DNA of 64,000 bases from Gammaproteobacteria bacterium (GCA_003567475.1 PWZL01000007.1:1-64000); one strand, 5' to 3'. Counted from the stretch's first letter, positions 1 to 64,000 are shown. The notes: a model not told the origin generated them from the letters alone. A program made the numbers and translations.

Positions 1-1
1 C

Positions 2-274
2 CTTGGCGCAAGCGTCGTGGGGCGGCAAGTGCTCACGCCGCTGGATCTCGAGCGGCGTTTCGGTCTCACGCGTGGTGACATCTTCCACGGCGCGATGGGG
101 CTTGATCAGTTGTGGAGCCTGCGGCCTGCGCTGGGCTCGTCGGCCTATCGCCTGCCGGTCGACGGGCTGTATCTCTGCGGCGCGGGCGCCCACCCGGGGG
201 GCGGCGTCACCGGTCTGCCGGGGCGCAATGCCGCGCGCGCCATGCTCGCCAGCGGCCTTCGCAGACGCCCCTGA
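2..274 (+). CDS. Phytoene desaturase-like FAD/NAD(P) oxidoreductase, C-terminal fragment
   Basis: This is the last ~90 codons of a gene whose 5' part lies left of the window. The frame is open from base 2 with no credible internal start, and it ends at TGA 272-274. The C-terminal motif [13 protein letters not shown], preceded by [12 protein letters not shown], is the FAD-contacting tail of the CrtI/PYROXD2 group of amine-oxidase-fold flavoproteins. Such proteins dehydrogenate or isomerise polyenes and related substrates; the substrate cannot be told from this tail. A region of ~230 bp separates it from the next operon, so it is probably a separate transcription unit. Confidence 0.8.
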
Positions 275-504
275 GCGGATCAGGTGATTTCCGCGCGCGA
301 TTTGACTTAACTTAAATAACTACATGTTTTGTATAGCAATAGAAAGCAGTTGGCCGCGGGTTGCGTAGCCTTGGGCCCGCCGCTGGGCTATACTCGCCCG
401 GAACCTTTCGCCGCCGCCGCCGGACCAAGCTGCATAAGCTTTGGAAAACAGAACCCTGTTGGGCTACGCTGCTCGACAGGCTTCCCCAGGAGGTGGCAGC
501 GCAG
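275..504 (+). promoter_or_regulatory. Intergenic leader of cluster A with possible promoter
   Basis: The stretch 290-345 is clearly AT-rich against GC-rich surroundings and contains the short direct repeat ACTTAACTTAA. A good -10 hexamer TATACT sits at 389-394, but no matching -35 lies 16-18 bp upstream. A TTGACT at 302-307 has no good -10. A promoter for the nine-gene operon starting at 505 is expected here; its exact position is uncertain. Confidence 0.3.
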
Positions 505-1452
505 ATGTTTTTGCAGCGCAGCATGGCTTTGATCGTCATCGGTTCGCTGGCACTGGTGGGGTGTATGACCACCGACAGCAGCCGCCAGCAGCAACCGCCG
601 TCGAGCCAGCCTGTACCACAGACTTCCGGCGGCACGCCGTCCTCGGGTTCCCAGGGTAGTCCATCCGTGTCCCAGGTTCCTGGCTCTTCGGGTGACGGCG
701 TGTCGGCCGGTTCTTCTTCTCCTTCGCCCTCGTCTTCGCCGGCATCCAGCGGGTCGCCGGGTGCCGAGTCGGGCGATCGCGCGGGCGCAGGGGGCGCGGC
801 GGGCCGCGACGGGCCAGCAGGCTCGGGCTCAGGGCCTCAGGTCGGCAACCGTGGCACCGGGCCGATGCCCGGTGGCGGTTCATCGGGCTCGGGTCAGCCC
901 GTCGAGGGCGCAGGCGCCCCCGGCGGCGGCGCTGGCGCCGGCCCCGGGAGTGAGGACATCGATTGGGGCGACGCTGGCGTGGCTGGCGGCGGTCGGCCGG
1001 GCAGTGGTCGGGCGGCGGAACTCGATCGCGAGCTCGAGCGTGCCCTGGAAGATTTCGACGGTGAGATCCTGGCGGAGCAGGAGGGCTTGGCGCGCGCCGG
1101 TGGCGGACCGGCGGCCGATGCGGGCCGCCGCACCGGTAGTGGCGAGGAGGCGGGTGGGACCGCCGATGGCGCTGGCAGTGGACCCCGGGTAATCTCCGGC
1201 AACGTGTTTGGTGACGATGATGGCGCCGAGGGCAGTGCCGCCCGCGGCGGGATGGGTGGGCGTGGTCCCATGCACCCGGGGCTGAGCGACGAGGAAGTCG
1301 CCGCACGCACGCCGGATGACATCGGCGACGGAGGCGACGATGACATCGTCGCCCGTCAGCTTCGAGAAGCAGCCATCAATGAATCCGATCCTGAGTTGCG
1401 GGAGAAACTCTGGGAGGAGTACCGCGATTACCGCGCCAGCATCGGGCGCTGA
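505..1452 (+). CDS. Low-complexity lipoprotein, first gene of cluster A
   Basis: The start ATG 505 was chosen because it follows an AGGAGG-type ribosome site (about 487-493) and opens a lipoprotein signal with lipobox LALVGC; the open frame extends further upstream without signal features. The mature protein (~315 aa precursor) begins with ~200 residues rich in Ser, Gly, Pro and Gln, likely a disordered tether. It then has an acidic region and ends in a charged, probably helical tail, near ELREKLWEEY, which looks like the only conserved part. It should sit in the outer or inner membrane facing the periplasm. Nine bases separate it from the next lipoprotein gene. I do not recognise a named family. 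By position it may be the outer envelope part of the kinase/channel complex encoded downstream. Confidence 0.75.
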   Translation: MFLQRSMALIVIGSLALVGCMTTDSSRQQQPPSSQPVPQTSGGTPSSGSQGSPSVSQVPGSSGDGVSAGSSSPSPSSSPASSGSPGAESGDRAGAGGAAGRDGPAGSGSGPQVGNRGTGPMPGGGSSGSGQPVEGAGAPGGGAGAGPGSEDIDWGDAGVAGGGRPGSGRAAELDRELERALEDFDGEILAEQEGLARAGGGPAADAGRRTGSGEEAGGTADGAGSGPRVISGNVFGDDDGAEGSAARGGMGGRGPMHPGLSDEEVAARTPDDIGDGGDDDIVARQLREAAINESDPELREKLWEEYRDYRASIGR

Positions 1453-1461
1453 GGTGAACAG

Positions 1462-2814
1462 GTGATGCCACGGCGAGACTTCGTGAGCGGGAGGACGGCG
1501 CCGCTGTTGGCCATGCTTGCCGGCGCGTTGCTGGTCTCAGGTTGTGCGACCCAGCAGGTCCACCGCGTGAACACCACACCGCTGGAGCAGGCGAGTGAAA
1601 TGCTGCCCGATGAGGCCCTGCTGGATGTCGGCATCGTCGTGTTCGATACCGGTATCCCCACGGATGATCCCACCGTCGACGTCCCTGGCGCCTTCCCGCG
1701 CCTGCGCGAGGCCGAAGCGCGGTTTTTCCCCTATCACCTGAAAGACACCCTCCAGGACACAGGCTACTGGGGCGCGGTGCGGGTGGTGCCTGCACCATCG
1801 AACAGCTCCGAGTTGCTGGTCTACGGCCTGATCAACCAGTCCGATGGCGACATGCTGGATCTGCACATCCGCGCCCAGGACGCGACCGGGCGCGAGTGGC
1901 TCAACCGGCGGTACCGCGAGCGCATCGCCGCGGCCGCCTACCGGGGCAGCGCCGATCCCTACCAGGACGTGTTCAACAAGATTGCCAACGACCTCGTCGC
2001 GGCGCGTCGGGGTCTCGAGCAGGCGGAGCTTGCGCGAGTGCGTCAGGTGGCGAAGCTGCGTTTCGCCGCCGAGCTGACCCCGGAAGCCTTCGGTGACTAT
2101 GTGGTTCAGAACCGCCGCGGTGTCTACGAGATCCGCCGACTGCCGGCCGAGGATGACCCGATGATGCGGCGGGCCATGCAGATCCGCCAGCGTGAGCACA
2201 TGTTCATCGACACGCTTGATGGTTACTACGGCAGCTTCTACCACGAAGTCGGTGAGGACTACGATCGCTGGCGCCAGTTCGCGCGCGACGAGGCCGAAGC
2301 GGTCCGCGAGTTGCGCTCTTCGGCGCGCTGGCGTACCGGGCTTGGCATCGCCGCGATCGTCGGGGCGGTGATGATCGACAGCAACAGCGGCAGCCGTGGC
2401 TATGGCCAGCGGGTGCTCAGAGACGTCGCGGTGTACGGTGGTATCGAGGCGATCCGCAGCGGTGCCCAGAAGCGTCGGGAGGCGGCCTTCCATGAGGCCG
2501 CCATGCAGGAGGTCACCGAAGCCTTCCAGGGCGCCGTACGTCCCATCCTGATCGACATGCAGGGCGAGACCGTGCGCCTGACGGGCTCGGCGGAAGCGCA
2601 GTACACCGAATGGCAGCGGTTGATGCGTGAGATCTACGCTGCCGAGACCGGGTTCATCGACGACATCGACATCTACTCCGAAGCGCTCCCGGAGACCGAA
2701 CAGCTGCCCTCGGTCGAACCGATACTTCTCGAGGAGCTTAACGGGGCGCAGTCCCGTCATGATGACGGCCCGGCGCACGCCGACGCCACTTCGTCCCCCG
2801 CCGGCAGCGGCTGA
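1462..2814 (+). CDS. Lipoprotein with glycine-rich segment, cluster A
   Basis: A basic N-terminus and hydrophobic stretch end at lipobox LLVSGC, so this is an exported lipoprotein of ~450 aa. GTG 1462 and ATG 1465 are both possible starts; a GAGGTGAAC stretch just upstream serves either. The mature part has a mixed alpha/beta N-terminal half (residues ~55-170), a charged helical middle, and a hydrophobic stretch at ~290-310 with many Gly and Ala that could touch a membrane. A long helical segment follows. No named domain is recognised. It lies between lipoprotein 1 and the kinase with short spacers (9 and 15 bp), so it is almost certainly co-transcribed. An envelope scaffold role for the cluster A complex is an inference from position only. 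Confidence 0.75.
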   Translation: MMPRRDFVSGRTAPLLAMLAGALLVSGCATQQVHRVNTTPLEQASEMLPDEALLDVGIVVFDTGIPTDDPTVDVPGAFPRLREAEARFFPYHLKDTLQDTGYWGAVRVVPAPSNSSELLVYGLINQSDGDMLDLHIRAQDATGREWLNRRYRERIAAAAYRGSADPYQDVFNKIANDLVAARRGLEQAELARVRQVAKLRFAAELTPEAFGDYVVQNRRGVYEIRRLPAEDDPMMRRAMQIRQREHMFIDTLDGYYGSFYHEVGEDYDRWRQFARDEAEAVRELRSSARWRTGLGIAAIVGAVMIDSNSGSRGYGQRVLRDVAVYGGIEAIRSGAQKRREAAFHEAAMQEVTEAFQGAVRPILIDMQGETVRLTGSAEAQYTEWQRLMREIYAAETGFIDDIDIYSEALPETEQLPSVEPILLEELNGAQSRHDDGPAHADATSSPAGSG

Positions 2815-2829
2815 GGCCGCGCCAGAACC

Positions 2830-5301
2830 GTGCCCGGGTGGCTGCCCGGTGCCCGCCTTGCCGACGGGCGCTTCGTGCTGGTGCGAGAGCTGGGGCGCGG
2901 CGGTCTCGGCGCCGTCTGGCTTGCCCAGGATACGTCCACCGATACCCGCGTCGCCCTGAAAATCCTCGCGCCGGCGTTCGCCCGGCATCCGGGGGCGCGG
3001 GAACTGCTGCGTCGCGAGTACCAACGCCAGCATGCGCTGGTCCACCCGCACATCCTCCGCGTCCACGCCCTGCTCGACAGCGATGACACCCAGCTGCTGG
3101 TCATGCAGCATGCGCCAGGGGGCGACGTGCGCCACCTGCGCGGCGCCCCCTGGCGTCGGCTGCTCCCGTTGCTCGTGCAGGTGGCCGACGCGCTGGCCCA
3201 TGCCCACGACGCAGGCGTCGTGCATCGCGACCTCAAGGCAGCGAACGTGCTGCTCGACGAGAACGGGCGGGCCTGTGTGGCCGACTTCGGTCATGCCGCC
3301 CCGGCGGCGGGAGGCGCGGGCGAGGTGCCCGAGGGCGGGGGTACGGCCGCGACCATGAGCCCGCAGCAGCTCGAGGGGGCCGCGCCCAGTCCTGCTGATG
3401 ATCTCTACGCCTTCGGTGCACTGTGTTACGAACTGCTTTCGGGGGGCTTGCCGCTCGGTGACGCACCGGATCCGGCGACGGTGCGGGTGCGCGTGCCGCC
3501 ATCACTGGGTGCGCAGGCGCCGGGGCTGCCTGAGCGCCTGGTCGCGCTGGTGGATAGCCTGCTGGCCAAGTCCCCGGCAGCGCGACCCGCGTCGATGGTG
3601 ATCGTCCGCGATCGCCTGGAGGCGCTCGGACAGGCCGCCATCGAGACTTCAGCCGCGGCGCCCGCGGGCCGGTCGGCCGCCGCTGCCCGAGCGGCCGGGG
3701 AGGACGGGGACGACGAAGCCCTTGCGATCGCCCCCGTGACACCGCGTCGCCGGCGCAGAGGCCAGCCCGGCGGTGTGGCGGCAGGGGTCGGGAGTGGCCC
3801 CGGCCCGCCGGAGGACGCGTCCGGGCCCGCGGGCGGGTCATCTGGCGGGATGCGCCGAAGGGGGCGCGTGGCCGCGGCGCCGCAACTGCCGGGCGGCCCG
3901 GCCGCCTGGACCGCCGCGGCATTCATCGTGCTGATCAGTCTATTGCTGTTCACAGTGATCTGGCTGCCGCGGCTCGGTGCGCCGGGCGAGCTGCCGGCCG
4001 AAGCGTCGCTGGCCGAGGACGCCATGCCTGGCGTGTCCGCGCCCGGGCCCGGGCGCGAGCCGCCACCCGCCGGGCGTCGCGAGGATGCCGAAGCCGTGCT
4101 GGGGGTGCTGGTCAATCTGCAGAACCGGCTGACCCCGCTGGAACCGACGCGCTGGGCGGGTGAGGACTGGAGCCGCGCTACCGAGCTCGGCGAGCGCGGT
4201 GATGACCTGTTGCTGGCACGACGCTTCAACGATGCCGAGGCCGCTTACAGCGAGGCCCTGTCGGTGTTGCAGGCCATCGAGGCGGCCCTCCCGGAGGTCT
4301 TCGACGCGGCGATGACCCGCGGTGGTGAAGCGCTTGCGGCAGGCCGCCAGGCCGCGGCGCAGGCGGCGTTCGAAGAGGCCGTGCGGCTGCGGCCTGACGA
4401 TGCGGCCGCAGGCGCCGCACTGGCCCGCGCCGAAGCTCTGGATGCGGTGCTCGAGGCCATGCAGCGCGGTGCGCGGGCCGAGCACGACGGCGCCCTCGAT
4501 ACCGCCCGCGCCGCCTATGCCGAGGCGCTCGAGCTCGACGGACAGTGGACGCCGGCCCGCGAGGCACTGGCGCGCGTCCGCCGCACCCAGGCCGATGCCG
4601 GCTTTCAGGCCTTGTTGTCGCGGGGCTACGGCTTCATCGGCAATGAGCGTTATCGCGAAGCGATCGAGGCCTTCGAAGAGGCGTTGGCGGTTCGGCCGGA
4701 TGCTGCCGATGCACGCGAGGGCCTGGTGCAGGCGCAGCTCGGGTTCCGGCTCCAGCGGATCGGTCTTGCGCAGCTGCGAGCGACCGCGTTCGAGCGCCAG
4801 GAGCGCTGGGAGGAGGCGTTGGCGCAGTACCGCGAGGCTCTCGAGATCGACGAGAGCCTCGGTTTCGCGCGCGAGGGCCGTGCACGTGCCGAAGCTCGCG
4901 CCTCGCTGGAGGCCAAGCTCGAGGCACTGAACGCTGCGCCGGGCAGGCTGTTCGACGATCGGGTGCTCGCCGAGGCCGAGGCGGTGCTCAGCGAGGCGCG
5001 CGAGACCTTCGACGACGCCGGGGGACGACGCCTGGCGACGCAGATCGAACGTCTCGCCAGGCTGATTGAGCTGGCCACCACCCCGGTCGACGTCGTGCTG
5101 CGCTCCGATGGTCTCACGGAGGTGCGGGTGTTTCGTGTGGGCCCGATCGGACGCTTCGAGGAGACGACGTTGCAATTGCGGCCGGGCGATTACACGATCA
5201 TCGGCAGTCGCGATGGCTTTCGCGACGTTCGCGTGACTCTGGCGGTGCGTCCCGGACAAGCTCCGGCGCCGCTCAGCGTCATCTGCACGGAACCGATCTG
5301 A
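2830..5301 (+). CDS. Membrane Ser/Thr protein kinase with TPR region
   Basis: An 823-aa Hanks-type kinase starting at GTG 2830. It has the Gly-rich loop GRGGLGAV (~22-29), Lys44, Glu63, HRDLKAAN with Asp134 and Asn139, and DFG with Asp152. The usual SPEQ motif reads SPQQ (~177-180), so the APE-type Glu is replaced by Gln; the rest suggests an active enzyme. A Pro/Ala/Gly/Arg-rich linker leads to one transmembrane helix (~358-380). The ~430 residues beyond are TPR-like helical repeats, and the C-terminus is a small beta domain. With the kinase domain cytoplasmic, the TPR part is periplasmic. A likely phosphothreonine reader, the FHA protein, is encoded at 8926-10308 in the same operon. The architecture recalls PpkA-type kinases of the type VI threonine-phosphorylation pathway, but no secretion genes are nearby. 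Confidence 0.92.
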   Translation: MPGWLPGARLADGRFVLVRELGRGGLGAVWLAQDTSTDTRVALKILAPAFARHPGARELLRREYQRQHALVHPHILRVHALLDSDDTQLLVMQHAPGGDVRHLRGAPWRRLLPLLVQVADALAHAHDAGVVHRDLKAANVLLDENGRACVADFGHAAPAAGGAGEVPEGGGTAATMSPQQLEGAAPSPADDLYAFGALCYELLSGGLPLGDAPDPATVRVRVPPSLGAQAPGLPERLVALVDSLLAKSPAARPASMVIVRDRLEALGQAAIETSAAAPAGRSAAAARAAGEDGDDEALAIAPVTPRRRRRGQPGGVAAGVGSGPGPPEDASGPAGGSSGGMRRRGRVAAAPQLPGGPAAWTAAAFIVLISLLLFTVIWLPRLGAPGELPAEASLAEDAMPGVSAPGPGREPPPAGRREDAEAVLGVLVNLQNRLTPLEPTRWAGEDWSRATELGERGDDLLLARRFNDAEAAYSEALSVLQAIEAALPEVFDAAMTRGGEALAAGRQAAAQAAFEEAVRLRPDDAAAGAALARAEALDAVLEAMQRGARAEHDGALDTARAAYAEALELDGQWTPAREALARVRRTQADAGFQALLSRGYGFIGNERYREAIEAFEEALAVRPDAADAREGLVQAQLGFRLQRIGLAQLRATAFERQERWEEALAQYREALEIDESLGFAREGRARAEARASLEAKLEALNAAPGRLFDDRVLAEAEAVLSEARETFDDAGGRRLATQIERLARLIELATTPVDVVLRSDGLTEVRVFRVGPIGRFEETTLQLRPGDYTIIGSRDGFRDVRVTLAVRPGQAPAPLSVICTEPI

Positions 5302-5329
5302 GCGCGCCGCGGGCGCGCTGGATGACGAC

Positions 5330-7798
5330 ATGGACGAACACGGTGGACAGGATACCCTGCTGAGCCTCGACGATGCCGGGCATCGTCAGGGTGCTGCAGC
5401 CGAGGAGCTCCCGGCGCTGATTGGCGGCGGACCCGATGACCTGCTGCGCGTCGCCGGCTGGCCGGCCGGCATTCTGCAGGTCGGGCGCCTGGAGGGTCGG
5501 TTCTTCGTCTCGCCAACCCGCAAGGACCTGCTCGAATGCAACGCTGAGCCGCTGCGCGAGACGCGCTGGCTGCAGGAGGGTGACGTGATCAGCGGTCCGG
5601 GTCGACAGCTGCGGTGCAGTGTTGCCGACGACCGCCTGCGCCTGGTCAGCCAGGGGACCGGCAGTGCCGGTGATACCCTGCCGCCGGATCTCGACGCGCT
5701 GGCCGCCCAGGCGGTGGAGACTGCCGGCGCCCCTGCCCCCGCCGGCCCGCGGCCCGAAACCATTGCCGCGGCCGAGTACCGGCGCCGCCGGCCGGCGCCG
5801 GTCACGCCGGGGCGGCGCCGGCCGGGACCGCTGGCGATCGTGCTCTGGAGCGGTCTTGCGGTGCTGCTGGTGCTCGGCTGGTTCGCGTTCACGGCGAAGT
5901 CGGTGCGCCTGGTGATCGAGCCTGAGCCCGAACTGGTGACGCTGCCGGGCACGCTGCTGAAATTTCGGATCGGCGAACGCTGGTTGCTGCGCAGCGGCGA
6001 GCATCGCGTGCTGGCCGAGCGTGAGGGCTACCGGCGTCTCGAGCAGGTGATCGAAGTTGGCGCGCAGCCCGACCAGCAGCTGCGGCTGCGGCTCGAGCGT
6101 CTGCCGGGACGGATCACCCTGTTGACCGAGCCGGCCGTCGAGGGCCGGGTGCTGATCGACGATGAGCCGGCCGGGACGCTGCCGCTGCGTGACCGCGACG
6201 TCGCGCATGGCGAGCGACGCTTCCGCGTCGAGGCGCCGCGGTTCCTGCCGGCCGAAGCGGTGCTGGACGTGGAGGGTGGCGGTGTGGCGCAGACGCTCGC
6301 CCTCGAGCTGGTGCCGAACTGGGCACTGGTCAGCGTGAGCAGCCGGCCCGCCGGGGCGGTCATCAGCATCGACGGGGAGGCGGTCGGTGAGACACCGGCG
6401 ACGCTGGAGCTCGAGGCGGGCGAGCGGCGGGTCGAGCTGACGCTTGCCGGCCACAATGCCTGGCGTGACACGCTGAGCGTGCGTCCTGACGAGCCTCTGG
6501 CGCTGGAGACGGTGGTCCTGCAGCAGGCCGACGGTCGGGTGCAGCTGGTCAGTCGGCCGGCTGGGGCACGGGTCACCGTCAATGGCCAATACCAGGGTCA
6601 GACGCCACTGACGGTGACCCTACGCCCGGCGCGCGAGCACGAGGTGGTGTTCGCATTGCCTGGCTATCGCAACGAGCGCCGTGCACTCTCGGTGCAGGCC
6701 GACAGCGGTCGCCGTCTCGAGCTCGAACTCGAACCCCTGTTCGGTGAGGTGCGTCTCGAGGTCGTCCCGGCCGAGGCCGAGGTGGTGGTCGACGGGCGGT
6801 CGCTCGGCACTGACCGCGTGCTGACCCTGCAGGCGGTGCCACAGACGCTGGAGATCCGCCACCCGGGCTATGCGTCCCAGCGGCTCGAAGTCACGCCCCG
6901 GCCCGGGTTTCCCCAGGAGATCGAGGTCAGCCTGCTGACCGAGGCGGCGGCCCGCGAGGCGGCGATTCCGCGCAGCATCGAGACCGCTCTCGGTGGCGAG
7001 CTGCGACTGCTGGATGTCGGGGCGTTCACGATGGGCACGCCGCGGGGTGAGCAGGGGCGGCGCAGCAACGAGGCGCAGCGCCAGGTGGAGCTCACGCGTC
7101 GTTTCTACCTGGGGGTGCACGAGGTGACCAACGCCGAGTTCCGGGCCTTCCGTGACTCGCATGACTCCGGACGCTTCGGCGGTCAGTCGCTCAATGGTGA
7201 CCGTCAGCCCGTGGTGAATGTGAGCTGGGAGGACGCCGTGGCCTTCCTCAACTGGCTGAGCGCGCGTGACGGACTGGAGCCGGCGTATGTGCGCCAGGAC
7301 GGGCGCTGGGGACTCAGCGATCCGGTGACCACGGGCTATCGCCTGCCGACCGAAGCGGAGTGGGCATGGGCCGCCCGGCATCTCTCTCGCGCGCAGCCGG
7401 TACGCTTCAGCTGGGGCGATGATCTGCCCCCGCCGGACCGCGCCGCCAACCTGGCCGATGTGTCAGCCGCCCAGCTGTTGCCCACGACGCTGGTGACCTA
7501 TAACGACGGCTTCCCAGTCAGCGCCCCGGTCGGCAGTTTCGCCGCCAATCCGGCGGGGATTCATGATCTCGGCGGCAACGTCGCCGAATGGGTGCACGAT
7601 CTCTACGCCATCGTGCCCCCGGCTGACGGGGGCCGCCGCGTACAAGATCCGCTGGGGCCGACCACCGGGCGTTTCCGTGTGGTGCGCGGGGCGAGCTGGC
7701 GCCATGCCAGCATCACGGAACTGCGGTTGGGCTACAGGGACTATAGTGATCGGGCCCGGGACGACCTGGGCTTCCGCATTGCGAGGTATCTCGAATGA
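5330..7798 (+). CDS. Membrane protein with PEGA repeats and SUMF1/FGE-like domain
   Basis: An 822-aa protein. Residues 1-110 are beta-rich and contain LQEGDVI, reminiscent of the late strands of an FHA fold, but the phosphopeptide-binding core is absent, so this part is tentative. One transmembrane helix lies at ~164-188. The periplasmic part holds three or more PEGA-type repeats (~260-540, e.g. SRPAGAVISIDGEAVG and SRPAGARVTVNGQYQG). A complete SUMF1/FGE-sulfatase fold follows from ~555 to the end (MGTPRGEQG, RLPTEAEWAWAA, GGNVAEWVHD, final GFRIA). The paired cysteines of true formylglycine-generating enzyme are missing: the strand reads RGASWRHAS. It is therefore probably a binding module like TagR of type VI threonine-phosphorylation systems, not a sulfatase activator. 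Its stop overlaps the next start (ATGA). Confidence 0.88.
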   Translation: MDEHGGQDTLLSLDDAGHRQGAAAEELPALIGGGPDDLLRVAGWPAGILQVGRLEGRFFVSPTRKDLLECNAEPLRETRWLQEGDVISGPGRQLRCSVADDRLRLVSQGTGSAGDTLPPDLDALAAQAVETAGAPAPAGPRPETIAAAEYRRRRPAPVTPGRRRPGPLAIVLWSGLAVLLVLGWFAFTAKSVRLVIEPEPELVTLPGTLLKFRIGERWLLRSGEHRVLAEREGYRRLEQVIEVGAQPDQQLRLRLERLPGRITLLTEPAVEGRVLIDDEPAGTLPLRDRDVAHGERRFRVEAPRFLPAEAVLDVEGGGVAQTLALELVPNWALVSVSSRPAGAVISIDGEAVGETPATLELEAGERRVELTLAGHNAWRDTLSVRPDEPLALETVVLQQADGRVQLVSRPAGARVTVNGQYQGQTPLTVTLRPAREHEVVFALPGYRNERRALSVQADSGRRLELELEPLFGEVRLEVVPAEAEVVVDGRSLGTDRVLTLQAVPQTLEIRHPGYASQRLEVTPRPGFPQEIEVSLLTEAAAREAAIPRSIETALGGELRLLDVGAFTMGTPRGEQGRRSNEAQRQVELTRRFYLGVHEVTNAEFRAFRDSHDSGRFGGQSLNGDRQPVVNVSWEDAVAFLNWLSARDGLEPAYVRQDGRWGLSDPVTTGYRLPTEAEWAWAARHLSRAQPVRFSWGDDLPPPDRAANLADVSAAQLLPTTLVTYNDGFPVSAPVGSFAANPAGIHDLGGNVAEWVHDLYAIVPPADGGRRVQDPLGPTTGRFRVVRGASWRHASITELRLGYRDYSDRARDDLGFRIARYLE

Positions 7799-8085
7799 CA
7801 CGCATCGTCATCGGCACCGCCGCTGCTGCTCTCGTCGGCCTGGGTCTGCTGTGGATTGCGGTGGCCCCGGGTGCGCATGCCCAGGCCCAGGCCCAGGCCC
7901 AGGCCAGCGAAGAGGCGCCTGCCCCGCCAGCGGTGGGCGAGGAGACCGAGGGTGAGCGCGAGGTGGCGGAGCGCCCGCCCGAAGCGCCCGCCGAGCCGCC
8001 GCCGGCCGGCGCCTCCGGCGACCAGTTCACCCCGACCGAACGCCTGCGCCACGACCAGGAAGTCGACTTCCCGGTCGACATCTGA
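7795..8085 (+). CDS. Small exported acidic protein, cluster A
   Basis: A 96-aa protein whose start overlaps the preceding stop (ATGA), so translation is probably coupled. A Sec-type signal peptide (hydrophobic ~8-25, cleavage after AHA) is followed by QAQAQAQA encoded by a hexanucleotide repeat, then a Glu/Pro/Ala-rich disordered linker. The C-terminal FTPTERLRHDQEVDFPVDI looks like a conserved peptide and may be the functional part. It has no catalytic motif. It is placed directly before the MotA/TolQ subunit. I infer a periplasmic accessory or linker peptide of the channel complex; no family name is recognised. Confidence 0.7.
   Translation: MTRIVIGTAAAALVGLGLLWIAVAPGAHAQAQAQAQASEEAPAPPAVGEETEGEREVAERPPEAPAEPPPAGASGDQFTPTERLRHDQEVDFPVDI
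7879..7907 (+). repeat. Hexanucleotide tandem repeat (GCCCAG x4)
   Basis: Four perfect GCCCAG copies plus a partial fifth (GCCAG) lie just after the signal-peptide codons of the small gene at 7795. Because the unit is six bases, copy-number change would only lengthen or shorten the Gln-Ala tract and could not switch the frame. Confidence 0.85.
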
Positions 8086-8115
8086 GGCCCAGATCCAGTC
8101 AGCCCGAGGTACGCC

Positions 8116-8913
8116 ATGAAGCGCCGTTTCCCCGTCGAATTCGTCTACCAGGTGTTCGCGCTGATCATCGTGATCATCGTGGTGCACGCGATCTACGTGA
8201 CCTACGTCCGGCCCACCGCCTTCGCAGTGCTGGAAGCGCAGGAGATCAGCATGGCGCAGGATCCCTTCTACATTCCCGAGCGCTCGCTGGTCGTGCTGAT
8301 CCGGGACTTCGAGCAGCAGGCCTGTTTCATCCTGATGTTCTGGGCGTTCGCCATCATGGGTTTCAAGGCGGTGACCACGCTGCGCGAGCGTGCGCTGCTC
8401 GATCGCGATCTGGTCAACGTCCCGGAAGGGTTGAGGATCCTGCCCGAGGACACGCGCGAGTACGCGCGCAACCTCCAAGGACTGCCCGAGCGCCAGCGAC
8501 AGCTATTCCTGCCGCGGGTGCTGCTCGCCTCGCTGGAGCGTTTCGGATCCTCCCGCAATGTCCAGGACGTCGCGTCGGCGGCCCGTGATGCCTGTGATTC
8601 CGAGGCCGAGCGCATGGAGTCGGAACTCTCGATGATCCGCTACATCGCCTGGGCGATTCCCTCGGTAGGCTTTATTGGCACGGTGCGCGGTATCGGTGAA
8701 GCCCTGGCCCAGGCCCACCTGGCCGTGGAAGGGGATATCAGCGGTGTCACCCAGAGCCTGGGTGTGGCCTTCAACTCGACCTTCATCGCACTTCTGATCA
8801 GCATTGTGGTGATGTTCCTCGTCCACCAGCTGCAGCTGTTGCAGGAACGGCTGGTGTTCGATGCCCAGACGTACGTGGACCACAATCTCGTGCGCCACAT
8901 GAAGGCGGCCTGA
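8116..8913 (+). CDS. MotA/TolQ/ExbB-family proton channel subunit, cluster A
   Basis: A 265-aa integral membrane protein with four hydrophobic segments (about 10-30, 65-85, 175-195 and 215-240), more MotA-like in count than the three of TolQ/ExbB. The third and fourth carry the family signature: PSVGFIGTVRGIG and a polar NST within the last helix (VAFNSTFIALL). The large loop between helices 2 and 3 would be cytoplasmic. Family members form the pentameric stator that conducts protons and drives an ExbD/TolR/MotB partner. No orthodox partner gene is in this operon; the two vWA proteins downstream carry an Asp in an N-terminal membrane helix and are candidates. It sits between the small periplasmic protein and the FHA protein with spacers of 30 and 12 bp. 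Confidence 0.88.
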   Translation: MKRRFPVEFVYQVFALIIVIIVVHAIYVTYVRPTAFAVLEAQEISMAQDPFYIPERSLVVLIRDFEQQACFILMFWAFAIMGFKAVTTLRERALLDRDLVNVPEGLRILPEDTREYARNLQGLPERQRQLFLPRVLLASLERFGSSRNVQDVASAARDACDSEAERMESELSMIRYIAWAIPSVGFIGTVRGIGEALAQAHLAVEGDISGVTQSLGVAFNSTFIALLISIVVMFLVHQLQLLQERLVFDAQTYVDHNLVRHMKAA

Positions 8914-8925
8914 CGGACGCCCGCC

Positions 8926-10308
8926 ATGACGGCGCTCGCGCTGGAAATCGCCGGTGACGGACTGACCCTGCTGAGAGAGGGTGGAGCGGTCGTGCGCGAG
9001 CCCGCCTATGCGCTGCTGGAGGGTGCTGCGGTGATCACCGGCGAGCCGGCACGGCGCCAGTACCGGATCCGGCCGCGGCATGTGCAGCGCCGGTTCTGGG
9101 ACCAGTTGGGCGAAGACGAAATTCCCGGCACCGGGCTCACCCAGGCCGATCTTGCGCATGCTCAGCTGGAGGCCGCCTGGGAGATCCATGGCGACGGTGT
9201 GGAGGCGGTCTATCTGGTGGTTCCGGACGGTTACACCCGGGACCAGCTCGGGCTGGTGCTGGGGCTTGCGCAGGAGTGCGGACTGCCCGTGGCGGGACTC
9301 GTCCCCACGGCACTTGCGGCGAGCACACGTGCGGAGCCGGATCGCCAGCGCCTCCACCTCGACGCCGGGCTTGGGCATTTCACGGTCACTGAAATCGTCA
9401 TCGGCGAGCGGCTGCGCTGGCTGCGTCAACAGCGGCTCGACAGCGTCGGCCTGGACAGCTTGCGTGATCGCTGGATCCGGTTGATCGGAGAGGGCTTTCT
9501 GACCAGCACGCGGTTCGATCCTCTGCACGATGCGCAGAGCGAGCAGGCCCTGTTCGAGGCCTTGCCCGGCTGGCTTGCCGCGGTGCGTGAGGGGCCGGTC
9601 AGGCTGACGCTCGAGTACCAGGACAAGCGCTTCGAGACACAGCTCGAAGCCACCGCCTTCACCACCAGTGTCGAACGCGCCTATCGGGCGCTCCAGCAGC
9701 TGGTGGCCGCGCTGCGTGAGCCCGGCCAGCCACTCACCTTGCAGCTGGGCGAGCGGGCCGCCTTGCTCCCGGGGCTGGCCGCAGCGCTGGCCCGACTCGG
9801 GGAGACGCGGGTCGTCCCGCTGCCGCCGGGGTACGCTGCCGCCGGGGCGCTGGCACGGCGCACGATGTTCGCGCGCGGCGAGGGCGCAACGACCGTGCTG
9901 ACCCGGAGCCTGCCGGTGCTCGAGCCTGGCGATGCTCTCGCGCTCCAGGCGCCAGTTGTGGAGGCCGTGCCGAGGCCTGCCAGCGAGGCCGCCGGCGGCA
10001 TGCGTGCGACGCACGTGGTCTGGCGCGGGGTGGCCCATCCGCTCACCGGCGATGCCCTGACCATCGGCACCGCCGTCGACGATGCGCCATCCGCCCGGGG
10101 TCTGGCTCTGCCGGAGGACAGCGCGGGGGTGTCGTCACGCCACTGCGAACTGCGGCTGCTCGAGGATGGGGCGCTGTTGACCGACCTCAGCCGCTACGGA
10201 ACCTTCATCAACGGGTGTCGCGCCGGCACCGAGACCCGGGTGCAGCCCGGTGACGTGATCCGCGTGGGCACGCAAGGTGAGGAATTGCTGATGATCAGGC
10301 TGGCCTGA
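8926..10308 (+). CDS. Degenerate actin/Hsp70-fold protein with C-terminal FHA domain
   Basis: A 460-aa soluble protein. Residues ~1-320 read like an ASKHA (actin/Hsp70) fold: LHLDAGLGHFTVTEI near residue 145 matches the phosphate-2 strand of Hsp70, whereas the first phosphate motif (ALEIAGDGLTLL) has lost the DxGT residues, so ATP hydrolysis is doubtful. The last ~100 residues form an FHA domain with the phosphothreonine-binding GVSSRHCEL (~401-409) and YGTFINGCR. FHA domains bind pThr peptides, so the kinase encoded at 2830-5301 is the natural writer. It is cytoplasmic by sequence and could dock on the kinase, or on phosphorylated tails of the channel proteins. The FHA part is certain; the ASKHA part is moderately sure. 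Confidence 0.85.
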   Translation: MTALALEIAGDGLTLLREGGAVVREPAYALLEGAAVITGEPARRQYRIRPRHVQRRFWDQLGEDEIPGTGLTQADLAHAQLEAAWEIHGDGVEAVYLVVPDGYTRDQLGLVLGLAQECGLPVAGLVPTALAASTRAEPDRQRLHLDAGLGHFTVTEIVIGERLRWLRQQRLDSVGLDSLRDRWIRLIGEGFLTSTRFDPLHDAQSEQALFEALPGWLAAVREGPVRLTLEYQDKRFETQLEATAFTTSVERAYRALQQLVAALREPGQPLTLQLGERAALLPGLAAALARLGETRVVPLPPGYAAAGALARRTMFARGEGATTVLTRSLPVLEPGDALALQAPVVEAVPRPASEAAGGMRATHVVWRGVAHPLTGDALTIGTAVDDAPSARGLALPEDSAGVSSRHCELRLLEDGALLTDLSRYGTFINGCRAGTETRVQPGDVIRVGTQGEELLMIRLA

Positions 10309-10310
10309 AC

Positions 10311-11414
10311 ATGGCCCGTCGCAAGCGCCGCGCCTTCAACGTCTTCAACCTGTCCTTTCTGGACATCATGAGCTGTGGTTTCGGCGCGGTGATCCTGTTT
10401 TTCATGATCATCAGCGCGCAGATCTCGCTGGACAACCAGGAGCGCCTCAAAGAGAGCATCTCCGAGGTCGAGCGGCTCGAGGCGCGGGTGAGTGCCGGGG
10501 AACGCCAGCTGGCGTCCCTGCGCGAGTCGGTGAGCGAAAGTCTCACGGAGCGGGCGGCCACCGGCGCGATGGCCGAAGAGCTGGCCGCCGCGGTGCGTGA
10601 GGCACGCGCGCGGCTGACGGATCGCGAACGCCTGGCGATGATGCGCCGCGAGGAAATCGAGCGGCTGCAGGCCGAGTTACAGGAACTCGAAGCCGAGTCC
10701 GAGCGCCTGGCGCGTGAGAGCGTGACGACCGAGGACGCCGGGCGTCAGATTCGCGCCGTACGCGGCGAGGGGGAGCGGGCCTACCTCACCGGTATGCGCA
10801 TGGGTGGCGAGCGGGTACTGATCCTGGTCGACGTCTCGGCCAGCATGCTCGACACCACCATCGTCAACGTGATCCGCCGCCGCAACATGCCGTTCGAGCG
10901 CAAGGTCACGGCGGCGAAGTGGCAACGGATCATGGCGACGGTCGACTGGTTGTCGGCGCAGATTCCCGAGGACAGTGAGTTCCAGATCTACCTGTTCAAC
11001 ACGCGTGCCTGGCCGCTGGTCGAGGGCAGTGACCGGCAGTGGCTGTCGGCCTCTGCCGATGTGGGGCGGCTGGACGAGGCCATCCGGCTGCTGCGGGAGG
11101 TGGATCCGGGGGACGGCAGCAGCCTGCACCGTGCCTTCGAGGTGGTGCGCGAGATGAACCCGCGCCCCGACAACGTCTACCTGATCACCGACAGCCTGCC
11201 GACGCAGGGAGCGACGGCGCCGGCACGCCGCACGGTAAGCGGCGCGGAGCGTGCGCGGCACTTCGAGCGTGCCCTCCGGATCCTGCCCACCAACGTACCG
11301 ATCAACGTCATCCTGTTTCCGCTGGAGGGGGATCCGCGCGCCGCGCCCAATTACTGGGAGCTCACGCTACGGACCGGCGGGACCTTCATGGCACCGACCG
11401 AGGACTGGCCATGA
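10311..11414 (+). CDS. Membrane-anchored vWA-domain protein 1, cluster A
   Basis: A 367-aa protein starting two bases after the FHA gene. A short basic N-terminus (MARRKRR) precedes a membrane helix containing LSFLDIMSCGFGAVI with Asp18 and Cys21. A long coiled coil follows (~45-145). A von Willebrand factor A domain starts near residue 168, with the MIDAS motif DVSAS at 174-178 and later GDGSS and TDSLP loops. By the positive-inside rule the vWA domain is periplasmic. The helix position and Asp resemble ExbD/TolR/MotB anchors, suggesting partnership with the MotA/TolQ subunit at 8116. vWA domains bind protein ligands through a metal ion. Its stop overlaps the start of the second vWA gene. 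Confidence 0.88.
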   Translation: MARRKRRAFNVFNLSFLDIMSCGFGAVILFFMIISAQISLDNQERLKESISEVERLEARVSAGERQLASLRESVSESLTERAATGAMAEELAAAVREARARLTDRERLAMMRREEIERLQAELQELEAESERLARESVTTEDAGRQIRAVRGEGERAYLTGMRMGGERVLILVDVSASMLDTTIVNVIRRRNMPFERKVTAAKWQRIMATVDWLSAQIPEDSEFQIYLFNTRAWPLVEGSDRQWLSASADVGRLDEAIRLLREVDPGDGSSLHRAFEVVREMNPRPDNVYLITDSLPTQGATAPARRTVSGAERARHFERALRILPTNVPINVILFPLEGDPRAAPNYWELTLRTGGTFMAPTEDWP

Positions 11415-12424
11415 GACGACGCCGCAGACGCGATACCGACACACTCAGCCTGTCGTTTCTCGATGCGATCTGCTGCGGCTTCGGGGCGATCATCCTGCTG
11501 ATCGTGATCACCAAGATCTTCGAACCCAGACTGCGCGAGGCGACCACCGATGACGTCGAGGCGCGTCTGACGTTCCTCAACCAGAGGCTCGAGGACATTG
11601 CCATCGACAGCGAGCGGGCCGCCGATCGCTTGAGTATCACCGAGGCCGAACTCGCCCGCGAGCGCCAGCGCATCGAGACACTCCGCCGCGAGCTCGCGCG
11701 GATCGAGTCCAGCCAGGCCGATGCCACCGATGCCGCAAGAATCGCCGAGGAACTCGAAGGGCGGCTGAACCGTGCGCGTCAGCGCCTGACCGAGGAGATG
11801 CAGCGACTGCTCGCAGATTTCCGTCGGCGCCCTGAAGACTCGCCGGTCGGAGGTATCCCCATCGACAGCGAGTACATCATCTTCGTCATCGATACCTCGC
11901 CGAGCATGACCGAATACACGTGGCCGCGGATGATGCGGATCATGGAGGAGATCCTCGACACCTACCCGGAGGTGAGAGGCATGCAGGTGATGAACGATAT
12001 GGGGACTTACCTGTTCACCCGCTACGCTGGCGAGTGGATTGCCGATACGCCAGCGCTGAGGCGCGCGGTGATGGACGGGCTACGCGGCTGGCGGCCGTTT
12101 TCGAACTCGAGCCCTGTCGAGGGGGTATCGCGCGCGGTACAGACTTTCGCGACCCGCCAGCACGGGGTGAGCATCTATTACCTTGGCGATGAAATGCACG
12201 GACACAATCTGCATCAGGCCGCCGAGCAGATTCGCCGTGCCAACATGGGGCCGGACGGGCAGCCGATGGCGCGCATTCACTCGATCGGTTTCCCGGTGAT
12301 CTACGACTACACCGGCAGTGTTCAGGCGACTGGGCTGCGCTTCGCTGTGCTGATGCGCATCGTCACCGAGCAGAACAACGGAACGTTCGTCGCCCTGCAC
12401 AGCGGTCGCGGGCGCGATCGCTAG
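11411..12424 (+). CDS. Membrane-anchored vWA-domain protein 2, cluster A
   Basis: A 337-aa protein translated from ATG 11411, which overlaps the preceding TGA. It is a diverged paralogue of protein 1: a basic start (MRRRRRR), the same helix LSLSFLDAICCGFGAIILL with Asp18, a coiled coil (~45-130), and a vWA domain with MIDAS DTSPS at 161-165. The reading frame stays open upstream inside gene 10311, but that part is out of family. It ends the operon; no T-rich terminator is seen before the convergent gene at 12466. Conservation of Asp at residue 18 in both copies supports a role in proton coupling with the channel subunit, which remains an inference. Confidence 0.88.
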   Translation: MRRRRRRDTDTLSLSFLDAICCGFGAIILLIVITKIFEPRLREATTDDVEARLTFLNQRLEDIAIDSERAADRLSITEAELARERQRIETLRRELARIESSQADATDAARIAEELEGRLNRARQRLTEEMQRLLADFRRRPEDSPVGGIPIDSEYIIFVIDTSPSMTEYTWPRMMRIMEEILDTYPEVRGMQVMNDMGTYLFTRYAGEWIADTPALRRAVMDGLRGWRPFSNSSPVEGVSRAVQTFATRQHGVSIYYLGDEMHGHNLHQAAEQIRRANMGPDGQPMARIHSIGFPVIYDYTGSVQATGLRFAVLMRIVTEQNNGTFVALHSGRGRDR

Positions 12425-12465
12425 GCGGGCCCGTCAGCGGCACCGTCCCTGCAGTTACGGGGCCG

Positions 12466-13353
12466 TCAGTCCGGCAGAAATTCGCTGTCTTCGAAGACGA
12501 ACTCCGTCCAGCTTTCCGTGTCCAGAATTTCCGGAACATGGCGCTCGAAGCCGGCCAGAACACCCGGCGGCAAGGCGTCGAAGCCCGCGACCTTGGTGCC
12601 GAAGCCGCGCGCCACAGTTCCGCCAGGCTGCCCCGCCATGCCCATCCACGGCGCCCAGTGGTTGAAATTCTGCAGTTGCTTGTGTGTCGGTGCGGAGTGC
12701 ACCTCAGGATCGAGGATGCTTGCCAGCGGGGCGGAGTAGGTCATGAAGGAATTGACGTAGGTGGTCGCACCGGGCTCGAGCATGCTGGGCAGGGCTTCCA
12801 GTGACTGGGTGGCCAGGAACACGCGATCGCCTATCACCTCGATCGGCAGAGGGTCGGGGTTGTAACTCATGACCACGTAACCCTCCGGGGTGTACAGACG
12901 CGGCACGGGGCCCAGACGGAAGTTGTGGATCGGCAGGGTTTCGCCGGTGACAGGGTTGACGAATTCCTCCAGCGGCTCGCGACCGTCGATGGCCGTGTAG
13001 ATGCCGGCTTCGAACTTGGTCATCTGGTATTCGTCGTCGCCCAGCGGTTCCCAGTGGTCGACCAGCAGATTGTTCATGGTGAACATCGGCAGGAAGTTTC
13101 CCCGGCCGGTATGCGCGTAGATGTTCAGGCGCATGAACGAGATTACCGTCTCCTGGGCCACGCTGCCGACCAGTCGTACATGGGTACGCACGTTCACGTG
13201 CGGATCCGCGAAATCAGGCAGCTGCGCGACTGCAGGCGCCGGTGTATTCGCCGCGACGGTGGCGCCGGCAAACCCTCCGAGAGCGATGCCGGCGGTGCCG
13301 CCGAGCAGTGCGCGCCGGTTGAGATGGAGTGTGCGACCCTGGTCACTGCTCAT
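12466..13353 (-). CDS. DUF1838-family exported protein (Tat signal)
   Basis: ATG 13353 was chosen because a GGGGAG site lies just upstream and the N-terminus then reads as a Tat signal (NRRALLGGTAGIALGGFAG). The open frame extends further upstream without support. The mature ~260-aa protein contains the YTPEGYV and LPIHNFRLGP stretches of the DUF1838 family, whose biochemical role is unknown. It is the distant relative of the gene at 16802: both have an N-terminal segment about nucleotide-like numbers of aromatic residues, a FVNPVTGET/WENPWTGET motif and a C-terminal WAPWMGM/WLPWMKM motif. A periplasmic location is predicted. It may be co-functional with the TonB-dependent receptor at 17783-20221. 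Confidence 0.82.
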   Translation of the reverse strand: MSSDQGRTLHLNRRALLGGTAGIALGGFAGATVAANTPAPAVAQLPDFADPHVNVRTHVRLVGSVAQETVISFMRLNIYAHTGRGNFLPMFTMNNLLVDHWEPLGDDEYQMTKFEAGIYTAIDGREPLEEFVNPVTGETLPIHNFRLGPVPRLYTPEGYVVMSYNPDPLPIEVIGDRVFLATQSLEALPSMLEPGATTYVNSFMTYSAPLASILDPEVHSAPTHKQLQNFNHWAPWMGMAGQPGGTVARGFGTKVAGFDALPPGVLAGFERHVPEILDTESWTEFVFEDSEFLPD

Positions 13354-13390
13354 CGGTGTGCTCCCCGCAAACGTTGCTGTGGGATGAACG

Positions 13391-14014
13391 CTACCCCGCT
13401 TCTCCAAGGCCGTCCAGCAGACGCCCGGGTGAAGGCAGTCCGATGTCCGGCAGACGGTCGAGACCATCGAGGATCAGCCAGACCCCGAGCAGGGCGAATA
13501 ACGCGGCCGCCACGAGGCGCAAGGTCCGCATCGGCAGTGCCGCGGCAAAGCGCCAGCCGAGCAGCAGCGCCGGCGTAGTCACCAGCAGGATGCCCACGGT
13601 GGCGCCGAACACCACGGGCCAGACAGTGCCGGAGGCGCCCGCGAGGGTCACGACGGCAAGCTGCGTCTTGTCGGCCATTTCGAGAATGAAGAACGCTGCC
13701 GCGGAGGTCAGGAAGATGCTGCGCGCGGTGAGTCTCTCGGCCTTGCTCTCGTCTTCAGGAAACAGCACCCACGCCGCCATCACCAGAAACACCGCGCCGA
13801 CCAGCAGTCCGTGCCAGTCGGTCGGCAGGACCAGGAACAACCAGACGCCGGCGAACGCCGAGATGAGCTGGTTGCTGAACAGGCCCGCCACCATGCCCAA
13901 GAACACCGGCCACGGCCGCCGGTAACGCACACCCAGCAGGATGGCGAGAAACAACGAGCGATCACCGAGTTCCGCGATCGCGACCGTAAGAACGGTGAGA
14001 TAAAACAGGTCCAT
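13391..14014 (-). CDS. TMEM165/GDT1 (UPF0016) family transporter
   Basis: A 207-aa polytopic membrane protein of the usual size, with two copies of the E-x-G-D-[KR] signature: AELGDRS in the first helix and LEMADKT in the central part (Gly replaced by Ala). These acidic motifs bind the transported cation; bacterial and eukaryotic members export Mn2+ or Ca2+. Six hydrophobic segments are visible. It is divergent from the rhomboid gene and ~37 bp upstream of the DUF1838 gene, in the same direction, so the two may be co-transcribed. I looked for a manganese riboswitch in the leader and did not see one. Confidence 0.88.
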   Translation of the reverse strand: MDLFYLTVLTVAIAELGDRSLFLAILLGVRYRRPWPVFLGMVAGLFSNQLISAFAGVWLFLVLPTDWHGLLVGAVFLVMAAWVLFPEDESKAERLTARSIFLTSAAAFFILEMADKTQLAVVTLAGASGTVWPVVFGATVGILLVTTPALLLGWRFAAALPMRTLRLVAAALFALLGVWLILDGLDRLPDIGLPSPGRLLDGLGEAG

Positions 14015-14135
14015 GACGGGGAATGATTCCGTGCGTCAGAGTTGACGGGGCGGCGCGTCCCCCGATGACCGCGGCAGTAGACAACAGGTGTTCCAGCCCG
14101 TCAAATGCGCCCATACCCAGTTGTCAGGAGAGGGC

Positions 14136-14876
14136 ATGGGCCGAGGCAAATCCCGTCGTCGCGTCGTTTACGCCCGCAACCGCGGACTTGGCTTGCCACA
14201 GCTGCTGCTGTTTCTCGTCGGCATGCCGGTAAAACTTCGGGGCGCGGTGATCCACCGTACGCCCTGGGTCACCTGGACGCTGGCGGCGCTGATCGCAGCC
14301 AGCTCGGTCGCGGTCTGGGGCATCGAGCCGCTACAGCCATTCGCGTTGCAGCTGGCCTTCTGGCCTGAGCTTGGGCTGCCGGCGGCGCTGCCGGGCGCGG
14401 TGTTGCACGTCTTCCTGCACGGCGGCTGGCTGCATCTGCTCGGCAACCTGTATTTCCTGATGCTGTTCGGTCGCAATGTCGAGTGCGCCTTCGGGCGGCG
14501 ACGCATGTTGGGGCTGTTTTTTCTCTCTGCGCTGCTCGGGGCCCTGCTACATGGGATGTTCACCGATGCCGGACTGATTGGCGCCAGCGGGGGCGTGTTC
14601 GGCATCCTGGTGTTCTATGTCTGCCAGTTTCCGCAGGCCCGCGTGATCTGGGCACCCGGCTTGCTGGTCCGGGGTGCCCTGCTGCTCTGGGCACGGCGTT
14701 TCCTTGACCGGGGCTTCCCGGTAACCGTGTATTTCGCCGTGTACGCGGGTCTGCAGCTGCTGGTACTCAACGAGCAGCTGTTTTATGCGGGTCAGGTCTC
14801 GGCGCTGGCCCATCTCGGCGGCGGTCTGGCCGGGCTGGTGATCTGGGCCGCCTGGCGCGCGCGGCTGCTGCCGTGA
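14136..14876 (+). CDS. Rhomboid-family intramembrane serine protease
   Basis: ATG 14136 follows CAGGAGAGG at good spacing and gives a 246-aa protein; longer open frame upstream lacks a ribosome site. The rhomboid hallmarks are complete: HGGWLHLLGN (His95, His100, Asn104), catalytic GASGG with Ser151, and catalytic His226 in ALAHLGG. Six or seven transmembrane helices are expected. A basic N-terminal tail (RGKSRRRV) and a short extra hydrophobic stretch at ~20-32 precede the core. It cleaves single-pass membrane proteins inside the membrane; the substrate is unknown. It is divergent from the UPF0016 gene with ~120 bp between them. Confidence 0.92.
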   Translation: MGRGKSRRRVVYARNRGLGLPQLLLFLVGMPVKLRGAVIHRTPWVTWTLAALIAASSVAVWGIEPLQPFALQLAFWPELGLPAALPGAVLHVFLHGGWLHLLGNLYFLMLFGRNVECAFGRRRMLGLFFLSALLGALLHGMFTDAGLIGASGGVFGILVFYVCQFPQARVIWAPGLLVRGALLLWARRFLDRGFPVTVYFAVYAGLQLLVLNEQLFYAGQVSALAHLGGGLAGLVIWAAWRARLLP

Positions 14877-14987
14877 CGCCATAGTTCGTCATGATTCGTC
14901 TGCCAGAGCGCTGATTTCATCCTGTCGGCAGCATCGCCGGGAGTTGCAATGGATCCCGCACACATCGTGCGTATGGAGGATCCCGAC

Positions 14988-15722
14988 ATGAACACAGCAC
15001 GCACTCTCATCACCACCCTGGTCCTCGGCGGCCTGGCCGCTGGACCTGCCCTGGCAGATACCGACTCCCTGCCGCGGGCGAGCAAGCAGGAGTCGATCGG
15101 CATCGGCAGCGGACTCGTGGTCGGTGCGCTTGCCGCGGGGCCAGTCGGCGCCATCCTCGGGGCGGCCACTGGCGCCTTGCTGGGTGATCGCCTGCACCGC
15201 GACCACACGACGATGACGGGGCTCGAGTCCGCACTGGCCGAAGCGCGGACCCGCGAGGGCCATCTCGATGCGCGCGTCGCGGCGTTGAGCGACGAGCTCG
15301 GTGTCCGCGAACGCATGCTGCATGATCTCGAGCAGACCACCGCACGGATTGGCGAATCGGTGCAGTTCAGTGTGCCGTTTCGCACCAGCGAGGCCAGCCT
15401 GCCGCCCGAGGTGGTGAATCGGCTGGCCAGGCTAGGCCGGGTGCTCGTCGAACTCGGTGACGTCGAGATCCAGGTCGAGGGGCACGCCGATGCGCGTGGC
15501 GAGGACCGCGTGAATCTCGCGCTGTCGGCGGCCCGCGCTGAGACCGTGCGGGCCGTGCTGCTGGACGCCGGATTGGCCAGTGAGCAGGTCCACACGATTG
15601 CGCACGGCTCGACTGAAGCGCGGGCCGATGCGGATGATCCTGACGGCCTGGCTTTCGATCGCCGTGTCGACATCCAGCTGGTGCTGAATACGCAAACCGG
15701 CCGATTTGCGCGGCGCGATTAA
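14988..15722 (+). CDS. OmpA-family periplasmic/outer-membrane protein
   Basis: ATG 14988 has GGAGGA seven bases upstream and starts a Sec signal (cleavage after ALA). The 244-aa protein has a Gly-rich glycine-zipper segment (~45-75, SGLVVGALAAGPVGAILGAA), a short coiled coil (~85-125), and a C-terminal OmpA/MotB peptidoglycan-binding domain (~140-235). The latter contains VEGHADARGEDRVNLALSAARA, whose conserved Asp and Arg contact diaminopimelate. The arrangement resembles sortase-associated PdsO proteins, but no sortase gene is visible, so I only call it OmpA-like. It stands alone between a rhomboid gene and a convergent gene. Confidence 0.88.
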   Translation: MNTARTLITTLVLGGLAAGPALADTDSLPRASKQESIGIGSGLVVGALAAGPVGAILGAATGALLGDRLHRDHTTMTGLESALAEARTREGHLDARVAALSDELGVRERMLHDLEQTTARIGESVQFSVPFRTSEASLPPEVVNRLARLGRVLVELGDVEIQVEGHADARGEDRVNLALSAARAETVRAVLLDAGLASEQVHTIAHGSTEARADADDPDGLAFDRRVDIQLVLNTQTGRFARRD

Positions 15723-15789
15723 GCCGGCTGAGGTGCCCCTGGTGCTGTCCCGTCACCTTGGTGTTCGGGGCGGCACCGGGGCTTTGGTT

Positions 15790-16584
15790 TCAGTTCTTGC
15801 GCGGTGGCATCGGGATGAACGCCGAAGTCCGGCGCACGTAATCGCGGTACTTCGGTTTGGTGTCTGTCAGCGAGCGCTCGAGCAACGACACTCCGGAGAC
15901 GCGAAGCAGGAAGTAGGTCATCAACACCGGGCCGATAAACGTCCACCAGGCCGTGCCGGTCTCCAGCGCCACCAGCCAGATCCCCCACCACAGGCAGGCA
16001 TTGCCGAAGTAGTTCGGATGCCGCGTGTAGCGCCACAGGCCACGGTCCATCACCTCGCCGCGATTCGCGGGATCGGCCTTGAAGCGCCTGAGCTGCTCAT
16101 CCCCGAGGGCTTCGAAGCCAAAACCCACCGCCCAGACCAGCGTGCCGAGAATGGCCAGCCAGCCCAGCGCCTGCGGGGTGGCCACCGCATGGCCGACCTG
16201 CACCGGCAGCGAGACGATCCACATCACCACGCCCTGCAGCACGAAGACGATCAGCAGGCTGGAGATCGCGAAATTGCCGCCACGGTCGTCGACGCGTTTG
16301 CGGATCGCGGCATAGCGGGAGTCTTCCCCATGGCCGGTATTGCGGATGGCGAGGTACAGCCCCAAGCGCAGGCCCCACAGCGACACCAACCCCGTGAGCA
16401 GCCACTGGCGCGGTGGATAGCCGTCAGCCAGCCACAGGCAGACCAGGGCGATGACCACGAAACCCGGTCCCCAGAAGATGTCGACGATGCTGACGTTCTT
16501 CAGCGGCAGGCTGAGCAGCCACAGCGCGAACATACAGGCCAGGGTCACACCGAGTGTGGCGGGCAGTAGTGAGGACAACTCCAT
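15790..16584 (-). CDS. DUF1295 integral membrane protein (5-alpha-reductase/ICMT fold)
   Basis: A 264-aa polytopic protein with about seven hydrophobic helices. The C-terminal LWRYTRHPNYFGN motif is the NADPH/SAM-binding signature shared by DUF1295, steroid 5-alpha-reductases and isoprenylcysteine methyltransferases. It ends with ERSLTDTKPKYRDYVRRTSAF, shortened here, typical of the family. The substrate is unknown; a lipid or sterol-like molecule is likely. It converges on the OmpA-like gene and is divergent from the DUF1838 gene at 16802 across 217 bp. Confidence 0.88.
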   Translation of the reverse strand: MELSSLLPATLGVTLACMFALWLLSLPLKNVSIVDIFWGPGFVVIALVCLWLADGYPPRQWLLTGLVSLWGLRLGLYLAIRNTGHGEDSRYAAIRKRVDDRGGNFAISSLLIVFVLQGVVMWIVSLPVQVGHAVATPQALGWLAILGTLVWAVGFGFEALGDEQLRRFKADPANRGEVMDRGLWRYTRHPNYFGNACLWWGIWLVALETGTAWWTFIGPVLMTYFLLRVSGVSLLERSLTDTKPKYRDYVRRTSAFIPMPPRKN

Positions 16585-16801
16585 GAGGCACTCCGGTTGG
16601 CGTTCAGGGGCATGACAACAGGTACGGCGGCGAGGCGCAATCGGCTTCCCGGCCTGGTGAGCGTGGACAGTCGGGGGCGCCCGGGAATCGTGCGGCCCAT
16701 GCTACCCTGATCGTGGACCCGATGAAGGCTCCGGAGGGTCGATGATCGGCAGTCCCGGGCCAGCATGGGTCGTCAACCATCCATTGAGAGGAGACCCATC
16801 C

Positions 16802-17719
16802 ATGGGCGTTCACACCACTACCGTACCGCTGGCAGGGCTGGCCGCGGCCGGCCTGCTGGCTGGCAGTCTGGCGGCAGGCCCGCTGGCTGCCGAGACGCGG
16901 ATCGACCTGTCGACCCCGGAAGGGGCGATCTCGGCCATGCGCAAGATCAACTGTTCCCTGAACGATGCCGAGCCCGTGACCTTCTTCTGGAACGGTTACA
17001 TGTTCTCGCGCGTGCCCGGTGAGCCTGACCGGCGGCTGTTTTACGTCGAGGGCATGAACATCCGCCAGTGCGTCACCGTCGAGGACGAGGTGCGCGGCAC
17101 GGGGTATCGCATGGTCAGTCGGGAGATTCTCCTGTACATGGACCCTGACACCCGCGAGATTCTCGACGAATGGGAGAACCCGTGGACCGGCGAGACCGTC
17201 GAGGTGCTGCACATCGACAATGATCCGGTGAACATGCGCCCGGCGTTTCCTTACGACGAAAACGGCCAGCCCTCGGCGCGTTTCCGCGGCGAGGTGATCG
17301 GCGATCACTGGTGGATGACGACCACGGTGCCGCTGTTCTACAACAACCCGCTGGGCGGTGAGTATCAGCAGTACGTCGGCAACATCTATCACGCCACCGA
17401 GATGTTCAACTTCATGGGCAGTGTCGAGGAGCTGACCGACGCCAGCGCACCGGTCAGCCATCCGCACGTCGGCTGGGTGCGCGTGTCCGATTGGCTGCCG
17501 TGGATGAAGATGCGCGGACGGGTCGGCATGCCGTATTTCCATACGGCCGGGCGCAAGCTCGAGCGCTTCGAGGATCTCTCGGAGACTCTGCTCGAGGCCA
17601 TCGAGACCCGCTTCCCGAAGTACGTTGAGCCGCCGCCGGTCGATGACGCGCGGCCGAACGAAACAAGCTGGACGTATTTCCAGAAGCTCATTGACGGCCG
17701 TCGCGCCGAGCAGCAATAG
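16802..17719 (+). CDS. DUF1838-family exported protein (Sec signal)
   Basis: ATG 16802 follows GAGAGGAG at nine bases and opens a Sec signal peptide (cleavage after LAA). An in-frame upstream GTG/ATG would add residues without signal character. The 305-aa protein matches DUF1838: WENPWTGETVEV, the tryptophan-rich DHWWMTTTVPLFYNNP, and VRVSDWLPWMKMRGR. It is paralogous to the Tat-exported protein at 12466-13353 and converges on the TonB-dependent receptor gene, sharing a bidirectional-looking hairpin at 17736-17762. The function of the family is not known; association with a receptor suggests processing of an imported compound, which is an inference. Confidence 0.85.
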   Translation: MGVHTTTVPLAGLAAAGLLAGSLAAGPLAAETRIDLSTPEGAISAMRKINCSLNDAEPVTFFWNGYMFSRVPGEPDRRLFYVEGMNIRQCVTVEDEVRGTGYRMVSREILLYMDPDTREILDEWENPWTGETVEVLHIDNDPVNMRPAFPYDENGQPSARFRGEVIGDHWWMTTTVPLFYNNPLGGEYQQYVGNIYHATEMFNFMGSVEELTDASAPVSHPHVGWVRVSDWLPWMKMRGRVGMPYFHTAGRKLERFEDLSETLLEAIETRFPKYVEPPPVDDARPNETSWTYFQKLIDGRRAEQQ

Positions 17720-17727
17720 GCCGCAAC

Positions 17728-17762
17728 AAAAAAATGAGGGCGGCCCGGTTGGGGCCGCCCTC
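17728..17762 (-). terminator. Rho-independent terminator of the TonB-dependent receptor gene
   Basis: A perfect 11-bp stem (GAGGGCGGCCC at 17736-17746 with its complement at 17752-17762) and a 5-base loop. Read on the minus strand it is followed by a run of seven T (A at 17728-17734). On the plus strand there is no T-run, so termination of the DUF1838 gene there would be weaker. Confidence 0.9.
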
Positions 17763-17782
17763 CGTGCTGCGACAGCTTCGCG

Positions 17783-20221
17783 TCAGAAGTTGATGCGCAG
17801 CGTTCCCCCCCAGGTACGCGGTTCAGCCAGGAACGAGTTGAAGGTCTGGGTGCCTGTTGCGACACTGCCCTGAAGCGGCGCGTTGAAGGCCACCTGCTGG
17901 TAGTTCTTGTCGAACAGGTTGCGGCCCCAGAGTTCGAACTGCCAGCGGTTGTCGGGTGTGGCCACGCCGACCCGGGCATTCCACACGGTAAACCCGCCCT
18001 GTACCTTCTGCGGCAGCAGGTCGGAGCCGGAGTTCACGCTGCTGGTATAGCGCATGTCGATATGCAGCAGACCGCTGAGGTTGCCGGTCAGCGGGCGCTC
18101 CATGGTGGCGGCGAGGTTGGTGCTCCACAGCGGCGCATTGGTCAGGCGCTGGCCGGCCAGCGGCACCGGGCTTCCCGGCGGGCTGATGATGCTGCCACCG
18201 TAGCGGGCGTCACTGTAGGTCACGCCGCCCATCAGGGTCAGCTCGTCACTGACGAAAGCCATGAAGTCGGCCTCGATGCCTTTGGTCGTGGCCTTGTCGA
18301 CGTTACTGACGATGAAATTGATGCCGGTGAAGGTGTTCAACTGGAAGTCGCTGAACTCGCTGTAGAACGCCGCCAGGTTCAGGTTGATGAGGTTGTCGAA
18401 CAGCTGGCTCTTCAGGCCGGCCTCGAACGCATCGACGGTCTCGGCGCCAAACTCGAGGTCGCCAGTGGTCGGCTGCGTTGGGGGTGCCAGGCCAAGCAGC
18501 CCTGGAATGGGATTGGCCAGACCGGCGCGGTCGAGGTTATAGCCGCCGGCCTTGTAGCCGCGGCCGAAGGACAGATAACCGTTGATGTCGTCGGTGATGG
18601 CATAGGCCACGTTGACGGTGCCGGTCCATTCCTTGTCAGTGCGCTGCCCGCGGTAGACGCCGTCGACCAGCGGGTTGAAGAACGGCAGACAGATCAGGCC
18701 CAGACCCTGCTGGAGGCTGGCCACTGGCAGAACGCCCACCAGGTTCGGGGCATTCTGGAGCGCGGCGCCGCACGCGTTGTTGCGCGAGATCAGCGAGGCG
18801 AAGAAGTCTTTCTTCTCCTCGGTGTAGCGAACGCCGACCGTGACATCCATGCGGTCGGTCAGGCGCGCGGTATTGTGCGTGAACAGCGCCCAGCTCTCGG
18901 CATTCTGGCGGAAGTTGTCGGCCTGACCGCCGTCGCCGGCGGCGAAGTTGCCGCCCAGCGGAATGCCGGTGAACAGTGGCAGTACGGCCGGGTTGCCGGT
19001 GAGTACACCGCCGAGCAGTCCGTCCGCGTACAGTTCCCAGTCGCTGCCCACGCGGATGGCGTCGAGCAGGCGCAGGTTCTCGTCAGCGAAGAAGCCGCCG
19101 ATCATCCAGTCCACCCGTTCGGAGGAGCCGGCCACGCGCAGCTCCTGGGTGAAGGTTTCGAACTTCTGCAGATAGCCATCGCCCGGCGGGCGGTAGAGGA
19201 TATCGGCGTCGGTGTAGTCGATGTCCTGGGACCGGTCCAGGCGCCAGACGCGATGGGCGGTGATGGAGGTGACCGAGAAATTCTCGAAATCCCAGTTCAG
19301 CTCGCCGGACAGGCCCCATTCCTCCACGTCCTGCTGGAAGCCGCGCTCAGGATTGATCGAGCCCAGGCGTGCATAGGGGTCGGGCGGGGAGACGACGTTG
19401 CCGCCAAGCCCCTGGATCAGGAAACGGGTCGGGCCCTCGACCAGGGTTACCGCGGCGCAGCAGGTTTCTGTCCGGTCGGCCCAGTCGGCGATCACGCGGG
19501 CGCTGAAGTTGTCGGTCGGTTCGAAGCGCAGCTGGCCCCGCAGCAGGACGCGGTCACGGTCGTTGTAGTCGTCACCGGTGACCAGGTCGCGGATGAAGCC
19601 GTCGCGCTGCATGAAATTGCCGTCGAGGCGGAACGCCAGCTGGTCTTCGATCAGCGGTGCGGTGACGCCGGCCCCAGCGCGGGCGTAGCCATAATTGCCG
19701 CCGCTCAGGTTGACGTAGCCGCTGGTCTCAAACTCGGGCTGCTTGGTGATGACGTTGATCAGGCCGGCCGAGGCGTTCTTGCCGAACAGGGTGCCCTGGG
19801 GTCCCCGCAGCACCTCGATGCGCTCGATCTGACCGAGATCCGTCAGGGCCACGCTGTTGCGATTGCGATACACCCCGTCGATGAACACGGCGACCGAGGA
19901 CTCGAGACCGGCATTGTCGCCGGTCGTGCCAATGCCGCGAATACGGGCCACGGCACCGGCCGCCTCGCCCGCGGAGCTGGTGAGCATCAGGCTTGGCGAG
20001 AGCGCCATCAGGTCGCGGATGTCGGCGACGCCGGCGCGCTCGAGTTGCGTGGCGCTGAAGGCCGATACCTCGATCGGAACTTCCTGCAGGGTCTGTTCGC
20101 GCTTCTGCGCGGTGACGATGATTTCCTCGACGATACGCTCACCCTGCGCCATGGCGGCAGGGGTGGCGAGGACCGCAGCGACGGCTGCGGCGACACTCAA
20201 CGTACGAGTGTTTGGGTTCAC
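17783..20221 (-). CDS. TonB-dependent outer-membrane receptor
   Basis: GTG 20221 was chosen: GGGAGAG lies about six bases upstream and the product then starts with a clean signal peptide (cleavage after AMA); the longer open frame adds residues without signal character. The ~812-aa protein has a TonB box (EEIIVTAQKRE), a plug domain (DIRDLMALSPSL, RIRGIGTTGDN, RIEVLRGPQGTLFGKN) and a 22-strand-type barrel that ends in Phe (TLRINF). It imports a large or scarce ligand using TonB energy. The class resembles receptors common in oligotrophic marine gammaproteobacteria and sphingomonads that take up complex organics; no iron-specific feature is visible. It is monocistronic, with a strong terminator downstream. 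Confidence 0.93.
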   Translation of the reverse strand: MNPNTRTLSVAAAVAAVLATPAAMAQGERIVEEIIVTAQKREQTLQEVPIEVSAFSATQLERAGVADIRDLMALSPSLMLTSSAGEAAGAVARIRGIGTTGDNAGLESSVAVFIDGVYRNRNSVALTDLGQIERIEVLRGPQGTLFGKNASAGLINVITKQPEFETSGYVNLSGGNYGYARAGAGVTAPLIEDQLAFRLDGNFMQRDGFIRDLVTGDDYNDRDRVLLRGQLRFEPTDNFSARVIADWADRTETCCAAVTLVEGPTRFLIQGLGGNVVSPPDPYARLGSINPERGFQQDVEEWGLSGELNWDFENFSVTSITAHRVWRLDRSQDIDYTDADILYRPPGDGYLQKFETFTQELRVAGSSERVDWMIGGFFADENLRLLDAIRVGSDWELYADGLLGGVLTGNPAVLPLFTGIPLGGNFAAGDGGQADNFRQNAESWALFTHNTARLTDRMDVTVGVRYTEEKKDFFASLISRNNACGAALQNAPNLVGVLPVASLQQGLGLICLPFFNPLVDGVYRGQRTDKEWTGTVNVAYAITDDINGYLSFGRGYKAGGYNLDRAGLANPIPGLLGLAPPTQPTTGDLEFGAETVDAFEAGLKSQLFDNLINLNLAAFYSEFSDFQLNTFTGINFIVSNVDKATTKGIEADFMAFVSDELTLMGGVTYSDARYGGSIISPPGSPVPLAGQRLTNAPLWSTNLAATMERPLTGNLSGLLHIDMRYTSSVNSGSDLLPQKVQGGFTVWNARVGVATPDNRWQFELWGRNLFDKNYQQVAFNAPLQGSVATGTQTFNSFLAEPRTWGGTLRINF

Positions 20222-20297
20222 GGCGTGCTCTCCCGAATCGAACCACGTTTCTCCCGAAGTGTCGCGGTAGTGCAACGACTACGGGGCCAATCGCCGC

Positions 20298-20342
20298 ACG
20301 TTACCTCACTGCGACGAAACTGGCAATCAGGTTCGAATCAGG
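20298..20342 (-). promoter_or_regulatory. Candidate promoter and direct-repeat operator of the TonB-dependent receptor
   Basis: On the minus strand a -35 TTGCCA (20321-20326) and a weak -10 TAACGT (20298-20303) are spaced by 17 bp. Next to and slightly overlapping the -35 are two copies of CCTGATT (plus-strand AATCAGG at 20325-20331 and 20336-20342) with an 11-bp period, so both face the same side of the helix. This would suit an activator. The -10 is poor, so confidence is low. Confidence 0.3.
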
Positions 20343-20434
20343 CGTAACTACGCTGCGCCGCAGCAATTTTTTCTCTGCGGCCGCGCTGTGAAAGCACCTT
20401 TCCGGGACGGGGTTGCCGGTGTGGCGATCCTGCG

Positions 20435-22210
20435 TCAGGCGCGCACGTAACTGCCGGGCGCATCCTCCAGAATCTCCATGCCACCCGAGCCCGGCTGGCG
20501 GGCGGGCACCCGCTCGCCCAGTTGCGGGACTGCCCAGGCATGCCAGTCCGGCCACCAGGAGCCGGCCTGCTCGGTGCTGCCAGCCAGCCACTCGTCGAGC
20601 TCGCGGGGCGCGGCGTCGTTGGTCCAGTGGCAATACTTCTCCGCCGCCGGCGGGTTGATCACGCCGGCAATATGGCCTGAGCCGGCGAGCACGAACCGCA
20701 CCGGTCCACTGTAAAGCTTCGCCGCCTTGAATACCGAAGTGAAGGGGGCAATGTGGTCTTCACGACTGGCCTGCAGATAGACCGGGATCGCCACCCGCCC
20801 CAGGTCTATCGGGGTCCCGTTAAGCGTGATGCCGCCGGGCTGAGCCAGCCGGTTATGGCCATACATCTCACGCAGGTAGTACATGTGGAGTGCGCGTGGC
20901 ATACGGGTGCTGTCGGCGTTCCAGTACAGCAGATCGAACGGGTAAGGCGCCTTGCCCATCAGATAGTTGTTGATGACGAAGGTCCAGATGAGATCGTTGG
21001 CCCGCAGCATGTTGAAGGTCGTGCTCATGGTCGAGGCTTCGAGAAAGCCCTGTTCAGCCATCATCGTGTCCAGGCTTTCGAGCTGCTTCTCATCGATGAA
21101 TACTTCGAGATCGCCCGGCTCGGAGAAGTCCACCTGGGCGGCAAAGAACGTCGCGAGCTTGACGCGCGAGTCTTCGGTGGCGGCCATGTGGGCCAGCCCC
21201 GATGCGAGCAGGGTGCCGCCGATGCAGTAACCGATGGTATGCACCTGATCGTGCCCGGCGGCTTTCAGTGTGGCGTCGATGGCCGCCGAGATGCCCTCGT
21301 TGTAGTAATCCTCCCAGGTCTTTTCGGCCAGGCGCGCGTCCGGGTTTACCCAGGAGACGACGAATACGCTATGGCCCTGGTCCAGTGCCCAGCGAATGAA
21401 GGAATTCTGCGGCTTGAGATCCAGGATGTAGTACTTGTTGATCCACGGAGGGAAGATCAACAGCGGCACCTGGTACTGGGTGTCGGTGCTGGGGTTGAAC
21501 TGCAGCAGCTGGAAGACGTCGTTCTGGAACACGACCTTGCCTGGCGCGGTGGCGACGTTCCGGCCGACCTCGAAGGCGCTCTTGTCGGTCATGCTGATGT
21601 GCAGCCGGCCGGTCTTTTCGTCAAGATCGTTCAGCAGGTTGCGCAGGCCACGCACCAGGTTGGCTCCGCGCGTCTCCAGAGTCTCCCGTAACACTTCAGG
21701 ATTGGTCATCAGGCTGTTCGTCGGCGACATCGCATCGAGATACTGGCGGGTGTAGAACCGCACCTTCTTGCGGTGTGTCTCGTCCAGCCCCTCGGCGCGC
21801 TCGACCTGGTCCTGCACCCAGCGGCAGGTGAGCAGATACGATTGCTTGAGATGATCGAAGGTGGGGTTCTCGCTCCAGTCGCTGTGGCGAAAGCGGCGGT
21901 CGCCGGGTTCGGGACGAATCACCGGTTCGGCCGGCAGGCCCATGGATTTCTGCAGTCCGTACTGCCAGAGCCGGGTGAAGTCCTGGGCGAGCTGGAGCTG
22001 AGACAGATACAGCTGCATTGGATTGGCGTTCAGCGCCTGGCCAAGCTCGTTGAATGCCTCGCCGATGTTCAGCGGGTCCAGTGCCTCCGGGGACACCGCC
22101 TTCATGAGGCCCTGCACGAACTCATGCTGCTGCGCAGGCATGCGCAGAAACAGCTCCCCGAGCTCGACCGGGCCCTGCATGTTCTGATCCTTCTTCTGCT
22201 CGCTCATCAT
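20435..22210 (-). CDS. phaC: Class I poly(3-hydroxyalkanoate) synthase
   Basis: A 591-aa protein of typical class I length. It has the N-terminal PhaC domain and an alpha/beta-hydrolase core with the lipase-like box GYCIGG (Cys329), Asp485 in REDHIAPF and His513 in GSGHIAGVINPP, the complete catalytic triad. It polymerises (R)-3-hydroxyacyl-CoA, mainly 3-hydroxybutyryl-CoA, on storage granules. Two tandem ATG codons (22210, 22207) can start it. It is divergent from the MaoC-type hydratase and close to the phasin gene. phaA and phaB are not in the window. Confidence 0.97.
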   Translation of the reverse strand: MMSEQKKDQNMQGPVELGELFLRMPAQQHEFVQGLMKAVSPEALDPLNIGEAFNELGQALNANPMQLYLSQLQLAQDFTRLWQYGLQKSMGLPAEPVIRPEPGDRRFRHSDWSENPTFDHLKQSYLLTCRWVQDQVERAEGLDETHRKKVRFYTRQYLDAMSPTNSLMTNPEVLRETLETRGANLVRGLRNLLNDLDEKTGRLHISMTDKSAFEVGRNVATAPGKVVFQNDVFQLLQFNPSTDTQYQVPLLIFPPWINKYYILDLKPQNSFIRWALDQGHSVFVVSWVNPDARLAEKTWEDYYNEGISAAIDATLKAAGHDQVHTIGYCIGGTLLASGLAHMAATEDSRVKLATFFAAQVDFSEPGDLEVFIDEKQLESLDTMMAEQGFLEASTMSTTFNMLRANDLIWTFVINNYLMGKAPYPFDLLYWNADSTRMPRALHMYYLREMYGHNRLAQPGGITLNGTPIDLGRVAIPVYLQASREDHIAPFTSVFKAAKLYSGPVRFVLAGSGHIAGVINPPAAEKYCHWTNDAAPRELDEWLAGSTEQAGSWWPDWHAWAVPQLGERVPARQPGSGGMEILEDAPGSYVRA

Positions 22211-22317
22211 TTTCCCCGATAGCGGATTCGCCGCCGGCGGCCGTCCGCATGCTGGCCAAGTCTCGCCGACTCTCCCATACTAGCCGGCTTACCCCCGAAA
22301 GACAGGAGAGTGCAGCC

Positions 22318-22785
22318 ATGAGCCAGAGCGATCTGCTCGCCGATCTTCAGGCCCGTGTGGACCAGACGCTGATGACCAGCGACTGGCTTGAGATCGACCA
22401 GGCCCGGGTCAACGCCTTTGCCGAAGCCACAGGAGATTTCCAGTGGATCCACGTGGACGTCGAACGTGCCAGGCGCGAATCCCCGTACGGCGCCCCGATC
22501 GCCCATGGCTATCTCACGCTCTCTCTGTACCCGTTCCTGCGCAACCTCGTCAACGAGGACAACCCGGCCTACCCGGGCGCCAAGAACATCATCAACTACG
22601 GTCTCAACAAGCTGCGCTTCCCGAATGCCGTGCGTGTCGGCGATCGCGTGCGGGGTCATTTCAAGCTCGCTGAGGTCAGTGAGATCACCGGCGGCCTGCA
22701 GGTGGTGGAACTGTTCACCGCAGAAGTGGAGGGTCAAGACAAACCAGCCTGCATTGCCGAGGGGATCTTCCGTCTGTATTTCTGA
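22318..22785 (+). CDS. MaoC-family (R)-hydratase
   Basis: ATG 22318 follows CAGGAGAG and gives a 155-aa hot-dog-fold protein. Hydratase-2 catalytic residues are Asp40 and His45 in GDFQWIHVD, followed by PIAHGYLTLSL. The family (NodN/PhaJ-like) hydrates trans-2-enoyl-CoA, and next to phaC it could feed (R)-3-hydroxyacyl-CoA from fatty-acid oxidation into PHA; this role is inferred from context. It is divergent from phaC over 107 bp and lies 206 bp upstream of the phasin gene, which has its own promoter. Confidence 0.9.
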   Translation: MSQSDLLADLQARVDQTLMTSDWLEIDQARVNAFAEATGDFQWIHVDVERARRESPYGAPIAHGYLTLSLYPFLRNLVNEDNPAYPGAKNIINYGLNKLRFPNAVRVGDRVRGHFKLAEVSEITGGLQVVELFTAEVEGQDKPACIAEGIFRLYF

Positions 22786-22913
22786 GCATTATTGCATTGC
22801 AGCAGAAAAAGGGACAGCCTTACCGGGAAGGTTTCTGCAGGACCCGCTGGCCTGTCCGCTGTCATCGAATCATCACTTTTGGATGCGACGATCGGGGGCA
22901 TGAGCGTAATATA

Positions 22914-22950
22914 TTGCGCTGCACAAAAAAGCTGTTATACTGCACCGCAG
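22914..22950 (+). promoter_or_regulatory. Phasin promoter with PhaR-type box
   Basis: A -35 TTGCGC (22914-22919), 16-bp spacer and -10 TATACT (22936-22941) form a good sigma-70 promoter. CTGCACCGCAG at 22940-22950 fits the CTGC-N3-GCAG pattern that I recall for PhaR of Rhodobacter and overlaps the -10, as expected for a repressor that is titrated by PHA granules. A second TGC-rich stretch (TTGCATTGCAGCAG) lies upstream at 22792-22805. No phaR gene is in the window. Confidence 0.55.
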
Positions 22951-22991
22951 CATAAGCAGTCCCACCCGCCCCAGCAACCGGAGTCCAGATC

Positions 22992-23369
22992 ATGACCAAC
23001 GTCCAGAGCATCCAGAGCTTCGTCGACGCCGCCCAGGAGGCCATGGCGCCGATGAACAAGTACAACGAGTTTGCCGTCAAGTCCATGGAGCGCGTGCTGC
23101 GCAAGCAGTGGGAAGTCGCCGGCGCCTGTTTCGAACTTGGCATCGAGGAGCTGCATGCGCTCGGTCAGGTGAAAGACGTCCAGGGCACGATGAGCACCCA
23201 GCAGGACATCCTCGCGCGCATGACCGATACCCTGACCCGCGGCTCGACCGAGCTGATGGAGATCGTTCGCGAGAACCAGGCCGAAGCCATTGACCTGTTC
23301 ACCAAGCAGGCTCAGGAGGCCACCGCTAAAGCCGGCAAGGCCACCAAGACGGCACAGAAAGCAGCCTGA
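22992..23369 (+). CDS. phaP: Phasin family protein (PHA granule coat)
   Basis: A 125-aa all-helical protein without signal peptide. The central helices (~10-100) carry the amphipathic phasin pattern, and the Lys/Ala-rich tail (KAGKATKTAQKAA) is typical of PhaP-type proteins. Phasins coat PHA granules and control their number and size. It is preceded by its own promoter with a PhaR-type box and followed by a strong terminator, so it is monocistronic and probably highly expressed. Confidence 0.9.
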   Translation: MTNVQSIQSFVDAAQEAMAPMNKYNEFAVKSMERVLRKQWEVAGACFELGIEELHALGQVKDVQGTMSTQQDILARMTDTLTRGSTELMEIVRENQAEAIDLFTKQAQEATAKAGKATKTAQKAA

Positions 23370-23396
23370 TCCGCGCTGAGAGCGATCGCAAGACAG

Positions 23397-23428
23397 ACGG
23401 CGGCCAGGGATGGCCGCCGTTTTTTTTT
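23397..23428 (+). terminator. Rho-independent terminator of the phasin gene
   Basis: A perfect 10-bp stem (ACGGCGGCCA at 23397-23406, complement at 23411-23420) with loop GGGA is followed by nine T residues (23420-23428). It lies 28 bp after the phasin stop codon. Confidence 0.95.
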
Positions 23429-23509
23429 GTCCGTGCCCATCGGTCGGCCGGTCCGGGCCGCTTCACTGCTCTAGAATACGCGGCATACACCGTCACCAGG
23501 AGGATATCG

Positions 23510-24943
23510 ATGGGCCGAACCATGCACGCGCGCAACCCGCGGACAGGCGCACGCGACTACGCCTTCATGGCGGCTGACGAGGCGGAAGTTGCCGAGGCCT
23601 GCCAGGCCTTGCGTCAGGCGCAGCCTGCCTGGGCTGCGCTGTCTGTGGATGCTCGCTTCGAAGTGCTCGAGCGGTTCGCCGAGGCTGTCGAACGCCATCA
23701 GGATGCGCTTGCCGAGGCAGTGTCTGCGGATACCGGACGCTGGCTGATGGCGCTCTCCGAGACCCGCAGTGTCCGCCCCGCACTCGCGCGCTGGCGCCGT
23801 TACGCGCCGGAAGTGCTGACCGAGACCCGCGCCCGGTCCCAGGCGATTCCCGGCATCCATTACGCCCAGCAGCTCGTCCCCTACCCGGTGGTGGGCGTGA
23901 TCAGCCCCTGGAATTTCCCGCTGCTGCTGTCGCTGATCGATGCCTTGCCTGCGCTGGTGGCCGGGTGCAGCGTGGCGATCAAGCCCAGCGAGGTCACGCC
24001 GCGTTTCGCCGCGCCGCTGGCGCGCGCCATCGCGGAGGTGCCCGAGCTTGCCGGGGTGCTCAAGCTCCTCCCGGGTGATGGTGTGACGGGCGCGGCGCTG
24101 GTCGAGCAGGTCGATCTGATCTGCTTTACGGGCAGTGTGGCCACCGGACGGAAGGTCGGTGAGGCCTGTGCACGGGCATTCATTCCCGCCTTTCTCGAGC
24201 TTGGCGGCAAGGACCCGGCCATCGTGCTGGCCTCGGCAGACCCGCAGCGTGCCGCCGAAACCATTCTGCGCGCCTCGGTGCTCGCCACCGGTCAGGCTTG
24301 TCAATCGCTGGAGCGGGTCTATGTCCACGAGTCCCTGTATCAGCCCTTTGTCAGTCACCTGGTGGCGCAGGCCAGGCAGGTGGAGCTCAGCACGCCGGAT
24401 ATCCATCGCGGTACCGTTGGCCCGCTGATCTTCGAGCGCCAGGCCGATATCATTGCGGGTCAACTAGCAGACGCGTTGGCGCGCGGGGCAGAACTCCACT
24501 GCGGCGGCGAGATCGAGCACCATGGCGGCGGTCTGTGGATTCGACCGACCGTATTGACCGGCGTGACCCACGAGATGCAGATCATGACCGAGGAGACCTT
24601 CGGCCCGATCATGCCGGTGATGGCCTTCGCCAGCGAGGCGGAGGCCATCCGTCTTGCCAACGACAGCGACTATGGCCTGTCGGCGGCGGTGTTTGCCGGC
24701 AGCGTGGAGGAGGGTGAGCGCGTCGGTCGCCAGATCGAAGCCGGTGGTATCAGTATCAACGACGGGTCACTCACCGCACAGGTTTTCGAGGCGGAGAAAC
24801 ACTCGTTCCGACTCTCCGGGCTCGGCGGCTCGCGCATGGGCCCGGCGGGCCTTGCGAGATTCTTCCGGAAAAAAGCGCTGTTTCTGCAGACCGGTGAGCC
24901 GCTGCCTATCAGCGCATTCGCCGAGGACCAGGCCGCGCCCTGA
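23510..24943 (+). CDS. Aldehyde dehydrogenase family protein
   Basis: A 477-aa NAD(P)-dependent aldehyde dehydrogenase: cofactor stretch PWNFPLLLSL, FTGSVATGRKV, general base Glu230 in LELGGKDPA, and nucleophile Cys264 in TGQACQSLERV. The ribosome site AGGAGG lies just before ATG. The substrate is not evident; it oxidises an aldehyde to the acid. It is separated from the phasin gene by a terminator, so linkage with PHA metabolism is not implied. It ends three bases before the convergent ilvI. Confidence 0.93.
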   Translation: MGRTMHARNPRTGARDYAFMAADEAEVAEACQALRQAQPAWAALSVDARFEVLERFAEAVERHQDALAEAVSADTGRWLMALSETRSVRPALARWRRYAPEVLTETRARSQAIPGIHYAQQLVPYPVVGVISPWNFPLLLSLIDALPALVAGCSVAIKPSEVTPRFAAPLARAIAEVPELAGVLKLLPGDGVTGAALVEQVDLICFTGSVATGRKVGEACARAFIPAFLELGGKDPAIVLASADPQRAAETILRASVLATGQACQSLERVYVHESLYQPFVSHLVAQARQVELSTPDIHRGTVGPLIFERQADIIAGQLADALARGAELHCGGEIEHHGGGLWIRPTVLTGVTHEMQIMTEETFGPIMPVMAFASEAEAIRLANDSDYGLSAAVFAGSVEEGERVGRQIEAGGISINDGSLTAQVFEAEKHSFRLSGLGGSRMGPAGLARFFRKKALFLQTGEPLPISAFAEDQAAP

Positions 24944-24946
24944 GGC

Positions 24947-26809
24947 TCAGAACATGCCGGTGGGATCTGCCGGGCCGTCCTCGCGCCTTGTGCCCTCCCG
25001 TGTGGGGATAAAGTCGCCGGTGATCATCTGATCGTAGGACTGGCCTGGCCCGACCATCGGGTAGACGCCGGCATCCGGATCGATGATGACCTCGAGGAAG
25101 GCCGGGCCCTTGAACTCAATGAACTCCCGGATCACCTGCTCGACGTCGTCCTTGTCTTCAAGGCGCCTTGCCCACGGGAAACCGTCGGCTTCGGCGGCTT
25201 TGATGAAGTCCTTCTTGTGAAGCGACTTGTCGCTGGCGGACATGCGGCCCATGAAGTAGAGCTTCTGCCACTGCTTCACCATGCCGTCACCGAAGTTGTT
25301 CAGTACCACCACCTTCACCGGCAGGTCGTAGGTGGTGACGGTTTCCAGCTCGCCCAGGTTCATGCGAATGCTGGCGTCGCCGTCGATGTCGATGACCAGG
25401 CGATCGGGACAGGCGAACTGTGCGCCGATCGCCGCTGGCAGACCAAAGCCCATGGTGCCCATGCTGCCCGAGGTCAGCCAGAGTCGCGGTGAGCGGAAAT
25501 CGAAATACTGAGCCGCCCACATCTGGTGCTGGCCGACACCGGTGGCGATGATCGCCTCGCCACCGGTCAGGCGATTGATGCTCTCGAGCACGTGCTGGGG
25601 CTGGATCATCCGGCTGTCGCGATCGTAGTTGAAGCCATGCACGCGCTTGAGCTCGGCGACCTCCGCGAGCCAGGGGTCGAACTCGCCGCGAAATCGCCGG
25701 TGACGTCCGTGGCGGGTCAGCCGCGCCAGCGCATCGGTGAGTTCGCCGACGTGATGCCAGTCGACCCGCTTGACCTTGTGTATCTCCGAGGAGTCGACGT
25801 CGAAATGTGCGATACGCTGCGCGTTGCGGGCGAACTTCTCGGGGACGCCGGCGACACGATCGTCAAAGCGTGCGCCCATGGCGATCAGAAAGTCGCAGTC
25901 CTCGACGGCGTAGTTCGCGTGAGCGCCGCCGTGCATGCCGAGCATCTGCAGCGAGAGCTCGTCGGTGGTGTCGATGGCGCCGATGCCCATCAGGGTGGTG
26001 ACCACGGGAATGCGGAACGCCTCGGCGAACTCTCGCAGGGCCTCGGCGGCACCGGCGTTGATGACGCCGCCGCCAGCATAGATCAGGGGTCGCTTTGAGG
26101 TCGCCAGCATGGCGAAAAACTCGTCGCAGCTCGCCTCATCGAGGCGGTTTGCCGCCAGCTGTGCCAGGCGGTGCCGATAGCCGGGAATAGGCAGTGCGCC
26201 GGCACCCTGAAAGATGCCTTCCCAGTTCTGAACGTCCTTGGGGACGTCGACCACCACCGGTCCCGGCCGGCCGCTGCGCGCGATTTCGAAGGCGCTGCGC
26301 ATCGTGGCCTCCAGCCGCGTCGCGTCGGTCACCAGGAACACGTGTTTCGCCACCGAGCCCATGATCGAGGACACCGGTGCCTCCTGGAAGGCGTCGGTGC
26401 CGATCGCATGCGTCGGCACCTGACCGGTGATGACCACGATGGGCACGGAATCGGCCATACAGTCGCGCACCGGCGTGACCGTATTGGTGGCACCGGGGCC
26501 GGAGGTCACCAGCACCACGCCGACCTTGCCCGAGGCCCGCGCGTAGCCGGCCGCCATGAAGCCTGCGCCCTGCTCGTTGGCGGGCACGATCAGCGGCATG
26601 GGCTGGTGGCCGTCATCCGTGCGGGTTTCGTTGTACCTGAACACGGCGTCGTAGGTCGGCAGGATGGCGCCGCCGGAGTATCCGAAGATGGTCTCCACGC
26701 CCTCGTCGGCGAGCACCTGGACGATGATCTCGGCGCCGCTCATGCGTGTGCCGGTCAGTGGATGAGGCATCTCGGTTGGGGCCTCACTGGTGGCCTCGGG
26801 CGCTGCCAT
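24947..26809 (-). CDS. ilvI: Acetolactate synthase large (catalytic) subunit
   Basis: ATG 26809 is chosen because AAGGAG lies nine bases upstream; ATG 26818 would be only one base from it. The 620-aa ThDP enzyme condenses pyruvate (or pyruvate with 2-ketobutyrate) in valine, leucine and isoleucine synthesis. It shows GYSGGAILP, catalytic Glu in ANEQGAGFMAAGYARA, TSGPGATNTVT and the ThDP/Mg motif GDASIRMNLGELETV...NN. The more usual motifs read GYPGG and RHEQ, so this is a diverged subgroup. Its regulatory subunit gene is divergent at 26973 rather than downstream. Confidence 0.93.
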   Translation of the reverse strand: MAAPEATSEAPTEMPHPLTGTRMSGAEIIVQVLADEGVETIFGYSGGAILPTYDAVFRYNETRTDDGHQPMPLIVPANEQGAGFMAAGYARASGKVGVVLVTSGPGATNTVTPVRDCMADSVPIVVITGQVPTHAIGTDAFQEAPVSSIMGSVAKHVFLVTDATRLEATMRSAFEIARSGRPGPVVVDVPKDVQNWEGIFQGAGALPIPGYRHRLAQLAANRLDEASCDEFFAMLATSKRPLIYAGGGVINAGAAEALREFAEAFRIPVVTTLMGIGAIDTTDELSLQMLGMHGGAHANYAVEDCDFLIAMGARFDDRVAGVPEKFARNAQRIAHFDVDSSEIHKVKRVDWHHVGELTDALARLTRHGRHRRFRGEFDPWLAEVAELKRVHGFNYDRDSRMIQPQHVLESINRLTGGEAIIATGVGQHQMWAAQYFDFRSPRLWLTSGSMGTMGFGLPAAIGAQFACPDRLVIDIDGDASIRMNLGELETVTTYDLPVKVVVLNNFGDGMVKQWQKLYFMGRMSASDKSLHKKDFIKAAEADGFPWARRLEDKDDVEQVIREFIEFKGPAFLEVIIDPDAGVYPMVGPGQSYDQMITGDFIPTREGTRREDGPADPTGMF

Positions 26810-26972
26810 GGCAGGCATCTCCTTGGGAGTTCGCGGGCGGGGAAGCGTGTTGCACACGCGCGGCACACAATTTTAAAGAGTGTCGGGGAAATGATTTTGC
26901 ATTGCAATAGCGCAGGCGTTGCGCGAGTATCTGCACCCTGCTCACCGCCTCAGGTCAGTTCGGAACGGCTTC
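26810..26972. promoter_or_regulatory. Divergent ilvI/ilvH control region
   Basis: A 163-bp gap between divergent branched-chain genes. An AT-rich core at about 26866-26910 contains TTTAAAG and the inverted repeat TTGCA-T-TGCAA (26897-26907), the likely site of back-to-back promoters and a shared regulator. I could not define a convincing -35/-10 pair, and no attenuator-like leader peptide rich in Ile, Leu or Val was seen. Confidence 0.45.
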
Positions 26973-27482
26973 ATGCGTCACGTCATCTCCATTCTGCTGC
27001 AGAACGAAAGCGGCGCGCTCGCGCGGGTCGCGGCGATGTTCGCGAATCGCGGATTCAATATCGAGTCACTCAGCGTGGCGCCGACCGACGATGAGACCGT
27101 CTCGCGGCTGACGCTGGTGACCTCGGGCCCGGATGACGTGATCGCCCAGATCAACAAGCAGCTCGCGAAACTCGTCGACGTTGTCGCCATGATCGACATG
27201 ACCGCAGGCGATCACATCGAGCGTGAGTTGGGTCTGCTGAAAGTCGCCGTCTCGACCGAGGGGCTCGCGGAGCTCCGCCAGCGCGCCGACAATTTCGGCG
27301 CCCGGGTGCTCGATGACCGCTCCGAGCATTTCACGCTCGAACTCACCGGCAGCGAACAGCAGCTCGACAGCTTCATCCAGACGCTGCCCCCGGGTGTCCA
27401 ACTGCTGGCGGTCGTGCGCAGCGGTCCGATGGCGATCTCACGCGGCGCGCAGCAGCTGGTCGCCCCCCGTCCCGCGGACTGA
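26973..27482 (+). CDS. ilvH: Acetolactate synthase small (regulatory) subunit
   Basis: A 169-aa protein, the IlvH length. The N-terminal ACT domain (HVISILLQNESGALARVA, FANRGFNIESLSV) binds valine for feedback control, and a C-terminal domain of the AHAS small-subunit family follows. It activates and regulates the large subunit encoded divergently at 24947-26809. ATG 26973 gives the family N-terminus; upstream residues in frame are not conserved. proB starts 12 bp downstream, so ilvH, proB and proA are likely co-transcribed. Confidence 0.95.
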   Translation: MRHVISILLQNESGALARVAAMFANRGFNIESLSVAPTDDETVSRLTLVTSGPDDVIAQINKQLAKLVDVVAMIDMTAGDHIERELGLLKVAVSTEGLAELRQRADNFGARVLDDRSEHFTLELTGSEQQLDSFIQTLPPGVQLLAVVRSGPMAISRGAQQLVAPRPAD

Positions 27483-27494
27483 GCGCGCGCCGAC

Positions 27495-28670
27495 GTGGAG
27501 CTTTCCGGCTGGAGTCCGGCGCTCGCCGAGGCTTCCAGGAAGCGGCTGCAGTCGGCTCGCCGCGTGGTCCTCAAGGTGGGTTCGGCCTTGCTGGTCGATG
27601 CCGATACCGGAGCACTCGATGAGACCTGGCTGGTGGCGCTGGCCGCTGACATTGCCCGTCTCCGCGGCCGCGGTCAGCAGGTCATTGTCGTCTCCTCCGG
27701 GGCGATCGCGCTCGGTAGCCGGCGTCTCGGGCTGGCCGTGCGCCGTAACCGTCTCGACGAATCCCAGGCCGCCGCGGCCGTCGGCCAGATCCAGTTGGCG
27801 CGCGCCTGGCGCAACGTCTTGGGCGAACATGAGCTCGAGGTCGCACAGATTCTGCTGACCCTCGATGACAGCGACGATCGCCGCCGTTTCATCAATGCAC
27901 GCAACACCCTGGAGACGCTGCTGCGACTGGGTTGCGTGCCAGTGGTCAATGAAAACGATACGGTGGCGACGGCGGAAATACGTTATGGCGACAACGACCG
28001 GCTGGCCGCGCGGGTCGCGCAGATGATCTCGGCCGACGTCCTGGTGCTGCTCTCCGACGTCGAGGGACTGTACAGTGCCGACCCACGGCTGGATCAGACT
28101 GCGCAGTTCATCGCGGAAGTCGCCCAGATCGATGCGCGGATCACGGCGGTGGCGGGCGGTGCTTCGACCCCGTTCGGTTCTGGCGGCATGGCCACCAAGG
28201 TCGCCGCGGCACAGATTGCCACGGCCGCCGGCTGCGCGATGGTGATCGGTCTGGGCCGGCGTGAAGCGCCGGTGGCTGCACTGGAAGCGGGTCGGCCCTG
28301 CACCTGGTTTCTCGCTGCTGCCTCGCCGGTGGCCGCGCGCAAGCACTGGCTCGCCGGGATGCTGACACCCGCAGGCACACTCGTGGTGGACGCGGGTGCT
28401 GCGCGGGCTCTGGCGGCCGGCAGCAGTCTGCTGCCGGCCGGTGTGTTGCGCGTGGAGGGCGAGTTCGCGCGGGGCGCCGTGGTTCGGCTGGTGGCGACCG
28501 AGGGCCGGGAGATCGGTCGCGGTCTGGTCGGCTACCCGGCTGAGGAGGCTCGACGGATCGCCGGGCACCACAGCCGAGAGATTGCCGATTTGCTAGGCTA
28601 CCGGGGGCGCGATGCGCTGGTGCACCGTGATGACATGGTGCTGGTCAAGGATTTTCCGGAACCCCGATGA
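27495..28670 (+). CDS. proB: Glutamate 5-kinase with PUA domain
   Basis: A 391-aa enzyme from GTG 27495. The amino-acid-kinase domain has [31 protein letters not shown] and the GSGGMATKV motif; a C-terminal PUA domain (~290-380) completes the long form. It phosphorylates glutamate in the first step of proline synthesis and is normally feedback-inhibited by proline. It overlaps proA by four bases (ATGA), so the two proteins are made together. Confidence 0.97.
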
Positions 28671-29956
28671 ACGCGAATACGAGTCCTGTTGTCACGACTT
28701 CGCTGGCCGAGACCATGCATCTGCTGGGACGCGCCGCGCGCGAGGCTGCCAGTGTGCTGGCGCGCTGCACCGGCGAGCAGCGCGCCGCTGTGCTGGGCGA
28801 TGCAGCCGCCACGCTACGGGCACGCTGTGCCGACATTCTCGCCGCCAATGCGCTTGACCTCGAAGCCGCCGATCGCAACCTCATCGCCCCGGCCATGCGT
28901 GACCGACTGTTGCTCGACGAGACACGTGTCGAGGCCATGGCCGTCGCCCTCGAGCAGATCCGCGCACTGCCCGATCCGCTCGGTGCGGTGCTGGCGGACT
29001 GGACCCGCCCGAACGGGCTGCGCATCCAACGGGTACGTGTGCCGCTGGGGGTGATCGGGATCATTTACGAAAGCCGCCCCAACGTCACAGCAGATGCGGG
29101 CGCGCTGTGTCTGAAGTCGGGCAATGCGGTGATTCTGCGCGGTGGCTCGGAGAGCTGGCATTCCAGCCGCGCGATTCATGAATGCCTGGTCGCCGCCCTG
29201 CGCGCCAATGCCCTGCCGGAGGCGGCCATCCAGATGGTGCCGACTCCGGATCGTGCTGCCGTCGGCCACCTGCTGGCCGGCCTCGGCGGCACGGTCGACG
29301 TGATCGTGCCGCGCGGTGGCAAGAATCTCATCGCCCGGGTGCAGCAGGATGCACGCGTCCCCGTGATCGGTCACCTCGAGGGCCTCTGCCACGTGTACGT
29401 GCACACCGCGGCCGATCCCGAGATGGCCCGCGAGGTGGTGTTCAACGCGAAGATGCGCCGGACCGGCATCTGCGGGGCGGCGGAGACGCTGCTGATCGAC
29501 GCGGCCTGCGCATCGGCGCTGCTGCCGCCGATTGCCGAGCCACTGCTGGCTGCGGGCTGCGAACTGCGAGGCGACGAGGCGGCCTGCGCGATCGTGCCGG
29601 GCATGACGCCGGCCGCGGCCGAGGACTGGCGCACCGAGTACCTCGATGCGGTGCTCTCGGTGCGTGTCGTCGGCGATCTCGACGAGGCCTTGGCCCACAT
29701 CCGCGAATATGGTTCAGGACATACCGAATCGATCATCAGCGCCGACCCGGTGGCTGCCGAGCGCTTTCTCGCTGAGCTCGACAGCGCCATTCTGCTGCAC
29801 AACGCCTCGACCCAGTTCGCCGATGGTGGCGAGTTCGGCATGGGCGCCGAGATCGGCATCGCCACCGGGCGTATCCATGCGCGAGGGCCGGTTGGCGTGG
29901 AGCAGCTGACGAGCTTCAAGTACGTGGTGCGGGGCGCGGGCCAGACCCGGCCGTGA
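28667..29956 (+). CDS. proA: Gamma-glutamyl phosphate reductase
   Basis: A 429-aa enzyme of the ALDH superfamily. Motifs are [29 protein letters not shown], the catalytic Cys in [14 protein letters not shown], and [20 protein letters not shown] at the C-terminus. It reduces gamma-glutamyl phosphate to the semialdehyde, the second step of proline synthesis. Coupled to proB upstream, and to the lipoprotein gene at 29953 downstream by a GTGA overlap. Confidence 0.97.
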
Positions 29957-30426
29957 ACGTCGCGAATCCGCAGTCCGGGCGTGCGGCATTGGCGTCAGGC
30001 CGCTGGCGTCGGGCAGGCGGTGCTGCCATGGTGATGCTGGGTCTCGCGCTCTCCGGCTGCGGTGCGGGCGAGCCGGAGAGTCCCGACGCCGGCCTGCTGC
30101 CGGTCGAGCCCGAGGCGCGCGCGCTGCACTGCTATCTCGTCCTGACGCTGACCATCGACCAGCTCACCCAGTTCGAGGGCACCGGACCGCAGGACGGATT
30201 TCTGGCCCGACGCAGCACCGAGGAGCTTCGCCAGGCGCGCAATCGGGCGGCCGCCGATCTGCCGGAGGCGCTTCTGGAGGACCTGCGCCGGCGTCCAGAC
30301 CCTTGGCTCGACGAACTGCTCGAGGGATTCGATCAGGATGGGGACGGGGCACTGATGACCCGCCAGGAGGTCGAAACCTTCAATACCCATGTTGCGGCCT
30401 GCAGCCGCTATCGGAGTGCACCATGA
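29953..30426 (+). CDS. Small lipoprotein with EF-hand-like loop
   Basis: GTG 29953 overlaps the proA stop; the N-terminus (RWRR then hydrophobic residues) ends in lipobox LALSGC (Cys36). An internal ATG at 30028 would shorten the signal. The C-terminal [16 protein letters not shown] resembles a Ca-binding EF-hand loop (DxDGDG), but the final Glu is one position late, so binding may be weak. The rest is helical and unassigned. Co-transcription with proBA and with the exported protein at 30423 (ATGA overlap) is likely; a functional link with proline is not evident. Confidence 0.75.
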
Positions 30427-30869
30427 TTCGTCCGGTTCTCATTGCGCTTGCGCTGCTGGTGCTGTGTGTCCCAGCCAACGCCGGCCTGGAGATCACGCTG
30501 CGGGAGTTTCGCGGCATCGGACACAGCGAGACCGAGGCGTTCTCCGCGTCGGCCCCCTGGGTGATCGAGTGGTGGAGCCGGCCGCCGACGGCCATTGACC
30601 ATGATCCCGCCCATCTGGAGGTTTACCTGTATGACGCGATGACCGGCGAGTTCCTGGGTCGCGTGGTCAAGCATGCTGGCGTGGGTCGGGGCGATATGCT
30701 GATCGAGCGGGGCGGGCGGTTTCGCTTCCGCGTGCAGGGCCAGGCGACACGCTGGGAACTGCGCGTGATGCAGATCGACGAGGAATATGCCGAGCGGCTG
30801 CGTGAGACCCACCGGCCCCGCGGCGGCAGCTCACCGCGTCGGCCGACGCTGCCCGGGCGTACGCCGTGA
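30423..30869 (+). CDS. Exported protein of unknown function
   Basis: A 148-aa protein that starts at ATG 30423 overlapping the previous stop. A Sec signal (cleavage after ANA) precedes a beta-rich domain (~22-120), with tryptophans in PWVIEWWSRPP and a strand pattern FRFRVQGQATRWELRV that suggests a small sandwich fold. A basic Pro/Arg tail follows. No family is recognised. Its last 39 bases overlap the end of the convergent amidase gene. Confidence 0.7.
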   Translation: MIRPVLIALALLVLCVPANAGLEITLREFRGIGHSETEAFSASAPWVIEWWSRPPTAIDHDPAHLEVYLYDAMTGEFLGRVVKHAGVGRGDMLIERGGRFRFRVQGQATRWELRVMQIDEEYAERLRETHRPRGGSSPRRPTLPGRTP

Positions 30870-32522
30870 CCAGTCGCTCACCGTTTCGTAGGCGGCCGCC
30901 GCCTGCAGCAACAGGGCCTCGTCGAATGGCCGGCCGATCAACTGGAAGCCTGCCGGCAGCCCATTGCGCGTGAACCCGGCCGGCACCGACAGCGCCGGTA
31001 GACCCAGATAGTTGACCGGGCCGGTGCAATGCACCAGCTTGGCGATGATGTCCCACATCGCGGCGCCAGCCCCGACATCCGTCTCCTCGATGGTGGGGAC
31101 GGGAATCGCCAGCGTCGGTGCATGCAGGACATCGCAGCGGCCGAACACCGCGTCCACGAACCGTCCGAGCAGGCGCGGGCGCAGCTGCAGCGCCTGGACG
31201 TAGCTCATCGCCGGGATGGCCAGACCGGTTGCAGCCCGGGCGCGGACCTGCGGCGAGTAGGCTCCCCAGTGCTCTCGCAGCCAGTGCTCATGACGGGCTG
31301 TCGCCTCCGCGTAGATCACCGCGCGCCCGAGTTCGGTAAGCGGCTCAGGGTCGGGCAGCGTCACGGGGACCAGACGAGCCCCCAGCGCCTCCAGCGCACT
31401 GAGGCTGGCCTCCATCAGGGTGGCCACCTCGTCGGTCAGATGGGTGCCGAAGTAGTTGGTCGGCACACCGATGCGCAGCCCCTCGATACCCTGGCGACAC
31501 GCGACCTCGAAGTCGGGCACCGGACGGTGCGCCAGATGCGGATCTTGATCGTCGGGACCCGCGATCACGCCTAGCACCCGGGCGCAGTCGCGGGCGTTGC
31601 GCGTGAAGACACCTGCCACGTCCACCGATTGCGACAGCCCCATCAGTCCGTGGCGGCTCACCCTGCCCCAGGTCGGCTTGATCCCGACCAGGCCGCAGAT
31701 TGCGGCCGGCAGGCGCACCGAGCCGCCGGTATCCGACCCAAGACTCGCCGGCACGAGCCCTGCCGCCACGGCCACGGCCGAGCCGCTGGAGGAACCGCCC
31801 GAGATGTAGGCCGGGTTCCAGGGGTTGCGGCAGGGTCCGTAGTGCGCGTTATGGCCGGTCGGCCCAAGCGCAAACTCCGCCATGTGCAGCGCGGCGATAT
31901 CGAGTGCGCCCGCGGCATCCAGGCGTGCGAGGACGGTGGCGGTCACCGGCGCCTGCCAGTCAGCGCGGATGCGGCTGCCACAGGTGCTGATCTCGCCGCG
32001 GCGGTAAAACATGTCTTTGTGTGCGAGCGCTATGCCGTGCAGGACGCCCGGCGGGTCGCCGCGTCGCCGGGCCTCATCCGCCGCCACCGCCGAGGCGAGT
32101 GCCCGCTCATGGTGGATCCGCAACGCGCAGTTCAGCTGTGGGGCGATGGCCTCGAAGTCTGCCAGGCGCTCACGGACGTGAGCTTCCGCGGACAGGTCCC
32201 CGGCGGACAGTGCGTCGACGAGTTCGCACAGCGTGGCTTCGCCGTGCGCGAGGGGCGACGGGGTACCGGCCCTCGGCTCGGGCCGCGGGGGGATGTCGGC
32301 CGCGTCGGCTGGAGCGTCGTGCTGTCGCCGCCGCGAGGCCTCGGCCAGCCGCTGCAGCTCCGCGAGAAAATCTCCCGGCTCGGTGTCGAACAGCGACTCG
32401 CGCGCAGCACGGGCCACCGCGGCCACGGCGTTGGCCGCCCCGGCAGCGATACGGGCGTAGGCATCCGGATCATCCGCCGGCCAGCCGAGCTGGCGGGCAA
32501 GCTCCCGCAGTGCGTCGCTCAT
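30831..32522 (-). CDS. Amidase signature-family hydrolase
   Basis: ATG 32522 (MSDALREL...) is favoured; the open frame upstream is low-quality. The 563-aa product has a ~110-aa helical N-terminal extension, then an amidase core: the catalytic Lys in HKDMF, and SGGSSSGS plus GSDTGGSVRLPAAICG containing the cis-Ser/Ser pair. It hydrolyses an amide or urea-type bond (substrate unknown; related to AtzE, GatA and allophanate hydrolase families). No signal peptide, so cytoplasmic. It stands alone on the minus strand. Confidence 0.9.
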   Translation of the reverse strand: MSDALRELARQLGWPADDPDAYARIAAGAANAVAAVARAARESLFDTEPGDFLAELQRLAEASRRRQHDAPADAADIPPRPEPRAGTPSPLAHGEATLCELVDALSAGDLSAEAHVRERLADFEAIAPQLNCALRIHHERALASAVAADEARRRGDPPGVLHGIALAHKDMFYRRGEISTCGSRIRADWQAPVTATVLARLDAAGALDIAALHMAEFALGPTGHNAHYGPCRNPWNPAYISGGSSSGSAVAVAAGLVPASLGSDTGGSVRLPAAICGLVGIKPTWGRVSRHGLMGLSQSVDVAGVFTRNARDCARVLGVIAGPDDQDPHLAHRPVPDFEVACRQGIEGLRIGVPTNYFGTHLTDEVATLMEASLSALEALGARLVPVTLPDPEPLTELGRAVIYAEATARHEHWLREHWGAYSPQVRARAATGLAIPAMSYVQALQLRPRLLGRFVDAVFGRCDVLHAPTLAIPVPTIEETDVGAGAAMWDIIAKLVHCTGPVNYLGLPALSVPAGFTRNGLPAGFQLIGRPFDEALLLQAAAAYETVSDWSRRTPGQRRPTR

Positions 32523-32697
32523 GGTCCGCAGACGCGCAACGGCGGTCGGGTGGGGGGGGATGACGCGGTCATAAGACTCCTCGGTTCGCCTGCGAGTGGC
32601 TGTGACTCGGTGGGTTCTCGCGGGCAAGAGCATGCCGTGCCCGGGCAAGGTCGGCAACCGCATTGCCAACGCGGCACCTTGGCTTTAGGGTGCCGAC

Positions 32698-33588
32698 ATG
32701 CACGATCAACCGTCTCCTTTCCAGGTGTCGCTACCGGCCCCACGTCCGCTTCCGCCACTGCTCGTGAGCGCACGCGCAAACCTCCTGCTGTTTCTGGCCG
32801 TGACCTTCGGCTGGAGCTGGTCATGGCTGCTCCTCGGGGGGCAGGGCATGTCGTCTGGGCCGGGTGGCCCGTGGCTGTTCATCGCCCTGTTCGGTCCGGC
32901 GGTGGGCGCTTTCAGTGCGGTGATCAGTGAACAGGGCATGCGTGGAGCGGGCCTGCTGCTGCGGCGTCTGGCGCCGCTGGATCTGGGCTGGGGGATGTGG
33001 CTGCTGGCCCTGTATGCGGTCGTGCCTTTTGCCGTGCTGATGGCGCTGGTCGCCAGTCCCGGACATACCCGCGACGCCATTGGCAGCGCGGCGCTACTGT
33101 TTTTTCTGCCGCTGGTGGCCGCCTTTTCTGTGCTGCCGCGGCCGGTTGGCGTCGAGTTGGGCTTCCGCGGCGTCGTACTGCCGCTGTGCCTGCGCCGTTA
33201 TCCGCCGCTGACCTCCGCGCTGTGGGTTGGGGTGCTGTGGACGCTCTGGTTCGTGCCTCTGTGGCGCGTGGGCGCGGGCGACGCGGGCTTGCCTTCGCTC
33301 GCGCTGTTCGTGGCGGTGCATGCCGTCGCGCTGATCTCGATGTCCATCATCCTGACGCTGCTTTACGTGCGCACCGGTGGCAGTCTCGGGCTGGCGATCA
33401 TGGTACATGCTGCGCTGAATGCCGCCGTGCTGCCGTTCCAGGCGCTGGCCGGTCGCGAGATGCTGGCGTTGCCTCCCGTCCTGCCCCATGCGATCGCGCT
33501 GGTACTGACTGCGATCGCGCTGGGGGTCTTCTTCGGGTGGCGCGATCGTCGCGCCGCAGCCCTCAGCCCCGAGGGGCCAGCAGCCTGA
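32698..33588 (+). CDS. CPBP/Abi-family membrane protein, probably catalytically dead
   Basis: A 296-aa polytopic protein (about eight helices) of the CPBP glutamic protease family. Motif 1 reads VELGFRG (residues 152-158) where EExxxR is usual, so the first Glu is Val. Motif 2 reads LWFVPLW (Phe185) where LWHxPL is usual, so the His is lost. Only motif 3 MVHAALN (His237, Asn241) is intact. A protease role is unlikely; a pseudo-enzyme that binds prenylated or hydrophobic peptides is possible. Its 3' end overlaps the convergent APH/AAA gene by 26 bp. Confidence 0.82.
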   Translation: MHDQPSPFQVSLPAPRPLPPLLVSARANLLLFLAVTFGWSWSWLLLGGQGMSSGPGGPWLFIALFGPAVGAFSAVISEQGMRGAGLLLRRLAPLDLGWGMWLLALYAVVPFAVLMALVASPGHTRDAIGSAALLFFLPLVAAFSVLPRPVGVELGFRGVVLPLCLRRYPPLTSALWVGVLWTLWFVPLWRVGAGDAGLPSLALFVAVHAVALISMSIILTLLYVRTGGSLGLAIMVHAALNAAVLPFQALAGREMLALPPVLPHAIALVLTAIALGVFFGWRDRRAAALSPEGPAA

Positions 33589-35128
33589 GGCCGAGCCTGG
33601 CGGCCAGAGCAGTGCCATCCGGCGGGTGTCGGGTGTCGATCCTGATCGCCAGTGCCTGCTCCGCCGGCTCGAGCGGCTCATGGTCGCGCTGCTGTTGTGC
33701 CAGCACGCGCAAGTCGGCTTCCGAGGCATCATGGCCGGCACGGTTGCGGGCCTCGAGGCGTACCCGCAGAACGTCGTCGGGCGCCTGGCAGTCGAGGATG
33801 CGCACGGCAACGCCGAGATGACGGCCGAGTTCCAGGAAGGCACGGCGTTCACGGCGTCTGAGGAAAGTGGCATCCGCGATGGCGGGACGCCCGGCGGCAA
33901 TCACCTCGCGACAGGCCGCCGCTACCCGCGCATAGGTGCGTGAGGTCCACGCCGCCGTGTAGCCGGCGTCACTGCCCAGCAGCCCGGGCGCCTGCTCGGT
34001 GAGCAGCCGCCGGCGTTCCACGTCCGTGCGCACCCGTACCGCGCCGGTGGCGCCCACCAGCGTGGCCGCCAGCGTGCTCTTGCCGGAGCCCGACAGGCCA
34101 TGGGTGAGAATCAGTGTTCCGGGCCGGACCCGGAGTGTCTCCTCGGCCAGCGCCAGATACTGGCCGAGTCGCCGCCGGGCCTCGGGGCCGTCGTCCAGGG
34201 CGGCCACCTTGGCCCGCACCATCGCGCGATAGGCGATAAACAGCGGCAGCAACGGCAACGCGGCATAGTCCCCGCTGCGCTCCAGCCAGGCGTCAAGCAG
34301 CTCGGCGGACAATGCCGGGTACCCACGAGCCGTGAAATCCATCAATGCGAAGGCGATGTCGTTCAGCACGTCACCGGTGCGCAGGGTTTCACTGAACTCG
34401 ATGCAGTCGAATACGCGTATCCGACCCTCCAGCAACAGCAGGTTGCCAGCATGCAGGTCGCCATGTCCGCGGCGCACCCGCCCTGCGCGCTGACGGGCGT
34501 CAAGCAGACCGGCATGCCGGGCAAGCTGGGCACGCGTGGCCGCGGCGACCGCACGGACGGCAGTGTGCAGGCGCGCCTCCTGGACGGCCCCTTCGATCAC
34601 CGTGAAATTGTCCTCGCAGTGTCCGGCGAGTGCCCGCGCTGCGCCGCTCCCGGCGATCACGGCGTCGCAGTTCGCCTGGAAATCCGCCAGTTCGCGCCCC
34701 AGGCGCCGGATCATCGGCGCATCGACCCGCGCCTCGGCCAGTGCGCGGGGCAACTCGGCGTCACCCGGGAAGCGGCGCATGTGGACGCAGACCTCGAGGG
34801 TCGGGCTCGCATCGAACCGAGGCGCCTGGCGCGTGCCGCCGACGGAGCGCACGCCAAGGTAGAACTCCGGCAACAGCCGCCGGTTGAGTTCGAGCTCGCG
34901 CGCACAGGCGGCCTCGCGCAGTTCCAGCCGGCTGAAGTCGAGAAAGCCCAGATTGAGCGGTTTCTTGAACTTCCAGGCTTCGTGCGCCCCCAGCACGATG
35001 ATCGAGATATGGGTCTCGATCGGCGCCGACACCGTTGCCGGCGGGCCGAAGGCCCCTTCGGCCGTCAGCCGTGCGATCAGCTCGCGCAGCGCGTCGACCC
35101 CTGCCTCATCAGGCTCTGACATGCTCAT
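33563..35128 (-). CDS. Fusion of aminoglycoside-phosphotransferase-like kinase and P-loop kinase
   Basis: A ~521-aa protein starting at ATG 35128 (or 35122). The N-terminal two thirds (~30-340) has an APH-like kinase fold: the WKFKKP Lys stretch, HGDLHAGNLLL catalytic loop and VFDCIEF metal site. The C-terminal third is a gluconate-kinase-like P-loop domain with Walker A GLSGSGKST and later DATFLRRRER. This two-kinase architecture is a known but functionally uncharacterised family ('bifunctional aminoglycoside phosphotransferase/ATP-binding protein'). No resistance role should be assumed. Confidence 0.88.
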   Translation of the reverse strand: MSMSEPDEAGVDALRELIARLTAEGAFGPPATVSAPIETHISIIVLGAHEAWKFKKPLNLGFLDFSRLELREAACARELELNRRLLPEFYLGVRSVGGTRQAPRFDASPTLEVCVHMRRFPGDAELPRALAEARVDAPMIRRLGRELADFQANCDAVIAGSGAARALAGHCEDNFTVIEGAVQEARLHTAVRAVAAATRAQLARHAGLLDARQRAGRVRRGHGDLHAGNLLLLEGRIRVFDCIEFSETLRTGDVLNDIAFALMDFTARGYPALSAELLDAWLERSGDYAALPLLPLFIAYRAMVRAKVAALDDGPEARRRLGQYLALAEETLRVRPGTLILTHGLSGSGKSTLAATLVGATGAVRVRTDVERRRLLTEQAPGLLGSDAGYTAAWTSRTYARVAAACREVIAAGRPAIADATFLRRRERRAFLELGRHLGVAVRILDCQAPDDVLRVRLEARNRAGHDASEADLRVLAQQQRDHEPLEPAEQALAIRIDTRHPPDGTALAARLGLRLLAPRG

Positions 35129-35176
35129 CGTGGCTGTTCTACCATGCAGCTTTGCCACTGGCCACTGGGGAGTGCC

Positions 35177-35566
35177 ATGGACGCTTTCAGGGAATTCATG
35201 GGCGCCGTCGGGCTCCTGATCGAAGTCTTTGGTGTGCTCGTGATCGTCATTGGCATGATGATCGCGACCGCGCGTTTTCTGTTTCGCCGCCAGTCGGCAT
35301 CGGTCGAGAGCTACCAGGGTTACCGTCAGGATGTCGGGCGGGCGATTCTCCTGGGCCTGGAATTCCTCATCGCCGGAGACATCATTCACACCGTCGCCGT
35401 GCGGCCGACGCTGGAGAGCGTGGTGGTGCTCGGGGTCATTGTCGCGATCCGCGTATTGCTCGGCATCGCGCTGCACCTGGAAATCGAGGGACACTGGCCG
35501 TGGCAGCCGCCGCATCCAGAGCCGCCTCGCCAGCCGCCAGGCTCCGGAGACGAGCCGGCGCGCTGA
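35177..35566 (+). CDS. DUF1622 membrane protein
   Basis: A 129-aa protein from ATG 35177 (GGGGAG just upstream). Three hydrophobic helices (~8-30, 55-75, 82-105) and the conserved GYRQDVGRAILLGLEFLIAGD core mark DUF1622. The C-terminal tail is Pro-rich. Function unknown. It begins ~50 bp from the divergent APH/AAA gene and ends 14 bp before the convergent uup stop. Confidence 0.85.
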   Translation: MDAFREFMGAVGLLIEVFGVLVIVIGMMIATARFLFRRQSASVESYQGYRQDVGRAILLGLEFLIAGDIIHTVAVRPTLESVVVLGVIVAIRVLLGIALHLEIEGHWPWQPPHPEPPRQPPGSGDEPAR

Positions 35567-35580
35567 CGCGGCCCGCGGCC

Positions 35581-37512
<1,932 letters not shown>

Positions 37513-37616
37513 GGCCTGTGGAGTATACCGCTGGTCTTCCAGCCCTCCGGGGAATCCGGCATGGTGACGGCGTGAACACGGGATATTCAGGCGACGCAAC
37601 CACGGGGTGGGAGTGA

Positions 37617-38654
37617 ATGCACGAAGAGACACTGATCTGGCTGGGCATTGTGCTTTGCGTGAGCCAGTCGGCGACCTTGTCAGGGCTCAATCTCGCCGTC
37701 TTCTCCATCAGTCGCCTGCGCCTGGAGGTCGGTGCCACCCAGGGTGACCGACGGGCGCAGCGTGTGCTCTGGCTGCGCGAGGACGCCAATTTCACGCTGG
37801 TCACGATTCTCTGGGGCAATGTGGCGGTCAACGTGTTGCTGACGCTGCTGGCCGAGTCGGTGCTTGCCGGGGTGGCGGCATTCCTTTTCTCCACGGTGGT
37901 GATCACCTTTGTGGGCGAAATCATCCCGCAGGCCTACTTTACGCGCCACGCACTGCGGGTGGCCTCGCTGCTCTCGCCGGTATTGCGCCTCTACCAGTTC
38001 CTGCTGTGGCCAGTGGCATGGCCGGTGGCCCGCGTGCTCGACCGGCTGCTCGGGCCCGAGGGCATCCCCTGGCTGCGCGAACGCGAGCTGCGTGACCTGC
38101 TCAGTCAGCACGCCGAGGCCGGCACCGAAGTCGGCCGGGTCGAGGCGCGCGGGGCGATCAACTTTCTGGCGCTCGACGACATTCCCGCGGCGCAGGAGGG
38201 CGAACCGCTGGCGCCTGACAGTGTGATCGAACTGCCGTTCGTGGCCGGCCGACCGGTATTCCCGAGCTTCTCGCGTGATCCTGAGGATCCGTTCCTGCGG
38301 CGTCTCGCCGCCTCGGGCAAGAAGTGGCTGGTGCTGGTGGATGAGCGGGCGCGACCGCGCTTCGTGCTGAACAGCCACCGGGCCCTGCGCGAGGCGCTGC
38401 TCGGTCCCCAGCCGCCCGATCTGGCTGGGATGGTTCATCGTGCCCTGGTCGTGGAGGACCCGGCCGAGCCGCTGGGTCGCGTACTGACCCGGCTCAGCGT
38501 GCGCCCTGAGCACTCCGAGGACAACGTCATCGACGAGGATCTGATCGTGCTGTGGACAGCAGGAGAACGGCGGATCATTACCGGCTCGGACATCCTCGGG
38601 CGGCTGTTGCACGGCATCGTGCGCCAGCAGGTACCGGCCCCTGCTCAGGTATAG
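37617..38654 (+). CDS. CNNM/DUF21-domain membrane protein
   Basis: A 345-aa protein preceded by a GGGGTGGGAG site. The first ~160 residues form a CNNM (DUF21) transmembrane domain of three to four helices with GEIIPQAYF, matching the GEIIPK motif of Mg/Co transport-associated proteins. The C-terminal part lies at the place of the CBS pair but is poorly matched to it. Members act in Mg2+ handling. The stop overlaps the convergent aceK end by ten bases. Confidence 0.82.
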   Translation: MHEETLIWLGIVLCVSQSATLSGLNLAVFSISRLRLEVGATQGDRRAQRVLWLREDANFTLVTILWGNVAVNVLLTLLAESVLAGVAAFLFSTVVITFVGEIIPQAYFTRHALRVASLLSPVLRLYQFLLWPVAWPVARVLDRLLGPEGIPWLRERELRDLLSQHAEAGTEVGRVEARGAINFLALDDIPAAQEGEPLAPDSVIELPFVAGRPVFPSFSRDPEDPFLRRLAASGKKWLVLVDERARPRFVLNSHRALREALLGPQPPDLAGMVHRALVVEDPAEPLGRVLTRLSVRPEHSEDNVIDEDLIVLWTAGERRIITGSDILGRLLHGIVRQQVPAPAQV

Positions 38655-40444
38655 CGCGAGGGCGGCGGCCCCTCCTGACGCCGGGGAATTCGTGGGGCGT
38701 AGAGATCCGGGCCGCGGTGCTCGACCCACGAGCGCGGTTGGTAGGGCAGGACCTCGGGCATGTCGCCGGCGAGCAGACGGGTCCTGAGTGTGCGCCAGTA
38801 CTCGGCCGTGAGCAGGTCGCCATGGTGTTCCATGAACGCCTCGCGATGGCTGTCGCGAAAGCCAAGAAATTCCACGAACTGTTCAGGGAAAACGTCGTTG
38901 GGACCGACGTAAAACCAGGCCTCGGCGCGCATCTCGTCTTCGAGGGAACTGGCGACCGGCAGGTCGCGGAACTTGCACTCGGTCACCAGGCAGAGTTCGT
39001 CGTAATCGTAGAAGATGACTCGGCCATGGCGGGTGACGCCGAAGTTCTTGAGCAACAGATCGCCGGCGAAAATGTTCGTGCGCGAGAGATCGCGGATGGC
39101 CTGGCCGTAGTCGATCGCCGCAAGTCGTCCCTGCGCCTCGTCCACCTCCTGGAGGTAGAGGTTCAAGGGGCGCAGCTGTCGTTCGATGTAGAGATGATCG
39201 ATGACCAGCGTGTCACCTTCCACCCTGCAGGTCTGACCCGCGTTCTCGAGCAAGTCCTCCAGCAGCTCCGGTGCGAAGCGCTTGCAGGCGAACTCCAGCC
39301 GACGGAACTCCTGGGCGTCGACCAGGCGCCCGGCACGATCGTGACGGAACACCAACTGGTATTTGCCCTTCACCTCTTCGCGGGTCATGGACTTCGGATA
39401 GGCGAAGCGATCTCGGATCACCTTGAACACCACATCGTAGGAGGGCAGGGTGAAGACGATCATCACCATGCCGACATCGCCTGCCGCATGGACATAGCGA
39501 TCCGAGGACGTTTCGGCATGACGCACCAGCGAGCGGTAGCGTTCCGTCTTGCCCTGCTTGGCCCGGCCCAACACGGTGTAGATTTCATCGATGGGCTTGC
39601 GTGGCAGCAGCCGCTTGAGGAAGACGACCGCCGCACCGACGGTCTTCAGGTCGACATGAAAATACGAGCGGGTGAAAGAAAACAGCATGCTCACGTCATT
39701 TTCCGACATGATCACGGCATCGACCACGATGCCGTCATCGCCGTTTTTCAGGGCGATGACCAGCGGATAGAGAAATCCGCGGCCGGTCATGCAGCCCACC
39801 AGGTAGGCCCGGGTTGGCTGATAGAACACCGGCTTCAGGAGCTCGATGCTCTCGATCCGGCGGGTTTCTCCCATCGCAGCGAGGAAAGCTTCGATCTCGG
39901 CGCTCACATAGCGCACGCTGCGATCGGTATTGCGATAGGGAACCCGGAAACGGAAGTCGCTCAGCACCTCGTCGAACAGGTGCTGCAGCGAGCCGCGATT
40001 CAGGTAGACATGCTTGGCGACCGGCGTACGTGCACTGCGCGTCGGCTCGACCTCGCTGGCGACGAACTCCACTTCCGGATCCACGCCGATGGTTTTGAAC
40101 AGGCGGCGGGTGATGGAGTTGAAGAACGTCTTGAAGAACTCGTTGTCGGGGTAGTTTTCAATCGCGATACTGTAGAGATCGCGAATTCTCGACCACAGTG
40201 TCTTGTCCTGGGCATGGTCGCCCAGCATGGCCATCAGTGCCGCACGAGCGCGCTTGACACAGACGTCGTAGAGTTCGATCCGTTCGACGTTGTCCCGCTG
40301 CTGACCGATCGGATCACGCTGTTCGAAGCGCCCAGCCGCCCGCCGGGTGATTGCGCTGAAGCGCTGATCGTAATCGATGAAAGCCTCCATGGCGGTACGG
40401 GCACAGCGTTGTGCCAGCCGTTCCATGGAGGCCTCCAGCGTCAC
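38645..40444 (-). CDS. aceK: Isocitrate dehydrogenase kinase/phosphatase
   Basis: A 599-aa protein of usual AceK length. The C-terminal kinase-phosphatase domain contains the ATP loop GDVGMVMIVFTLPSYD, Lys in VFKVIRD, and NIFAGDLLLKNFGVT with IFYDYDELC. It phosphorylates and dephosphorylates isocitrate dehydrogenase (Ser113), diverting carbon to the glyoxylate bypass on acetate or fatty acids. It lies 22 bp downstream of icd in the same direction, so enzyme and modifier are likely co-expressed. No aceA or aceB is in the window. Confidence 0.97.
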   Translation of the reverse strand: MTLEASMERLAQRCARTAMEAFIDYDQRFSAITRRAAGRFEQRDPIGQQRDNVERIELYDVCVKRARAALMAMLGDHAQDKTLWSRIRDLYSIAIENYPDNEFFKTFFNSITRRLFKTIGVDPEVEFVASEVEPTRSARTPVAKHVYLNRGSLQHLFDEVLSDFRFRVPYRNTDRSVRYVSAEIEAFLAAMGETRRIESIELLKPVFYQPTRAYLVGCMTGRGFLYPLVIALKNGDDGIVVDAVIMSENDVSMLFSFTRSYFHVDLKTVGAAVVFLKRLLPRKPIDEIYTVLGRAKQGKTERYRSLVRHAETSSDRYVHAAGDVGMVMIVFTLPSYDVVFKVIRDRFAYPKSMTREEVKGKYQLVFRHDRAGRLVDAQEFRRLEFACKRFAPELLEDLLENAGQTCRVEGDTLVIDHLYIERQLRPLNLYLQEVDEAQGRLAAIDYGQAIRDLSRTNIFAGDLLLKNFGVTRHGRVIFYDYDELCLVTECKFRDLPVASSLEDEMRAEAWFYVGPNDVFPEQFVEFLGFRDSHREAFMEHHGDLLTAEYWRTLRTRLLAGDMPEVLPYQPRSWVEHRGPDLYAPRIPRRQEGPPPSRYT

Positions 40445-40466
40445 TTGCAGAGTGCTCCGGCCCGCG

Positions 40467-41768
40467 CTACAGCCTGTCGATCATATGGTCGGCAAACTCC
40501 GAGCACTTGACCTCGGTGGCGCCTTCCATCAGGCGCGCGAAGTCGTAGGTGACGAGCTTGCTGCCAATGGTGGCATCCATCGCCGCAATGATGCGATCGG
40601 CGGCTTCGTCCCACCCGAGATGCCGGAGCATCATCTCGCCCGAGAGGATGAGTGAGCCTGGATTGACCTTATCCAGGTTGGCGTACTTGGGTGCCGTGCC
40701 GTGGGTGGCTTCGAAGACCGCATGGCCGGTCATGTAATTGGCATTGCCGCCTGGGGCAATACCGATCCCACCGACCTGCGCGGCCAGCGCATCCGAGAGG
40801 TAGTCGCCGTTCAGATTCATCGTGGCGATGACATCGAATTCCTCGGGTCGCGTCAGGACCTGCTGCAGCGTGATGTCGGCGATGGCATCCTTGATGAGCA
40901 CACGGCCGGCATCGAGTGCCGCCTGCTGCTCCTCGTTGGCCGCCTGGCCACCCTTGTCGGCGCGGGTGCGCTCCCACTGATCCCACGTGTAGGTGTGTTC
41001 GGCGAACTCCGTTTCCGCCAGCTGATAGCCCCAGTTGCGGAACGCGCCTTCAGTGAACTTCATGATGTTGCCTTTGTGCACGAAGGTCACGCTTTTGCGC
41101 TTGTTGACGATGGCGTACTCGATTGCCGCGCGCACCAGCCGCTCTGTGCCCTCGCGGGAGACCGGTTTCAGCCCGATACCGGAGGTCTCCGGGAAGCGGA
41201 TCTTGCCGTACTCCCTGGGGAAGTGTTCCTTGAACAGTTCCAGGAAGCGCTTGTTGTCGGCGCTGCCTTCCTCGAACTCGATGCCAGCATAGATGTCTTC
41301 GGTGTTTTCTCGAAAGATCACCATGTCGACACCGCCCGGGTTGCGCACCGGGGAAGGTACACCCTTGAACCAGCGGACCGGTCGCAGGCAGACGTAGAGG
41401 TCGAGCAGCTGGCGCAGTGCGACGTTCAGGGAGCGGATGCCGCCACCGATCGGTGTGGTCAACGGACCCTTGATCGAGACCAGATACTCGCGGCAAGCGG
41501 CCACGGTCTCATCGGGCAGCCAGGTGTTGAAGTGATCGTAGGCCTTCTGGCCGGCATAAATCTCCATCCAGTGGATGCGCCGTTGGCCTGCGTAGGCCTT
41601 GTCCACTGCGGCGTCCAGCACCCGCACCGTGGCGCGCCAGATGTCCGGGCCTGTGCCGTCGCCTTCGATGAAGGGGATGATGGGCGTGTCCGGCACCTTG
41701 AGGACCCCGTCCTCGATCGTGATTCTGGCACCGCCCTCGGGTACCTGCAGCCGGGGAGTGTCTGCCAT
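40467..41768 (-). CDS. icd: NADP-dependent isocitrate dehydrogenase
   Basis: A 433-aa TCA-cycle enzyme that oxidises isocitrate to 2-oxoglutarate. Residues [13 protein letters not shown] contain Ser113, the AceK phosphorylation site and substrate-binding residue, at the same number as in E. coli. Other marks are the Arg-rich [20 protein letters not shown] and [17 protein letters not shown]. The C-terminal half is of the NADP-type dimer. It is driven by a strong sigma-70-like promoter at 41843-41871 with a ~68-base leader, and is followed by aceK. Confidence 0.98.
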
Positions 41769-41842
41769 GGCCTGCTCCTGCTTGGTCTTTTGTCTGAGTG
41801 AATGTCCGCGCCGACATGGCGTCGCGGCGGGGTGATCCGGAC

Positions 41843-41871
41843 ATTATCCGCTGTGGCGGTGCTCGCGACAA
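41843..41871 (-). promoter_or_regulatory. Sigma-70 promoter of icd-aceK
   Basis: On the minus strand: -35 TTGTCG (41866-41871), 17-bp spacer, -10 GATAAT (41843-41848), close to consensus. It lies between the small gene at 41910-42170 and icd, so it gives icd an independent start. Confidence 0.65.
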
Positions 41872-41909
41872 CGCGGCGGGCGGCCCCGGCCCCCGGCGGG
41901 CAGCAGGTC

Positions 41910-42170
41910 TCAGGCCGCGGCGGCGCCGTCCCGGGAGATTTTCTCGAAGACCACCGTAGGGCGGTCACCACGACGCGAGTAGACATGGCGCCGCTGCATG
42001 TCGGCAAGCGCACGGTCGCGCTCGGCCGCCGTGAAAAACCAGTGGCACTGTGCCCAATCGGTGCCGAGCACCCGTGCGAAGCTGTCTTCCGCAGGCAGGG
42101 TGACGCGGATGCCGTAGCGCCGTTCGGCATCGTAGTCGCGGTTGAGGTTGTGGGGGTGACAAATGTCCAT
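41910..42170 (-). CDS. Small conserved-looking protein of unknown function
   Basis: An 86-aa protein from ATG 42170. It has no signal or membrane segment. The sequence starts DICHPHNLNRDYDAERRYG and carries a central aromatic stretch (DWAQCHWFFTAAERDRAL), then a basic stretch and VVFEKI. Two Cys and three His residues could bind metal, but no known motif is present. It is divergent from the giant NTPase/WD40 gene across 110 bp and upstream of icd, which has its own promoter. I do not recognise the family. Confidence 0.6.
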   Translation of the reverse strand: MDICHPHNLNRDYDAERRYGIRVTLPAEDSFARVLGTDWAQCHWFFTAAERDRALADMQRRHVYSRRGDRPTVVFEKISRDGAAAA

Positions 42171-42280
42171 CTCCGGCCCTCCGCCAGATCGTCCGGCGAC
42201 TCGCAACGCGCAAGTATATCAGCGCCGGCCGGGCGCGTCGGGCTGGTCGTCGTCGCCGTCGCCGCCCAGAATAGGCGGCC

Positions 42281-45200
42281 GTGAGTCCTCGGTGCGTGGA
42301 GTCGAACTTGAGTCGAGAGCTGTCCCCGGAGGAGTTCTTCGTCGCCGGCGCGCCGCTGGCGCCCGGTCGACCCGGTTACGTCGCACGTCCGGCAGACCGG
42401 CACCTGATGCAGGCGCTGCGCGAGGGGCGCTCCTGCCATGTCTTCGCCCCCCGCCTGATGGGCAAGACCAGTCTGATGCTGCGTGCCCTGCCACAACTGC
42501 GGGAGGGCGGGCGCGCAGCGATCGTGCTGGAGCTCGGACAGCTCGGTGGACGCGAGGGCAGCGGCGATTCCGGTCGCTGGTTCTACACCTTCGCGCACCG
42601 GGTGCTGCGCGAACTGCGGATCAAGCTCCCGTTGCAGCAGTGGTGGCAGGACCGGGTCGGGCTGACGGCGACCCAGCGCCTGGTCGAGTTCTTCCGCGAG
42701 CTGGTGCTGGCGGAGACCGCAGGCCAGTTGGTGGTGTTCATCGATGACCTCGAAGTGCTCGAAGGGCTGGCGTTCGCGGGCGATTTCCTGCTCAGTCTGC
42801 GCAGCTGTCTTGCCGCCGCGGGCAGCGATCCGGAATTCCGTCGCCTGAGCTTTGTCCTGCTCGGGGTGACGACGCCCGCGCGACTTACGCCGGACCCCTC
42901 GCTCGGGCCTTTCGCCTTCAGTGAGGCCATTCCGCTCGAGGACTTCACCCTGGTCGAGACTGCCACGCTCGCCGAGGGGCTGCCGGTGGCAGATGCGCAT
43001 GCACGCACGCTGCTCGAACGGGTGCATTACTGGACCTCAGGTCAGCCATACCTGACCCAGAAGCTGTGCCGTGCCCTGGCCCGCAGCGAGCTGCCCGGCA
43101 GTGGCGAAGAGGCAGTCGATCACCTGGTGGCCAGTCGTTTGCTGAACCCCGCGGTGCTGCGCAGTGAACCGCTGCTCGGTCACGTGGCCGCGCGACTGCA
43201 GGATCGCGAACGCCGCCGCGCGCAACTGCTCTCGTTGTACGGCCGTGTGCGCAAGGGCCTGCGGGTTCCGGTCGATCCGACGTCTCCGCTGCAGGATCGC
43301 CTGTGGCTGCTCGGCCTGGTGGTCGATGATGGTCGTGGCCGTCTGCGGTTGCGCAACCGCGTCTTTGCAGCCGCCTTCACCACGCGCTGGGTGAACCAGC
43401 AGCTGCCGCTGGATGTTCGTGGCGTAGCGGCAGCAGCCGTGGTGCTCGCGCTGCTGGTCGGGGGGCCCGCCTGGTACACCCAGGCCGTACCCCGACCGCA
43501 CGTGAGCGTCCTCGAGGATCCTGGCGCCAGCGAGGCGGCCCTGCTGCACCATCACCGCAGACTTCGCCGTTGGCCGGGGTACACGGCCACCGCTGATCGC
43601 CTGCTGGCGGCGGGGCTCGAGCGCATCAGTGACGGCAGCGCCCATATCAGCACGGTACTGGCCGCCCGGGCTGCGTTGCTGGCGTTGCCGGGCTACACCT
43701 CATTGGCCGACGCGTTGCCCGTCAGGCATTGGCAGGGCCGACTCGAGCGGCGTCTGGCGGCAGAAGATCGCGATGCCGCGCTGCTGACAGCCTTGCAGGC
43801 GATGCTCTGGGGGGATGACGAGGCCGCCGCGACGGCCAGCCAGCTGCTGGGCGAGGACTATCCTCTGCTGCAGGCGACCCTGGCCCCTCGGGGGGGCGTC
43901 GACCAGGTTGCGTTCGGTGAGCGCCGGGAGCTGATCGTGACCCGTCGTGGCGGTCGCCAGGTGGAGGTGTTCCACCTGCAGGATGACGGGCCTGTCGCGA
44001 GCGCCCGATTGCAACCGACCGGGCTGTTGCATGACTGGCTGGACGAAGGCGTGCGAGTCGATCGACAGGCGGCGGCCGGCGAGATCCGCGTGCAGCTTGC
44101 CGGCGTCATGGGGCAGCCAGAGCGTTGGCAAGGCTGGCTTGTCGGGCCGGCGGGCTTCGAGCGGCCGCTCGAGTTTTCACGCCAGCGCCGCGATGAGGTC
44201 GCGCCGACAGATGACCCGGCGGCGGCCCGCCCGACCACCGATCACTGGGAGGCCCGTGTCGATGCCGGAGCGCTGGATCGTCGCGGCGAGTGGCGGCTGC
44301 GGCTGGCCGGTTCGCGGCCTGGGGAGCGGGAGGGCTTCATGCAGTGGCGGCTGGAATTCGGTGATGGCCGGGCGGTCTCTCGCGGCATGCCGGTCGACCC
44401 TGACGCCGCCCCCCGGCCTGAGCTGGTCGCGGGGTTTACCCTGCCCCCCGTGCGCGCCACCGGTGAGGTGACGCTGCTGGCGGCCCCTGGCCGGGTGGTC
44501 GCGGTGCCGGATGGCCCAGGTGCGCGCGGCAGCGTCGTCGTCTGGTCGTTGACCACGGGCGAGATCCTGCAGCACCTCGAACTCCAGGGGGAGGTGGTGC
44601 AGAGCGGTCTCGGTGCTGGCGGCCGCCGGCTGGTGCTGCGGACCGCCGGCGAACTGGTCGTGTTCGACCTCGAAAGTGGCCGCCGGCTGGTGCGCGTGCC
44701 TCTCCCGGCCGATCGGCTGCTTGGTCAGCCCGTGCTGGGCACGGCGTCAACCCGCGTGGCCTGGCTGACGGGGAGCGACGGAGAGCTGGCGCTCAGCATG
44801 CTGTCGCTTGAGGACGGTGAGCAGGTGCTCGATGCCTTCCCGTTGGGCGTCCGGCGCTCCGGCGAGACGCGTCTTGCGCTTGGCCCTGGAGGCGCCACTG
44901 CTGCCGTCTCCGAGGGGCGCCGACTGCGGGTCTGGCAGTTACCGGACGGACAGCTGCGTGCTGACGAGGAACTTTCGTATCTGCCGGCCATGCTGGTGAT
45001 CGATCCGCGGGGCGACTGGCTTGCCACCGCAGCGGCGGATGGCAGTGCCGCGTGGTATCGCTTACCCGAGCTCGGTGAGGCCCGCCAGCGGGTGCGCATC
45101 GCCCCTGCCGCGCAATGGCGGGACACCCCGATGATTCTCGATGCGGCCGGTCGCTTGGCTGTGGCCGCCGGCGCTGGCAGCGTGAGGCTGCTGCGTCTGG

Positions 45201-46366
45201 CCGACGGCGCGGCCCTCACGCCCGCCCTGTACCACGGGGGCCATGTGCTCGGTCTGGTGCTGTCTCCGGACGGCCAGTGGCTGGCGACCCACGACGGTGA
45301 GCGGGTGCGCGTGTGGCAGACCGAGACGGTCGCGCCGGCCATTCGGGATACCCGCTGGGCGGTCGTCGACCTTGATCGGGACGGCCGCGACGCCCTGCTG
45401 GGCGCCTGGGCCGGCGGCCTGCGCATCTTGCCGGCCGCGGAACTGCGTGACGGCGCACCGGCCCTGGCAGGGGGCATCGATTACCTGGGACATACGGCGC
45501 CGGTCAGCGCCGTGACCATGAGTCCCGATCGTACGCGGGTGGCCAGTGGCAGTGAGGATGGCGTGATTCGTCTGTGGGATACGCTCACAGGCGCACCACT
45601 GCCGGGCTTCCTCCGGCATGGCGACGGCGCGGTGCGGGGTCTTCATTTCAGTCCTGACGGTGAGACGCTGCTGTCCCTGGGGCAAGGGGGTGTCGAGCGG
45701 TGGCGGGTGGCTGACGGACATCGGCTTGGCGGCTGGGCGACGGCGGGCCGCCCAACCGCGGCGCTGTTCCTGCCGACGGCACAGCCGCAGGTCCTGATCG
45801 GCGATACGGCCGGAAATCTTGCCTTGTGGCTACTGGAGGGCGATGCGCCTCTGGCGTTATGGCGCGCGGACAGTGCCGTGACCGCATTGGCCTGGCTGCC
45901 GCGGGAGGGGCGGGTCGCCAGCGGCGATCTCGGGGGACGGGTCCAGTTGTGGGCGCCCGAGACGGGCGAGCGAATCGGCCCCACGGTGCAGCTCGCCGCG
46001 GCCATTGGTGGACTGGTGTCCGACGTCGACGGTGGCGTTCTGCAGGTCGCGACCGACCGCTGGGTCCATCGCTTCGAGGTGGCGTCCGCTGGGCTGAACC
46101 CCCTGGACTCGGCGTTTCCGGTCGCGCCGGTCGACCCGGCCACCTTGCGTGCCAGCGGTCCTGGTGCCGGGCCCGTCGGTCTGGGGGGCGCGATGGATGT
46201 CGTGCTGCGCGAAATCGGGGCGGCCGGGCCGCGCGCGCCCAGCCCGGCCGAAGCATGGGCGCTACGCCTGGGGTTGACGCTGCAGCCTGACGGCCGGGTG
46301 GCTGATCGGCTGCTCGATGCAACACCGACCCCGGCGGCGGACGCGACACACCGTCAGCTGCCGTGA
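42281..46366 (+). CDS. Membrane-spanning AAA-like NTPase with WD40 repeats
   Basis: A 1361-aa protein. GTG 42281 opens the frame; GTG 42296 or TTG 42308 (with GGAG upstream) may be the true start. Residues ~10-360 form an AAA-like (AAA_35 type) domain: FFVAGAPLAPGRPGYV, Walker A-like PRLMGKTSLM, Walker B-like LVVFIDDLEV. One transmembrane helix lies at ~382-400. An intervening region (~420-700) includes a beta-sandwich-like stretch similar to P/proprotein domains (VGPAGFERPLEF, RRGEWRLRLAGS). The C-terminal ~600 residues form several WD40 repeats (e.g. SPDRTRVASGSEDGVIRLWD). It is STAND-like in style, but no effector domain is visible. Orientation in the membrane is not settled. Confidence 0.85.
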   Translation: MSPRCVESNLSRELSPEEFFVAGAPLAPGRPGYVARPADRHLMQALREGRSCHVFAPRLMGKTSLMLRALPQLREGGRAAIVLELGQLGGREGSGDSGRWFYTFAHRVLRELRIKLPLQQWWQDRVGLTATQRLVEFFRELVLAETAGQLVVFIDDLEVLEGLAFAGDFLLSLRSCLAAAGSDPEFRRLSFVLLGVTTPARLTPDPSLGPFAFSEAIPLEDFTLVETATLAEGLPVADAHARTLLERVHYWTSGQPYLTQKLCRALARSELPGSGEEAVDHLVASRLLNPAVLRSEPLLGHVAARLQDRERRRAQLLSLYGRVRKGLRVPVDPTSPLQDRLWLLGLVVDDGRGRLRLRNRVFAAAFTTRWVNQQLPLDVRGVAAAAVVLALLVGGPAWYTQAVPRPHVSVLEDPGASEAALLHHHRRLRRWPGYTATADRLLAAGLERISDGSAHISTVLAARAALLALPGYTSLADALPVRHWQGRLERRLAAEDRDAALLTALQAMLWGDDEAAATASQLLGEDYPLLQATLAPRGGVDQVAFGERRELIVTRRGGRQVEVFHLQDDGPVASARLQPTGLLHDWLDEGVRVDRQAAAGEIRVQLAGVMGQPERWQGWLVGPAGFERPLEFSRQRRDEVAPTDDPAAARPTTDHWEARVDAGALDRRGEWRLRLAGSRPGEREGFMQWRLEFGDGRAVSRGMPVDPDAAPRPELVAGFTLPPVRATGEVTLLAAPGRVVAVPDGPGARGSVVVWSLTTGEILQHLELQGEVVQSGLGAGGRRLVLRTAGELVVFDLESGRRLVRVPLPADRLLGQPVLGTASTRVAWLTGSDGELALSMLSLEDGEQVLDAFPLGVRRSGETRLALGPGGATAAVSEGRRLRVWQLPDGQLRADEELSYLPAMLVIDPRGDWLATAAADGSAAWYRLPELGEARQRVRIAPAAQWRDTPMILDAAGRLAVAAGAGSVRLLRLADGAALTPALYHGGHVLGLVLSPDGQWLATHDGERVRVWQTETVAPAIRDTRWAVVDLDRDGRDALLGAWAGGLRILPAAELRDGAPALAGGIDYLGHTAPVSAVTMSPDRTRVASGSEDGVIRLWDTLTGAPLPGFLRHGDGAVRGLHFSPDGETLLSLGQGGVERWRVADGHRLGGWATAGRPTAALFLPTAQPQVLIGDTAGNLALWLLEGDAPLALWRADSAVTALAWLPREGRVASGDLGGRVQLWAPETGERIGPTVQLAAAIGGLVSDVDGGVLQVATDRWVHRFEVASAGLNPLDSAFPVAPVDPATLRASGPGAGPVGLGGAMDVVLREIGAAGPRAPSPAEAWALRLGLTLQPDGRVADRLLDATPTPAADATHRQLP

Positions 46367-46443
46367 CCGGCTTGGCATGGGCACCGCTGGCAGTCGTGAC
46401 GCAGGTCCTCTCCCAAGGCGACAACTGAGCTAGCATATGTCAT

Positions 46444-47004
46444 ATGACCCTGAGATGCCGACAGCTCTATTGGCTCTGCGTTGCCGCGATCCTGCCGCTG
46501 GCCGCCTGTGGCGAGCCGCCACCGCGGACATTCCAGGAGTTTCTCGACGATCCGGTGCTGCTCGAGGCGACGCTGCTGCGCTGTCGGCAGGAGGGTGAGG
46601 CCGCGCGGGCCGACGCCAACTGTGAGAATGCCCGCAGAGCCGCCGCGCGCCTTGCCGCCGAGGCCGAGGCGACCCGACGGGCGGAACGCGAGGCGGCCTC
46701 TGCGCGCATGCGCGAGGAGCGTCGGCGGCGAGAAGAGGCTGAGGCTGAAGCGCGTCGACGCGCGGAGGACGCGGCGCGACGGGCCGAGGAGGAAGCCTAC
46801 GAGGCCAGCTGGATTCTCCCGGAGGCGGCCGGCGAGCGCCCCGACACGGCCGCTCCGCGGCCCTCTGCTGATCCCACGCCGCCAACCATGGTGACGCCGG
46901 ATGAGGCGGGCAGAACGCCGGTAGGCGAGGCCGCCAACGATGAGACTGTTGAGCCGGTGCCGCAGGCAGCGCCGGTCGAGCCGCCGTCCGGCGAGTCGAG
47001 CTAG
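46444..47004 (+). CDS. EexN-like lipoprotein
   Basis: A 186-aa lipoprotein with lipobox LPLAAC (Cys22). The segment after it, TFQEFLDDPVLLEATLLRC...CENARRAA, matches EexN family lipoproteins known from conjugative elements, where they block redundant DNA entry. A long Ala/Arg/Glu-rich coiled coil (~60-120) and an acidic Pro-rich tail follow. No conjugation genes are nearby, so it may have an unrelated role. No clear ribosome site precedes ATG 46444; two CATATG palindromes lie at the start. Its stop overlaps the stop of the convergent SYLF gene in a shared CTAG. Confidence 0.75.
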   Translation: MTLRCRQLYWLCVAAILPLAACGEPPPRTFQEFLDDPVLLEATLLRCRQEGEAARADANCENARRAAARLAAEAEATRRAEREAASARMREERRRREEAEAEARRRAEDAARRAEEEAYEASWILPEAAGERPDTAAPRPSADPTPPTMVTPDEAGRTPVGEAANDETVEPVPQAAPVEPPSGESS

Positions 47005-47798
47005 AAGTCGTCGATCGCGAAAATCCTCGCCTCGTCTTCGGCCTCGGTAGCCTCGTCCTCGGCAATCTCGTTGTTCGGACGCATCGGCGCCTGGGATGCG
47101 CGCCCGCGCGGCGCCATTGTCGTCAGCTTGTCGAGAAAGCCTTGCGCCGCCGGGGGTGTGCGCAGCGACGGATCACCCAGGATGTCGTCTGCCGTGATCG
47201 CATCGTTCCGGTAAAAATCCCGGGCCGCCTGAGTGTCGATCTGGATGGCGGCGCCATCAAGGGATACCCCCAGGAACAGTCCACGGCTCCGTGAGTACGA
47301 GTAGACCTCGGCGCCGAAGGTGATGTCGGTCGCCGCCGCCGTCTGCCGCCCGACCGGCCCGGCGGCCGCTGCCGCATCCACCCCCAGCGTGAACTTGCCG
47401 CTGGTGATGCCCTCGACACTGCGGCTGCTTTTGAAGACCAGCACCACGTCGGTGGACTGGCCCCCGATCTGCCAGCCCAGGCTGCCGCCGGTGAGGGTGA
47501 TGAAAGCCGGATTGCTCCAGCTCCCGTCCGCTTGCCGAACGACCAGCACGCCCCGGCCCCGTCGCGCGCCGACCACGAAGCCCACCTTGATCACCGCCGG
47601 AATGACGGCCACCCCATGCGCCCGCTCCAACAGCGCCGGGGGGATGGCGTTTTCCGGGATGGCGGAAAACGCCTCCAGAACCTCGGTGGCCTGGCCGAGA
47701 CGATGGGACTGCGGGTCTTCGGCGGCCCGCACGGGGTGGCTTGGCAGAGCGCCCAGCGAGAGCGCGCAGCAGGCGACGAGCGCAAATTTGAGGTGCAC
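47001..47798 (-). CDS. SYLF-domain (Ysc84-like) exported lipid-binding protein
   Basis: A 265-aa protein with a Sec signal (cleavage after VRA). The SYLF/Ysc84 domain spans ~45-215 (AHGVAVIPAVIKVGFVVGARRGRGVL, GGSLGWQIGGQSTDVVLVF) and is known to bind phosphoinositides or other membrane lipids in eukaryotes; bacterial members are periplasmic and of unclear function. The acidic tail (EDEATEAEDEARI) is variable. It lies 65 bp after the M48 gene in the same direction, so it may be the last gene of the lemA operon. Confidence 0.9.
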   Translation of the reverse strand: MHLKFALVACCALSLGALPSHPVRAAEDPQSHRLGQATEVLEAFSAIPENAIPPALLERAHGVAVIPAVIKVGFVVGARRGRGVLVVRQADGSWSNPAFITLTGGSLGWQIGGQSTDVVLVFKSSRSVEGITSGKFTLGVDAAAAAGPVGRQTAAATDITFGAEVYSYSRSRGLFLGVSLDGAAIQIDTQAARDFYRNDAITADDILGDPSLRTPPAAQGFLDKLTTMAPRGRASQAPMRPNNEIAEDEATEAEDEARIFAIDDF

Positions 47799-47863
47799 GG
47801 CAGAGACTCCTGTGCCAAGGGTGAGCGCCTGGTGGCCTCACCGGATCGGTTCAGGCGCTTATG

Positions 47864-49807
47864 TTACCTGTTGAGCGGGTGCTGGGGCAGAACTGGGGGC
47901 AGAGGGCTGTCCAAAGCCGCACAAACCACCCTCAGCAACTCGAGTTCCGAGTCTCCGGCACGCCCGTCGTGGGCGATCACGGCGGCCAGTGCCGCCACCG
48001 TGGCCCGGCGCTTGCCGGCCGGCAGGGCCGCGGCCCCGGCGAGCGCCTGATCAAGTCGTGGTTGCCAGTTCTCGATGGCGCGATGGGCGGGCAGGGTGAC
48101 GGCCCGGGCGCCGACCGCCTTGGCGAAAGCCGTGCGCCCGGCATCGTACGCGCCGACCGGGTCGGCCTGCCCCTGCGCGGCGACGATGGCGAGCAGCTCG
48201 CTGATCGCCGTCACGCCGGCCGCTGCGCGGCTGCCAAAGGCGACTGCCCGCGCCGGGCTCTCGGCCTGTGCCAGATAGATCTCCACGAGCTTGAGCAGAC
48301 AGTATTCGAACAATTCGACTTCACCGCTGGTCTGCGCCAGCCGCTCGGCGACGTCGATGTAGAAGTTCAGTTCGGTGGCAGGGCGTTCCTTCAACGCGGG
48401 AAAGGCGATTTCGAGCAGCGGCAGTCGCTGCGCGCGCGGGCCTGCAGCACTGCTCGCCGCGAACTCTGCGACGCGCCTGCAACGGGCTTCTCCGAGCCGC
48501 TCGCCGAGCAGCTGCAGCTGGCGTGCGCGGATCCGCGCGTCGTCATGCAACAGCAGCGCCAGCAGCAACAGCGGTGCGGCTTCGCGCGAATGCGCGGCAT
48601 CCAGCAGCATCGCCGGCAGGGCATCGCGCAGCGCGCCGGCATAGGCCACGGCCGCGGCGTCAAACTGACCCACAGCGGCGCTCACCTCACCCGCTGCGAA
48701 GCTGGAGGTCACCCCGCCCGCGTCTGGAGTGCCGGTGACGCCGGTCGCTGCCGCGGATCGGACTCCGTCCGTCCGCGCCACCGGCTCGCCGAGCGCGGCC
48801 AGGCGGGCTGTGAGGGGTGGGTGGGTGGCAAACAATGACCGAAAAGCGGTGTTGCCGCGTGCGAACAGCATATGGCCGACTTCTTCGGAATCGGTGGCTG
48901 CCAGGTGCGACCCGGCATCCAGGCCCCCTATTTTGCGCAGGGCGCCTGCAATGCCACGGTTGTTGCGGGTGAACTGAACGGCCGAGGCGTCGGCCAGAAA
49001 TTCCCGCTGCCGGGACAATCCCGCGCGGATCAGCCGGCCGAACAGCACGCCGATGCTGCCGATCAGGGTCAGCGCCAGTCCGGCAGCGAGGATCAGCACT
49101 ACGGCGGCGCCGCCACCGCCCGAACGGTTGCCCCCGCCGACGCGCACGCGCATGGCCCCGACCCGGGTGCCCCGCAGCAGAATCCGTCCGAGCATGCCGA
49201 TCACCAGAATGCCGAACAAGACCCCCATGAGCCGGATGTTGAGGCGCATGTCACCGTTCAGGATGTGGCTGAACTCATGCGCGATGACGCCCTGCAGTTC
49301 CTCCCGGTCAAGCTGTTCCAGGGCGCCTCGGGTGACGGCGACCGCCGCGTCGCCCGGCGTGTAGCCGGCGGCAAAGGCGTTGATGCCGGGTTCGCTCTCC
49401 AGGACGTAGAGTTCCGGGACCGGTACGCCCGAGGCAATGGCCATCTCCTCGACGACGTTGCGCAGACGTGCGCGCAACGGATCCTGCGTATCGGGGGCGA
49501 CCTCGGTGCCGCCGAGTGCCCGGGCGATTTCGCCGCCGCCTTGAGAGAGCCGAGCCATGCGCCAGGTGCTGGCCAGAGCGATGATGGCCAGCGTTGCCGC
49601 GGCGGTGACGCCCAGGAGCGGAGTATGGGCCTGCAGCCACCGGCCGGGGGCGCTGAGCAAGGCGTCGAGTGACCCGTCCAGCACCGCAGCCACGCCGGCA
49701 ACCACCACCACGACCGCGAGGGTGATCAGCAGACAGGCGAGGGCGAAGATCAGCAGCAGCCGGCGACTGCGCCGTAGCGAAGCCTCCTGCGCGGCGAAAA
49801 AATCCAT
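47864..49807 (-). CDS. M48-family membrane metalloprotease
   Basis: A 647-aa protein with zinc motif HEFSHILNGD (His near residue 178) and the third ligand in REFLADASAVQ. Two N-terminal helices (~17-45, 62-85) and two more (~190-210, 225-250) place the active site at the cytoplasmic face, as in HtpX/LemA-associated proteases. A ~350-aa C-terminal extension is helical and unassigned, and makes the protein about twice the HtpX size. It directly follows lemA (10 bp), a pairing seen in many bacteria. It probably degrades membrane or envelope proteins. Confidence 0.92.
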   Translation of the reverse strand: MDFFAAQEASLRRSRRLLLIFALACLLITLAVVVVVAGVAAVLDGSLDALLSAPGRWLQAHTPLLGVTAAATLAIIALASTWRMARLSQGGGEIARALGGTEVAPDTQDPLRARLRNVVEEMAIASGVPVPELYVLESEPGINAFAAGYTPGDAAVAVTRGALEQLDREELQGVIAHEFSHILNGDMRLNIRLMGVLFGILVIGMLGRILLRGTRVGAMRVRVGGGNRSGGGGAAVVLILAAGLALTLIGSIGVLFGRLIRAGLSRQREFLADASAVQFTRNNRGIAGALRKIGGLDAGSHLAATDSEEVGHMLFARGNTAFRSLFATHPPLTARLAALGEPVARTDGVRSAAATGVTGTPDAGGVTSSFAAGEVSAAVGQFDAAAVAYAGALRDALPAMLLDAAHSREAAPLLLLALLLHDDARIRARQLQLLGERLGEARCRRVAEFAASSAAGPRAQRLPLLEIAFPALKERPATELNFYIDVAERLAQTSGEVELFEYCLLKLVEIYLAQAESPARAVAFGSRAAAGVTAISELLAIVAAQGQADPVGAYDAGRTAFAKAVGARAVTLPAHRAIENWQPRLDQALAGAAALPAGKRRATVAALAAVIAHDGRAGDSELELLRVVCAALDSPLPPVLPQHPLNR

Positions 49808-49817
49808 CGCAGCCGTC

Positions 49818-50405
49818 TCAGGTGAAGGAGACCTTGGGGACCTCGCGTTTCTCCGGGGCCTCGATCTCGAGGAACGCCGCTTCGCTGAAGCCGAAGGTGT
49901 TGGCCACCAGATTGCTCGGGAACTGCTGGGTCGCGATGTTGTAGCGCATGACCGAATCGTTGAAGCCCTGGCGGGAGAACGCTACGCGGTTCTCCGTGGT
50001 CGCCAGTTCCTCCTGCAGGCTCTGCATGTTCTGGCTGGCCTTGAGATCCGGATACGCCTCGACCAGGGCGAACAGCCGCCCCAGTGCGCCGCCCAGAGCC
50101 GCTTCCGCCCCGACCAGGTCACGCATGGCAGAGGCGTTGGCGGGATCGGCCTCCACCGACTTGAGTCCGGCCATCGCCTGGTTGCGGGCCTGGACCACCG
50201 CTTCCAGCGTCTCGCGCTCATGCTTCATGTAACCCTTGACCGCTTCGACCAGGTTGGGGATCAGGTCGTAGCGACGGGTGAGCTGCACGTCGATCTGGGC
50301 GAAGGCGTTGCGTACGGCGTTGCGCAGGCTGACCAGCCGGTTATAGATCGTGATCGCGTAGATCACGATGATCAGCAGAACGCCGATGACGATCCAGGTT
50401 TCCAT
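49818..50405 (-). CDS. lemA: LemA family protein
   Basis: ATG 50405 (GGGGAG eight bases upstream) gives a 195-aa protein: one N-terminal membrane helix (~3-20), then a long four-helix LemA domain with NRLVSLRNAVRNAFAQIDVQL and RRYDLIPNLVEAVKGY. LemA proteins are membrane-anchored, of poorly known role, and often paired with M48 proteases as here. A candidate -10 TATTCT (plus-strand AGAATA 50442-50447) lies upstream but has no good -35. It is divergent from apbE. Confidence 0.93.
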   Translation of the reverse strand: METWIVIGVLLIIVIYAITIYNRLVSLRNAVRNAFAQIDVQLTRRYDLIPNLVEAVKGYMKHERETLEAVVQARNQAMAGLKSVEADPANASAMRDLVGAEAALGGALGRLFALVEAYPDLKASQNMQSLQEELATTENRVAFSRQGFNDSVMRYNIATQQFPSNLVANTFGFSEAAFLEIEAPEKREVPKVSFT

Positions 50406-50568
50406 TTGATAACTCCCCGGGGCAGGCAATGAGGCCGGTTGAGAATACGCCGCCGGGACAGGCTGAGCCAGTGCAGGTGCGAATTTCTGCGACCTGCGTC
50501 CGGGGCGGCCCCGGGTCGACCCGGCATCATGGGCCGTAAGACCCGATCAGACCAGACCGGCCTGGGGC

Positions 50569-51570
50569 ATGGAGACTGACAGCATGGGATCGACGGTAGC
50601 TGCGCTGCTCATGACCGGGCTGGCCCTGGTGGCGGTGCCGGCGCTGCCTGCGGCTGCGCAATGGCACCGCGAGGAGGCCCCGTTGATGGGGACGTCGGTG
50701 TCCGTCGAGCTCTGGCATGAGGATGGCGAGGCCGGGCGGGCCGCCGTGCGTGCCGTGATGGCTGAGTATCACCGCATCAACGCCCGGATGAGCACCTATC
50801 GCGAGGACAGCGAGATCTCGCATGTCAATCGCGAAGCCCATGCCGGCCCGGTGGCTGTCAGCGAGGAGCTGTTCGGACTGCTGGTCCGCGCACTCGAGAT
50901 TTCGCGACTGAGCGACGGCGCCTTCGACATCACTTTCGACAGCGTCGGTCAGCATTATGATTTCCGCGGCGGCCAGCGGCCGGATGCGGCAACGCTGGCA
51001 AGCGAACTCGAGGTGCTCGATTACCGATTGGTCGAACTCGATGAGACGACCCGAAGCGTGCGCTTCCTGGCCCGAGGTGTGCGGCTGAACCTGGGCGGTA
51101 TTGGCAAGGGCTATGCGGTTGAACGCGGTGCGCAGATTCTGCGTGAGCGCGGCGTCGCTCATGCCCTGCTGAATGCAGGCGGTGACAGCCGTGTCATCGG
51201 TGACCGTCGCGGCCAGCCGTGGTGGACGGGTATCCGGGATCCGCGCGACCCCGATCGCGTGGTGGTCCGGCTGCCCCTGCAGGATGAGGCCGTCTCCACG
51301 TCCGGCGACTACGAACGTTATTTCGAATCGGCGGGCCTGCGCTTCCACCACATCCTGGATCCCGCCAGCGGCCTCCCGGTGGGCGGTCTGCGCAGTGTCA
51401 CGGTGATCGGTCCCGATGCGGTGCTCACCGATGCCCTGTCGACCACGCTGTTCGTGCTCGGGGTCGAACAGGGGATGGCCCTGATCGGCCAGCTGCCCGC
51501 CTACGAGGCCGTGCTGATCGACCACGAGGGCCGGATGGCGGTCTCCGCCGGACTCGCTCCGCCCCCCTAG
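50569..51570 (+). CDS. apbE: FAD:protein FMN transferase (ApbE)
   Basis: A 333-aa protein with a Sec signal (cleavage near AAA-QW) but no lipobox. ApbE motifs are MGTSVSVEL, STYREDSEISHVN, GAFDITFDSVG, GGIGKGYAVE and the Mg/FAD-site DPASGLPVGG...TDALSTTLFVLG. It transfers FMN from FAD to a Thr of target proteins such as Rnf/Nqr subunits or electron-transfer domains; none is nearby. It is followed by the c-di-GMP riboswitch region and may end before it. Confidence 0.94.
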   Translation: METDSMGSTVAALLMTGLALVAVPALPAAAQWHREEAPLMGTSVSVELWHEDGEAGRAAVRAVMAEYHRINARMSTYREDSEISHVNREAHAGPVAVSEELFGLLVRALEISRLSDGAFDITFDSVGQHYDFRGGQRPDAATLASELEVLDYRLVELDETTRSVRFLARGVRLNLGGIGKGYAVERGAQILRERGVAHALLNAGGDSRVIGDRRGQPWWTGIRDPRDPDRVVVRLPLQDEAVSTSGDYERYFESAGLRFHHILDPASGLPVGGLRSVTVIGPDAVLTDALSTTLFVLGVEQGMALIGQLPAYEAVLIDHEGRMAVSAGLAPPP

Positions 51571-51644
51571 CGCCGCTGCGCCGGCGCCTCCAGCCGGAAA
51601 CTTGTGACGACGGTCACTGCTCGGCTGACAGACCAGTCGCACTA

Positions 51645-51740
51645 TGTCATGCACTGATAAGGGCAAACCCGTTGAAAGGCGGGGACGCAAAACCACCGGT
51701 CTAAGGGCCAGCGCCTAGGACAGCGGGGATGCCAGTCGCC
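51645..51740 (+). promoter_or_regulatory. Cyclic-di-GMP riboswitch (GEMM-I type)
   Basis: The aptamer reads ATGCACTGATAAGGGCAAAC in its 5' part. GGGCAAACC lies at 51661-51669, and stem CCCGTT/GGCGGG is closed by a GAAA tetraloop (51674-51677). Then come GACGCAA and ACCACCGGTCTAA (the tetraloop receptor side, 51684-51704) and AGCGGGGATGCC (51722-51733). These match the GEMM-I consensus of the Vc2 aptamer almost position by position, with a few extra bases in the 5' loop. A weak GC hairpin follows and no T-run, so control is more likely at translation of the thioredoxin gene at 51828 than by termination. The ligand class c-di-GMP is inferred from family; cGAMP variants exist. Confidence 0.85.
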
Positions 51741-51827
51741 GGAGCCGCCGGCGCGGGCCATTGTGCCCGGGCAGTTTCCCTGAGGTCCTGCAGGCGTGGG
51801 GTCGACGGCCGCAAGGGCACGTGGATT

Positions 51828-52352
51828 ATGGCGGCGAATGCACAGCGATGGGGCGCGATGATCTTCGCCTGCCTCGCCTCGGCCACAGTACTGCTGGGCG
51901 GGGCGTCGGCCAGTCGGGCGGGCGAGATCTCGGTCGATGCCGCGCCCGATTTCGCGCTGAAAGCTTTCGACGGTCGCAATCACAGGCTCTCCGAGCTGCG
52001 CGGTCAGGTCGTGCTGATCAATTTCTGGACCAGCCGATGTGGTCCTTGCCGTGCACAGATGACCGAACTGGCCGCACTTCATGCCGAACTGTCAGACGAG
52101 GGCGTGGGCGTTCTCAGCGTCAACTTCGACAGTGATCCGGACCGCGCCCGCGAGTTCATCGCTACCCACGGCATCGGTTTCCCGGTGCTGATCGATGACG
52201 GTCGCGAGGTGTCCCGCCGCTATGGGGTCCGCGGCATTCCGCGGCTCGTCATGATCGATCGCGACGGCCTGATCCGTCATGTCTACAACGACCACCGCAC
52301 CGGACAGGCCGGCGAATACCGCGCTCTGGTGCTCGATCTGCTGGAGGAGTAA
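51828..52352 (+). CDS. TlpA/ResA-like periplasmic thioredoxin
   Basis: A 174-aa protein from ATG 51828, with an N-terminal signal/anchor (~10-30). The thioredoxin fold carries the motif WTSRCGPCRAQM (Cys71, Cys74) and cis-Pro138 in GIPRL. The sequence APDFALKAFDGRNHRLSELRG is typical of TlpA/ResA (AhpC-TSA like). It reduces periplasmic disulfides or cytochrome precursors. It is the first gene after the GEMM-I riboswitch, three bases before the next gene, so it appears to head the riboswitch-controlled operon. Confidence 0.9.
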   Translation: MAANAQRWGAMIFACLASATVLLGGASASRAGEISVDAAPDFALKAFDGRNHRLSELRGQVVLINFWTSRCGPCRAQMTELAALHAELSDEGVGVLSVNFDSDPDRAREFIATHGIGFPVLIDDGREVSRRYGVRGIPRLVMIDRDGLIRHVYNDHRTGQAGEYRALVLDLLEE

Positions 52353-52355
52353 GCG

Positions 52356-52928
52356 ATGTTCCCCATGCTGTTTTCCGTGTCCTCGGACGTCGGTCCGGTC
52401 ACTCGAGGGGTGCCGCGTCGTGCGGGCTGGTGGGCCGTGCTGGCGGGGGGCAGCGCGGTAGGCCTGGCCTCGGCCGAGGAATTTTCGACCATTGATCGTG
52501 ATGTCGAAGCGCTGAAGCAGGAGGTCCTGGCGCTCAACCGCGATCTCTTCCTGCTCGAGGAGGAACTGCTGTTCCCGGCCAATACCCAGGTGGCGGTATT
52601 CGTGTCCATGGATGTGGGTGAATTCTTCGCCCTCGATGCCGTGAGCCTGCGGCTGAATGGACGCGAAGTGGCCAACTACCTCTACACCGAACGTGAGGTC
52701 GAAGCCCTGCTGCGCGGTGGCGTGCACCGACTTTACATGGGCAACGTCCGCGCCGGCGAGCATGAGCTGGTGGCGGTCTTCACCGGCATCGGGCCGCACG
52801 GACGGGAGTACCGTCGAGGCGCCGAGCTGAGCATTGCCAAGGGCATCGGTCCGAAGTATGTCGAGCTGCGCATCAGTGATGTGGAGCGTCGGCTGCAGCC
52901 TGAATTCACCGTGCGCAAGTGGGAGTGA
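52356..52928 (+). CDS. Conserved exported coiled-coil protein (often mislabelled AraC regulator)
   Basis: A 190-aa protein: odd N-terminus with hydrophobic stretch (~25-40), then a coiled coil (IDRDVEALKQEVLALNRDL) and a beta-rich domain with PANTQVAVFVSMDVG, GGVHRLYMGN and GPHGREYRRGA. No helix-turn-helix is seen, so a regulator label would be wrong. It sits three bases after the thioredoxin gene and just before the TPR genes, a position shared by related Exb/AgmX loci. It probably works in the periplasm with the TPR proteins. Confidence 0.78.
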   Translation: MFPMLFSVSSDVGPVTRGVPRRAGWWAVLAGGSAVGLASAEEFSTIDRDVEALKQEVLALNRDLFLLEEELLFPANTQVAVFVSMDVGEFFALDAVSLRLNGREVANYLYTEREVEALLRGGVHRLYMGNVRAGEHELVAVFTGIGPHGREYRRGAELSIAKGIGPKYVELRISDVERRLQPEFTVRKWE

Positions 52929-52932
52929 GGAC

Positions 52933-54804
52933 TTGAGTCACGCACTGCGCATGGCTGCACTGCTTGTGCTGCTGTCCACGAGTTGGGGCAGCAGCCAGGC
53001 GGAGACCACAGTGGTGCGGGAGCCGCACTACGGCGAAGTGCTGTTTCACTTTTATTCGGGTCAGCCGTTCGAGGCGATCACGCGTATCGAGGCCGGACGC
53101 GTTGCCGGTCATATCGAATTCCATGACGAGGAGGCTGAGCTGCTGCTGGGCGGCATGTTGCTCGACTGGGGTCAGCACCGCGAGGCCGCACGGATCTTCG
53201 CCGGCCTGCTGGCAACGACCCGAAGCGCGGAGGTGCGTGATCGTGCGTGGCTGGAGCTTGCACGGTTGTCATGGCAGCGTGGGGCGCTCGCCCAGGCCCA
53301 GACCGCGCTGGCGCGGATCGGCGATACGCTCTCGCCCGGACGGGCGGCCGAGCGCGCGATGATCGAGGCCCAGCTGCTGATGGCGCTTGGTGAGTACGGT
53401 CAGGCCTCGGAGCGCCTGGCGCGCTGGGACGGCCCGGCGGACTGGCGCGCGTACGCGCAGTTCAACCATGGCGTGGCGCTGGTGCGCCAGGGACGCCTCG
53501 ATGAAGGGGTGCGGACTCTGGACAGTCTCGGTGCCCGCCCGGGCAGGAGCCCCGAGCTGCGCGCCCTCGCCGACCGCGCGAATGTCGCGCTCGGGTTTAC
53601 GCTGCTGGAGCATGGGCGGCCCGAGGCCGCACGCGATGCCCTGGAGCGGGTCCGTCTGCATGGACCCCACTCCAGCGAGGCGCTGCTGGGTTTTGGCTGG
53701 GCGGAGTCGGCGCTCGGACGGCATCGCGAATCACTGACGCCCTGGCTGGCGCTGCGTGAGCGTGACCTGATCGATCCGGCTGTTCAGGAATCCCTGTTGG
53801 CCATCCCGCATGCCTTCGCCAGTCTTGCGGCTTATGGTCAGGCAGCGGAGGCGTACCTCGCCGCGATCGATACACTGGACGTGGAACTCGGACGCATCGA
53901 GCGCGCCATTGTGGCCATCCGTGGCGGCGCCCTGGTGCCGGCATTACTGTCACTCGATGATCAGGATCGGTTGGGCTGGCACTGGCAGCTCGAGGCGCTG
54001 CCCGATACGCTTGAGAGTCGCTATCTTGCCGGGGTGATCGCGACCCATGAGTTCCAGGAGGGACTCAAGAACACCCGGGATCTTACTTTTGTTCGCGGCG
54101 TGCTGGCAGAGTGGGCCGAGAGCCTCGGCGCATTCGCCGACATGGTCGCCACGCAGCAGCTTGCCTGGCAGTCGCGTGCGCCACGCGCCGAGGCACTGAT
54201 GGCACGCAGCGATGTGGCCGGGATGCAGGCTCGCCGCGAACTGCTCTCGGGCTTGCTTGCGCGTGCCGTCGAGCAGCGTGACACGCAGGCGCTGGCTACG
54301 CGCGATGAGCAGCTGCAGCTCGAGGAACTCGCCGGGGTGGCCAGCCGCCTGGCAGCGCTCGATCCGACAGATCCCGAGGTCGCAGAACTCACCGTACGCG
54401 AGCGGGTGCTGCGCGGGACAGTGCTCTGGCAGCTCAATGCCGAGTTTCCCGCGCGCGTGTGGCAGCAGACCCGCGAGCTCAGGGACCTCGAACCCGTGCT
54501 TGACCAGATGGCTGCTCGCGAGACGCGCATCGGGGCCCTGCGCGATGGGGCGGAGTCGGCGTTCGAGGATCAGGCACGGCGGATCGCCGCGCTTGGGCCA
54601 CGTGTGGCCGCGCTGCTGCTGCAGGTCGACGCCGCCAGCGTGCGCCAGCGCACGCATCTGGAGAACCTCGCGGTCGACAGTCTCGAACGCCAGGCTTCAC
54701 GGCTGCGCAGCCACCAGGTCCAGGCGCGCTTCGCGCTGGCGCGGATATACGATCGCGCGGCAGGTGGGGAGGTTGCCGCCACCCGATCGGAGGGGTTGCG
54801 ATGA
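52933..54804 (+). CDS. TPR-like exported protein 1, cluster B
   Basis: TTG 52933 is preferred: GGGAG lies about seven bases upstream; the frame opens earlier inside the previous gene, and ATG 52951 lacks a ribosome site. The ~623-aa protein starts with a Sec signal (cleavage near SQA-ETT) and consists of helical tetratricopeptide-like repeats through ~430, then long helices with coiled-coil character. It has no enzyme motif. TPR proteins scaffold envelope complexes; AglT/GltE of the Myxococcus gliding machine is a comparable case. The stop overlaps the next start (ATGA). Confidence 0.83.
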   Translation: MSHALRMAALLVLLSTSWGSSQAETTVVREPHYGEVLFHFYSGQPFEAITRIEAGRVAGHIEFHDEEAELLLGGMLLDWGQHREAARIFAGLLATTRSAEVRDRAWLELARLSWQRGALAQAQTALARIGDTLSPGRAAERAMIEAQLLMALGEYGQASERLARWDGPADWRAYAQFNHGVALVRQGRLDEGVRTLDSLGARPGRSPELRALADRANVALGFTLLEHGRPEAARDALERVRLHGPHSSEALLGFGWAESALGRHRESLTPWLALRERDLIDPAVQESLLAIPHAFASLAAYGQAAEAYLAAIDTLDVELGRIERAIVAIRGGALVPALLSLDDQDRLGWHWQLEALPDTLESRYLAGVIATHEFQEGLKNTRDLTFVRGVLAEWAESLGAFADMVATQQLAWQSRAPRAEALMARSDVAGMQARRELLSGLLARAVEQRDTQALATRDEQLQLEELAGVASRLAALDPTDPEVAELTVRERVLRGTVLWQLNAEFPARVWQQTRELRDLEPVLDQMAARETRIGALRDGAESAFEDQARRIAALGPRVAALLLQVDAASVRQRTHLENLAVDSLERQASRLRSHQVQARFALARIYDRAAGGEVAATRSEGLR

Positions 54805-57596
54805 GCGTGCCTGCAGTGGCCGTGGTGGTGATCGCCGCCTCGCTCTGGCCCTTCGGTCGCGGCGGCGAGGAGCGTCGTGCCGAACCGACGCTGCGCGCTC
54901 TTGAGGCCCCCGCAATCGACATCCGCGAAGATCAGCCCTTACCCGATGCGGGGGAGGCCGCGCGCGAGCAGTACCGGCGGTTTCTGGCCCTCGGGGAGGG
55001 CGATGAGGCGATGACCGCCGAGGCCCTGCGGAGGCTTGGCGACCTCGCGCTGGAACTCGAGGAAGAGCTTGCGCTGGGCCTGCTGACCGAGGCGCTGGAC
55101 GGCGAAGGCCACGCCGAGGCGATCGCGTTATACCAGGAGCGTCTCACCCGGTTCCCGTCGCACCCCGACAACGACCTCGTCCGTTATCAGCTCGCCCGTG
55201 CCCAGGAACTCGGGGGCGATCGCATGGCCGCACTCGCAACGCTTGATGAGCTGATCTTGCGCCATCCCCGCTCGGCACTCGCCGATGAAGTGCAGTTCCG
55301 CCGCGGCGAGCTGCTGTTCTCGCGTGGTCGCTACCGGGATGCAGAACTGGCCTATGCCGCTGTGCTGGCGACGACGCCGGCCAGCGAGTTCGCCGTGCAG
55401 GCGGCCTACAAACACGGCTGGGCGCTGTTCAAGCAGGGCCTGCTGCCCGAGGCCCTGCAGGCGTTTTTCGGACTGCTGGTGGCTCGCAGCGAAGCCGGCG
55501 TGGACGCCCTCGATGCACTGGCCCGTCAGCAGCGTGAGCTTCTCGAGGATGTCCTGCGGGTGATGGCCCTGTCGCTGGCGGGACTCGAAGGGATCGAGAC
55601 CCTGCATGCCCTGCTCGCCGAGCTGCCAGCCCGCGATGCCTGGGCGGCCGAGACCCATCGAGCACTCGGCGCGCTCTACCTGGAGCAGGAGCGCTATATC
55701 GATACCGCCGCCGTGATGACGGCGTTCGTCGACTGGGCGCCGTTACATGCCGAGTCGCCGGCATTGGCACTCGAGGGTATGGATGCGCTGCGTCGTGGCG
55801 GCTTCGCCGCCCTGCTGTTGAGCGCGAAGGAAGACTTCGTCACACGTTTCGGGCTTGACACGACCTACTGGGCGCGTCATCGACCGGGTGATCAGCCGGG
55901 CACGGTCGCCGCGCTGGGTGGGGCGTTGACAACGTTGGCCCAGCACGCGCACGCGCAGTCGCAGCTGCCCGATCCGCCAGCAGGGGCGCTGGGCGATGCG
56001 GTGCGTTGGTACCGGCTGCTGCTCGATTACTTCCCGGATGACGAGGCGGCACCGACGCACCACTTCCTGTTCGCGGAGCTGTTGCTCGAGGGCGGTGACG
56101 TGGACGCTGCCATCCAGGCTTTCGAGGCGACAGCCTATGGCTACGCAACTCATCCGCGCAGCGCCGAAGCCGCCTATGCCGGCCTGCTTGCACGAGATCA
56201 GGCGGCCGATGCCCTCGCGCCTCCGCCGGTCTCGATGGCCCGTGAGCGGATCACTGCCGGAGAACGTTTCAGCCGTGTGTTTCCCGAGCATCCGGAGTCC
56301 CTGAACGTGCTCAGCGATGCCGCGGAACGGGCGTTCGCGCTCGATGATGCGCCGCTCGCGCTGCGATTGGCGCGTGACGTGACCGGTGTCGAGCCGGCGC
56401 CACCGGCGCACCTGGCACGGGTCGCATGGCGGATCCAGGGTCATGTGCTGTTCGACGTGATGGCCTACGCCGAGGCGGAGACGGCGTACTGGTCGGTACA
56501 TGAGCTGCTCCCCGCCGATGATCCTGAGGGGCGCGACGACATCGAGGCGCGGCTGGCCGCGAGTATCTACCGCCAGGGCGAAGCAGCCCGCGACCGCGAT
56601 GATTTCGCGGTCGCAGCCGGACACTTCCTGCGGGTTGGCGCGCGGCTGCCAGACGCCGAGATCCGTCCGGTGGCCGAGTTCGATGCGGCCATCGCGTATC
56701 TGGCGGCGGCTGACTGGCAGGCGGCGGTCGAGGTTTTGGACCGCTTTCGCGCCCGCTACCCCGATCACCCGCTGGCCAGCCAAGTGGAAATCAACCTCGC
56801 CAGCGCCTACGAGTCACTCGACGATCCCGGCGCGGCCGCGGCGGAGTATCGCCGAATGGCGGCGCGGCTGCCGCGTAATGACGAGCAGCGGGGCCTGCTC
56901 TGGCGGGCCAGCGAGCTGCTCGAGGCCGCCGGCGACCTGCCCGCTACCGAGACTGTCCTGGTGCAGATCACCCGTGATCATGCGGATGCCTTCGACGAGG
57001 CCGTGGAAGCCCATCAGCAGCTCATTGAGCTGGCCGACGCGCGGGGCGACGAGGTGGCCGCGCTTGAGCGTTCGCGTTGGCTGGTCGCCTTCGAGGCGGG
57101 CGGGCCGACCACTCTGCGCACACGAACGCTGGCCGCCCGGTCGGCCCTGCGCCTGGCGGATGTCGATGCCGTCGCATTTCATGCCACGCCTCTGGTGAGC
57201 CCGTTGGCCGACAGCCTGCGGGTGAAGCGCCGGCGCATGGAGGCGGCGCTGGAGGGGTATGCGCGTGCCTCAGGCTACGCTGTGGATGAGGTCGTGACCG
57301 CGGCCACGTTCGCGACAGCCGAGCTCTATCACGGGCTGGCGCGCGCGTTGATGGCCTCGCCACGACCCCCGGAGCTCGACGAGCTTGCGCTGGATCAGTA
57401 CGAGATGCTGCTCGAGGAACAGGCGTTCCCGTTCGAAGAGCAGGCCATCGAGATCCATGAGCGCAATGCCCGACGCACGCTCGACGGCCTCTATGACCGT
57501 TGGATATCCGCAAGCTTCGCTCAGCTGGCGCTGTTGATGCCCGGGCGCTATGCCAAAGCCGAACAGGGAGAGACCCATGTCGCACGCCTGTACTGA
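54801..57596 (+). CDS. Large TPR protein, cluster B
   Basis: A 931-aa protein from ATG 54801 overlapping the previous stop. A short N-terminal hydrophobic stretch (~3-16) may anchor or export it. Almost the whole length is TPR-type helical repeats (e.g. ALYQERLTRFPSHPDNDLVR, GRYRDAELAYAAVL), typical of YbgF/BamD-like or GltE-like scaffolds. No catalytic motif was found. It is the largest protein of the operon and presumably the periplasmic hub. The next gene starts inside its last codons. Confidence 0.83.
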   Translation: MSVPAVAVVVIAASLWPFGRGGEERRAEPTLRALEAPAIDIREDQPLPDAGEAAREQYRRFLALGEGDEAMTAEALRRLGDLALELEEELALGLLTEALDGEGHAEAIALYQERLTRFPSHPDNDLVRYQLARAQELGGDRMAALATLDELILRHPRSALADEVQFRRGELLFSRGRYRDAELAYAAVLATTPASEFAVQAAYKHGWALFKQGLLPEALQAFFGLLVARSEAGVDALDALARQQRELLEDVLRVMALSLAGLEGIETLHALLAELPARDAWAAETHRALGALYLEQERYIDTAAVMTAFVDWAPLHAESPALALEGMDALRRGGFAALLLSAKEDFVTRFGLDTTYWARHRPGDQPGTVAALGGALTTLAQHAHAQSQLPDPPAGALGDAVRWYRLLLDYFPDDEAAPTHHFLFAELLLEGGDVDAAIQAFEATAYGYATHPRSAEAAYAGLLARDQAADALAPPPVSMARERITAGERFSRVFPEHPESLNVLSDAAERAFALDDAPLALRLARDVTGVEPAPPAHLARVAWRIQGHVLFDVMAYAEAETAYWSVHELLPADDPEGRDDIEARLAASIYRQGEAARDRDDFAVAAGHFLRVGARLPDAEIRPVAEFDAAIAYLAAADWQAAVEVLDRFRARYPDHPLASQVEINLASAYESLDDPGAAAAEYRRMAARLPRNDEQRGLLWRASELLEAAGDLPATETVLVQITRDHADAFDEAVEAHQQLIELADARGDEVAALERSRWLVAFEAGGPTTLRTRTLAARSALRLADVDAVAFHATPLVSPLADSLRVKRRRMEAALEGYARASGYAVDEVVTAATFATAELYHGLARALMASPRPPELDELALDQYEMLLEEQAFPFEEQAIEIHERNARRTLDGLYDRWISASFAQLALLMPGRYAKAEQGETHVARLY

Positions 57597-58215
57597 AAGG
57601 CTCATGCCTCGGACTGCGCTGCCGGTGTTGCTGCTGACCCTCGGGTTGGCCGGCTGTGCTGCGCCGGGCCAGCGCCCTGTCGTCGAAGCACCTGAGATCA
57701 GCGAGGCGGCGCGCCACGAATTCGCTGCGGCGTTGGCCGACATGCAGGCCGGGCAGCTGGCATCGGCAGAACGGCGACTCCGGGGACTGCAGGAGCGCCA
57801 ACCGGCGCTGCCGGGTCCGCAGGTGAATCTTGCCATCGTGCTGCGGGAGCGCGGTCGAGTCGAAGATGCCCGTGCGCTGCTGGAAGCCGTGATACGGAAC
57901 CATCCCGAGTTCGCGCCGGCGCAGCACCAGCTGGGCCTGATGCTCCGCGAGGACGGACACTTCGAGGCTGCCGACGCCGCCTATGCCAGCGCCCTCGAGG
58001 CGGATCCCGACTACGCGCTGGCGCATTTCAATCGCGCAGTGCTGAACGACCTCTATCTCGCTCGCCCCGCCGTCGCGTTGCTGCACTTCGAGCGTTACCA
58101 GGATCTTGCGGGTGCCGACCCCGAGGGCGACGTCGCGCGCTGGATCGTCGAGCTGCGTCGCCGCGTCGACGCTGAGGCGGCGCTGCGGGTCGCAGACCGT
58201 GGAGCTGGCGCATGA
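57577..58215 (+). CDS. TPR lipoprotein, cluster B
   Basis: ATG 57577 follows AGGGAGAG and overlaps the previous gene by 20 bases; ATG 57604 is a second possible start. The signal ends in LGLAGC, a lipobox. The 212-aa precursor has three or four TPR units (QVNLAIVLRERGRVEDARAL, HQLGLMLREDGHFEAADAAY). It resembles the outer-membrane TPR lipoproteins of Agl/Glt and Exb systems and probably anchors the complex to the outer membrane. ATGA overlap with the next gene. Confidence 0.88.
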   Translation: MSHACTERLMPRTALPVLLLTLGLAGCAAPGQRPVVEAPEISEAARHEFAAALADMQAGQLASAERRLRGLQERQPALPGPQVNLAIVLRERGRVEDARALLEAVIRNHPEFAPAQHQLGLMLREDGHFEAADAAYASALEADPDYALAHFNRAVLNDLYLARPAVALLHFERYQDLAGADPEGDVARWIVELRRRVDAEAALRVADRGAGA

Positions 58216-58688
58216 CCCCTCTGACGCCACTGGCCATGATTCGCGCGGGAGTGCTGGCTGTGATGGTCATGGGTGGGGCAGTCGCGGCCCATGCCGACGG
58301 GCCGGAGGCGAGCGGGGAGACCACCGAACCGAGCGAAACGGCCCTACCGTCTGCCAGCCCGGGCTCGTCGACGCGCGACACCCAGACCACCGCTGCCCCG
58401 GCACCGGGCGCCCGGGCGGCGGCGGCGCCCGGACGTGCGCGGGAAGATGCAGCTCTGGCCCGCCAGCTGGTTGACGAGCTCGAGCTCGATGCCATCGCCA
58501 TCACCGGGAACGACGAATTGCCGAGCATCATGCATATCGTGCCCTGGAAACCGGCCCAACCGGGTGAAGTTCCTGGTCGACCTGCCGATTCCCTGATCAA
58601 CGACATCATCGCGCCGCTGGACCGGCGTGAGTACCGCCGCCAGTTGCGCTACCGCGAGGCGCTGGCCGAGACCGCATCAGATCGCTAG
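58212..58688 (+). CDS. Exported protein of cluster B, unknown function
   Basis: A 158-aa protein: Sec signal (cleavage after AHA), a Ser/Thr/Pro/Ala-rich disordered part (~30-75), then a conserved-looking C-terminal half (LVDELELDAIAITGNDELPS, MHIVPWKPAQPGEV). It has no known motif. It is placed between the TPR lipoprotein and ExbB, with a 24-bp spacer to the latter. A similar small exported protein precedes the channel gene of cluster A at 7795, which may indicate an analogous role. Confidence 0.72.
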   Translation: MTPLTPLAMIRAGVLAVMVMGGAVAAHADGPEASGETTEPSETALPSASPGSSTRDTQTTAAPAPGARAAAAPGRAREDAALARQLVDELELDAIAITGNDELPSIMHIVPWKPAQPGEVPGRPADSLINDIIAPLDRREYRRQLRYREALAETASDR

Positions 58689-58712
58689 CTGATTCCCTGG
58701 AGGAGACCCGAG

Positions 58713-59399
58713 ATGGACATGTACGCAAGCGTAGTGCGCTTCTTCCAGGATGGCGGGGTGTTCATGTACCCCATCGTCCTGGTGCTGGCGCTGGGAGTGG
58801 CCATCGCCATCGAGCGTTGGTTGTATCTGCAGTCGACCGAAAGCCGGAACCGGGCCTTGTGGAAGCGCATCGCGCCCCAGCTGCAGGCAGGTAATTTCCA
58901 GGCTGCGGCCCAGGAGGCCGGAAAGTCGAAAGCGGCGGTAGGTAACGTGCTGAGCTATGGCTTCGCCCGCATCCGTTCGGCCGGTCGGCGCGATGACATC
59001 GAGAAGGCGATGGAAGAGAGTCTGATGGAGGTGATGCCGCGGCTGGAAAAGCGCACGCACTATCTCGCGACCTTCGCCAACGTCGCCACACTGCTCGGTC
59101 TGCTGGGTACCATCATCGGCCTGATCCGGGCATTTACGGCAGTGGCCGGTGCCAACCCCGCCGACAAGGCCGACCTGCTTTCGGCGAGCATCTCGGTGGC
59201 GATGAACACCACGGCCTTCGGTCTGATGGCGGCGATTCCGATGCTGCTGATGCACACGCTGCTGCAGACCAAGACCTCGGAGATCATCGACGGTCTCGAG
59301 ATGGCGTCGGTGAAGTTTCTCAACGCCATTACCGAGCGACGCGATCCTGCCCCGCAGCCGGGTAAGGCTCAGGTCAAGGCGCAGGCGGCCGCAGCATGA
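58713..59399 (+). CDS. MotA/TolQ/ExbB proton channel protein, cluster B
   Basis: A 228-aa three-helix protein: helix 1 (~15-33), then the cytoplasmic domain, helices 2 and 3 with the signature LATFANVATLLGLLGTIIGLI and AMNTTAFGLMAAIPMLLM. This is the classical ExbB/TolQ/AglR arrangement and size. It forms a proton-conducting pentamer with the two ExbD-like proteins next to it. The spacer to the preceding gene is 24 bp with GGAGGAG; the stop overlaps the next start (ATGA). Confidence 0.95.
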   Translation: MDMYASVVRFFQDGGVFMYPIVLVLALGVAIAIERWLYLQSTESRNRALWKRIAPQLQAGNFQAAAQEAGKSKAAVGNVLSYGFARIRSAGRRDDIEKAMEESLMEVMPRLEKRTHYLATFANVATLLGLLGTIIGLIRAFTAVAGANPADKADLLSASISVAMNTTAFGLMAAIPMLLMHTLLQTKTSEIIDGLEMASVKFLNAITERRDPAPQPGKAQVKAQAAAA

Positions 59400-59920
59400 A
59401 ATCCCGCCGCCTTCGGGCACGGCGATCGAAGGATCCCGCCGAGCTCAACATCACGGCCTTCATGAACCTGATGGTGGTGCTGGTACCGTTCCTGCTGATC
59501 ACCGCGGTGTTCTCCCGCCTGGCGGTGCTCGAGCTGAACCTGCCTGCCCCGGGCGAAGGCGGCGAAGACGACGACCAGCCCGCGCTCGCGCTGGAGGTCA
59601 CGGTGCGCGACGATCGGCTGGAACTGGGCGATCGCAATCGCGGCTCGCTGGTGGTCATCACCCGCGAGGACGATGACCGCGCCGCACTTATCGAGCTGTC
59701 CGAGCGCCTGCAGGATCTCAAGGCCCAACATCCGGAGACCCTGGGCGCGACGCTGCTGCTCGAGCCTGATATCCACTACGACCTGCTCGTGCAGGTCATG
59801 GATGCCGTGCGGGTGGTTGAGCACGCGGCCAACGGTGAGCTGGAGCAGCTTGAGCTGTTCCCGGACATCTCGATCGGCGATGCCCCGGTGCTGGCGGCGG
59901 CCGAGGGGACAGGACGATGA
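59396..59920 (+). CDS. ExbD/TolR-family protein 1, membrane Asp replaced by Asn
   Basis: A 174-aa protein with a basic N-terminus, one helix (~23-45) and a periplasmic ExbD domain. The helix reads NITAFMNLMVVLVPFLLI: the usual proton-accepting Asp (PFIDVML in ExbD) is Asn here. It therefore probably cannot relay protons and may be a structural partner of the second ExbD. The overlap with ExbB and with the next gene indicates co-translation. Confidence 0.9.
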   Translation: MKSRRLRARRSKDPAELNITAFMNLMVVLVPFLLITAVFSRLAVLELNLPAPGEGGEDDDQPALALEVTVRDDRLELGDRNRGSLVVITREDDDRAALIELSERLQDLKAQHPETLGATLLLEPDIHYDLLVQVMDAVRVVEHAANGELEQLELFPDISIGDAPVLAAAEGTGR

Positions 59921-60423
59921 GCGATCGCGTCACGCGCATGCAGCGCCACCACGACCGACACCGCAAGGGGGGCGGACTGAACCTCGTGTCCCTCATGGAT
60001 ATTTTCACCATCCTGGTGTTTTTCCTGCTGGTGAATTCGACCGAGGTCGAGACCTTGCCGAGCGATCGGGATCTCACGCTGCCCGACTCCGTCTCGCGGG
60101 AACTGCCACGGGAGACCGTCGTGGTCGCAGTGACTATGGATGACATCCTGGTACAGGGCCGGCGGGTCGCTTCGGTGGCCGAGATCCTGGCCGAAGAAGG
60201 CGGGACGGTGATCGAGCCACTGGCCGAAGCGCTGCGTGCGCAGCATGCCCGCGCCTTGCGCGAGAGCGACGACGGTGCCGAAGTCACGATCATGGGCGAT
60301 CGCGAACTGCCTTATCGACTGCTACGCCGGATCATGGCGACCTGCACCGAGGCCGACTACACGCGTCTGTCACTTGCCGTGAACCAGCGGGTGACCGAGC
60401 CGCAGGTGGCGCAGCTGCGCTGA
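59917..60423 (+). CDS. ExbD/TolR-family protein 2 with intact Asp
   Basis: A 168-aa protein starting in the ATGA overlap. Its helix reads LNLVSLMDIFTILVFFLLV and keeps the Asp. A periplasmic domain follows (VVVAVTMDDILVQGRRVA). In the pairing with protein 1 it would be the proton-coupled member, comparable to AglS/AglR-type arrangements that use two ExbD-like proteins. It ends 12 bp before the AgmX/TonB-like gene. Confidence 0.93.
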   Translation: MSDRVTRMQRHHDRHRKGGGLNLVSLMDIFTILVFFLLVNSTEVETLPSDRDLTLPDSVSRELPRETVVVAVTMDDILVQGRRVASVAEILAEEGGTVIEPLAEALRAQHARALRESDDGAEVTIMGDRELPYRLLRRIMATCTEADYTRLSLAVNQRVTEPQVAQLR

Positions 60424-60435
60424 CGGAGGACGATC

Positions 60436-61395
60436 ATGACCGCTGTGGCTGCAAGCAATCCCTACTACCGGAGTTTCGAACTGCCGGGAAGCACCGGTGG
60501 CGAACAGGACCATCGCTTCCGCCGGCTCACCTGGAAGGTGCTGCTGGTGCTGCTGGTGTTCTCGCTGGTGATGCCGTGGCTGCCGGTGCCCGAGCGCGCT
60601 GCTGATCGTGCCGAGGAAATCCCGCCGCGATTGGCGCGTTTCGTCCTCGAGCGCGAGCCACCACCGCCGCCGCCGGTCGTCCGAGAGGAGCCTCGCCCGG
60701 TTGAGCCGGAAGTCGCAGTGGTCGAGCCGACGCGCGAGACGCCGCCACCCGAGCCTATGCCGCAGCCGCGTCCGGAGGCGCGTGTCGAGGAAGCCCGCGA
60801 GCGCGCCGCGACCGCGGGCGTCATGCCCATGGCCGCCGAACTGGCGGCGCTGCGCGAGAGTGCCGCCCTGGCGAGCGTCCTGGAGGCGAACACCGTCTCC
60901 AGCGCGGCCCAGGCCTCGCGCGCCGAGCGGGCGCTGATCACCTCACGCGCCGGTCAGGCGTCGAGCGGTATCACGACCGCCGAGCTCAGTCGCGGCACCG
61001 GTGGTGGTGGACTGGCGGAACGTACCGCCACCACCGTGGACTCGCCGGTCGCCGGCCTCGTCGCCGAGGAGACCGACCGGCGCGGCGGCGGCAGCGACGG
61101 TGTCGGTTCGCGCAGTCGCGAAGAAATCGAGATGGTCTTCGACCAGCACAAGGGCGCGATCTATGCACTCTACAGCCGCGCCCTGCGCAGTGATCCGACG
61201 CTGCAGGGGAAGGTGGTGCTGCGGCTGACCATCGCACCGAACGGCGCGGTCACCGAGTGTGAGGTCGTCTCCAGCGAGCTTGGCGACGCCGAGCTCGAAC
61301 GCCGGCTGGTCCAGCGGGTGATGATGTTCCGTTTCGAGGACCGGGAGGTTGCGCCCGTGACGACGACCAAGCCGATCGAGTTCTTCCCGGCGTAG
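60436..61395 (+). CDS. AgmX/PglI C-terminal domain protein (TonB-like transducer)
   Basis: A 319-aa protein with one N-terminal membrane helix (~34-52), a Pro/Glu-rich linker (~60-115; EREPPPPPPVVREEPRP), a helical Ala-rich part (~115-190), and a C-terminal domain (~225-319) with LQGKVVLRLTIAPNGAV and FRFEDREVAPVTTTKPIEF. The layout is TonB-like: energy taken from ExbB/ExbD and passed across the periplasm. The C-terminal domain is that of AgmX/PglI of Myxococcus gliding. It ends cluster B. Confidence 0.9.
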   Translation: MTAVAASNPYYRSFELPGSTGGEQDHRFRRLTWKVLLVLLVFSLVMPWLPVPERAADRAEEIPPRLARFVLEREPPPPPPVVREEPRPVEPEVAVVEPTRETPPPEPMPQPRPEARVEEARERAATAGVMPMAAELAALRESAALASVLEANTVSSAAQASRAERALITSRAGQASSGITTAELSRGTGGGGLAERTATTVDSPVAGLVAEETDRRGGGSDGVGSRSREEIEMVFDQHKGAIYALYSRALRSDPTLQGKVVLRLTIAPNGAVTECEVVSSELGDAELERRLVQRVMMFRFEDREVAPVTTTKPIEFFPA

Positions 61396-61464
61396 GGCGC
61401 AGCCTGGGAGACCTGTCTGCTGAGTTGTGAATCGGTCCTCGTTCCGTGCAACGCCCGTCGGGTT

Positions 61465-61692
61465 CTACCCCGTTTTCACGGACACTTCAGAGAAGCCCCA
61501 TAATGGGCAAAAGGCGTGTTCATGTGGAAGCGAAAGAAGTACAGCCTGGCGTTCAAGCGGAACGCCGTTCAGTTGGCCCGTCAGACTCGGGTGAGCTGTG
61601 CCCAAGTGGCCCGCGAGCTGGGTATTGGTTCGAATCTGCTCACGCGCTGGGAGCGTGAAGCCGATACCGTAGGCCAGCGGGCTTTCGTTGGT
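61465..61692 (+). mobile_element. IS3-family insertion sequence remnant
   Basis: The stretch from ~61465 contains TACCCCGTTTTCACGGACAC (61467-61486), which resembles the terminal inverted repeat of IS3-family elements, then the start of orfA. Homology stops at ~61690 and the sequence runs directly into the 3' end of the helicase gene, so the orfB, the right end and target duplication are missing. It is inactive. Confidence 0.7.
61522..61692 (+). pseudogene. Truncated IS3-type transposase OrfA
   Basis: From ATG 61522 the frame reads an OrfA helix-turn-helix: KRKKYSLAFKRNAVQLAR, CAQVARELGIGSNLLTRWERE and GQRAFVGT. After ~57 codons it continues to a stop at 61788 in unrelated sequence that is the antisense of the helicase C-terminus. 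Only the DNA-binding part is left, so no transposase is made. Confidence 0.8.
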
Positions 61693-61696
61693 ACAC

Positions 61697-63460
61697 TCAG
61701 CGTCGCTTCCTGTTCGCCGCCGGCTTGCGCCCGGGCGGCTTCACCGGCTTGCCCCCCGGTGCACGCTTCGGTCTCCCCACCGGCTTGACCGCCGCCACCG
61801 CCTCGTCGGCACTCATCGTCCGCAGTCCCAGCGGACGCTGGCGCACGCGGGTGCGCCGCAGCACCTCCAGCATCTCCGCCGGCAGCTGCGCGGGCAGCTC
61901 CACCGTCGAGTACTCGTCGAACAGGTCGATGCGCCCGATGCTGCGCCCCGACAGGCCGGTCTCGTTAGCGATCGCACCGACGATGTCCTTGGGGCTGACC
62001 TGGTGATGGCGCCCCACCTCGATGCGATAGCGTTGCAGGTCTCCACCGGGCGCCACGGCAGGACCTGATGCGCGTGACGGCGCGCGCGAGGGCGCCGGGC
62101 GCATCGATCGGGCCGCATCGGCGATGTCCGGTCCCTTCGCCGGCGGCAGCTGCAGCGGGCGTTCGCGCTGGGCGAGGAAGGCCAGCGCCGCGGCGATCTC
62201 CTCCAGATCGCCGCCCTCGCGGCTGGCGAGGCTGCGCACCACCTCGCGGAAGAAGGCGAGATCCTCACCGAGGATCACCTGCTCGACCTGTTCCCGGAAC
62301 TGCGCCACCCGCCGGTCGGCTACCGCGGCGCGCGAGGGCAGGGCCATGGGCTCGATCTTCTGACGCGTGGCACGCTCGATGGTACCCAGCAGACGCATCT
62401 CCCGCGGCGTGACGAACAGGATGGCCGTGCCGCTTCGCCCGGCCCGCCCGGTGCGTCCGATCCGGTGCACGTAGGCCTCGGTGTCGTACGGGACGTCGAA
62501 GTTGATCACATGACTGATGCGCGGCACGTCCAGGCCGCGGGCGGCGACATCGGTGGCGACGATCAGGTCGAGCCGCCCCTGCTTGAGCTGGTCGATGACG
62601 CGCTCGCGCAGCGGCTGGGTGAGATCGCCGCTGAGGGCAGCCACGGCATAGCCCCGCGCCTCCAGCTTGTCGGCGATCTCCACCGTTGCGGTCTTGGTAC
62701 GCACGAAGATCAGCGCCGCGTCGAGCGACTCCTCGGTTTCGAGTACGCGGGTGAGCGCATCGAGCTTGTGCGGCGCGGCCACCTGGCAGAACTTCTGCAC
62801 GGTGGCGGCCACCGTCGCGGTGCGTGCCTGGATGCGGATTTCCTGCGGCTTGCGCATGTGGCGCCGGGCGATCCGGCGGATCGGCTCGGCCATGGTGGCG
62901 GAGAACAGCACCACTTGGCGCTCGGTCGGTGTGTGTTCCAGAATCCAGTCGACATCGTCGACGAAGCCCATGCGCAGCATCTCATCGGCCTCGTCGAGCA
63001 CCAGCGTGCGAAGCTTGTCCAGACGCAGGGTCTTCCTGTTGATGTGGTCCATCACCCGTCCGGGCGTGCCCACCACCACGTGAGCGCCCCGCTGCAACTG
63101 TCGCAGCTGCGCCACCATGCCCTGGCCCCCATACACTGGCAGCACCTGGAAGCCTGGCAGCTTGCGCGCATAGCGCTGGAAGGCTTCAGCCACCTGGATC
63201 GCCAGTTCGCGGGTGGGCGTCAGCACCAGGACCTGCGGATCGCGTTGGTCGAGTGCCAGGCGTTGCAGCGCCGGCAGTGCGAAGGCAGCGGTCTTGCCGG
63301 TGCCGGTCTGTGCCTCGCCCAACAGGTCCTGCCCGGCGAGCAGCGGAGGGATGCAGGCGGCCTGGATGGCTGAGGGGCTTTCATAGCCTACGTCGGCGAG
63401 GGCGGCCAACAGGGGCGCTGACAGTCCGAGCTCGCCGAAGCTGTCGATGGATGCGGTCAT
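61697..63460 (-). CDS. deaD: DEAD-box RNA helicase (DeaD/CsdA type)
   Basis: A 587-aa helicase: Q-motif region, AQTGTGKT, PTRELAIQV, TPGRV, DEAD, SAT, RGLDV and HRIGRTGR in order, then a C-terminal DbpA/CsdA RNA-binding domain ending in the GRIDLFDEYS motif. A basic Gly/Pro/Lys tail completes it. It remodels structured RNA in ribosome assembly and mRNA decay, often important in the cold. Its 3' end lies next to the IS remnant but is intact. Confidence 0.94.
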   Translation of the reverse strand: MTASIDSFGELGLSAPLLAALADVGYESPSAIQAACIPPLLAGQDLLGEAQTGTGKTAAFALPALQRLALDQRDPQVLVLTPTRELAIQVAEAFQRYARKLPGFQVLPVYGGQGMVAQLRQLQRGAHVVVGTPGRVMDHINRKTLRLDKLRTLVLDEADEMLRMGFVDDVDWILEHTPTERQVVLFSATMAEPIRRIARRHMRKPQEIRIQARTATVAATVQKFCQVAAPHKLDALTRVLETEESLDAALIFVRTKTATVEIADKLEARGYAVAALSGDLTQPLRERVIDQLKQGRLDLIVATDVAARGLDVPRISHVINFDVPYDTEAYVHRIGRTGRAGRSGTAILFVTPREMRLLGTIERATRQKIEPMALPSRAAVADRRVAQFREQVEQVILGEDLAFFREVVRSLASREGGDLEEIAAALAFLAQRERPLQLPPAKGPDIADAARSMRPAPSRAPSRASGPAVAPGGDLQRYRIEVGRHHQVSPKDIVGAIANETGLSGRSIGRIDLFDEYSTVELPAQLPAEMLEVLRRTRVRQRPLGLRTMSADEAVAAVKPVGRPKRAPGGKPVKPPGRKPAANRKRR

Positions 63461-63473
63461 GGTCGGAAAGTCT

Positions 63474-64000
63474 CTAGAGTTCGCTACAGGAGGCGCCGTA
63501 GGCGAAACAGGTGTAACAGCGGTGATGACCCAGCATCACGCGCACATTCATGGCCTCCGCCAGGCTGCCCCCCTGGTCGTAGGTCTCGTCATCGTCGACA
63601 AGCGTACAGGCATACACGCGCATGCGCCCGGCTTTCTTGATCACCATCTTGCTGAAGGCGCACATGAACTCGCGCCGGCTGGCCTCGTCCTGGTAGCGGG
63701 TCATGCAGCTCTCGGTGATCTCGGGGACGCCACGAGCTTCGCCGGGCGTGCCGAAGTCCGGGAAGGAAACGATGGTGAGGTCTTCCGGCAGACCGTGTGT
63801 CCTGAACAACGCCCGGAACGGCGCATCCCCGGTGGCCCGGTCCTCCCCGGCCTCCGCCTGTCTGGCCAGCGAAACACCGAAACCGGCCTCGTGGAGTTCA
63901 CGCAGACCCTGCCACGCGGCCGCCCAGCTGCCGGGCCCACGGCCGGCCTCATGACGGTGCCGCTCGGGCCAGTCGATGCTCACACGAAAGCTCACCGGGT
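63474..64000 (-). CDS. Radical-SAM protein, C-terminal fragment
   Basis: The frame runs beyond the right edge; GTG 63995 is not a credible start because the reading frame continues as PVSFRVSIDWPE. RVSIDWPERHRHEAGRGPGSW matches the post-barrel part of AslB-like radical-SAM proteins (RxSLD...RGxGSW). Later residues include PEITESCM, MCAFSKMVIKKAG, and a C-terminal Cys cluster HHRCYTCFAYGASCS that could bind an auxiliary Fe-S cluster. The substrate is unknown. The CX3CX2C SAM motif would lie outside the window. Confidence 0.78.
   Translation of the reverse strand, partial: PVSFRVSIDWPERHRHEAGRGPGSWAAAWQGLRELHEAGFGVSLARQAEAGEDRATGDAPFRALFRTHGLPEDLTIVSFPDFGTPGEARGVPEITESCMTRYQDEASRREFMCAFSKMVIKKAGRMRVYACTLVDDDETYDQGGSLAEAMNVRVMLGHHRCYTCFAYGASCSEL

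Follow-up and report, generated by a model that had tools for sequence, protein, structure and literature searches.

MotA/TolQ/ExbB-type motors drive flagella, nutrient uptake, division, gliding and phage defence, and the 5:2 complexes studied so far work mechanically. On the basis of AlphaFold3 models and gene neighbourhoods, a 2025 study (PMC12204202) put forward a class of such motors with transpore helix-vWA proteins. Here the place of TolR within a TolQ-like pentamer is taken by a vWA heterodimer, and force transduction has been argued for these motors; in a term search of that paper (Mol Biol Evol 2025) kinase, PEGA, FHA domain and phosphorylation went unmentioned. A second point of reference is the type VI secretion system (T6SS) of Agrobacterium, where the kinase PpkA, the phosphothreonine pThr14 in the cytoplasmic N-terminus of the membrane protein TssL and the docking of Fha have been proven (PMC3953482).

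The window analyzed here is a stretch of 64,000 nt from a Gammaproteobacteria bacterium (GCA_003567475.1, PWZL01000007.1:1-64000). Reading of open reading frames together with Pfam matches placed nine genes at positions 505-12424, all of them, with the features described within them, on the plus strand. The intergenic spacing ranged from -4 to +30 nt across the whole cluster, and the tight packing and the gene contents listed in an earlier note on this DNA were all recovered. The genes flanking the cluster (AcrB, PALP, amine oxidase, GDT1) were mostly unrelated to it. We read the cluster as a proton-driven vWA motor with a phosphothreonine switch at Thr116 of the gene-4 product that is read by the FHA domain of gene 7, and give this reading a probability of roughly 0.6. 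That it is a proton-driven, vWA-headed rotary motor under the control of its own three-gene phosphothreonine circuit, whose parts come and go together in evolution, we regard as a little better than an even bet.

Genes 1, 2 and 5 had no Pfam match. Gene 1 (505-1452) encodes a low-complexity, Gly/Ser-rich lipoprotein with the lipobox SLALVGC and a C-terminal helical motif that was kept across loci. The second lipoprotein is encoded by gene 2 (1462-2814), which starts with GTG at 1462 or ATG at 1465; the lipobox Cys28 was among its 36 invariant residues, and it had no sequence match in the PDB either. An AlphaFold-type model of this protein (pLDDT 75) showed an alpha/beta domain followed by a long coiled coil, and its fold matches to HP0492, LptE and TolB were weak and not trustworthy. 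Gene 3 (2830-5301) encodes a Ser/Thr kinase (Pkinase, 1.4e-31, with the HRD and DFG motifs intact) that is connected by a transmembrane segment to a periplasmic TPR part; comparison of the loci showed that the kinase domain (2875-3606) is an optional part across relatives. The product of gene 5 (7795-8085) is a small secreted protein with the aligned C-terminal motif F-x-P-[ST]-E...FP-x-DI.

Gene 4 (5330-7798) combines a cytoplasmic FHA-like domain and a Thr-containing tail with a transmembrane segment, PEGA repeats (7.7e-40) and an FGE/SUMF1-fold domain (FGE-sulfatase, 1.1e-39). The N-terminal profile matched FHA domains (Ki-67, 3.4e-5). The FGE domain encoded in the window has no Cys, and 102 of the 103 complete loci encode at most one Cys in the FGE domain; because the catalytic Cys pair is missing, the domain is not a formylglycine-generating enzyme and an active enzyme of this kind was ruled out. 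Its best score was to the GldK model (5e-27, below the cut-off). The gliding and T9SS machinery GldKLM-GldJ likewise has a 5:2 motor beside an FGE-fold envelope protein; in contrast to it, the present cluster has no GldL or GldM, its FGE fold is part of an inner-membrane PEGA protein, and the Gld systems belong to other phyla. Gene 7 (8926-10308) encodes an Hsp70/actin-fold domain with a C-terminal FHA domain (10003-10275; Pfam FHA, 3e-10). The actin fold proposed earlier was borne out by an AlphaFold model (pLDDT 89), whose best PDB matches were Hsp70 nucleotide-binding domains (Ssz1, E ~1e-16 to 1e-17). ATP hydrolysis may be absent from this domain.

Gene 6 (8116-8913) encodes a MotA/TolQ/ExbB-type motor subunit (MotA_ExbB, 1.8e-15), and its TolQ-type threonines were conserved almost without exception (Thr189 in 103/103 and Thr222 in 102/103 loci). 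Genes 8 (vWA-1, 10311-11414) and 9 (vWA-2, 11411-12424) encode paralogous partners of the same architecture, a transpore-type helix with Asp18, a coiled coil and a vWA domain with the MIDAS motif DxSxS, although the Pfam matches to vWA were weak (6e-5 and 0.011). At the N-terminus of both proteins a short run of basic residues precedes a single hydrophobic helix, which contains the motif FLDxxxCGFGA. In this ExbD/TolR/MotB-type helix the Asp was invariant (vWA-1, 103/103; vWA-2, 101/101 loci), and the metal sites were intact in every locus (103/103 for vWA-1). No exbD, tolR or motB gene was found in the cluster, by Pfam and open reading frames in the window and by profile order in the relatives. 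As both vWA proteins carry an ExbD/TolR-type helix with an invariant Asp, they are motor subunits, and gene 6 together with the two vWA proteins is predicted from these features to form a 5:2 proton motor with vWA heads. The earlier note had listed the vWA proteins beside a channel protein; they are not accessory but are predicted to be the rotor-dimer subunits of the class described in PMC12204202. It had also overlooked their transpore helices, the FHA-like domain and T-x-P-P motif of gene 4, and the OmpA-family gene that trails the cluster in many relatives.

The motor class itself is not new, having already been predicted in 2025 (PMC12204202). The present cluster shares with the TPH-vWA/TolQ-like motors (Fig. 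4c-d of that paper) a TolQ-like gene next to a heterologous pair of vWA genes, an Asp-bearing transpore helix, the lack of tolR/exbD and a predicted role in force transduction; the likeness to this class, which includes an Idiomarina family, was assessed by gene linkage and motor features. It differs by seven further conserved genes and by the triad of kinase, T-x-P-P motif and FHA domain. With ExbBD-TonB, TolQR-TolA and MotAB it has in common the MotA/ExbB-type subunit with conserved Thr and the partner helix with Asp, but here the partner is a vWA heterodimer with neither an ExbD/TolR fold nor an OmpA-type domain, and TonB and TolA are missing. What is new is the predicted three-gene phospho-switch (kinase, T-x-P-P threonine and FHA reader) on a vWA motor. 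If the prediction is true, phosphothreonine gating would be known for the first time in the MotA/TolQ/ExbB motor superfamily, and the cluster would specify a new trans-envelope machine.

Among the first 20 relatives, wherever the kinase domain was missing or degenerate, the FHA pocket of gene 7 was so too, and gene 4 lacked T-x-P-P in its cytoplasmic tail. The comparison was extended to 103 complete, non-identical loci, 83 of which lay outside the 20 in which the pattern had been found. An active kinase, an intact gene-7 FHA domain and the gene-4 T-x-P-P were all present in 59 of the 103, and all three were missing from 35; the remaining 9 were mixed, a count tied to the FHA threshold of 60 bits. 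For the 83 additional loci the association of the kinase with the FHA domain ([[44,0],[6,33]], p=2e-17) and with the Thr ([[43,1],[4,35]], p=9e-18) was just as strong, in tests that ignore relatedness. To control for relatedness, the three motor proteins were used to build a tree, in which kinase activity differed in 10 independent contrasts. The FHA domain was concordant with the kinase in 6-7 of these and the Thr in 6-8, with 0 discordant for either (sign test, p ~0.016 and 0.008-0.03, respectively), so that the relatedness-corrected signal consists of only 6-8 informative contrasts. In a hypothesis-blind scan of 727 conserved columns from ten protein alignments, the catalytic residues of the kinase and the pocket residues of the FHA domain ranked at the top, and the T, P and P of gene 4 were the top three kinase-associated columns outside these two domains. 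The Pfam FHA model, which is independent of the profile used for the FHA calls, matched gene 7 in 21/21 kinase-bearing and 6/35 kinase-less proteins.

Kinase, conserved Thr and FHA reader thus appear to have been gained or lost together in many lineages, pointing to a phosphorylation switch. Eight of the nine pseudokinase loci, in which the catalytic Asp was lost (HGN, HGT, HGG or HRS), were without both the FHA domain and T-x-P-P, which favours loss of the triad over a late gain. One clade had the Thr replaced in place with its flanks kept (AGDTAPPDLEELA to RESGAASPDLEELA). All three elements were lacking even in two loci close to the window (L121 and L122; vWA-1 66-68% identical). The mixed loci include L087, L136, L152 and L180, as well as L065, L131 and L133, which look like recent losses in progress, and L073, where kinase and FHA domain were present and T-x-P-P was missing; in L087 a kinase encoded elsewhere may be in use. 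The triad-less loci, about a third of the complete ones, keep the motor, TPR, PEGA-FGE and lipoprotein genes. Judged by gene content, the kinase, the FHA domain and the putative target Thr are an optional triad and not the core of the machine, and because the motor persists without them, its basic job is independent of the switch. Of the self-contained, phosphorylation-gated and proton-powered envelope machine envisaged in the earlier note, the self-contained module has therefore held up, by its gene order, the absence or remote location of T6SS genes and the invariant motor residues, and phosphorylation as a core function has not.

The predicted phospho-acceptor Thr116 (codon 5675-5677, motif T-L-P-P) was singled out by its invariant column and its association with the kinase. 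T116, P118 and P119 were three of the four invariant columns in this region of gene 4 in kinase-bearing loci, where the mean identity was 33%. In the gene-7 FHA domain, S403 and H406 (S-x-x-H) and N429 of the pThr pocket were invariant in 21 kinase-bearing loci. The pocket Arg, in FHA domains the usual contact to pThr, was not conserved (G-R is G-T in the window and variable in relatives). The FHA-like domain of gene 4 has no S-x-x-H; an intramolecular, GarA-like switch via this fold is possible. The literature on motif specificity of bacterial kinases offered nothing usable. A PppA-type phosphatase was not found beside the kinase in a contig that starts just upstream of gene 1, and PP2C genes were located only on the contigs C66, C32 and C39.

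The switch could also be real but wired differently, with the gene-7 FHA domain binding an autophosphorylated Thr in the kinase linker and T116 serving as a docking or structural motif or being bound by the FHA-like domain of gene 4. In actinobacteria FHA domains commonly bind autophosphorylated kinases, the FHA-like fold sits beside T116, and the kinase linker is too variable and too poorly alignable for the column scan, so that Ser/Thr sites in it could have escaped. We nevertheless consider this wiring unlikely, since in the scan T-P-P came first once the kinase and FHA domains were set aside, the FHA-like domain lacks the pocket motif, and its fold was kept in four loci (L045, L048, L050 and L065) that had lost both the Thr and the kinase.

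Under the preferred reading, with the switch at Thr116, five gene-6 subunits would surround a heterodimer of the gene-8 and gene-9 helices, and proton flux would move two vWA heads that sit on coiled coils in the periplasm. With their metal sites, these heads may pull or turn on the periplasmic TPR part of gene 3 and the PEGA/FGE-fold part of gene 4, and also act on the outer-membrane lipoproteins of genes 1-2 and often on an OmpA-family protein, so that force would reach the outer envelope. On the cytoplasmic side, the gene-3 kinase would phosphorylate Thr116 in the tail of gene 4, and the gene-7 FHA domain would dock on pThr116 and bring the Hsp70-fold protein to the motor, whose activity or assembly it might then switch. 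In this way phosphorylation may gate the proton flow. The predicted switch is resolved to a single residue and is cheap to test. In its wiring, though not in descent, the cluster resembles PpkA-TssL-Fha, in which a kinase likewise acts on a cytoplasmic N-terminal Thr of an inner-membrane protein to which an FHA protein docks (PMC3953482); the present target, reader (Hsp70 fold plus FHA) and machine (a proton motor) are unrelated to those of Agrobacterium, and T6SS genes are missing.

The vWA motor may alternatively be a sensor or ion channel, in which the kinase and the vWA proteins would sense the state of the envelope and proton leakage through the MotA-like protein would serve as the signal. 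The periplasmic TPR part of the kinase suggests a sensory function, and Pfam searches of the window cluster found neither a peptidoglycan-binding domain in the vWA proteins nor a TolA/TonB-type transducer. Yet the motor part persists in lineages without kinase and FHA reader and its job is therefore independent of signalling, and the 5:2 complexes studied act mechanically. Together with the force transduction argued in PMC12204202, this makes a sensor or channel improbable. A control part, similar to PpkA/Fha/TagQRST, of a T6SS encoded elsewhere shares with the cluster the kinase, FHA, FGE-fold (as in TagR), lipoprotein and vWA (as in PpkA) components and the kinase-to-FHA logic (PMC3953482), but it has next to no chance of being correct and is refuted at the genome level, as TssC/VipB was not found by genome search in the window genome or in 46 of the 52 module-bearing genomes and in the remaining six was encoded on a contig separate from the module, the vWA domains sit in motor subunits and not in the kinase, and the module persists without any kinase or FHA domain.

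The window and its closest relatives keep the nine-gene order, as do nearly all of the first 20 loci, drawn from ~16 families. This refutes chance co-location, the alternative that the earlier note had allowed for; gene 5 alone fell below detection in some of these loci. Named contigs with this order came from Woeseiaceae, Halieaceae, Aestuariicella and Acidobacteriota. The closest match to the window genome was the uncultivated gammaproteobacterium MAG DLM2.Bin61 (vWA-1, 97% identical). With vWA-1 as query, matches came from 50 of 59 close relatives; within the order 211 of 311 genomes carried the gene, compared with 31 of 370 sampled from the class, and it was rare across the wider phylum. 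The cluster points to a further branch of MotA/TolQ/ExbB motors that most genomes of one gammaproteobacterial order carry. This order-wide presence argues for a housekeeping or lifestyle role rather than anti-phage defence. PADLOC returned strong matches on the cluster only to generic kinase models and no ZorA-D; Zorya or another defence system was rejected, the LmuB and PbeC matches being weak coiled-coil matches and the order-wide presence speaking against it.

An OmpA-family gene with a glycine-zipper segment (14949-15722, plus strand) lies 2.5 kb downstream of the cluster in the window. Its homologues were found directly 3' of vWA-2, at 30-260 nt and on the same strand, in ~30 of the 103 loci, and the homologue in L143 had a Pfam OmpA match; the protein is a likely tenth component. 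The vWA motors thereby gain defined partner genes (TPR, PEGA-FGE, two lipoproteins and often OmpA) that offer a route to their job in the envelope.

Several further observations were made on the loci. Two genomes (G011:C132 and G024:C9) carried a second, divergent vWA-1/vWA-2 pair (33-34% identical), and the module has therefore been duplicated. In the order variants L107, L108, L121 and L122, all without kinase and FHA domain, the MotA-like gene was located behind vWA-2 or the Hsp70-fold gene upstream. A further protein-kinase reading frame was present just upstream of gene 1 in L052, L053, L070, L072 and L078, which are loci of family f6. The cluster was also carried by a contig labelled Klebsiella pneumoniae (CAMAXE010000004, L168), probably a mislabelled metagenome bin. 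The window itself contains a second motor cluster at 58713-61395, with an ExbB-like gene, two overlapping ExbD-like genes (59396-59920 and 59917-60423) and a Pro-rich, TonB/AgmX-like gene; the ExbB-like gene was compared with profiles, and the others were read from the sequence.
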